28,583 nucleotides of DNA. It comes from a virus. The stretch's first letter is position 1; every line of letters starts with the position of its first letter. Of this stretch, positions 1 to 28,583 are shown piece after piece. The stretch lies in the IMG/VR virus record IMGVR_UViG_3300020171_000104, positions 1 to 28,583 of that record; one strand, written 5' to 3'. Both the position numbers and the translations under genes were made by a program. The notes below the pieces were generated by a model that was given only the letters and a program-made list of their open reading frames with translations, was not told where the DNA came from and did not search any database.

Positions 1-1
1 C

Positions 2-283
2 GGGGTTGAGCCGGTCCAGACCCTGCCTGCGGATAACCGGGTGATCAAGACTCCGGAGGACGCGGTGATGGCCCTGGGGGATGTGATCGAGAAGAAGTTG
101 AACACCATGCTGACCCAGCCGGGGGGCATATCTCTGTCGGCAGTGAAAGAGATCAAGCAGGCCGTGGAACTGGTGGAGAAGATGCGGGAGAAATATGCGG
201 ATGCAGAGGGCAAGGCTTTGAAAAAAGGCGGGCTGTCCGATGAGGTGGCCAACGATATCCGCGCCAAAATATTGGGGCTATAG
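2..283 (+). CDS. Mu gp27-like protein (DUF3486, presumed small terminase), C-terminal part only
   Basis: The reading frame is open from the first bases of the window, so the gene starts upstream; a GTG at 41 is only an internal candidate. The visible 90-odd residues are mostly helical and charged (a segment with EIKQAVELVEKMREKY) and end in RAKILGL two bases before the next start. It sits directly before the large terminase, which is where gp27 lies in Mu-like phages. In that family the protein is thought to be the small terminase subunit that recognises packaging DNA. The DNA-binding N-terminus is not in view, so the assignment rests on position and the style of the C-terminus. Confidence 0.65.
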   Translation, partial: GVEPVQTLPADNRVIKTPEDAVMALGDVIEKKLNTMLTQPGGISLSAVKEIKQAVELVEKMREKYADAEGKALKKGGLSDEVANDIRAKILGL

Positions 284-285
284 CG

Positions 286-1821
286 ATGAAGGGCTGGCCG
301 GGAAAAGAAAACAGGGAGTTGCGGCGTCCGGATCTGTGTCCGGATGTTTTTCTTCCCTATCAGAAAAAATGGGTGGCCGATCTTTCCCCTGTGAAAATCA
401 TGGAGAAATCCCGGCGCATCGGCCTGTCCTGGGGCGAGGCTGCGGATGACGCCCTTCTGGCCGCCAGCGAGTCCGGCATGGATGTGTTCTACATCGGCTA
501 CAACAAGGACATGGCCCTGGAGTTTATCGAGGATTGCGCCATGTGGAGCCGGTTTTACAATCAGGCGGCGGGCGAAATCGAAGAATTCATCTGGGAAGAT
601 GAAGGGGCGGAGAAAAAAGATATCCAGGCGTTCCGGATAAAGTTCCCCTCGGGATTCAAGGTGGTGGCCCTTTCCTCCCGGCCCGCCAACCTTCGCGGAA
701 AACAGGGCAAGATTGTGATTGACGAGGCTGCTTTTCACGACGATCTGGCCGGGCTGCTCAAGGCGGCCATGGCCATGCTCATGTGGGGCGGCCGGGTGGT
801 GATCATCTCCACCCACAACGGGGATGACCATCCGTTCAACGAGCTGATCAACGACGTACGCAAGGCCCGGAAACCCTACAGCCTGCACCGGGTGACGATT
901 GATGACGCCCTGGAGCAGGGGCTGTATCAGCGGATTTGTTTGCGGCTCAAAAAAGAATGGTCCGCCGGGGCTGAAGCGCAATGGCGGGCGTCCTTGTTCG
1001 ATTTTTACGGGGATGACGCGGAAGAGGAATTGCTGTGCGTTCCGGCCAAGGGCGGCGGAGCCTATCTCACCCGCATGATGATCGAGGCGTGCATGAGCGA
1101 TGAGATCCCGGTGATCCGCTGGATGCCTCCGGCCAAGGACTTTGTCCACTGGCCGGATGACGTTCGCTATAAAGACATGGCAGCCTGGCTGGAAGCCGAA
1201 GTGTTACCGATTCTGAAAGCCAAGGTGCTGACCGACCGGAAATCCTGGTTTGGCGAGGATTTCGGGCGGACCTGCGATTTGACGGTTATCTGGCCCCTGC
1301 AGGAAATGCCCGGCCTGAAATACTGGACGCCCTTTCTGCTGGAGCTTCGGGACTGCCCGTTCACCCAGCAGGAACAGGCGCTTTTTTATGTGGCGGACCG
1401 GCTTCCAAAATTATGCGGGGGGGCTTTGGACAAAGGGGGAAACGGGGCTTTTCTGGCCGAGCGGGCCATGCAGAAGTACGGGGAAGACCGGATTCAGCAG
1501 GTGGCTTTTTCTTCGGCCTGGTACCTGGAAAACATGCCGCCCATGAAGGCGTGCTTTGAAGACAAGACCACCAGCATTCCAAGGGACAACGATATTCTGG
1601 ATGATTTCCGGGCCATCAAGAAGATCCAAGGCATTCCACGGGTGCCGTCGGATGCCAGGACCCTGAGCCGGGTGGGTGGAAAACGCCACGGGGATGCGGC
1701 CGTTGCCAAGTGCCTGGCGGTATTCGCGGCGAGGAACATTGACGGATACGGCGTGATCGAATTCCAATCCACCGGCACCAAACGCACGCACACCCGAACC
1801 GAAAGGTTTTTAAATGGCTGA
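286..1821 (+). CDS. Mu gp28-like terminase large subunit (packaging ATPase and nuclease)
   Basis: This is the packaging motor: the ATPase pumps phage DNA through the portal and the nuclease cuts it. A Walker A-like loop KSRRIGLSWG lies at about residues 41-50, Walker B KIVIDEAAF at 142-150, and the coupling motif VVIISTHNG at 171-179. The RNase H-like nuclease half follows, with acidic candidates in GEDFGRTCDL (around residues 323-332) and GALDKGGNG (around 379-387). The 511-aa length is normal for the family. The start ATG at 286 follows the preceding stop by 2 nt, and its stop overlaps the portal start by 8 nt, so translation is coupled. Family assignment is secure; exact catalytic residues are inferred. 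Confidence 0.95.
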   Translation: MKGWPGKENRELRRPDLCPDVFLPYQKKWVADLSPVKIMEKSRRIGLSWGEAADDALLAASESGMDVFYIGYNKDMALEFIEDCAMWSRFYNQAAGEIEEFIWEDEGAEKKDIQAFRIKFPSGFKVVALSSRPANLRGKQGKIVIDEAAFHDDLAGLLKAAMAMLMWGGRVVIISTHNGDDHPFNELINDVRKARKPYSLHRVTIDDALEQGLYQRICLRLKKEWSAGAEAQWRASLFDFYGDDAEEELLCVPAKGGGAYLTRMMIEACMSDEIPVIRWMPPAKDFVHWPDDVRYKDMAAWLEAEVLPILKAKVLTDRKSWFGEDFGRTCDLTVIWPLQEMPGLKYWTPFLLELRDCPFTQQEQALFYVADRLPKLCGGALDKGGNGAFLAERAMQKYGEDRIQQVAFSSAWYLENMPPMKACFEDKTTSIPRDNDILDDFRAIKKIQGIPRVPSDARTLSRVGGKRHGDAAVAKCLAVFAARNIDGYGVIEFQSTGTKRTHTRTERFLNG

Positions 1822-3319
1822 AGCAAACATCAAAAAGCCCCTCACCCCGGAGATCGCCATTGCGGAAAAAGATATCGATATTTTCTCCGGGTGGCTCAAT
1901 CGCATGGAAAACCCGGACCCGGTGCTTCGCTCGGAAGCCACGGGCAAGGGTCTTAAGCTTTACGACGAAGTGGCCCGGGACCCCCACGCGGCGGCGGTGC
2001 TGCAGAGCCGGTACCTGGCCATTGCCGGGTGCGAGTGGGAAGTTCAGCCTGCGGACGAATCGGCCAAAGCCAAAGAAGTTGCGGAGTTTGTGGAATCGGC
2101 CCTTCGGTACGCCAATTTCACCCAGGCTTTGCAGGAACTGATGCAGGCCACGCTTTACGGCTTCTTTGTGGCAGAAATCCTGTGGGGGCAAAAGGACGGA
2201 GCCTGGGTTCCGGAAAAAATCATCGGCAAACATCCCAGGCGCTTTTCATTCGACATGAACCGGGAGCTGCGACTTTTAACCCCGGCCAACACGATTGACG
2301 GGGAATCCGTGCCGGACCGGAAATTCATTGTTTTCAGTTATGGCAGTTCGGACAATCCCTATGGCTGCGGCCTGGGGCAAAAGCTCTGGTGGCCCGTATG
2401 GTTCAAGAAAAACGGTATCAAGTTCTGGCTGGTGTTTCTGGAAAAATTCGGAATGCCCACGGGCCACGGCAAATACCCGCCGGGCACGGATGCGGCCGGG
2501 ATCGCAAAACTGGTGGAGGCCCTGGACGCCATCCAGTCCGAAACAGGCATTGCCACGCCCGACACGATGGAGATCGAGCTGCTGGAAGCGGCCCGGTCCG
2601 GCAATGTGACCTACGAATCCCTGTGCGATTACATGGACCGGCAGGTTTCCAAAGCGGTCCTGGGCCAGACCCTCACCACGGAAGTCAAAGGAGAAGGCTC
2701 TTTGGCAGCCGGAAAAGTACATAACGATGTGCGCCAGGACCTGAAAAAAGCCGATGCGGACCTGCTGTCCGAAGTGGTCAACGACACGCTGGTGCATTGG
2801 ATCGTGGATTATAATTTTGCAGGGGTGGAGAAGTATCCCACCCTGTGGCTCCGGACGGAGGAAGAAGAAGACTTAAAGCCCCTGGCCGAGCGTGACGAGA
2901 TTCTTTCCAGGATCGGGTTAAAAATCCCCACCCGGTATTTTTACGACACCTACGGGATTCCGGAACCGGATGCCAAGGAGGATGTGGTGGCCGGGTCCGG
3001 GTCAGCACATCCTGAAAAAGAGCCGCCCGTCAACACAAAACCCGGCGAGTTCGCGGAAAAACCAGGCTTCACCCCGGAGCAGCAGGCCATCGAAGGCCTG
3101 GCCGATCAAGGCGTTGAGAAAGCCGGGGCTTTGTTCGCGGACCATGAAAAGAAGATTCTGGAAGCGGTTCTGGCCGCCTCCTCCTATGAAGACGCCCAAA
3201 TCCGTCTGCTTTCGGTTTATCCGGACTTGGATACCCAAGGGTTGAGCGATCTGCTGGAACGCTCCCTGGTGACTGCGGACCTGTTCGGAAGATACACGGT
3301 GGGAGAAGAAATCAAATGA
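1814..3319 (+). CDS. Mu gp29-like portal protein (DUF935)
   Basis: 501 aa. This is the dodecameric portal at the capsid vertex through which DNA enters and leaves. The N-terminus (NIKKPLTPEIAIAEKDIDIF) and the central region with FVAEILWG and KFWLVFLEKFGMPTGHGKYP are typical of the DUF935 portal family, followed by the conserved helical part around LGQTLTTEVKGEGSLAAG. The gene lies between terminase and minor head protein as in Mu. It overlaps terminase by 8 nt and the next gene by 4 nt (ATGA). The C-terminal roughly 100 residues after VVAGSGSAHPEKE are a linker plus a helical tail, as commonly seen in this family. Confidence 0.93.
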   Translation: MAEANIKKPLTPEIAIAEKDIDIFSGWLNRMENPDPVLRSEATGKGLKLYDEVARDPHAAAVLQSRYLAIAGCEWEVQPADESAKAKEVAEFVESALRYANFTQALQELMQATLYGFFVAEILWGQKDGAWVPEKIIGKHPRRFSFDMNRELRLLTPANTIDGESVPDRKFIVFSYGSSDNPYGCGLGQKLWWPVWFKKNGIKFWLVFLEKFGMPTGHGKYPPGTDAAGIAKLVEALDAIQSETGIATPDTMEIELLEAARSGNVTYESLCDYMDRQVSKAVLGQTLTTEVKGEGSLAAGKVHNDVRQDLKKADADLLSEVVNDTLVHWIVDYNFAGVEKYPTLWLRTEEEEDLKPLAERDEILSRIGLKIPTRYFYDTYGIPEPDAKEDVVAGSGSAHPEKEPPVNTKPGEFAEKPGFTPEQQAIEGLADQGVEKAGALFADHEKKILEAVLAASSYEDAQIRLLSVYPDLDTQGLSDLLERSLVTADLFGRYTVGEEIK

Positions 3320-4563
3320 TTCCGGCCCTGACCCCCTTGCCGATGGAAGCGGCTCAAAAGTTCTGGAAAGACAAGGTTATGCTGTCTCCGGGCCAGTATG
3401 CAAAGCTTTCGGAGGAAGCGAAACTCAAAGCGTTTGCGGTTTCAGGCATGGCCAGGGGGGATGAGCTATCCACGGTTTTTACTTCGCTTCAGCGGGCTTT
3501 GGATGACGGGATTCCTTTTGCCGACTTCAGGAAGGATTGTGAAAAGATTTTTGAGCGCAGGGGATGGACCGGCAAGGCCGCCTGGCGGGTGGACAACATC
3601 TTCCGGACCAACATCCAGACCGCTTACAACGTGGGCCGCTATAAAGAAATGCAGGCCGTGAAAAAGACCCGGCCCTTTTGGCAGTACAGCGCGGTGAACG
3701 ACAGCCGGACCCGGCCCGCTCATCTGGCCATGAACGGCAGGGTGTTCCCGGCGGATCATCCGGTGTGGGACACCTGGTACCCGCCCAACGGGTTCCGGTG
3801 CCGGTGCGGCGTGGTCACCCTTTCCCGGCGGGAAGTGGAGCGGGACGGCCTTTTGGTGGAAACCGATGACCCGACCCACAGCCTGGTGGAACCGGTTGAT
3901 CCGGACACCGGAAAACGCCTGCCTGCCAGGACCTTGATGCCTGATCCGGGGTTTGCCTATCATCCGGGAAAAACAGTGTGGGACGGCGTGGTGGACAGTG
4001 CCGTAAAACCGGGAATCTGGCGGGATATGCCGGATCTTCCCGGACCCCCGGACTATCGCAGGCGGAGTCTGGCCAATGTCCGCCCGGACGATATTGCAGA
4101 CTTTGATGCCGGAATGCTTTTGCCTGCCGGGCAAACGGATGATTTTTATCAACGCGAATTCATCTCCAGATACGGAGAAGAAAAAGGGGTGACCGATGCT
4201 GCCGGTGAACCCGTGATTTTAAGCCTCCGGGCCTTGATGGCGGATAAAGCCGCAAAAACCTGGAAGTTCAACAAGCCGGGGCATGGCGAATCCATCGGCA
4301 TTATCGAAGATCTTCTCACCGAGCCTTATGAAATCTGGCTGCTGCCCCAAAAGAATGCCGGTGGAGGAATCCGATTGACCCGTCGTTATGTGGGGTTCTG
4401 GAAAACGGAAGACAAAAAGCGTATTGGCGGGCTGGCTGTTTTTGAATCCTCCGGCGGGGTGTGGCAGGGCGTGACTCAGTTTTTACCCAAACGGCGGGAG
4501 GATTGGGATTTACGGTATGTGGAAAAACACCGGAGGGGGATTTTGTTATGGCCGAAAAAGTAA
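3316..4563 (+). CDS. Mu gp30/F-like minor head protein fused to a C-terminal PBECR-type nuclease-like domain
   Basis: 415 aa. Residues about 40-170 are the phage head morphogenesis (Mu F) domain, with the hallmark RTNIQTAYNVGRY, then NDSRTRPAHLAMNG and the cysteine-bearing PPNGFRCRCGV. A proline-rich linker follows. Residues about 270-415 look like the PBECR1-type domain (barnase/EndoU/ColicinE5-D/RelE-like fold) known as a C-terminal partner of Mu F proteins. Its features are EIWLLPQ, IRLTRRYVGFW, GLAVFE, GVWQGVTQF and the ending RRGILLW. Arginines at 353, 356 and 357 and Thr 387 are possible active-site residues (inference). The F domain helps head assembly or DNA ejection; the nuclease could travel inside the virion. 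It overlaps the portal gene by 4 nt. F domain is certain, nuclease domain probable. Confidence 0.88.
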   Translation: MIPALTPLPMEAAQKFWKDKVMLSPGQYAKLSEEAKLKAFAVSGMARGDELSTVFTSLQRALDDGIPFADFRKDCEKIFERRGWTGKAAWRVDNIFRTNIQTAYNVGRYKEMQAVKKTRPFWQYSAVNDSRTRPAHLAMNGRVFPADHPVWDTWYPPNGFRCRCGVVTLSRREVERDGLLVETDDPTHSLVEPVDPDTGKRLPARTLMPDPGFAYHPGKTVWDGVVDSAVKPGIWRDMPDLPGPPDYRRRSLANVRPDDIADFDAGMLLPAGQTDDFYQREFISRYGEEKGVTDAAGEPVILSLRALMADKAAKTWKFNKPGHGESIGIIEDLLTEPYEIWLLPQKNAGGGIRLTRRYVGFWKTEDKKRIGGLAVFESSGGVWQGVTQFLPKRREDWDLRYVEKHRRGILLWPKK

Positions 4564-4688
4564 AGGCTGGTTTGGCTCACAAACCCACACGACCATGCCC
4601 TTTAGGCGGGGTGGCCCCCCTTGACATGGGCGTCCTTTGCAGGCTGAGAAACGTATTTATCACTCCTGAAGGGACAAATCAAGCATGA
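4548..4688 (+). CDS. possible 46-aa coupled small ORF between gp30 and gp31
   Basis: An ATG at 4548, inside the last codons of the minor head gene but in another frame, is preceded by a strong Shine-Dalgarno (GGAGGGG at about 4532-4538, 9 nt away). The reading frame runs through the otherwise unusual 121-nt gap and stops at 4686-4688, overlapping the next start in an ATGA. This arrangement suggests translational coupling from gp30 to gp31. The peptide begins MAEKVKAGLAHKPTRPCPLG, has two cysteines and matches no family I recognise. It may be a real small protein or merely a coupling leader. Confidence 0.4.
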   Translation: MAEKVKAGLAHKPTRPCPLGGVAPLDMGVLCRLRNVFITPEGTNQA

Positions 4689-5194
4689 GCGGCGTTTCCA
4701 TCAAAATCAACGACCAGGAAGCCATCGCAAAACTGTCCGACATGCTGAAGCGGTTCGACGATTTAACGCCGGTTCTGCAGGAGATCGGGGAAATTGTGCG
4801 CTCCTCGGTGGAGCGAAATTTCGCAGCAGGCGGACGCCCCAAATGGCCCCAATCCAACCGGGTGAAGGAGTCCGGGGGCCAAACCCTGTCCGACACAGCA
4901 AGGCTCAAACGGTCGTTCAGTGTTTCCGTGGGGACGGACAGCGTCACCGTGGGAACCAACGTGGTCTATGCCGGGGTCCAGCAGTTCGGGGCCAAAAAGG
5001 GCAGCTTCGGAACCGTGACCTTTGCCGTAAAAGCTCATGAGCGTAAAGGCAGGCCGGTAGTGGCACACAAACGGACGGCAGCGCTGCCCTGGGGGGATAT
5101 TCCGGCCCGGCCGTTTCTGATGATCCAGCATGAGGATGAAACGGAAATCAAGGCGGCCCTGGAGGCGTTTTTTTTGGAGGGATTGAGGCGATGA
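4685..5194 (+). CDS. Mu gp31/G-like virion morphogenesis protein
   Basis: 169 aa, of the phage virion morphogenesis family (Mu G / P2 S-type tail completion). Diagnostic stretches are the N-terminal helix DLTPVLQEIGEIVRSSVE, the segment GGRPKWPQ with LSDTARLKRSF, the VVYAGVQQFGAKK block, and IPARPFLMI near the end. The protein is thought to act in head-tail joining or tail completion. It lies between F-like and protease genes as in Mu, and its stop overlaps the protease start by 4 nt. Confidence 0.9.
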   Translation: MSGVSIKINDQEAIAKLSDMLKRFDDLTPVLQEIGEIVRSSVERNFAAGGRPKWPQSNRVKESGGQTLSDTARLKRSFSVSVGTDSVTVGTNVVYAGVQQFGAKKGSFGTVTFAVKAHERKGRPVVAHKRTAALPWGDIPARPFLMIQHEDETEIKAALEAFFLEGLRR

Positions 5195-6294
5195 TAAAAA
5201 ATTTCAAATCTCAAATTTCAAATGTGAAACCCGGCTTTTCCGACTGGGTGGAAATCTTTTCCGGAGGTCTGCAGACCGACAGCCATGGCATGGAACACGA
5301 CGGGGACGCCTTGATTGATGCGGCGGTGGCAAAATTCGACCCGTCCTACCATGAGCCTCCGGCAGTGCTGGGCCATCCCAAGGACGACGCCCCGGCCTTC
5401 GGGTGGGTGGAATCGGTCAAGGTAGAAACCGTGGAAGGAGTAAAACGGCTGTACGCTAAATTCAAGCAAGTGGTGCCGGAGTTCGAGGAGATGGTGAAAA
5501 ACGGCCTGTACAAGAAGCGCTCCGCCTCTTTTTATCCGGACGGACGGCTTCGCCATGTGGGCTGGCTGGGGGCCATGCCTCCGGCAGTGAAGGGTCTGGC
5601 TGATGTGGCGTTTTCCAATGGGGAGGATGCCGTAATATTCGATTTTTTAACTGAGGAGGTTTCAATGAAATTTCAAGATTTTATGGAGGCGTTCAAGTTC
5701 TGGAAAAAGATCCAGGACGACCCGGACACGGATCTTGGTGATCCCATGTTCGGAAAACAAAAACCCGCAAGCGGAGCGGCCAGCTTCACCGAAGCGGACC
5801 TGGAAGCCGCCAAGGCTGAAGCCGCAAGAACCGCCAAGGAGGAAGCCAAAGCCGAAGCGGCAGCATCCTTTGCCGAAGCCGAGAAGAGCCGGAAAAAAGC
5901 TTCGGCCAAAACCCGCATTGACGGCCTTATCGCCACGGGCATCCAACAGGGGAGCCTGGCTCCGGCCTGGAAGGACGCCGGGATCGCGGAGTTCATGGCC
6001 GGGCTGGATTGCGAAGCGGTGGTGAGTTTTGCCGAAGGCTCGGAGAAGAAAACCGGCCTGGACTGGTTCTGTGATTTTCTGGGAACCTTGCCCAAACTGG
6101 TGAATTTTTCCGAAGTGGCCACTCGGGAAACCGACATGAAGACCGGGGCTGCAGCAGACAAGCTCACGGCGCTGGTGAACGCAAGGCTCAAGGAAGACAA
6201 AACCCTGACCTATGGCGCTGCGTTTGCCGAGGTCCAGAAGCAGCACCCGGAGCTTGCTGCGGAATACCGCCGGGAATTTTCAACCGCCCATTGA
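5191..6294 (+). CDS. Mu gp32/I-like prohead protease (with C-terminal scaffold)
   Basis: 367 aa. The N-terminal half is the Mu-like prophage I protein family, the maturation protease, with DWVEIFSGGLQTDSHGM, AVLGHPKDDAPAFGWVES and KKRSASFYPDGRL. The C-terminal half is an Ala/Glu/Lys-rich coiled-coil region (around residues 190-235) typical of capsid scaffolds. The start ATG at 5191 has GGAGGG upstream and overlaps gp31 by 4 nt. Its first codons (MIKNFKSQISNVK) are encoded by a copy of a short dispersed repeat, so the repeat has become part of the protein. A second in-frame start at 5665 yields the scaffold alone. Catalytic residues are not assigned. Confidence 0.9.
   Translation: MIKNFKSQISNVKPGFSDWVEIFSGGLQTDSHGMEHDGDALIDAAVAKFDPSYHEPPAVLGHPKDDAPAFGWVESVKVETVEGVKRLYAKFKQVVPEFEEMVKNGLYKKRSASFYPDGRLRHVGWLGAMPPAVKGLADVAFSNGEDAVIFDFLTEEVSMKFQDFMEAFKFWKKIQDDPDTDLGDPMFGKQKPASGAASFTEADLEAAKAEAARTAKEEAKAEAAASFAEAEKSRKKASAKTRIDGLIATGIQQGSLAPAWKDAGIAEFMAGLDCEAVVSFAEGSEKKTGLDWFCDFLGTLPKLVNFSEVATRETDMKTGAAADKLTALVNARLKEDKTLTYGAAFAEVQKQHPELAAEYRREFSTAH
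5202..5223 (+). repeat. dispersed 22-nt AT-rich repeat, copy A
   Basis: This 22-nt sequence beginning TTTCAAATCTCAAATTTC occurs here inside the first codons of the protease gene. It occurs again in exact inverted orientation at 8270-8291. Confidence 0.85.
5653..5660 (+). promoter_or_regulatory. internal ribosome binding site for the nested scaffold
   Basis: GAGGAGGT sits 4 nt before the ATG at 5665, inside the protease reading frame (encoding part of TEEVSM). It is a near-complete anti-SD complement and stronger than the site used for the full-length gene, which fits a scaffold made in large excess over protease. Confidence 0.75.
5665..6294 (+). CDS. nested in-frame scaffold protein (Mu Z-like) from internal start in gp32
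   Basis: Within the protease gene an ATG at 5665 is in the same frame and has a near-perfect Shine-Dalgarno, GAGGAGGT at 5653-5660, with 4 nt between it and the start. Translation from there gives a 209-aa product, residues 159-367 of the protease. It begins MKFQDFMEAFKFWKKI and contains the Ala/Glu/Lys coiled-coil. In Mu the scaffold Z is likewise made from an internal start in gene I, so the protein that shapes the prohead is separate from, but identical to, the tail of its protease. The site is seen in sequence; the role comes from the family. Confidence 0.8.
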   Translation: MKFQDFMEAFKFWKKIQDDPDTDLGDPMFGKQKPASGAASFTEADLEAAKAEAARTAKEEAKAEAAASFAEAEKSRKKASAKTRIDGLIATGIQQGSLAPAWKDAGIAEFMAGLDCEAVVSFAEGSEKKTGLDWFCDFLGTLPKLVNFSEVATRETDMKTGAAADKLTALVNARLKEDKTLTYGAAFAEVQKQHPELAAEYRREFSTAH

Positions 6295-6340
6295 TTCCGG
6301 GCCTGTCCGGCATGACTTCAACCCAAGGAGACAATGAAAA

Positions 6341-6739
6341 ATGACAACTGAAAATGCAGTATTGGACATAACCCTTCCCGCTGATGAAGACCTCAGCAAT
6401 GATCAGTACCGGATCGTGGTCCTGGACGCAAGTTCGGCCAGGGTGCGACGGCCCAACGCCGCCACGGAAATTCCCCTGGGAGTGCTCCAAAACACGCCCA
6501 ACGCTGCAGGCAAGGCGGCTGCGGTTCGGCCCATCGGCTGCGGAGGCATCAGCAAAATTCAACTGGGCGCAACCCTTGGCATCGGGGTGATTGCAGGGAT
6601 GGAATACGTTTCTGCCACCGATGCCGGAAAAGCCGTTGCGGCCGTGGCCACGCAATACCCCGTGGGCGTGCTGCTGGAAGGCGGGGCCGAGGATGAGCTG
6701 GGCTCGATGTTACTGACGCCCCTGACCGTAAAAGCGTAA
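6341..6739 (+). CDS. small head decoration/stabilisation-type protein (DUF2190-like)
   Basis: 132 aa, directly before the major capsid gene. It is Gly/Ala/Val rich with the pattern PLGVLQNTPNAAGKAAAVRP, then GGISKIQLG, MEYVSATDAGKA and YPVGVLLEGG. This matches small beta-rich capsid cement proteins (DUF2190 type) found between scaffold and capsid genes of Mu-like phages. The start at 6341 is supported by AAGGAG at 6325-6330. Members bind the capsid surface to stabilise expanded heads; that role is inferred from family and position. Confidence 0.75.
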   Translation: MTTENAVLDITLPADEDLSNDQYRIVVLDASSARVRRPNAATEIPLGVLQNTPNAAGKAAAVRPIGCGGISKIQLGATLGIGVIAGMEYVSATDAGKAVAAVATQYPVGVLLEGGAEDELGSMLLTPLTVKA

Positions 6740-6769
6740 AATACTTCTAAACAAGAGGAGGATTGGAAT

Positions 6770-7759
6770 ATGGCACAGCCGAATGTGGAATCGTTGCTCG
6801 TTGCAGGGCCTTTAAAAGACGCGAGCATTGCCTATCGAAACAAAAGTTACATCGGAGACCGGGTCTTCCCGATTCTGGACGGGGTTTCCAAGGAAGCCAA
6901 AATTGCAAGATATCTCAAGGGAGCCTGGTTCCGGGATGAAGCGGACGTGCGCGCTCCCGGTACCAGGGCCAAGCGGGGCGGGTTTCCGGTGGACATGCTG
7001 GACATCTCCACCAAAGAGTACGCCTTTGCCAAGGAGGTCACCGATGAGGATCGTGACGCCGCGACCGAGTCCAATGCCCCTCCGCTGGAACCCGACCAGG
7101 ACGCCATCGAATTTGCCTCGGACAAAATTGACCTGAAAAAGGAACGCCGGATTGCCTCCCTGGTTCTGGATGGCACCTGGTCCGGAGTCGCAGGAGAGGA
7201 TGCTGCAGGCTTGTGGGCACCCAACGACACGACCAACACCCTGATCACGGACATCACCACCCGGATTGAAACCATCCGGAGCAACACCGGGCTTCGTCCG
7301 AACGTCCTGATTCTGGATTTTGGCACCTACAACAAAGTCAAGCAATTGGACACCCTGTTGGACCGAATCAAATACACCGAGCGGGGCGTACTGACCGCCC
7401 ATATGATCGCGGCCATTTTTGATCTGGATGAAGTCCTTCTGGGAGAGGCGATTTATTCATCCGCCAAGGAAACCAAGGCCGGAACGGACTTTACGGCAGT
7501 GAACGTGTGGGAGAAAAACCCAGGCAAAGGCTCCGCGTTTCTTTTCTACCGGCCTTACAGGCCCGGCCGAAAAACACCCTCTGCCGGGTACCAGGCCAGG
7601 ACCAAATACAAAACCAAAGAAGGCGGGGCCGTACGCAGGGTCACCACCTGGCGGGAGAGCGCAGAACACCAGGATGTGTATGAGGTGGCTGAAAAAACCG
7701 ACATCGTGCAGACCGGGTCGGATCTTGGCTTTCTCTGGACGGATACGATTCTGACGTAA
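6770..7759 (+). CDS. major capsid (head) protein
   Basis: 329 aa. Position after scaffold and decoration genes and a strong ribosome site (GAGGAGG at about 6755-6761) identify the main shell protein. Supporting segments are NKSYIGDRVFPILDG, the conserved EYAFAKEVTDEDRDAA, LKKERRIASLVLDG, RSNTGLRPNVLILDFGTYNKV and ITAHM-type helix LTAHMIAAIFDLDEVLLGEA. These are characteristic of a capsid family common in Mu-like phages of deltaproteobacteria that has an HK97-type fold (fold inferred). No N-terminal pro-sequence is obvious. Confidence 0.88.
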   Translation: MAQPNVESLLVAGPLKDASIAYRNKSYIGDRVFPILDGVSKEAKIARYLKGAWFRDEADVRAPGTRAKRGGFPVDMLDISTKEYAFAKEVTDEDRDAATESNAPPLEPDQDAIEFASDKIDLKKERRIASLVLDGTWSGVAGEDAAGLWAPNDTTNTLITDITTRIETIRSNTGLRPNVLILDFGTYNKVKQLDTLLDRIKYTERGVLTAHMIAAIFDLDEVLLGEAIYSSAKETKAGTDFTAVNVWEKNPGKGSAFLFYRPYRPGRKTPSAGYQARTKYKTKEGGAVRRVTTWRESAEHQDVYEVAEKTDIVQTGSDLGFLWTDTILT

Positions 7760-7770
7760 CCGGATAGGAG

Positions 7771-7793
7771 GGGCGGGCATAAAACCCGCCCCT
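7771..7793 (+). repeat. 23-nt hairpin-forming GC repeat, copy A
   Basis: The sequence beginning GGGCGGGCATAAAACCCGCC folds on itself (GGGCGGG/CCCGCCC, 7-nt loop). It recurs exactly in inverted orientation at 10622-10644. It fills the short gap between the capsid and gp36 genes, just upstream of the gp36 ribosome site. Confidence 0.85.
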
Positions 7794-7807
7794 GTAAAGG
7801 GAATCAC

Positions 7808-8260
7808 ATGCCCTACTGCACACAAGATGACATTTTACTTCAGTTGGACGAGGAAACCCTCATCCTGCTGACGGATGACGATGCAATCGGCGCGGTGGAT
7901 GACGCCATTGTCACGCGGTGCATCGCGGATGCGGATGAGGAGATCGATTCGGCCCTGGCCGTGCGGTACACGTTGCCTTTTGCCGACACCCCGGCCCTGG
8001 TTCGCAAATTGTCCGTGGATCTGGCCATCTGCAACCTCTATGGCCGCAGGCTGGCCGTGATGCCGGAAGAGCGCAAGGCCCGGTGCGGGCAAGCCAGGGA
8101 TATGCTGGATAAATTCGCCAGGGGGTTGAGAAGCCTGGATGTTCCGGAGCCGGATTCCAAGGCAGGTTCCGGGGCGGTGGTTTCCACCAAGAAGTCCGAC
8201 CGCATTTTCAGCAGGGGCCGGGCCTCGGAGGGCTCTTCCGGTTCCCTGGACAATTACTGA
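7808..8260 (+). CDS. Mu gp36-like head-tail connector (DUF1320)
   Basis: 150 aa. The N-terminal block YCTQDDILLQLDEETLILLTDDD followed by a helical ADEEIDSALAVRYTLPF and LAICNLYGRR is typical of the DUF1320 family, which sits after the major capsid gene in Mu-like phages. Members are thought to form the adaptor ring below the portal. The Ser/Gly-rich C-terminus (SRGRASEGSSGS) is probably flexible. AAGGGA at about 7796-7801 supports the start. Confidence 0.88.
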   Translation: MPYCTQDDILLQLDEETLILLTDDDAIGAVDDAIVTRCIADADEEIDSALAVRYTLPFADTPALVRKLSVDLAICNLYGRRLAVMPEERKARCGQARDMLDKFARGLRSLDVPEPDSKAGSGAVVSTKKSDRIFSRGRASEGSSGSLDNY

Positions 8261-8269
8261 TGATTTCAA

Positions 8270-8291
8270 ATTTGAAATTTGAGATTTGAAA
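8270..8291 (-). repeat. dispersed 22-nt AT-rich repeat, copy B (inverted)
   Basis: This is the exact reverse complement of 5202-5223, placed in the 45-nt gap between gp36 and gp37. An overlapping 16-nt palindrome, ATTTCAAATTTGAAAT at 8263-8278, extends it. Confidence 0.85.
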
Positions 8292-8305
8292 CAAGGGCAT
8301 AAAAA

Positions 8306-8860
8306 ATGACCCTACCGGATATCCGAACTGCAATTGTAAGCGCCCTGGCATCGTCCGGGTTGGGAGACGCGGTGAAAGCCCATCCGGGCGTGCTCACCGA
8401 GTCCGATGTCAAAACCATCCTGGTGAACACCCCGACCGCCATCCGGGTGGGGTGCATGGGGATTCCCGCTATTGCCCGCACAGACATGGGCGTGGAGTAC
8501 ACGCTTTCATGGGCAGCCTACATTCTGGCCCAGGACCGGGCGGGTGCGCCCAGGGATGAAACCGCCATGACCGCTGCCGTTTTGGTGGCCGGACTGGTGG
8601 CTGGAAACGTGTGGGGAAGAGACGACCTGGAAAGTCCCGTAAACATTACGGCGGACAATCTGTACTCCGGAGCCCTGGACAATCGACTGATTGCCCTGTG
8701 GGCCGTGACCTGGCGGCAGGCGTGGACGCCTGAAGGGATGGATGCTTCCACCCTGGATGATCTGCTGCGGGTGGTGGTGGATTGGGATGTGAATCCCGAG
8801 GCAGAGGATAAGCCCGCGCCGACGGATACCATTGAACTGGCCGGGGGGTCGGTGCTTTAA
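8306..8860 (+). CDS. Mu gp37-like protein (DUF1834), tail terminator-type
   Basis: 184 aa. Features are LPDIRTAIVSALASS at the N-terminus, SDVKTILVNTPTAIRVGCMG, a central YTLSWAAYILAQDR strand pair and the ending VVVDWDVNP. This pattern and the position between gp36 and gp38 fit the DUF1834 family, proposed to cap the tail tube or complete the tail. The ATG at 8306 directly follows a dispersed repeat, so the repeat may have replaced the native upstream sequence. Confidence 0.83.
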   Translation: MTLPDIRTAIVSALASSGLGDAVKAHPGVLTESDVKTILVNTPTAIRVGCMGIPAIARTDMGVEYTLSWAAYILAQDRAGAPRDETAMTAAVLVAGLVAGNVWGRDDLESPVNITADNLYSGALDNRLIALWAVTWRQAWTPEGMDASTLDDLLRVVVDWDVNPEAEDKPAPTDTIELAGGSVL

Positions 8861-8866
8861 GGGCGG

Positions 8867-8894
8867 TGAACCGTGAACAGTGAACCGTGAACAG
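8867..8894 (+). repeat. two tandem copies of a 14-nt repeat
   Basis: TGAACCGTGAACAG occurs twice back to back (8867-8880 and 8881-8894) in the gap between gp37 and gp38. It resembles the GTGAAC-type mini-repeats scattered in intergenic DNA of many deltaproteobacteria. Confidence 0.85.
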
Positions 8895-8918
8895 AAAGGG
8901 CAAAAGAGGAGAAAAGCC

Positions 8919-9104
8919 ATGAAAACCCTATTTTTAAAACCCAAACCCGGCGTGCTGGTGAAAGACCCGGTCACGGGAAAGCCTTTGGCAACAGAGGGTG
9001 AGGAAAAGCCGGACACCACGTACTGGCGGAGACGAATCACAGACGGTGATGTCACTGGTGGCGCTGGCCTCGTGCCTGCCCGGAAAAAAGGAGAAGAAAC
9101 ATGA
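8919..9104 (+). CDS. Mu gp38-like small protein (DUF2635)
   Basis: 61 aa. VKDPVTGKPLATEGEEKPDTTYWRRR is broken here into VKDPVTGKPLATEGEE and TTYWRRRITDGDV, both hallmarks of DUF2635, a short protein always placed before the tail sheath in Mu-like phages; its function is unknown. The start is set at 8919 (AAGAGGAG upstream) rather than an in-frame ATG at 8880, which lies in a dispersed repeat. The last residues GLVPARKKGEE look like a translated copy of the GC hairpin repeat seen before gp40. The stop overlaps the sheath start by 4 nt. Confidence 0.85.
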   Translation: MKTLFLKPKPGVLVKDPVTGKPLATEGEEKPDTTYWRRRITDGDVTGGAGLVPARKKGEET

Positions 9105-10573
9105 TATCGTTTAACAGTATTCCCGGCAATATCCGGGTGCCCCTGGCGTATGTGGAGTTTGACAACACCCGGGCGGTGGCAGGAACCCCGGCCATGCCCT
9201 ACAAGGTTTTATTTGTGGGCCAGAAGGTTTCCGCTGGAACGGCGGCGGTGAACACCCTTTACCGGGTGGCCACGGCAGATGCGGCCATCGCGCTTTTCGG
9301 TCCCGGAGCCATGCTGGCCCGGATGATTCAGATGTACAAGTCCATCAACCGGTCCTGCGATGTTTGGGCCATTGCCCTGGCGGATGCGGTGGCAGGGGTT
9401 GCGGCCACGGGCACCTGTTTGTTTTCCGGCACGGCTACTGCGGCCGGGACCTTTGCCATCTATATCGGCGGGGACCGGGTGCGTTTTGCGGTGCCCTCGG
9501 GCATGACCGCATCCCAGGCAGCAACGGCCCTGGCGGCTGCGGTGACGGCGGACACCACCCTTGCGGTCACGGCCACGGCAGATACGGCCACGGTGACGTT
9601 TACGGCACGGCACAAGGGGGTTTGCGGGAACGACATTGACCTGCGGTTCAATTACTATTCCGACGACGCCACCCCGGCAGGACTTGCCGCAACGTTGTCC
9701 CAGGTGGGCAGCGTGGTGGCCGGTTCCGGGAATCCCGATATGGCCGACGCCATCACCGCAATGGGCGACAACTGGTTCCAGGGCATGGTGACTCCCTATA
9801 CCGACAGCGCCAACATGGCGGCCCTGGAAGCCGAGCTTCTGGACCGCTGGGGCGGGGTCCGGCAGATCGGCGGGCTGGCCTATTGCTCCTACCGGGCTAC
9901 CCACGCAAACTCCGTGACGTTTGGAGATGGCCGGAACAGCCCCCTGGTGTGCTGCATGCCTTCGGGACAGAACCCGAACCCGACCTGGATCTGGGCCGCA
10001 GCCACCGCCGCCCAGGCCACGGCCAGTGTTGCCCTTGATCCGGCCCGGCCTTTTCAATCCTTGCCGTTGACCGGGTTAATGCCTCCGCCTGAGACCAGCC
10101 GCTGGATGCTGGATGAGTTAAACCTGCTGTTAAACGACGGCATGAGCACCTGGGAAGTGGATGCAGGAGGCGTGATCCGCATTAACCGCCTGATCACCAT
10201 GTATCAGGAAAACACTTATGGTTTGCCGGATGCGAGTTACCTGAACATCAATACTCCCTGCACCATTGAGTATCTGCGCTATAGTCTGCGGACCAGGGTC
10301 ACCCAAAAATTTCCTCGCCATAAACTGGCGGATGACGGTGTGGATTATGGCCCGGGCCAGGCCATTGCTACGCCTAAAACCATTAAAGCGGAGATCGTGG
10401 CTCTGGCCAGTGAATGGGTAGAAGCAGGTTTGGTTGAGAACCTGGATCAGTTCCGGGAAGAGCTGGTGGTGGAACGCAATGCGAGCGACCGGGACCGGGT
10501 GGACGTTCTGGTTCCGCCTGATCTGGTGAATCAGTTTATGATTTTTGCGGCTCAGATTCAGTTCCGGCTGTAA
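9101..10573 (+). CDS. Mu gp39/L-like contractile tail sheath protein
   Basis: 490 aa. The sheath subunit forms the contractile sleeve around the tail tube. The N-terminus (ISFNSIPGNIRVPLAYVEFDN), the region PYKVLFVGQKVSAG and the conserved C-terminal part RFPRHKL-like VTQKFPRHKLADDG are typical of Mu L-type sheaths. So are the ending DRVDVLVPPDLVNQFMIFAA and the final beta strand IQFRL. Residues about 105-185 are an Ala/Thr/Gly-rich inserted beta domain (many ATATADTAT-like segments), which would lie on the sheath surface. It overlaps gp38 by 4 nt. Confidence 0.95.
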   Translation: MISFNSIPGNIRVPLAYVEFDNTRAVAGTPAMPYKVLFVGQKVSAGTAAVNTLYRVATADAAIALFGPGAMLARMIQMYKSINRSCDVWAIALADAVAGVAATGTCLFSGTATAAGTFAIYIGGDRVRFAVPSGMTASQAATALAAAVTADTTLAVTATADTATVTFTARHKGVCGNDIDLRFNYYSDDATPAGLAATLSQVGSVVAGSGNPDMADAITAMGDNWFQGMVTPYTDSANMAALEAELLDRWGGVRQIGGLAYCSYRATHANSVTFGDGRNSPLVCCMPSGQNPNPTWIWAAATAAQATASVALDPARPFQSLPLTGLMPPPETSRWMLDELNLLLNDGMSTWEVDAGGVIRINRLITMYQENTYGLPDASYLNINTPCTIEYLRYSLRTRVTQKFPRHKLADDGVDYGPGQAIATPKTIKAEIVALASEWVEAGLVENLDQFREELVVERNASDRDRVDVLVPPDLVNQFMIFAAQIQFRL

Positions 10574-10621
10574 TGGACGGGCACCCGTAAGGGGTGTTCC
10601 TGCCAAATCATAAACACCTGT

Positions 10622-10644
10622 AGGGGCGGGTTTTATGCCCGCCC
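10622..10644 (+). repeat. 23-nt hairpin-forming GC repeat, copy B (inverted relative to copy A)
   Basis: AGGGGCGGGTTTTATGCCCG plus CCC is the reverse complement of 7771-7793. It lies between sheath and tube genes and runs straight into AAAAAGGAG, the tube ribosome site. An in-frame ATG inside the repeat (10635) gives a false longer start for the tube gene. Confidence 0.85.
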
Positions 10645-10661
10645 GTAAAAAGGAGAACAAA

Positions 10662-11021
10662 ATGGCGAAATCCATAGGGGTAGTAAAGATAAAAATGGAC
10701 GGCGTATTGATGCGCAGCAAGCCGGGCGCGTCGTTAGATCCAGGTGGGCCGGTAAGAACACCCGTGGACTGCGACCAGCCAGGTTTTTATTCCGAGACGA
10801 ACAAGAACAGCCATATTGACTGCGACATGGTGGTGGACGCGAATTTTTCAGCGGATGCCCTTCGCAGGGCCGATGATTTCACGGCTACATTTGAGAGTGA
10901 TACCGGCCAGATGTGGGTGGTGAACCATGCCTGGGTGGCCGAGCCCCCGGTCATCACCGGAGGAAACAACGGCGGGGCCAAGCTGGCCATTGACGGACCC
11001 CCGGCACAGGAGATGAAGTAA
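10662..11021 (+). CDS. Mu gp40/M-like tail tube protein
   Basis: 119 aa. The inner tube subunit stacks inside the sheath and conducts DNA. Segments IKMDGVLMRSKPGASLDPGG, SHIDCDMVVDANFSAD and FESDTGQMWVVNHAW match the Mu M-type tube family, and the gene follows the sheath as expected. The start at 10662 is chosen because AAGGAG at 10650-10655 precedes it and because the upstream in-frame ATG at 10635 lies in a dispersed repeat. Confidence 0.92.
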   Translation: MAKSIGVVKIKMDGVLMRSKPGASLDPGGPVRTPVDCDQPGFYSETNKNSHIDCDMVVDANFSADALRRADDFTATFESDTGQMWVVNHAWVAEPPVITGGNNGGAKLAIDGPPAQEMK

Positions 11022-11022
11022 T

Positions 11023-11391
11023 ATGGCACAGACCACCATAGACCTGAAAGACGGCCTGATCATTGGAGACAAAAAACATACCCTGGCTGAAATCAAGGAG
11101 TACACGGCCGGAGATCTGCTGGATGCCTGCGACGCTGCTGAAAAAATCGTTTACACAGTGGATGCGGCCCCGATCCTGGTATCCAGCCCTACCCGGATGG
11201 ATATGGAACTGCTCTGCCGCCAGATCGTGAGAATTGGCGAACATCCCGGGCCGCTGTCCATGAACGAAATGCGGAAGCTGTCCGGAACGGATCTGGCGCT
11301 GTTGCAAGGCGCTGCGGCTGCTCTTGACGCAGGGGCCTCCAAGGCCATTGCAAAACGGGGGCGTCATGGCGGCAGCCAGGGAAGCGATTGA
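11023..11391 (+). CDS. Mu gp41-like tail assembly chaperone, zero-frame product
   Basis: 122 aa, 1 nt after the tube gene and before the tape measure, where tail-assembly chaperones always lie. It begins MAQTTIDLKDGLIIGDKKH and continues with helical segments such as TAGDLLDACDAAEKIV and MDMELLCRQIVRI. The last nine codons beyond the G-run at 11357-11361 read RHGGSQGSD and look like an uninformative tail, as expected where ribosomes normally shift frame. The protein coats the tape measure during tail assembly and is not part of the finished virion (family knowledge). Confidence 0.85.
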   Translation: MAQTTIDLKDGLIIGDKKHTLAEIKEYTAGDLLDACDAAEKIVYTVDAAPILVSSPTRMDMELLCRQIVRIGEHPGPLSMNEMRKLSGTDLALLQGAAAALDAGASKAIAKRGRHGGSQGSD

Positions 11392-11509
11392 CGATATGAT
11401 GACCGCCATATCCGTTCGCGTGGGCTGGACCCGGACGGAGGTGGCGAGCCTGAGCTGCCGGAAATTACTGAGCACGTTTAAAAGCCTTTACCCGGAAGAA
11501 ACCGAATGA
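11023..11509 (+). CDS. gp41-gp41' extended tail assembly protein by probable -2 programmed frameshift
   Basis: In the zero frame the ribosome reads CGG GGG CGT at 11356-11364. Glycine tRNA on GGG at 11359-11361 can slip back two bases onto GGG at 11357-11359. Translation then continues GGC GTC ATG GCG in the frame that stays open to TGA at 11507-11509. The fusion would be about 162 aa, adding about 49 residues with DDMMTAISVRVGWTRTEVAS, and ends overlapping the tape-measure start. Tail assembly genes generally use such frameshifts, and Mu itself is reported to use a -2 shift in a G-rich site. An independent start at ATG 11366 is the alternative. Confidence 0.7.
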
Positions 11510-13080
11510 GCGATTTAAGAACCTCCATCATCCTGAATATGACGGGCAACCTGGGAACCCAGAGCCGGAGATTCGGCCGTGACCTGGAAAATATGGGGCA
11601 TCGTGGGGCAAGGGCCATCGGGCTGATGAACCGGGGGATCACCTCCATGACCAATGGCCTCAGCCGCCTGGGAAACCGGTATACGGGGTTTCTGTTTGGT
11701 GCCGGTGCAGCCGGGACCATTCGGATGGTTGGGAACCTGGAAAGCCGGTTCACCCGCCTGGGTATTCAGGCGAACAAAAGCGCGGAGGACATGGAGGCCC
11801 TGAAAAAACAGATTTTTGAAATATCCAATCTACCGGAAATCCGCATTGATCCCAGCCAGCTTACAGCGGCCATTGAAGAAATCGTGGAAAAAACCGGAGA
11901 TCTTGATTTTGCCAAGGCCAATCTGAAAAATTTTGCTGCCGCCATTCAGGCCACGGGAGGAGAAGGGGTTTCCATTGGCGGGATCGCCGCAGAGTTTCAG
12001 AAAATGGGCCTGAAAGACCCCAAGGACGTTCTGGAAGCCTTGGACATTCTGTCCAAACAGGGGAAATCCGGAGCGTTTACGCTTCAAAACCTCGCGGCCC
12101 TGGGTCCACGGGTTGTGACCGCATATACTTCAACAGGACGAACCGGCCTCCCGGCCATACGTGAAATGGGGGCGGCCTTGCAGGTGATTCGCCAGGGCAC
12201 CGGCTCAAGTGAGATGGCGGCCACTGCTTTTGAAGCGCTGATACGGACCCTGGGCGATTCAGACAAGGTTAAAATGCTTAAAAAAGGCGGCATTAAAATC
12301 TTTGACGCCGAGGAGCTTAAAAAAGGCCGGGAAATTCTCCGGCCCATCAATGAACTGATGGTTGAAATCATCCAAAAAACAAAGGGTAAAAAAACCCTTT
12401 TGTCAAAAGTGTTCGATGCTGAGGCCATGCGGGCCTTCAATGCGGCAGCGGCCGAATATCAGCAAACCGGCGTGGTCAGCAGCCTGCAAACTTTTTATAA
12501 TATTCAGGCCGACGGAACCACCGTGATGAAAGACTCGGCCCGGGCCGCCAAGGATTTTAATTCCGCACTCACGGGGATCACCACGGAAGGTCAGAAATTT
12601 GCTGAAAAGGAGTTGGGCGGAAAAATCAAAAAAGTAGCTGACGAGCTGAATAGCCTGGGGTCTGACACCGTCCAAAAATGGATGAGGGTTAGCGAAGCTG
12701 TAGTGGCAGCCGTGGGCGCGCTTTCGCTGGCGGCTAAAATCGGTGGGGTTCCGGGAGTTTTGGTAACGGCCTCAGGGATCGGAGGACTAGGCACCGGGAC
12801 CGTGATGAATGACGCGATGGGAGCCGTTTCCGGCAAAGCCTCCAGAGGCAAATACAAAGGCTCCGGCTGGCTGGGCGATGTGATGTGGGACAACACCCAC
12901 AACCCGGACGGCAGCAGACGGAAGCACAGCCGGTTGCAGGATTACCTGGATCAAAAATTCATTCCTGCTGAGTTAAAAATAACGGTTGAGGACGGGCGCG
13001 TGGCTGTAAAACGGATGACGCCGGGAAGCAATCTGGACATGACCGTTGACACCGGCCGCACCATGCAGGGGACGCGATGA
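11506..13080 (+). CDS. Mu gp42-like tail tape measure protein
   Basis: 524 aa, helical and Ala/Gly-rich, directly after the frameshift gene. The N-terminus MSDLRTSIILNMTGNLGTQS, then RFGRDLENMGHRGARAIG, and the central block with GGIAAEFQKMGLKDPKDVLEALDIL and FTLQNLAALGPRVV (written here in separate parts) match the TP901-type tape measure core. Two short hydrophobic stretches, FLFGAGAAGTIRMV and VVAAVGALSLAAKIGG, are usual for these proteins. The length sets tail length; at about 0.15 nm per residue the tail would be near 80 nm (estimate). Its stop overlaps gp43 by 4 nt. Confidence 0.9.
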   Translation: MSDLRTSIILNMTGNLGTQSRRFGRDLENMGHRGARAIGLMNRGITSMTNGLSRLGNRYTGFLFGAGAAGTIRMVGNLESRFTRLGIQANKSAEDMEALKKQIFEISNLPEIRIDPSQLTAAIEEIVEKTGDLDFAKANLKNFAAAIQATGGEGVSIGGIAAEFQKMGLKDPKDVLEALDILSKQGKSGAFTLQNLAALGPRVVTAYTSTGRTGLPAIREMGAALQVIRQGTGSSEMAATAFEALIRTLGDSDKVKMLKKGGIKIFDAEELKKGREILRPINELMVEIIQKTKGKKTLLSKVFDAEAMRAFNAAAAEYQQTGVVSSLQTFYNIQADGTTVMKDSARAAKDFNSALTGITTEGQKFAEKELGGKIKKVADELNSLGSDTVQKWMRVSEAVVAAVGALSLAAKIGGVPGVLVTASGIGGLGTGTVMNDAMGAVSGKASRGKYKGSGWLGDVMWDNTHNPDGSRRKHSRLQDYLDQKFIPAELKITVEDGRVAVKRMTPGSNLDMTVDTGRTMQGTR

Positions 13081-14261
13081 GCGCATTTGACGCCTATCAG
13101 AAAGGCAGTTTCCGGGGGGTGCCGTTTTTATATGTGGACTCGGACGAGGATCTGGGCCGCAGGAAGCTGGTGCATGAATATCCCTATCGGGATTTGCCCT
13201 ATGTCGAGGATTTAGGCCGGAAGAGCAAGAATTTTTCGATGGAAATCCTGGTGGCCGGGCCGGATTACATGGCATGGCGCAACCGGTTGATGGACGCCCT
13301 GGACGCACCAGGAGCCGGGGTGCTGGTGCATCCCACCCGGGGGCAAAAAAACGTGGAAGTCCTGGATGCCCGAGGTCCGAGAGAATCCACGCGGGACGGA
13401 GGCACGGCACGGTTTTACGTGACGTTTATTGAATCCGGACCGGCTCTTTATCCCTCCTTCCGGATGAGTCCGCAGGCAGAAACGATCCGCCTGGCAGATG
13501 GGGTGGATTCACTTGCGGCTGAACAGCTTGAAAAACGCACAAACATGACCGGGCCGGGCTTTATTGCCCTGGACGCCATCGCAAAAACGGTGGACTTTGC
13601 CGAAACCGTGAAGCGCACGATTTCGCGTATTCCGGAGCTTGCGGCCAGCAGCGCCGTGATGCAGGGCCTGCTGGATCTTTCCACGGGATCGAGCAGCCTG
13701 GTTTATGCGCCCATTGATTTATACAACAGCATCGCCACGATTTTCCGGGATATTCAAACCGCCGTGGAAAACCCCCTGGATGCCTGGAATGCCCTGGGGA
13801 ATTTTGCGGGCTATGCCGGAGCCGGGGATACGGTACCCCTGACCACGTTCAGCCGGATCACCCAGGCGGAGAACCGGACCCAGTTGGACCTGGCCTTTAA
13901 CCTGGCATCGGCCACAGCCGGGGCCAGGGCGGCCAGCGCAGGTGTCTATGACAGCCAGAACGCTGCGGACGCCGTTAAAAACGTGATCCTGTCCTGGCTG
14001 GATGATCTGGCCCTGATCGCAGATCCGAGGCTATTCGAGGCCCTGATGGATTTCAGGGCGGGGATTATTGCGGACCTGGGCAACAGGCCTGGACTGCCGG
14101 GCATCAAAAGCCTCACCCTGGTGGAGGCAACCCCGACCCTGGTGCTGGCCCACCGGCTTTACCGGGATGCTGGCCGGGACGCGGATATCGTGGCCAGGAA
14201 TCGGATCGTCCATCCGGGTTTCGTGCCGTCCGGCATGGTTCTGGAGGTGCTGGATGTCTGA
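13077..14261 (+). CDS. Mu gp43/N-like protein (DNA circularisation family N-terminus)
   Basis: 394 aa. Residues 1-125 carry the family signature: SFRGVPFLYVDSD, GRRKLVHEYPYRDLPYVEDLG, GVLVHPTRG and FYVTFIESG. The rest is a variable helical region. In Mu, N protein is a baseplate-tail component and also the protein first described as aiding DNA circularisation after injection. Position between tape measure and hub supports the call. The gene overlaps the next start by 8 nt. Confidence 0.9.
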   Translation: MSAFDAYQKGSFRGVPFLYVDSDEDLGRRKLVHEYPYRDLPYVEDLGRKSKNFSMEILVAGPDYMAWRNRLMDALDAPGAGVLVHPTRGQKNVEVLDARGPRESTRDGGTARFYVTFIESGPALYPSFRMSPQAETIRLADGVDSLAAEQLEKRTNMTGPGFIALDAIAKTVDFAETVKRTISRIPELAASSAVMQGLLDLSTGSSSLVYAPIDLYNSIATIFRDIQTAVENPLDAWNALGNFAGYAGAGDTVPLTTFSRITQAENRTQLDLAFNLASATAGARAASAGVYDSQNAADAVKNVILSWLDDLALIADPRLFEALMDFRAGIIADLGNRPGLPGIKSLTLVEATPTLVLAHRLYRDAGRDADIVARNRIVHPGFVPSGMVLEVLDV

Positions 14262-15297
14262 TGTGATCCTGACGGTGAACAACCGGCAATATGCGGGCTG
14301 GACCCGCGTGAATATCACCCTGGGCATGGAACAGCTTTCCGGGGCATTTTCAGTGGGGTACACGGAAAAATGGCCGGAACAGACCGAGCCCTGGCCCATT
14401 CAAAAAGGGGATGCGGTTTCCGTGGCCATTGATTCCCATGTGCTGATCACCGGGTTTGTGGATGATGCGTCGGTAGATTTTGACGCCACGGATCACACCC
14501 TGGAAATCACGGGCCGGGACGCTGCCTGCGACCTGGTGGACTGTTCGGTGGACAGTAAACCGGGGCACTGGGAAAACCGAACCGTGACCCAGATTATCAC
14601 GGATTTATGCAAGTCCTACGGCCTTTCCGTAACAGCCAAAACCTCTGTGGCCGAGCCTCTGAAAAATTTTGGCGTCCAGGAAGGCGAGATGGTGTTTGAT
14701 GCTATTGACCGGGCCTGCCGGTACCGGGGCATACTGCCCATGTCCAACGGACTGGGCGGGATCTGGCTGGTGAAGCCGGAAACGGTCCGTGTGCCCGTGG
14801 CCCTGGAGCAGGGGAAAAACATCAAGGCCGGGCGGTTTGTTGACTCCATGCGGGAGCAGTTTTCCCTGTACACCGTGAAGGGTTGCGACGTGGGTAAGGA
14901 CGATTCCACACCCCCCCAGAATTGCGGGCCGTCCGCCACGGCCACGGATTCCACGGTAAAACGATACCGGCCCCTGGTGCTGATTGCGGAAAACCCCTGC
15001 GATACGTCGGAATTGAAGAAGCGGGCCATCTGGGAGGCAGCGGTACGGCGGGGCCGGTCCAACCGCATCGGGATCACGGTCCAGGGGTGGACGTATCCGG
15101 GCGGGATCTGGAGGCCCAACATGCTGGTGCCCGTGAAATCATCGGCACTGAAGACCGACCGGGACAAATTGATTGTATCGGTGAACTTCAGCCGGGATGA
15201 GCGCGGCACATTGACATTTCTTGAATTGTGCGATCCGGAAGGGTTGACGCCCATTGAGATTCCGGAAGAGGCGGAAGACGAAGGCGGGTGGCTGTAA
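14254..15297 (+). CDS. Mu gp44/P-like baseplate hub protein
   Basis: 347 aa from the ATG at 14254, preceded by GGAGGTG at 14243-14249; longer in-frame starts upstream run antiparallel to gp43 coding sense and are rejected. The protein opens with SDVILTVNNRQYAGWTRV and has the hub pattern LEITGRDAACDLVDCS, AEPLKNFGVQEGEMVFDAID and YRGILPMSNGLGG. It then has the later domain with SNRIGITVQGWTYPGG and MLVPVKS. Hub trimers connect tail tube to spike and surround the tape measure end. It is the counterpart of T4 gp27 and P2 D. Confidence 0.92.
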   Translation: MSDVILTVNNRQYAGWTRVNITLGMEQLSGAFSVGYTEKWPEQTEPWPIQKGDAVSVAIDSHVLITGFVDDASVDFDATDHTLEITGRDAACDLVDCSVDSKPGHWENRTVTQIITDLCKSYGLSVTAKTSVAEPLKNFGVQEGEMVFDAIDRACRYRGILPMSNGLGGIWLVKPETVRVPVALEQGKNIKAGRFVDSMREQFSLYTVKGCDVGKDDSTPPQNCGPSATATDSTVKRYRPLVLIAENPCDTSELKKRAIWEAAVRRGRSNRIGITVQGWTYPGGIWRPNMLVPVKSSALKTDRDKLIVSVNFSRDERGTLTFLELCDPEGLTPIEIPEEAEDEGGWL

Positions 15298-15298
15298 A

Positions 15299-15775
15299 AT
15301 GTTTGAAAAACAGATCAATACCCTGCATCGGAAAATCAAATTAATTGCCGGACGGGCAGTCATTAATCTGGTGAACGATTCTTTAAAAGAGCAGACCGTG
15401 CAGCTCGGGATTTTGGAAGGGGAAACCCGGAACTCTGAGAGGTATCAGCATTATGGATTTACTTCCCACCCGCTTTCCGGAGCCGAGAGCGTGTTTATCT
15501 CCGCAGGCGGAAGCCGGAACCATATTATCGTGGTTGCGGACGGGGACCGAAGATACCGGCCAAGAAACCTTGCCCCTGGTGAAGTCGCCCTCTATACCCA
15601 TGAGGGCTTGATGATGTTGTTCAAAGCCGGTGGAGACATTGAAGTGACGGGCTGCGGAACGTTTTCAGCAGACGGCCACATTGCGGATTCCGTGAGCACC
15701 CTTCAGGCCATGCGGGATATTTTTAACACCCATACCCACGCCAGTGGGGCGGTTCCGGATCAGGAAATGGATTAA
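15299..15775 (+). CDS. Mu gp45-like baseplate spike protein
   Basis: 158 aa from ATG 15299, one base after the hub stop; an upstream in-frame ATG at 15254 would overlap the hub extensively and lacks support. The N-terminal OB-like part contains VQLGILEGETRNSERYQHYG and HPLSGAESVFISAGG, and a beta-rich stem follows. Near the end NTHTHASGA carries an H-x-H pair at residues 145-147, the pattern that in Mu/P2-type spikes binds a metal ion at the trimer tip. The spike punctures the outer membrane. It is shorter than the Mu protein. Confidence 0.88.
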   Translation: MFEKQINTLHRKIKLIAGRAVINLVNDSLKEQTVQLGILEGETRNSERYQHYGFTSHPLSGAESVFISAGGSRNHIIVVADGDRRYRPRNLAPGEVALYTHEGLMMLFKAGGDIEVTGCGTFSADGHIADSVSTLQAMRDIFNTHTHASGAVPDQEMD

Positions 15776-15787
15776 GGGCGGGAACGA

Positions 15788-15838
15788 GTGATGAGTAATG
15801 AGTAATGGGTATTTGGTTTTTCGCTGATCACTCATCAC
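15788..15838. repeat. intergenic inverted repeat with tandem ATGAGTA units
   Basis: GTGATGAGT (15788-15796) and ACTCATCAC (15830-15838) form a 9-bp inverted pair between gp45 and gp46. ATGAGTAATGAGTAATG inside the left part is a short tandem repeat of a type dispersed in related genomes. Confidence 0.7.
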
Positions 15839-15853
15839 GGCCTGGAGGGCAAA

Positions 15854-16375
15854 ATGGATATCGGGATTACATACGCCAATGGCGGGTTTGATCTGGATCT
15901 TGGGGACGGGGGAGAGGCGGTGGACAACACCCTGAAAACCGCCGTGATCCTCAGCCTTTTTACGGACCGCCTGGCCGATGAAGACGACGTACTGCCGGAC
16001 GGGGGCACGGACCGGCGCGGATGGTGGGGCGATATCTTCCCGGAAGTGGGGGGGGATTTGACCGGCTCCCGGATCTGGCTGCTTTCCCGTGAAAAGCAAT
16101 TGCCCTCGGTTTTGCGCCGGGCCGGGCAATACGCCAAAGAGGCGCTGCAATGGCTGCTGGATGACGGGGTGATCCTGGGCCTGGATGTGGTAGCCGAAAA
16201 CCCGATGGATGGGGTGATGGGCCTGGGGATTTCCATCAAGACGCTTGAAAACACAGCCGTTGACATGCGGATTGCCACGGTTGCCGATGCTGCAGGGTAC
16301 AGCGCCCTGGTGGACATGGGTTATGACATGATCCTGGACACATCCGGGGGCATTATTTTTGATATGAGTTATTAG
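15854..16375 (+). CDS. Mu gp46-like baseplate protein (gpW/gp25-like)
   Basis: 173 aa. It begins MDIGITYANGGFDLDLGDGG and has the family block DRLADEDDVLPDGGTDRRGWWGD, split here as LPDGGTDRRGWWGD after DRLADEDDV, followed by GSRIWLLSREKQ and a helical segment. This is the Mu gp46 family, the baseplate wedge component that contacts the spike-hub complex. The ribosome site GGAGGG is at 15844-15849, just after the inverted repeat that occupies the gap to gp45. Confidence 0.92.
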   Translation: MDIGITYANGGFDLDLGDGGEAVDNTLKTAVILSLFTDRLADEDDVLPDGGTDRRGWWGDIFPEVGGDLTGSRIWLLSREKQLPSVLRRAGQYAKEALQWLLDDGVILGLDVVAENPMDGVMGLGISIKTLENTAVDMRIATVADAAGYSALVDMGYDMILDTSGGIIFDMSY

Positions 16376-16383
16376 GGGGAAAA

Positions 16384-17970
16384 ATGGCGTTTGACCGACC
16401 GGATTTGCAGACCCTGATTACCCGCACCACGGCGGACTTAAACTCCCGTTTCTCCGGGACCTATAACCGGATGCGGCGGATGGTGCTTGCGGTGATAGCG
16501 CGGGTGCTGGCCGGGCTGGCCCACGGGCTTTATGGGTTTTTGGCGTGGATCGCGGAGCAGATTTTTACGGACACGATGGATGACGCCCAGCTTCGACGGG
16601 ACGGGGCCATTTACGGGGTGCCCTACGACCTGGAATCCAAAGCATCCGGAACCCTGGAAGCCACGGGTACGGACGGCTCGGTGATTGAGGCGGACACCCT
16701 GTATCAGCGGGCGGATGGTGCGGAATTCATTGTGCTGGCCGAGGCGGAGATTGTGGGGGGGGTTGCGGATGTGAGTATTCAGGCCAGCAATTACGGGGTG
16801 GAAGCCAACACGGAATCGGGTGAAACCCTGACATTGGTATCTCCGGTTTCGGGCGTGAATCCCGAGGCCACGGTGGATGAAAACGGGATCACCGGGGGGC
16901 TGGATGCCATGAGCATGGCCACCTATAAACAGCGGGTCATCGACCGGAAACGGATCTATTTTACCGGGTCCAATGCCGCCATTTATAAAAAATGGGCGCT
17001 GGAGGTTTCGGGCGTGACAAGGGCCTGGGTGTATGAAAACACCCCGGTGGACGGGTCTGTGACCGTGCTGTTCGTGTGCGATGATGAGGCGGATATCATT
17101 CCGGATGCGGCCAAAATTGGGGATGTGAAAGATTACCTGGAGGAACATACGGACCCGGCCACGGGCATTATTGTGGGGCGGGGCGTGAATGTGACCCTGG
17201 TGGTGGACGGCCCGGTGGCCCAGGAAGTGGATTTTACGATTCTGCCCAGTCCCAACACGTCGGCGGTGCGGGCGGCTATTCTGGGCGAGCTTTCGGATAT
17301 GATCCGGAGGGATGCGGAACCGGGTGAGAATATTTTGATTTCCCATATCCGGGAAGCCATTTCCATTGCGGCCGGGGAAAATGATTATACGCTCACCTCG
17401 CCGATTGCGGACGAGACCGTGGGCGTAATGCTGGACAAATACCGGAGCCAGTTGAAACAACTGCTGCCGCCCGGCCTGGCCTTTCCACGCATGGCCGGAA
17501 CCAATTGGCACCGGGTGTTGGAAGGGATTGCGGCCGAAGCGGCCAGGGTTGAAGACCGGGCGCTGGATCTGCTGGCGGAGATGGACCCGAGCATGGCCAC
17601 GGAGCTGCTGGGCGAATGGGAAGCCGAGTGGGGTTTGCCCGATGCCTGTACCGGTGCGCTTTCGTCCCTGGGGGATCGCCGGGCCGCGCTGTTATCGAGA
17701 ATCCGTTTTGTGGGGGACCAGACGCCGGGATTTTTTGTGCGCCTGGCGGCTTCCATTGGATACACCGTCACGGTGGAAGAAAATGTGGATGGAAATCCCA
17801 AGGTGTGGCGGATTCGGGCTCCGGAAACCACGGTGCGGTGGTTTCGCGCTGGCCAAAGCCGGGCCGGGGACTCCATTCGAACCTGGGGAAATGACCTGCT
17901 GGAATGTGCCATTTTGCAAGTGGCCCCGGCTCACCTAACTGTTTTATTTGCCTATGGAGAGGAAAGCTGA
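16384..17970 (+). CDS. natural fusion of Mu gp47 (baseplate J) and gp48 (DUF2313/YmfQ) in one ORF
   Basis: 528 aa. Residues 1 to about 345 are the baseplate J protein: DRPDLQTLITRTTADLNSR, ARVLAGLAHGLYGFLAWIA, LRRDGAIYGVPY and TYKQRVIDRKRI. Residues about 349-528 are the separate gp48 family: DKYRSQLKQLLPPGLAFPR, MDPSMATELLGEWEAEWGLP and GDQTPGFFVRLAASIGY. Elsewhere these are two genes; here the J part lacks its usual last strand and runs straight into the start of gp48 at Met349 (ATG 17428), without stop or good ribosome site. Both are wedge and tail-fibre attachment parts of the baseplate. The stop overlaps the next ATG by 1 nt. Confidence 0.9.
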   Translation: MAFDRPDLQTLITRTTADLNSRFSGTYNRMRRMVLAVIARVLAGLAHGLYGFLAWIAEQIFTDTMDDAQLRRDGAIYGVPYDLESKASGTLEATGTDGSVIEADTLYQRADGAEFIVLAEAEIVGGVADVSIQASNYGVEANTESGETLTLVSPVSGVNPEATVDENGITGGLDAMSMATYKQRVIDRKRIYFTGSNAAIYKKWALEVSGVTRAWVYENTPVDGSVTVLFVCDDEADIIPDAAKIGDVKDYLEEHTDPATGIIVGRGVNVTLVVDGPVAQEVDFTILPSPNTSAVRAAILGELSDMIRRDAEPGENILISHIREAISIAAGENDYTLTSPIADETVGVMLDKYRSQLKQLLPPGLAFPRMAGTNWHRVLEGIAAEAARVEDRALDLLAEMDPSMATELLGEWEAEWGLPDACTGALSSLGDRRAALLSRIRFVGDQTPGFFVRLAASIGYTVTVEENVDGNPKVWRIRAPETTVRWFRAGQSRAGDSIRTWGNDLLECAILQVAPAHLTVLFAYGEES

Positions 17971-18497
17971 TGCATAAAATAGATTCGCCCAACGCCGACG
18001 CATCCAACGAATTCCGGGACGGAGACCCGATATTGGGGCAGGACGCCACGGAGGTTTGGAGCAAATTCTTAAACACCATTCAACGGGAGCTGGTGGCCAT
18101 TCCGGTGGCAGCCGGGATTGCCCTGGATGATGAAGACGACACCCAGGTGTTGCAGGGGATACTGGCCCTGGTTGCCGCCATGTTTGGCGGTGTGGCGGGC
18201 GCAAACGGATATTTAACCCTGCCGGGCGGGATTATTATTCAATGGGGGATAATTTCACCGGCCAGCCATATGATCTCCTATGATTTTGGGTGGGTCAATT
18301 ATCCGGTTCCCTTCCCCAATAACGCATTTTGTGTGATTCCAGCGCTGTTGACCTCGGAAACGGCAGCGCTGATGGATAATTTCATAGGGGTTCGGGGCGC
18401 ATCCTCGGCGGCCTTCCGGTTGCAAGCGGGCACGAATTTACAGGACACCTCAAGCACCAGGGTTTTTGGAGCATACTGGCTGGCCATCGGAAATTAA
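17970..18497 (+). CDS. short tail fibre protein with gp53-like C-terminal domain
   Basis: 175 aa from ATG 17970, which overlaps the gp47-48 stop (TGATG) and is preceded by GGAGAGGAAAG. Residues 1-75 (DSPNADASNEFRDGDPILG, ATEVWSKFLNTIQRELV) form a baseplate-binding N-terminus. Residues 80-175 are the compact fibre tip: GYLTLPGGIIIQWG, an internal beta region with PVPFPNNAFCVIPAL, and the closing YWLAIGN. That is the gp53-like C-terminal pattern of putative tail fibres. The long repetitive shaft normally between them is missing, so it is probably an adaptor or short tip fibre. The large protein that follows likely does the receptor work. Confidence 0.82.
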   Translation: MHKIDSPNADASNEFRDGDPILGQDATEVWSKFLNTIQRELVAIPVAAGIALDDEDDTQVLQGILALVAAMFGGVAGANGYLTLPGGIIIQWGIISPASHMISYDFGWVNYPVPFPNNAFCVIPALLTSETAALMDNFIGVRGASSAAFRLQAGTNLQDTSSTRVFGAYWLAIGN

Positions 18498-18506
18498 GGG
18501 GGTAAT

Positions 18507-20981
18507 ATGACAAAACAAATCCTTTATGAAATCTGCGAAGATCCGGCGGATGATGACCTGCTCACGGGTGTGGATGTCAGTGATCCAGTCATGGCTCCGG
18601 AAGGGAGCACAAAGAATTTTCGGATCGAAAGCTTGCGTGTTTCCGCAGCTACACAGTTAGCGCTGAATGTGAAGGCGGAAAAGGGGACACATTATCCTTA
18701 TGCGCTGAACATCCAGGATGTAGGCCAGGCGGATATTGACGGTTTGACCATCACCTTTGCCTCGGCTGGGCCGATGGGGGTGGTATTCGATTCTGCGACC
18801 TACACCTTAGAAAGTTTTACTCACACGTTTACTCAGGGCCAAAACTATTTTGTCTGGGTGAATCCGGACGGGACCATACTGTACGATGAGGCTGATGAAG
18901 GAAATTTTGATCGGTATGACCTCAAATGCCCATTATATAAAGTGTTAACCTGGCCTGTTGGCAGCGAAAACACAGGGATCTGGGCCGTATGGAAAATGGC
19001 AGATACCATACCCGTGAGAAACACTGTCTGGAAAGTGCCCGTCAACCTGGATTTGCTCCTGAATGATTATTGGGTTTTCCCACACAACAAAGAGTGGGGG
19101 GCACAAACCCTGGAGTATCGGGATTGCGTTCGGACATCGGCTCGTCGGTTATATTTATGTACGGTTCCGGGCACAATATCTATCACGGAACCCCTTGCGC
19201 CAGCTTTGGTTTGGGAACCCTATTCCTATGAAAACTGGGGAGACTTCCAAGCTACGGATGGGACGGCAATGCTTCGGTATATCGGGATGGATTTTTGCGA
19301 GGGGGCTTTTAGACAGGGATTAATAGCAGGTGTCCACAACGTTTTCGGGCTGGAAACTGCTGGATTCCTGGCCCGGTGCCCGAGAGAGATTTCCGACCCT
19401 CTGGCTCCGATGTTATATGCTTATCTAAAACAGGCGATCAACAGTGCAGTCACCGTTCGGTTTAATAATCATACCTATGAATACGGGATGCATGTGACCG
19501 GGGATTATAATTATGAAGGGTGGGTCTATCGCTGCATCGCACCCGGTGTTACAGACTCTTCCTGTCCTTTTTCAATAGACCCTGCCCCTACACCCGGAAC
19601 AACGACAGTTGAAGATGGTGGCGTGACATGGCTCTGTGTGGGAAGAACTTCTTACCATAACCCGGATGTCAACTGGACGATCATGGATCTTGATATCCTG
19701 GGGGTTTTGCTTACGAAACCGGATTCACATGACGCATCCATATGGGGGTTGATGTTCCTGGCAAACCAACTCCGCGAAGCTGGTAACTTGCCTGATGAAT
19801 TTTTCTATGGATACTCAAAGCACCGGGATTTATATAATAATCCAAAAACCTATTTCAGCACGTTCAATGACTTTATTTATTGTAATCTGACAACCCAATT
19901 TAATGGAAATTTATATTGGGGCTCCCAATTCGGATTGCAGCCGGATGGGTCAGGAGATCTTTATCCCTATTATTTGTTTATGGATATATGCTCTGGGTGG
20001 GGAGCACATGATCAGGCAATAAAAATTTATTCTGATCCGCGAGGGAATAAATCGGCAGCGGATATTGCTTATTACACCGCCTGGAGGGACGCTATTAAAG
20101 GCGGGATCGAGCGGTTTTGGGTGGAGGAAGCCGGGGCTTTTACTTGGGTTTTGGATGATACCGGGGCGCAGATGGAAACGTATTTTCCACCAGATCCCGA
20201 GGACAGCCCGCCAGCTTACCCTTGGGTTATGTCACAATTTACTCCCATGTCCTTTGGAGTCCCAATAGGATACCCAAAAATGCAGCGTGCCCACGCCTAC
20301 GCAGATAAAATATTCCCAAATTGGTGGAAAAGAAATCAGGAGGGTTCCCCCTTTTTAGCGCATTTTGGTGCTCTTGCAATGTGCATGGTAGATGGATCAA
20401 ACACTCTTCGGGATGAAATCATAGATCTGATAGAAAAAGACAGGATGGATGTATTTAGCCCAGATGATCCGACATCTTACGGATTGCAGAACATAAAGAT
20501 GCTTCACGGTTTGGCTATTTATCTCCTATTAAAGACTTCGCCAATTCTTAAACCGTTTAATGTAAACACATTTGATGGGACCGATGGCCATCAATCTGTG
20601 GATGTAAGTGTTGCGGTGTTTACCGGGGTTTGCTCATCCGGGGACGGGGCTGCTTATTATATGGTCCCAGTAAACCTGGATGAGTATTGCTTGGAGGACG
20701 TGTTCATGTCCTGTGCAGTGCCCGGAACCACTGGAGTAATGTCGTTGCAAATCAATCGGCGCAGACTCCCCGTGGGGGGATCTGCGGAGTTTGTTGATAT
20801 GCTTACAACATTATTCAGCGTGGACTCCGGAGAATATGATAGCAGGAACGCGGCTACCCGGGGCGTAATTAACCCGGATATTTCAGATGTCCGTGCCTAC
20901 GATTTGCTGCGTTTGGACATTGTCGATGTCCACACCACGCCAGCCCAGTGGCTGGTGGTTGGGCTGAGGTTCCGAAAATAA
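18507..20981 (+). CDS. large tail-associated receptor-binding/depolymerase-like protein of unknown family
   Basis: 824 aa, in the receptor-binding position of the operon. Residues 1-150 look like a beta-rich adaptor (FGQNYFVWVNPDGT-type segments). Residues about 245-320 and 384-680 are rich in paired helices with aromatic residues (DAMSI-type DASIWGLMFLANQLREAG, QNIKMLHGLAIYLLLKT), reminiscent of six-hairpin (alpha/alpha) toroid glycoside hydrolases or lyases. Residues about 321-380 look like an inserted beta module (GWVYRCIAPGVT, TTTVEDGGVTWLCVG) resembling carbohydrate-binding add-ons. Residues about 690-824 are a jelly-roll-like end (DMLTTLFSVDSGEYDSR, GLRFRK). The gene is visibly AT-richer than its neighbours, suggesting separate acquisition. 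Enzymatic function is inference; no family is recognised. Confidence 0.65.
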   Translation: MTKQILYEICEDPADDDLLTGVDVSDPVMAPEGSTKNFRIESLRVSAATQLALNVKAEKGTHYPYALNIQDVGQADIDGLTITFASAGPMGVVFDSATYTLESFTHTFTQGQNYFVWVNPDGTILYDEADEGNFDRYDLKCPLYKVLTWPVGSENTGIWAVWKMADTIPVRNTVWKVPVNLDLLLNDYWVFPHNKEWGAQTLEYRDCVRTSARRLYLCTVPGTISITEPLAPALVWEPYSYENWGDFQATDGTAMLRYIGMDFCEGAFRQGLIAGVHNVFGLETAGFLARCPREISDPLAPMLYAYLKQAINSAVTVRFNNHTYEYGMHVTGDYNYEGWVYRCIAPGVTDSSCPFSIDPAPTPGTTTVEDGGVTWLCVGRTSYHNPDVNWTIMDLDILGVLLTKPDSHDASIWGLMFLANQLREAGNLPDEFFYGYSKHRDLYNNPKTYFSTFNDFIYCNLTTQFNGNLYWGSQFGLQPDGSGDLYPYYLFMDICSGWGAHDQAIKIYSDPRGNKSAADIAYYTAWRDAIKGGIERFWVEEAGAFTWVLDDTGAQMETYFPPDPEDSPPAYPWVMSQFTPMSFGVPIGYPKMQRAHAYADKIFPNWWKRNQEGSPFLAHFGALAMCMVDGSNTLRDEIIDLIEKDRMDVFSPDDPTSYGLQNIKMLHGLAIYLLLKTSPILKPFNVNTFDGTDGHQSVDVSVAVFTGVCSSGDGAAYYMVPVNLDEYCLEDVFMSCAVPGTTGVMSLQINRRRLPVGGSAEFVDMLTTLFSVDSGEYDSRNAATRGVINPDISDVRAYDLLRLDIVDVHTTPAQWLVVGLRFRK

Positions 20982-21097
20982 ACGTCCAAGATGCTGGCCG
21001 GAACATCGGAACTGTATCTGCATGATTTGGGGTATTACTGGTTTTTGAAAAAGGCGGGAATATGAAAATGGACGCGGAATATCCATAGTTTTTTTAT

Positions 21098-21183
21098 GGG
21101 GGTCGCTCCGGAAAGGCTGTAACCTTGCCGGAGCGAATGGTTGTTCAAGAGCCAACCAAACATCTGATGAACAGACGACCCCC
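21098..21183. other. candidate structured element: three hairpins closed by an 8-bp stem
   Basis: GGGGGTCG (21098-21105) pairs with CGACCCCC (21176-21183). Inside are CGCTCCGG (21104-21111) with CCGGAGCG (21128-21135), having AAGG/CCTT stacked within; TGGTTG (21138-21143) with CAACCA (21153-21158); and TCTG (21163-21166) with CAGA (21172-21175). The first hairpin competes with the closing stem for two bases. Another small palindrome, GCTCGGACCGAGC, follows at 21184-21196. It lies in the 243-nt gap between the receptor-binding gene and the methyltransferase. It could be a structured RNA leader, a terminator-like element or a mobile-element trace. Confidence 0.4.
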
Positions 21184-21224
21184 GCTCGGACCGAGCAAGG
21201 GGGATATATCACAGTGGAGGCGAC

Positions 21225-21983
21225 ATGAACAGCCCTTTGGCGTACATCGGCGGCAAATCAAAATTGGCGAAAACCATTATTGAAATGATGCCGGGTCATC
21301 AACAGTATTGCGAAGTTTTTGCAGGAGCGGCCTGGGTATTTTTCAAAAAGGAACCGTCCAGGTTTGAGGTGATCAACGATCTTGACAGTGAGCTGGTCTC
21401 TTTTTACCGGGTGGTTCAAAATCACCTGGAGGAGTTTTTAAAGCAGTTTAAATGGCTGCTTTCATCCAGGGAAATCTTCGAGGATTGGAAACGCCAGCAG
21501 GAAGCAGGCGGATGGACGGACATTCAGCGGGCAGCCAAATACTACTATTTGCAAAGACTGTGTTTCGGCGGCCGGGTCCGGTCCAGAACCTTCGGCGCTG
21601 GCCCAATGCACAAGCCAAGAATAAACCTGCTAAGGCTTGAAGAGGAATTGTCTTCCGTTTATTTGCGCCTGGCCGGGGTTTCCATCGAGCACCTGAGCTG
21701 GGACCGGTTTATTGAGGTGTATGATAAGCCTGGTACCCTGTTTTATCTGGACCCGCCGTATTACAAGATGCCGTATTACAATCACAATCTCGGCATCAAT
21801 GATTACCGGAAAATGGCCAAAGCCCTCATCGCCATTAAGGGGCTTTTCATCCTGAGTCTCAATGACCATCCGGACATCCGGGAGGTGTTTAAGGACTATA
21901 AAATAAGGGGCGTACAGTTAAAATACACGGTTTCAAAGGAAGGTCAAAAGACCGCTAATGAGCTGCTGATCACCAATTATTAG
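21225..21983 (+). CDS. dam: D12-class DNA N6-adenine methyltransferase (Dam-like)
   Basis: 252 aa. It transfers a methyl group from S-adenosylmethionine to adenine in DNA. The AdoMet-binding start LAYIGGKSKLAKTIIE (residues 4-19), the segment VFAGAAWVFF, DLDSELVSFYR and the catalytic LDPPYY motif near residue 175 define the D12 class. Family members span about 250-290 aa, so it is full length. No restriction partner is nearby, so it is probably an orphan phage enzyme that masks phage DNA or affects timing of transposition; in Mu the unrelated Mom modification occupies the same right-end slot. GGAGG at about 21216-21220 supports the start. The target sequence cannot be read from the protein. 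Confidence 0.92.
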   Translation: MNSPLAYIGGKSKLAKTIIEMMPGHQQYCEVFAGAAWVFFKKEPSRFEVINDLDSELVSFYRVVQNHLEEFLKQFKWLLSSREIFEDWKRQQEAGGWTDIQRAAKYYYLQRLCFGGRVRSRTFGAGPMHKPRINLLRLEEELSSVYLRLAGVSIEHLSWDRFIEVYDKPGTLFYLDPPYYKMPYYNHNLGINDYRKMAKALIAIKGLFILSLNDHPDIREVFKDYKIRGVQLKYTVSKEGQKTANELLITNY

Positions 21984-22000
21984 ACCCGAAAAACCTTTAA

Positions 22001-22043
22001 AAAAAGCCTGCCAAATCGATCAACCGATTCGGACAGGCTTTTT
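22001..22043. terminator. strong bidirectional rho-independent terminator
   Basis: AAAAAGCCTG (22001-22010) pairs with CAGGCTTTTT (22034-22043), and AATCG/CGATT pair within, giving a stem with A-run on one side and T-run on the other. It lies 17 nt after the methyltransferase stop and would end the phage late transcript. It also blocks transcription entering from the flank. Confidence 0.88.
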
Positions 22044-22053
22044 ACGCCCAAAA

Positions 22054-22107
22054 GCAAATGGCTTGAGTTTTTCTCAAACCATTTGCAAAAAATCTCAAAC
22101 CATTTGC
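22054..22107. repeat. putative transposase-binding sites at the prophage right end
   Basis: CTCAAACCATTTGC occurs at 22073-22086 and 22094-22107, an exact repeat with a 21-nt period (two helical turns). An inverted copy with one mismatch, GCAAATGGCTTGAG, lies at 22054-22067. Mu-type right ends carry adjacent transposase-binding sites of about 22 bp just inside the terminus, and this array sits between the phage terminator and apparently host sequence. The terminal dinucleotide CA could be at 22118-22119 or 22124-22125. The left end is outside the window, so the pair cannot be compared. Confidence 0.6.
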
Positions 22108-22122
22108 GAAACTATACCAGAT

Positions 22123-22267
22123 ACAGATCCCGAGAATAGACCTGAACGGATAACCAAAACCCTTTTGATTTCAATTTTAAAACCCTTGGTTTCAATTTCA
22201 TAAACCTCCAACCCGAGCCTTACAAAAATTCCGGAGGCCCCCTCCCCTACTTGGGATTTTGATTGAT
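22123..22267 (+). repeat. 145-bp direct repeat, copy 1
   Basis: The sequence from CAGATCCCGAGAATAGACCT to GGATTTTGATTGAT recurs at 24000-24143 with roughly 85-88% identity by eye. Similarity begins within a few bases of the putative phage terminus, which suggests that the repeat is host DNA into or beside which the phage inserted. Confidence 0.85.
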
Positions 22268-22716
22268 TTGATTGATGGCAAGCAAGATGGAATCGTAAAA
22301 GGTCAGAATTAACATTTTTAGTTTCGATAACTCATTTATTTTATTACCTTTATATAGCTCATTTTTCCATATAGTTTTATCAGCCTGCCCGAACCGTATT
22401 TTTCAGTCATCATTTAGGACAGATTCAAGTAATCCTGATTTGGCCTGCTTTGACCTTGGAATTTAAAGGTAGATTGGCGGAGCCGTCTGAGAGGAATATT
22501 TCTAAGGGATAAATTTTGCACATATTTTGGATGCAACAGGAAGGACGATACGGTACCGGCATGAATGTTGTTAATGTCACTTGGATACAATGACCACTTG
22601 CTATCCTCTCTTGAAGAAAATCCATAATGAATAGATTCCGTTGCCTTGGGCCGGACATTTTTTTATATGTCAACCTGGGCTTTGGGCAAGGAGGGGGCTT
22701 TCTCTCTTTCTATATC
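22268..22716. other. intergenic, no supported gene
   Basis: About 450 nt of AT-rich DNA between the first 145-bp repeat and the end of the Fic gene. Short open frames exist on both strands but none has a ribosome site, family resemblance or coding-like composition. I see no hairpin terminator directly after the Fic stop. Confidence 0.6.
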
Positions 22717-23733
22717 CTAATCTTCACTTTTTTGCCGGGCTTTATCCGTCAAACGATACCTCTGAAGAGGGCTGTTGGGTTTATCGGGGAGTGTCATTTC
22801 GATCAATCCATTTGCCAATGCAGGCTTAAGATAGCTTTCACGAAACGATTTCCTGTCCAGTATGCCCATTTCTTCTTGGAGCTTATCCCGGCTCATCTCA
22901 CCAACCAGCGCTAACATCAACCGCTCAACTTGGGGGGTTACATGGGGGGCAGCTTGGGGGGTAATGGAGGACACAGCTCCTTCAATCATCCTGAGCAAGA
23001 ACTCGATAAATGATGAAGAATCGGCCTCACGAGTGCTTTTTTGCAAAACCTGATAATATTCCATCTGGTTCTCGTGGATAAGGCTTTCAACTGGAATGTT
23101 GGCAAAAATTGGATTCCAATTGGTAAGCATTAAGGTTTGCCATAGCCGCCCCATGCGTCCATTACCGTCTGAAAAAGGATGAATGAACTCAAATTCGTAA
23201 TGGAACACAGAACTGCTTACCAATGGATGCTGATTGGTATTTGTCACCCAATGCAACAGATCACGCATGAGTACCGGAACACGATGGGCTTGGGGAGCCA
23301 TGTGAATAACCTTTTCACCATTCATAATCCCGACACCCCCTGATCTGTATTTGCCGGGCTCTTTCATCAAACCATCCATAAGGATACGATGGGCTTCCAG
23401 TAAATCTGATTCCAGACCCGGTTGCCAATGTTGAAAACGATCGTAGGCGGCGATGGCGTTTTGCACTTCTCGAATTTCACGAGGCTTTGCCAAAACTTGT
23501 TTGCCATCCAAAATCGCGGTGATCTGTTCCTCGGTCAAAGTGTTGCCTTCAATGGCCAAGGACCCCCGAATCGTTCGGATTCTGTTTATTCTTCTAAGCC
23601 GAAGTGCTTTGGTTAAATCCGGCTGCATTGATAAACGGCCCAATCCTTCACCGATACTTGCAACCAGGTGTATGATGCCCGAATTTATCGAAAAGGGAGG
23701 GTTGTATGGCTCATTTTTTTTCAAACTCACCAC
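22717..23733 (-). CDS. fic: Fic family protein (AMP transferase-type) with C-terminal winged helix
   Basis: 338 aa. Fic enzymes move AMP or another nucleotide part onto target proteins. The catalytic motif HPFSDGNGRMGR is complete at residues 185-196. The autoinhibitory helix motif S-x-x-x-E-G is present at residues 58-63 (SLAIEG), which makes this a class II Fic where the helix lies N-terminal. Residues about 262-335 form a winged-helix-like domain, so it may bind DNA, as in single-gene Fic regulators. The start is GTG at 23733, followed by a second GTG; a TTG four codons in, with AAGGTGG ahead, is an alternative. The linker SITPQAAPHVTPQV is made of a 12-nt repeat. Its target is unknown. 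Confidence 0.93.
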   Translation of the reverse strand: MVSLKKNEPYNPPFSINSGIIHLVASIGEGLGRLSMQPDLTKALRLRRINRIRTIRGSLAIEGNTLTEEQITAILDGKQVLAKPREIREVQNAIAAYDRFQHWQPGLESDLLEAHRILMDGLMKEPGKYRSGGVGIMNGEKVIHMAPQAHRVPVLMRDLLHWVTNTNQHPLVSSSVFHYEFEFIHPFSDGNGRMGRLWQTLMLTNWNPIFANIPVESLIHENQMEYYQVLQKSTREADSSSFIEFLLRMIEGAVSSITPQAAPHVTPQVERLMLALVGEMSRDKLQEEMGILDRKSFRESYLKPALANGLIEMTLPDKPNSPLQRYRLTDKARQKSED

Positions 23734-23889
23734 CTTTGTATCTGCATGGCATTAATCTTCAATGTTTGCTGAAAATTATACCAGATCAAACCCGGAAATA
23801 CAATTTAATAATAATTAAATTACAAGAGGTTATGTTCTTTGTATTGGGTATTTTGCGTTAAACAGCTTCCCTTGAAAACCAATAAGAAA

Positions 23890-23933
23890 AACCCCATTGC
23901 AATCAAACCCAAACCCAACCCCATTGCAATCAA
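23890..23933. repeat. 17-nt direct repeat upstream of fic
   Basis: AACCCCATTGCAATCAA occurs at 23890-23906 and again at 23917-23933, 27 nt apart, about 160 nt upstream of the divergently read Fic start. It might be an operator pair or a simple duplication. Confidence 0.7.
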
Positions 23934-23999
23934 TTAAGAACCCAACAAGTCACCGGACAAACATTCCGCGATATAGCTCCCGGACGCAGATCACAAACC

Positions 24000-24143
24000 A
24001 CAGATCCCGAGAATAGACCTGAACGGATAACAGAATCCTTTTGGATTCAATGTAAAAAACCTTGGTTTCAATTTCATATACCTCCAACCAGCGCCTTAAA
24101 AAAATTCCGGATGCCCCCTCCCCCGCTCTGGATTTTGATTGAT
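24000..24143 (+). repeat. 145-bp direct repeat, copy 2
   Basis: Partner of 22123-22267 in the same orientation. The two copies bracket the Fic gene and its upstream region, about 1.73 kb in between. Confidence 0.85.
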
Positions 24144-24597
24144 GCCAAACCTAAAAGCTTTTGGCATCATTTTCCGGAAAAGCTTCGAAATTCAGTCCCG
24201 GTCAAAAACATAGCAGGCATATTTGAAATTTTTGAAAACAAGAAAATCGGTTGGTTTCAAAACGGTTGATGCCAAGGAGTTGATTTCAAGGTCTGTATTG
24301 AATCCCTTGGATACTGGATTCAAAATAGACGGACCAGGGACGGACCAAGGCTATGTATTCAGGAGACAAGGAATTGTCCCGGGCAGAAGTTTTTACCGGC
24401 AGTGGTCTCGAATGTGACTTGAATGTGACTTTGCCTGGCACGAAAAGTTCACGGGCCGTGAAATGTTTGTCACAGGTTGTGCCATCCAGGGTTACGGGCG
24501 TGAATTTATGAATCACAGAAAATTCACGGAATGTAACTTTGATTCCTCAGTTTGTTCGAGTTTATTTTGTGAACCTTCGAAATGTGAACCTTTTGAA
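24144..24597. other. intergenic, no supported gene
   Basis: About 450 nt without a credible gene. It holds an 11-nt tandem duplication (GAATGTGACTT at 24410-24420 and 24421-24431) and a palindrome with one central base, TTCACGGGCCGTGAA at 24448-24462. Neither is tied to a recognisable site. Confidence 0.55.
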
Positions 24598-25035
24598 CCT
24601 TGTCGGACCAAGTTAATATACTGTTTTAATAAATAAAAGACCTCATATATCCGCTAAATAACGTCTAAGCGCCACCTTTTTAGCCCTAAAAAAGTGGTTT
24701 TAAGGAAAAATGGCCCTTATATCTTCTGCCAGAATATGAAAGGAAATGGATAGATGCGGTTTTGAAGAATAGCGGGAATAAAAAGCGGGATAAAAAATGG
24801 ACTGAAAGCATTGCAGTCGGTGACCTGGATTTTGTCCTCGCAACGAAAGCGAAAGTTGGCGCAAAAAGGAATTTGGCGTAAAGTAATTGAAAGCAATATT
24901 GGATTTGAACTCAAGGAGCCCCAAGAACCTTACATGCCTGTTTTTGACCCTGTAAAGGGACCGCTTAGCCCAAATAACGCCTATTTATGGGACGTTTCAC
25001 TATAAATAACAGTCTATTAGCTTGGTCCGACAAGG
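24598..25035. mobile_element. degenerate REP-transposase element bounded by 28-nt inverted repeats
   Basis: CCTTGTCGGACCAAG at 24598-24612 is exactly inverted at 25021-25035. The match extends inward to 28 nt (24598-24625 against 25008-25035) with two mismatches. Between them lies a frameshifted transposase fragment. The 438-bp unit is too short to be autonomous. No clear target duplication is visible on the flanks. Inverted REP-like ends around a RAYT gene are an established arrangement. Confidence 0.7.
24690..25005 (+). pseudogene. REP-associated tyrosine (Y1) transposase, C-terminal remnant with frameshift
   Basis: One frame, open from 24690 to the stop at 24879-24881, encodes RDKKWTESIAVGDLDFVLAT, the conserved C-terminal end of IS200-like REP-associated transposases. 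A second frame, ending at 25005, continues the same protein: ESNIGFELKEPQEPYMPVF and then GPLSPNNAYLW. The join, near 24860, needs a single frame change. The N-terminal catalytic half with the HUH and tyrosine residues is absent, so the fragment is dead. Family resemblance is from memory of the conserved C-terminal pattern. Confidence 0.6.
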
Positions 25036-25109
25036 ATGAGTATTCAACGGGGAAAGGAGCGGCGGGATGACGATGTTAAATGAAAGCCTCGAAAGTAATT
25101 CGCGTCCAT

Positions 25110-25469
25110 TCAACTGGCGGGTTGGCATTTTGCTATTGTGTCAAGAAGTGCCTGCATTTTCGAGCGAAGGTCTTGGAGTTTAGTTGTCGCAACATCCCAG
25201 ACTATGGTGTAATCAACCCCAAAATAGTCATGGATTAGCCTGTCTCGCATTCCAGTGACCTTTCGCCATTCGATTTCTGGCTGAATAGCCTTGACGTCAT
25301 CCGGTATCTTTTTTGATGCTTCGCCGATTATTTCCAAGCTTCGAACAAATGCTCTTTTTACGGTCGGATTTCTGACAAAAGACTCATAATCCAAATCTTT
25401 TGTCTGGCTTAATATGTAATCGACTTCGTCCAGAATATGATGGATATATTCATGCGGCGATAGAGACAC
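25110..25469 (-). CDS. hepT: HepT-like toxin (DUF86, HEPN RNase)
   Basis: 119 aa, helical HEPN fold. It is a ribonuclease toxin that cuts RNA; the partner MntA silences it by adding AMP units to a tyrosine. The diagnostic RX4HXY motif is intact as RDRLIHDY (R75, H80, Y82), combining active site and modification site. Supporting segments are HHILDEVDYIL, FVRSLEIIGEASK and VATTKLQDL. It follows mntA on the same strand with a 20-nt overlap, the usual antitoxin-first order, so the two are translated together. Confidence 0.93.
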   Translation of the reverse strand: MSLSPHEYIHHILDEVDYILSQTKDLDYESFVRNPTVKRAFVRSLEIIGEASKKIPDDVKAIQPEIEWRKVTGMRDRLIHDYFGVDYTIVWDVATTKLQDLRSKMQALLDTIAKCQPAS

Positions 25470-25767
25470 GTTCTACCTCTTTTAGGATATGTGGTCCGAT
25501 GTGCGGGCTGAGAGCCTCTATTGTAATCAACTCGACCCTGCGTTCAAGGATATTTTCAAGCAGAAACGCAACTTCCATAAAATTGTCAAAAGTGTGTTTT
25601 TCAGGGATGAATTCCACGAGAATATCTATGTCGCTCTCGGGTGTCTGGTCACCCCGCACAAAGGAACCGAATAAACCGATATTTTTAACGCCATAATATG
25701 CGAGTTTTTTTTGTTCGCTTAATATTCTATGAAATATTAAGCTTTTAGCATCTGTTCTATTGGTCAT
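25450..25767 (-). CDS. mntA: MntA-like antitoxin, minimal nucleotidyltransferase
   Basis: 105 aa. It transfers AMP from ATP to the HepT tyrosine and so neutralises the toxin. The nucleotidyltransferase signature G-S-x10-D-x-D is intact: GSFVRGD starting at Gly34, then SDIDILV with Asp46 and Asp48. The N-terminal helix and the ending PHILKEVERVSIA are typical. The minus-strand start is preceded by GGAGGGGG. Further upstream TTGAGT and TAAAAT are a weak promoter candidate with 15-nt spacing. All key residues are present, so the pair is probably functional. Confidence 0.93.
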   Translation of the reverse strand: MTNRTDAKSLIFHRILSEQKKLAYYGVKNIGLFGSFVRGDQTPESDIDILVEFIPEKHTFDNFMEVAFLLENILERRVELITIEALSPHIGPHILKEVERVSIAA

Positions 25768-25876
25768 TGGACCCCCTCCGCGATTCCTTTTATTTTAGCA
25801 CAATACAATAAAACTCAAGAGGATGCAATGAGACCTTGATTGAATTAATTTGCAGTGCCAACCGATCCATAACCGG

Positions 25877-26056
25877 ATGCCGGTGACCCTGAAACTGGAA
25901 TATTATGATAAATGGCTTGATCCGGGTGAACAGGACCCCATGGAAATTCTTGTGGGCGGGATATTCACGGAGTTCAAATTTTACCCGGTTTCAAAAAGGG
26001 TTAACAGCGCGGGGTGGAATGAGCCGGGGTGTATTGCGCGGGTTGGGGATGGGTAA
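25877..26056 (+). CDS. short GC-richer ORF of unknown origin, probably a fragment
   Basis: From ATG 25877 the frame encodes about 59 residues starting MPVTLKLEYYDKWLDPGE. It has no convincing ribosome site. The stretch is richer in GC than the DNA around it and ends where the BrnT remnant begins, so it is probably the 3'-truncated or inserted piece that replaced the BrnT start. No family is recognised; a non-coding explanation is equally possible. Confidence 0.25.
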   Translation: MPVTLKLEYYDKWLDPGEQDPMEILVGGIFTEFKFYPVSKRVNSAGWNEPGCIARVGDG

Positions 26057-26175
26057 AGGTTGGAAAAATAAACGAAAAACACTGGACGGGGATTATCACA
26101 TATCGCAATGATAATATACGAATTATCTCAGTCCGGAGTTCCAGGAATGAGGAGATTGAGCTTTATGAAAGCTAA
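26023..26175 (+). pseudogene. brnT: BrnT-like toxin, N-terminally truncated remnant
   Basis: The frame that ends at TAA 26173-26175 encodes KHWTGIITYRNDNIRIISVR followed by SSRNEEIELYES, the conserved C-terminal end of BrnT toxins (RelE-like ribonucleases). It overlaps the brnA start by 11 nt, the normal brnTA arrangement. Upstream the frame is closed by TGA at 26020-26022, leaving about 50 codons against the usual 90-95. The N-terminal half with the DEEK-type segment is missing and has been replaced by unrelated GC-richer sequence. The toxin is therefore almost certainly inactive. Confidence 0.75.
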
Positions 26176-26395
26176 AGAATTAGATAAATTATTTGATGAC
26201 GGGAAAAGCATTTCAGAACATTTAGATCTCTCAAAAGCAAAACGTCCGAACCAGGAGCAGAAAAGGGTTAATGTTGATTTTCCTCTCTGGATGATTCAGT
26301 CACTTGATAGAGAAGCTAAACGTCTTGGTGTACCTCGGCAATCGATTATTAAGATTTGGCTTGCTGAAAGATTGCAGAAATCCGCTACCACATAA
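26165..26395 (+). CDS. brnA: BrnA-like (CopG/ribbon-helix-helix) antitoxin
   Basis: 76 aa from ATG 26165, which has GAGGAG at 26149-26154; a longer in-frame start at 26108 is rejected because it lies inside the toxin frame and has no ribosome site. The protein starts MKAKELDKLFDDGKSISEHL and ends with the DNA-binding ribbon-helix-helix RVNVDFPLWMIQSLDREAKR, then QSIIKIWLAERL. In brnTA systems it binds BrnT and represses the operon. Here the toxin gene is broken, so it is an orphan that could still repress or neutralise related toxins elsewhere. Confidence 0.88.
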   Translation: MKAKELDKLFDDGKSISEHLDLSKAKRPNQEQKRVNVDFPLWMIQSLDREAKRLGVPRQSIIKIWLAERLQKSATT

Positions 26396-26547
26396 TATTC
26401 GAAACTGTCGTTCCACACTCGACCGGGTCAAACTTTGCCTGACAAGGATTCCCATCTTTATAGGTGTTTGATTCCCGGTTTACCGGGCTTCAGTGAATCC
26501 GTCCATGCCGATTGCATCCATCAAGGGCGTTCACCGTCTTGGATGAA

Positions 26548-26575
26548 AAATAAAAATATTTCGCGATTTTTATTT
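26548..26575. terminator. possible AT-rich stem-loop between convergent genes
   Basis: AAATAAAAA (26548-26556) and TTTTTATTT (26567-26575) form a 9-bp A/T-only stem with a 10-nt loop, exactly at the 3' end of the histidine kinase gene and after brnA. Its low stability makes terminator function uncertain. Confidence 0.35.
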
Positions 26576-28401
26576 CATGCAGCTTTTTTAGCATTTAATT
26601 CTGATTTCACCGAATTTCCCAGCTTCTCAAGTGTAAAAGGCTTTGCCAGGCATTTTCCGCAGCCAAGTTTTTGGACCTGTTTAACCCGGTCGGTTTCGGA
26701 ATATCCCGTGGCAATGATTGCCTTCTGGGATGGGTATAGTTTGACGATTTCTTTATAAGTATCCAGGCCATCCATTCCCGGATACATGATCATATCCAGA
26801 ACGATAAGATCCACCGGTGCTTTCCGGAGATATTGGATCGCCGCTTCGCCATTTGGAACGGCCGCTGCCGAATACCCCAGTGTTGTCAGCAATGCCACTG
26901 CCACCTCTCTTTGTTCTACCACATCATCGATTATGAGGATGGACTCTCCGTTTCCCTTGTAATTCTTCAGGGGTACTACGGTTTCCGCGTCATCCAAATC
27001 TTTATGGGTGGCTGGGAAATAGATCCTTATGGTGGTGCCTATCCCCTCCTTGCTTTTAATCTCAATATGACCTTCGTGGTCTTTGACCGCGCCCCAAACC
27101 ACTGTCATGCCCAAGCCTGTTCCGCTTTTTCCCATGACTTTCTTGCTGTAAAACGGCTCAAACACATTTTCAATTTCTTCCGGAGACATGCCCGAACCGG
27201 TATCGGTCACCTCTAACACAGAATACTCGCCCGGGGGGATTTCATCATTGTGTTGTACGATAGTCATGGTGATGACGCAGTTCCGTGTGGATATTGTGAG
27301 TTTTCCGCCACCGAAGATGGCTTCCGCGCCATTGGATACAAGATTCATTATGGCCTTGGCGATATGAATCGGAGACCCCTGGACATTCAATAGGGTTTTA
27401 TCTAAGTTAGTCTCCATTGCCACTTCCGGGTGATATGCCTTCAATTTCCCGAACTCCGGGCTATCCAGGTATTCGGAAACCAGAAGGTTAAGATTCGTTG
27501 TTTTTCTTGTGACGACCCCTCTTCGCACCAATGCGAGAAGGTCATTCACTATGGCTGCGGCCTTGAGCCCGGATTGCTTTATTTTTTCCAACGAATCCTG
27601 CAACGGACTGTCCGGGGGCAGTTTCATGCTTAACAGCTCCGGATAGCCGACCACTCCTGCCAAAACATTGTTAAGATCATGAGCAACCCCCCCGGCAACA
27701 TTGGCGACAACCTCCATTTTTAGGGCTTGCTGAAGCTTGGTCTGGAGTTCTATTGCTTCCCGGTTCAGTCTTTCTCTATCCTGAATTTCCTCTACCAGCT
27801 TTATATTTAGTTCCAGAAGTTCGCAATTTCTTTGGTCGAGCTTGTAAATCAGCTCATTTAACTTTTTATTCATGCTCCCCAGCCCGGTAACGATTAGGCC
27901 GGCAGAAAGAATTATGGTGATTGTCCCTGCTGCCCAAGCACTCAAAGAGTTCAGGTAAATGATCGGATCAAATTGCAAGGAAAGAATATTAAAATGGAAA
28001 GCCATTCCGATGAGGCAGAAGCAGATTGTGCTTATTGTGGCGGATACAACACCGCCCCGCATCCCGAACAGTATTGTGCAAATAACGCAACACACAATCA
28101 ATGCTGGAATACCGAAACCCGCGAGACCCATGGCGACCAGCCCAGAAACACCTTTGATAAACAAGATCCCGATAAGCATCCATGCCCGGATGAAAAACGA
28201 AAGATATCTTTCCAGGATTACCGTGGCCACAACAACTGTGTATAAGCCGATGTGGAGGGTCATGATATTCTGCCATCCCACGGTATAGGCCCTTGAAAGG
28301 GAAATGATAACGGCAAAAAATCCTACGAGGATTATGGCACGAAACACCCACTTCAGTTGTTGATCGTGTATCGCCTGAATCTCACCGGGTTTATTGTGCA
28401 T
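26575..28401 (-). CDS. membrane-bound hybrid histidine kinase with C-terminal receiver domain
   Basis: 608 aa from the ATG at 28401, chosen because GGAG lies 8 nt ahead on the minus strand; a longer start at 28530 lacks a site. Residues about 17-175 contain about six membrane helices and no sizeable periplasmic loop, so it probably senses something within the membrane. A coiled coil follows. The dimerisation domain has HDLNN with phospho-accepting His241. The ATPase has NLVSN (N353, N357), DTGSG (400-404) and GTGLG (428-432). The receiver (485-600) has Asp492/493, phospho-acceptor Asp536 and Lys587. No output domain is present, so the phosphate is probably passed to a separate partner, not visible here. 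Confidence 0.93.
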   Translation of the reverse strand: MHNKPGEIQAIHDQQLKWVFRAIILVGFFAVIISLSRAYTVGWQNIMTLHIGLYTVVVATVILERYLSFFIRAWMLIGILFIKGVSGLVAMGLAGFGIPALIVCCVICTILFGMRGGVVSATISTICFCLIGMAFHFNILSLQFDPIIYLNSLSAWAAGTITIILSAGLIVTGLGSMNKKLNELIYKLDQRNCELLELNIKLVEEIQDRERLNREAIELQTKLQQALKMEVVANVAGGVAHDLNNVLAGVVGYPELLSMKLPPDSPLQDSLEKIKQSGLKAAAIVNDLLALVRRGVVTRKTTNLNLLVSEYLDSPEFGKLKAYHPEVAMETNLDKTLLNVQGSPIHIAKAIMNLVSNGAEAIFGGGKLTISTRNCVITMTIVQHNDEIPPGEYSVLEVTDTGSGMSPEEIENVFEPFYSKKVMGKSGTGLGMTVVWGAVKDHEGHIEIKSKEGIGTTIRIYFPATHKDLDDAETVVPLKNYKGNGESILIIDDVVEQREVAVALLTTLGYSAAAVPNGEAAIQYLRKAPVDLIVLDMIMYPGMDGLDTYKEIVKLYPSQKAIIATGYSETDRVKQVQKLGCGKCLAKPFTLEKLGNSVKSELNAKKAA

Positions 28402-28583
28402 CAAAAAATCTCCGGGTTTTAAGGGAAGCAAGGAATGGTTTGGCTGGCGAGAAAAACTTTTTGCCAACAACAAGTGGGGGACCATGGGGACGCCCTTCGC
28501 ATTTCCATATTTAATACCTGAATCTTGCATGAAAAATGATCAAATCTCAGCAAAGCCTTATGAGAATCCTATTTACGGAAATT

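Follow-up and report, generated by a model that had tools for sequence, protein, structure and literature searches.

An orphan 824-residue protein in the tail-fiber slot of a Mu-like Desulfobacteraceae prophage and its candidate role in glycan recognition

Phage host range is decided by tail proteins that recognize and cut surface sugars; to our knowledge, almost nothing is known of sugar-cutting tail proteins in Desulfobacterota (sulfate-reducer-type) hosts. The window analyzed here, the whole 28,583-nucleotide stretch of the viral record IMGVR_UViG_3300020171_000104, encodes a large protein of no recognized family at the end of a tail operon, and the question it raises is whether this protein acts in the virion, what it might recognize, and whether it might cut what it recognizes.

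Setting of the gene in a Mu-like late operon

Over the stretches compared, the window was identical to part of contig VMSV01000013 from a Desulfobacteraceae MAG, and it carried Mu-like terminase, portal, head, neck, sheath, tube, tape-measure, hub, and baseplate genes. The source element is a Mu-like prophage of a Desulfobacteraceae (sulfate-reducer-type) bacterium. The gene for the 824-amino-acid (824-aa) orphan (P0001; 18507..20981, plus strand), supported by the open reading frame (ORF) call, a match in its own host genome, and one viral homolog, has a good ribosome-binding site ahead of it and starts 9 bases past the stop of a gene for a 175-aa short tail fiber (17970..18497, plus strand); its frame stays open only 3 codons upstream of the ATG. 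The initial annotation had placed the protein in the receptor-binding slot, and this placement held up: the gene follows, within the late operon, both the short fiber and a baseplate gene (16384..17970, plus strand) in which Baseplate_J and Mu Gp48 were recognized by Pfam/PHROGs-type domain matches. The protein thus occupies the tail-fiber slot expected of a phage tail receptor-binding protein, its homolog has a structural context as well, and we regard it as very probably a tail protein. One 528-aa ORF of the window (16384-17970) thus encodes Baseplate_J (Mu gp47) together with Mu gp48; in the related prophage L100, Baseplate_J is an ORF of its own.

The 175-aa neighbor had been cast as an adaptor for the larger protein. 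It is, rather, a complete short fiber with its own Gp53-like C-terminal domain (residues 84-175), separate and ordinary, and its N-terminal type is the same as that of the fibers in related cassettes. The 824-aa gene had also been described as AT-richer than all its neighbors. With a GC content of 0.481 (GC3, 0.49), it is so relative to all upstream structural genes measured (0.545 to 0.605); the description holds upstream only, since the downstream methyltransferase gene is its equal (0.480) and the host flank is less GC-rich than it (0.41 to 0.47).

Domain architecture and the single homolog

As first described, the protein is a real ORF product without a recognized family: it had no match in Pfam (E up to 10), PHROGs (E up to 1), or NCBIfam (E up to 5), and no credible match in the PDB, where matches at E about 0.2 to a beta-galactosidase (3cmg/5z1a) and at E 1.6 to RNase HII were put down to chance. 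A single homolog was found in a search that covered 2.9 million viral contigs, phage and plasmid records, and 84,980 species genomes, and in the last of these only the host contig of the window itself matched. When 389 and 291 genomes of the class and order were searched with profiles, no second core was found; the weak matches returned (E above 0.003) were fragments, and only one, to the beta module in genome G082, was informative. By tblastn, the phage and plasmid records held no homolog of the 824-aa protein or its core, and the relative, used as the query, drew only weak matches to its tail-fiber-like N terminus.

That relative (IMGVR_UViG_3300001605_000347; L001, 2523-4697) is a 725-aa protein, also uncharacterized, that is 46% identical across residues 45-685 of the 824-aa protein, a span that takes in the helical core and the two beta modules. 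Its N terminus differs, matching tail-fiber PHROGs, and it ends where the C-terminal domain of the 824-aa protein begins, so that the last 140 residues have no counterpart. The gene order of its contig is podovirus-type, with a P22-gp10-type head-closure gene (phrog_578) on one side of the homolog gene and a cupin-like short-tail-fiber gene, then DNA-ejection genes, on the other. Since the homolog lies in a podovirus-type context and has both termini swapped, the shared body reads as a cassette moving between virion types. From the comparison of these two sequences, the 824-aa protein appears to be a modular tail protein whose body is exchanged between phage types.

From the N terminus onward (all coordinates on the plus strand), residues 1-57 (18507..18677) carry the motif PxDDDLxxGVDVSDxxMxxxGSTKxFxLxxL, common to proteins in four other prophage tail cassettes, and residues 60-170 (18684..19016) form an N-terminal domain rich in beta structure that shares about 47% identity with the podovirus-type relative. 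The first copy of a CBM5/12-like phage beta module (residues 195-243; 19089..19235; best part 195-230, weak alone) and the second (residues 315-382; 19449..19652; found by profile and hhalign) enclose the top-conserved block, two predicted amphipathic helices with the signature YIGxDxxEGAFRQGxIAGVHNVFGL (residues 257-312; 19275..19442). Next comes a helix-rich core, a candidate (alpha/alpha) toroid (residues 383-684; 19653..20558), with the conserved motifs HNPDVNWTIMDxD, PDSHD, YPWVMxQ, and IFPxWWK, and then a C-terminal predicted beta domain (residues 685-824; 20559..20981). This last part had been called a jelly-roll-like end; it is indeed predicted to be beta-rich, but a search for homologs of residues 685-824 found none, and the domain is absent from the only relative. 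This 140-residue end is exchanged separately.

The inserted Trp/Cys beta module, first placed at about residues 321-380, proved real (about 315-382) but not unique to this protein. A weak profile match in another Desulfobacterota genome was the starting point that led to copies in viral contigs that share the consensus W.A.TA..LGD...PT..G..Y.CT.AGTTGATEPTWPT..G.TV.DGTVTWT. An HMM built from 45 phage copies, with 1000 shuffles as the control, scored 16.2 bits at residues 323-381 and 8.0 bits at residues 195-230 (9.6 bits for the first copy in the relative); the totals, 26.0 bits in the 824-aa protein and 25.4 in the relative, were above chance for both (best shuffle, 5.4). With hhalign, the module profile aligned to 314-381 (alignment columns) with an E of 2.2e-6, and the reversed control gave nothing. 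PHROG 20658 (“head decoration”) was matched by all 21 module copies tested and CBM5/12 by 4 of the 21 (best E, 0.0019), while the profile also matched residues 492-547 of a solved cyanophage tailspike receptor-binding chain, 7eea (E 0.0026); the module is therefore a real but common one. The earlier count of one insertion also had to be revised to two, the weaker copy at 195-230 having been missed, and the two flank the first predicted helical pair. Both modules (195-243 and 315-382) fit the same profile as the CBM5/12-like phage module (PHROG 20658; 7eea 492-547), but compared with other such modules, those of the 824-aa protein are two divergent copies set around the first helix pair of a larger core. 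When the 59-aa module was compared with the phage records by tblastn, nothing was returned; the module profile was likewise empty in four genomes, one of them the window's own host, where a match was expected, which marks that search as insensitive. In genome G082 (L103; G082:C5:50000-62000), a module-bearing 510-aa protein with a signal-like N terminus lies near a reverse-transcriptase-like ORF, and its end resembles the variable proteins of diversity-generating retroelements.

A candidate glycan-active core and its alternatives

A counterpart of residues 12-57 occurs in four prophage tail cassettes from genomes of the same bacterial class (two in G060 and one each in G155 and G330), each with a short fiber ahead of the motif protein and, where on the contig, baseplate genes before that. 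One of the motif proteins (L091) continues into a polysaccharide deacetylase domain, whose PF01522 score falls right on the gathering cutoff; in another cassette (L090), the motif protein is followed by a protein with DUF5060 (glycosidase-type) and Collagen_bind_2. The deacetylase fusion and the DUF5060 neighbor favor a glycan-directed cargo for the 824-aa protein, so the polysaccharide-directed role first proposed for it gains support by association, and we consider the protein probably glycan directed. The motif marks a cargo slot of Desulfobacterota prophages that gathers carbohydrate-active domains, and it could be used to seek more of them. The Aristophanes tailspike deacetylase (PMC8471582) and SGNH tail fibers (PMC13123978) are likewise tail-borne, carbohydrate-active, and found in the same tail slot; the likeness lies in the joining of such domains to the same N-terminal motif by related prophages, whereas the 824-aa protein has a different, unclassified core with a putative activity.

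The helical core had been likened to six-hairpin enzymes. AlphaFold2, run with the two-sequence alignment, gave pLDDT values of 32.5 for the full protein and 35.2 for the core, far below usable confidence; both low-confidence models place roughly 10-11 helices in the stretch from residue 258 to residue 677, with the beta module breaking the series. Foldseek of the core model against the PDB yielded only noise, the toroid-family HMMs in Pfam matched neither homolog up to an E of 10, and hhalign against heparinase II/III and Bac_rhamnosid6H (six-hairpin) sets was null, as was the toroid-to-toroid control, a comparison of low power. As for a beta-helix tailspike, no pectin-lyase-like match was found in Pfam or PHROGs, and the core is predicted to be helical in the low-confidence models. 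With somewhat less than even confidence, we take an (alpha/alpha) toroid as the likeliest fold of the core, in view of its predicted helix content and its conserved block.

A toroid by itself would not make the “new class” of degrading tail protein initially suggested, since the fold has already been reported in phage proteins, in 11 of 984 polysaccharide-degrading-fold hits of DepoScope (PMC11326577). There, a rare helical toroid is assigned to polysaccharide degradation; the 824-aa protein has no shown sequence relation to those proteins, and its toroid is only a candidate. A body that fits no family, found in phages that differ in tail type and probably docked via swappable ends, would make a candidate new enzyme family. 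In its fullest form, a proposal that we hold as a conjecture, the core (257-312 plus 383-684) might define a family of polysaccharide-degrading enzymes that is new, borne on the virion, and (alpha/alpha)-toroid in fold, with a duplicated CBM-like module around the first hairpin; phages of the myovirus type and the podovirus type that infect anaerobic bacteria would exchange it as a cassette.

Our best explanation, held with moderate confidence, is that the 824-aa protein is a virion-borne receptor-binding protein of the Mu-like prophage and is most likely glycan active. Residues 1-57 and then the beta domain (60-170) would attach it to the tail; the CBM5/12-like modules, whose presence at 195-243 and 315-382 is established, would hold surface polysaccharide; the helix-rich core (257-312 and 383-684), into which the second module is inserted, would cleave or modify that polysaccharide; and with the polysaccharide cut, the contractile tail could reach the envelope. 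Counting against this explanation is that no sequence match was found to any enzyme family, Pfam toroid families included.

The same lack of an enzyme-family match would suit a purely binding receptor protein, in which the CBM-like modules and the core recognize a surface glycan or protein without catalysis, as would the modules and the fiber context; among temperate Klebsiella phages, moreover, there are receptor-binding proteins that lack any known depolymerase fold (PMC13123978). We consider this the less likely alternative, and rather unlikely, given the distribution of conservation. Identity to the relative is uneven (69% in residues 257-320, 67% in 383-412, and 36 to 41% in the remaining core), and the best 30-residue window is 83% identical, a value equalled in 24 of 5000 permutations, so the conserved block is nonrandom. 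In both homologs, residues 257-312 give a clear amphipathic-helix signal, which is equivocal elsewhere in the core, and acids conserved between these two sequences only lie in YIGxDxxEG, NPDVNW, MDxD, and PDSHD. The strongest conservation is thus internal, in two segments of the core where acidic, His, and Asn residues abound, instead of at an exposed tip, a pattern that argues against binding alone, as do the carbohydrate-active domains in related cassettes. We lean slightly toward a catalytic protein.

A second alternative, which we judge improbable, is that the prophage encodes a lysogenic-conversion protein placed on or outside the host cell rather than in the virion. Consistent with it, the gene is AT-rich and at the late end, as are many accessory phage genes, and the motif proteins of G060, G155, and G330 have, by reading, lipobox-like (LTGC, LSGC, LLGC) or signal-peptide-like starts (L090, 2980-4293, minus strand; L091, 2545-4176; L100, 6226-8637; L101, 5322-6203); the motif may therefore not be a virion anchor in all cassettes. 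The 824-aa protein, by reading, lacks a signal peptide at its N terminus and has almost no open frame before its ATG from which one could come, its gene all but abuts the fiber gene, and its homolog sits among structural genes, all of which favor the virion-borne reading. Several neighbors of the motif proteins in L090, L091, L100, and L101 likewise start with lipobox- or signal-like sequences.

CBM5/12-like modules are found too in chitin and peptidoglycan enzymes, and a virion-associated peptidoglycan hydrolase, instead of a capsule or O-antigen enzyme, is nevertheless highly improbable, as lysozyme, amidase, transglycosylase, and peptidase families were all without a match and the gene is placed after the outer fiber gene, not in the hub or tape measure.

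The downstream end of the prophage

The late region ends with a D12-class adenine methyltransferase gene (21225..21983, plus strand), and prophage G155 (L100) likewise has a D12 methyltransferase downstream of its tail cassette; in the window, a Fic-domain gene of the host flank comes after it. Just past the methyltransferase and a terminator-like hairpin, at 22050-22130, are short repeats of CTCAAACCATTTGC, two in direct orientation and one partial and inverted; they may be the right end of the Mu-like prophage, where its transposase would bind. Farther into the host flank (26575-28530, minus strand) lies a hybrid histidine kinase with a MASE11 domain, whose coding stretch has a second copy, 74% identical, at another site of the host genome (G001:C269); some 70 bases at the right end of the window are repeated at several places in that genome.
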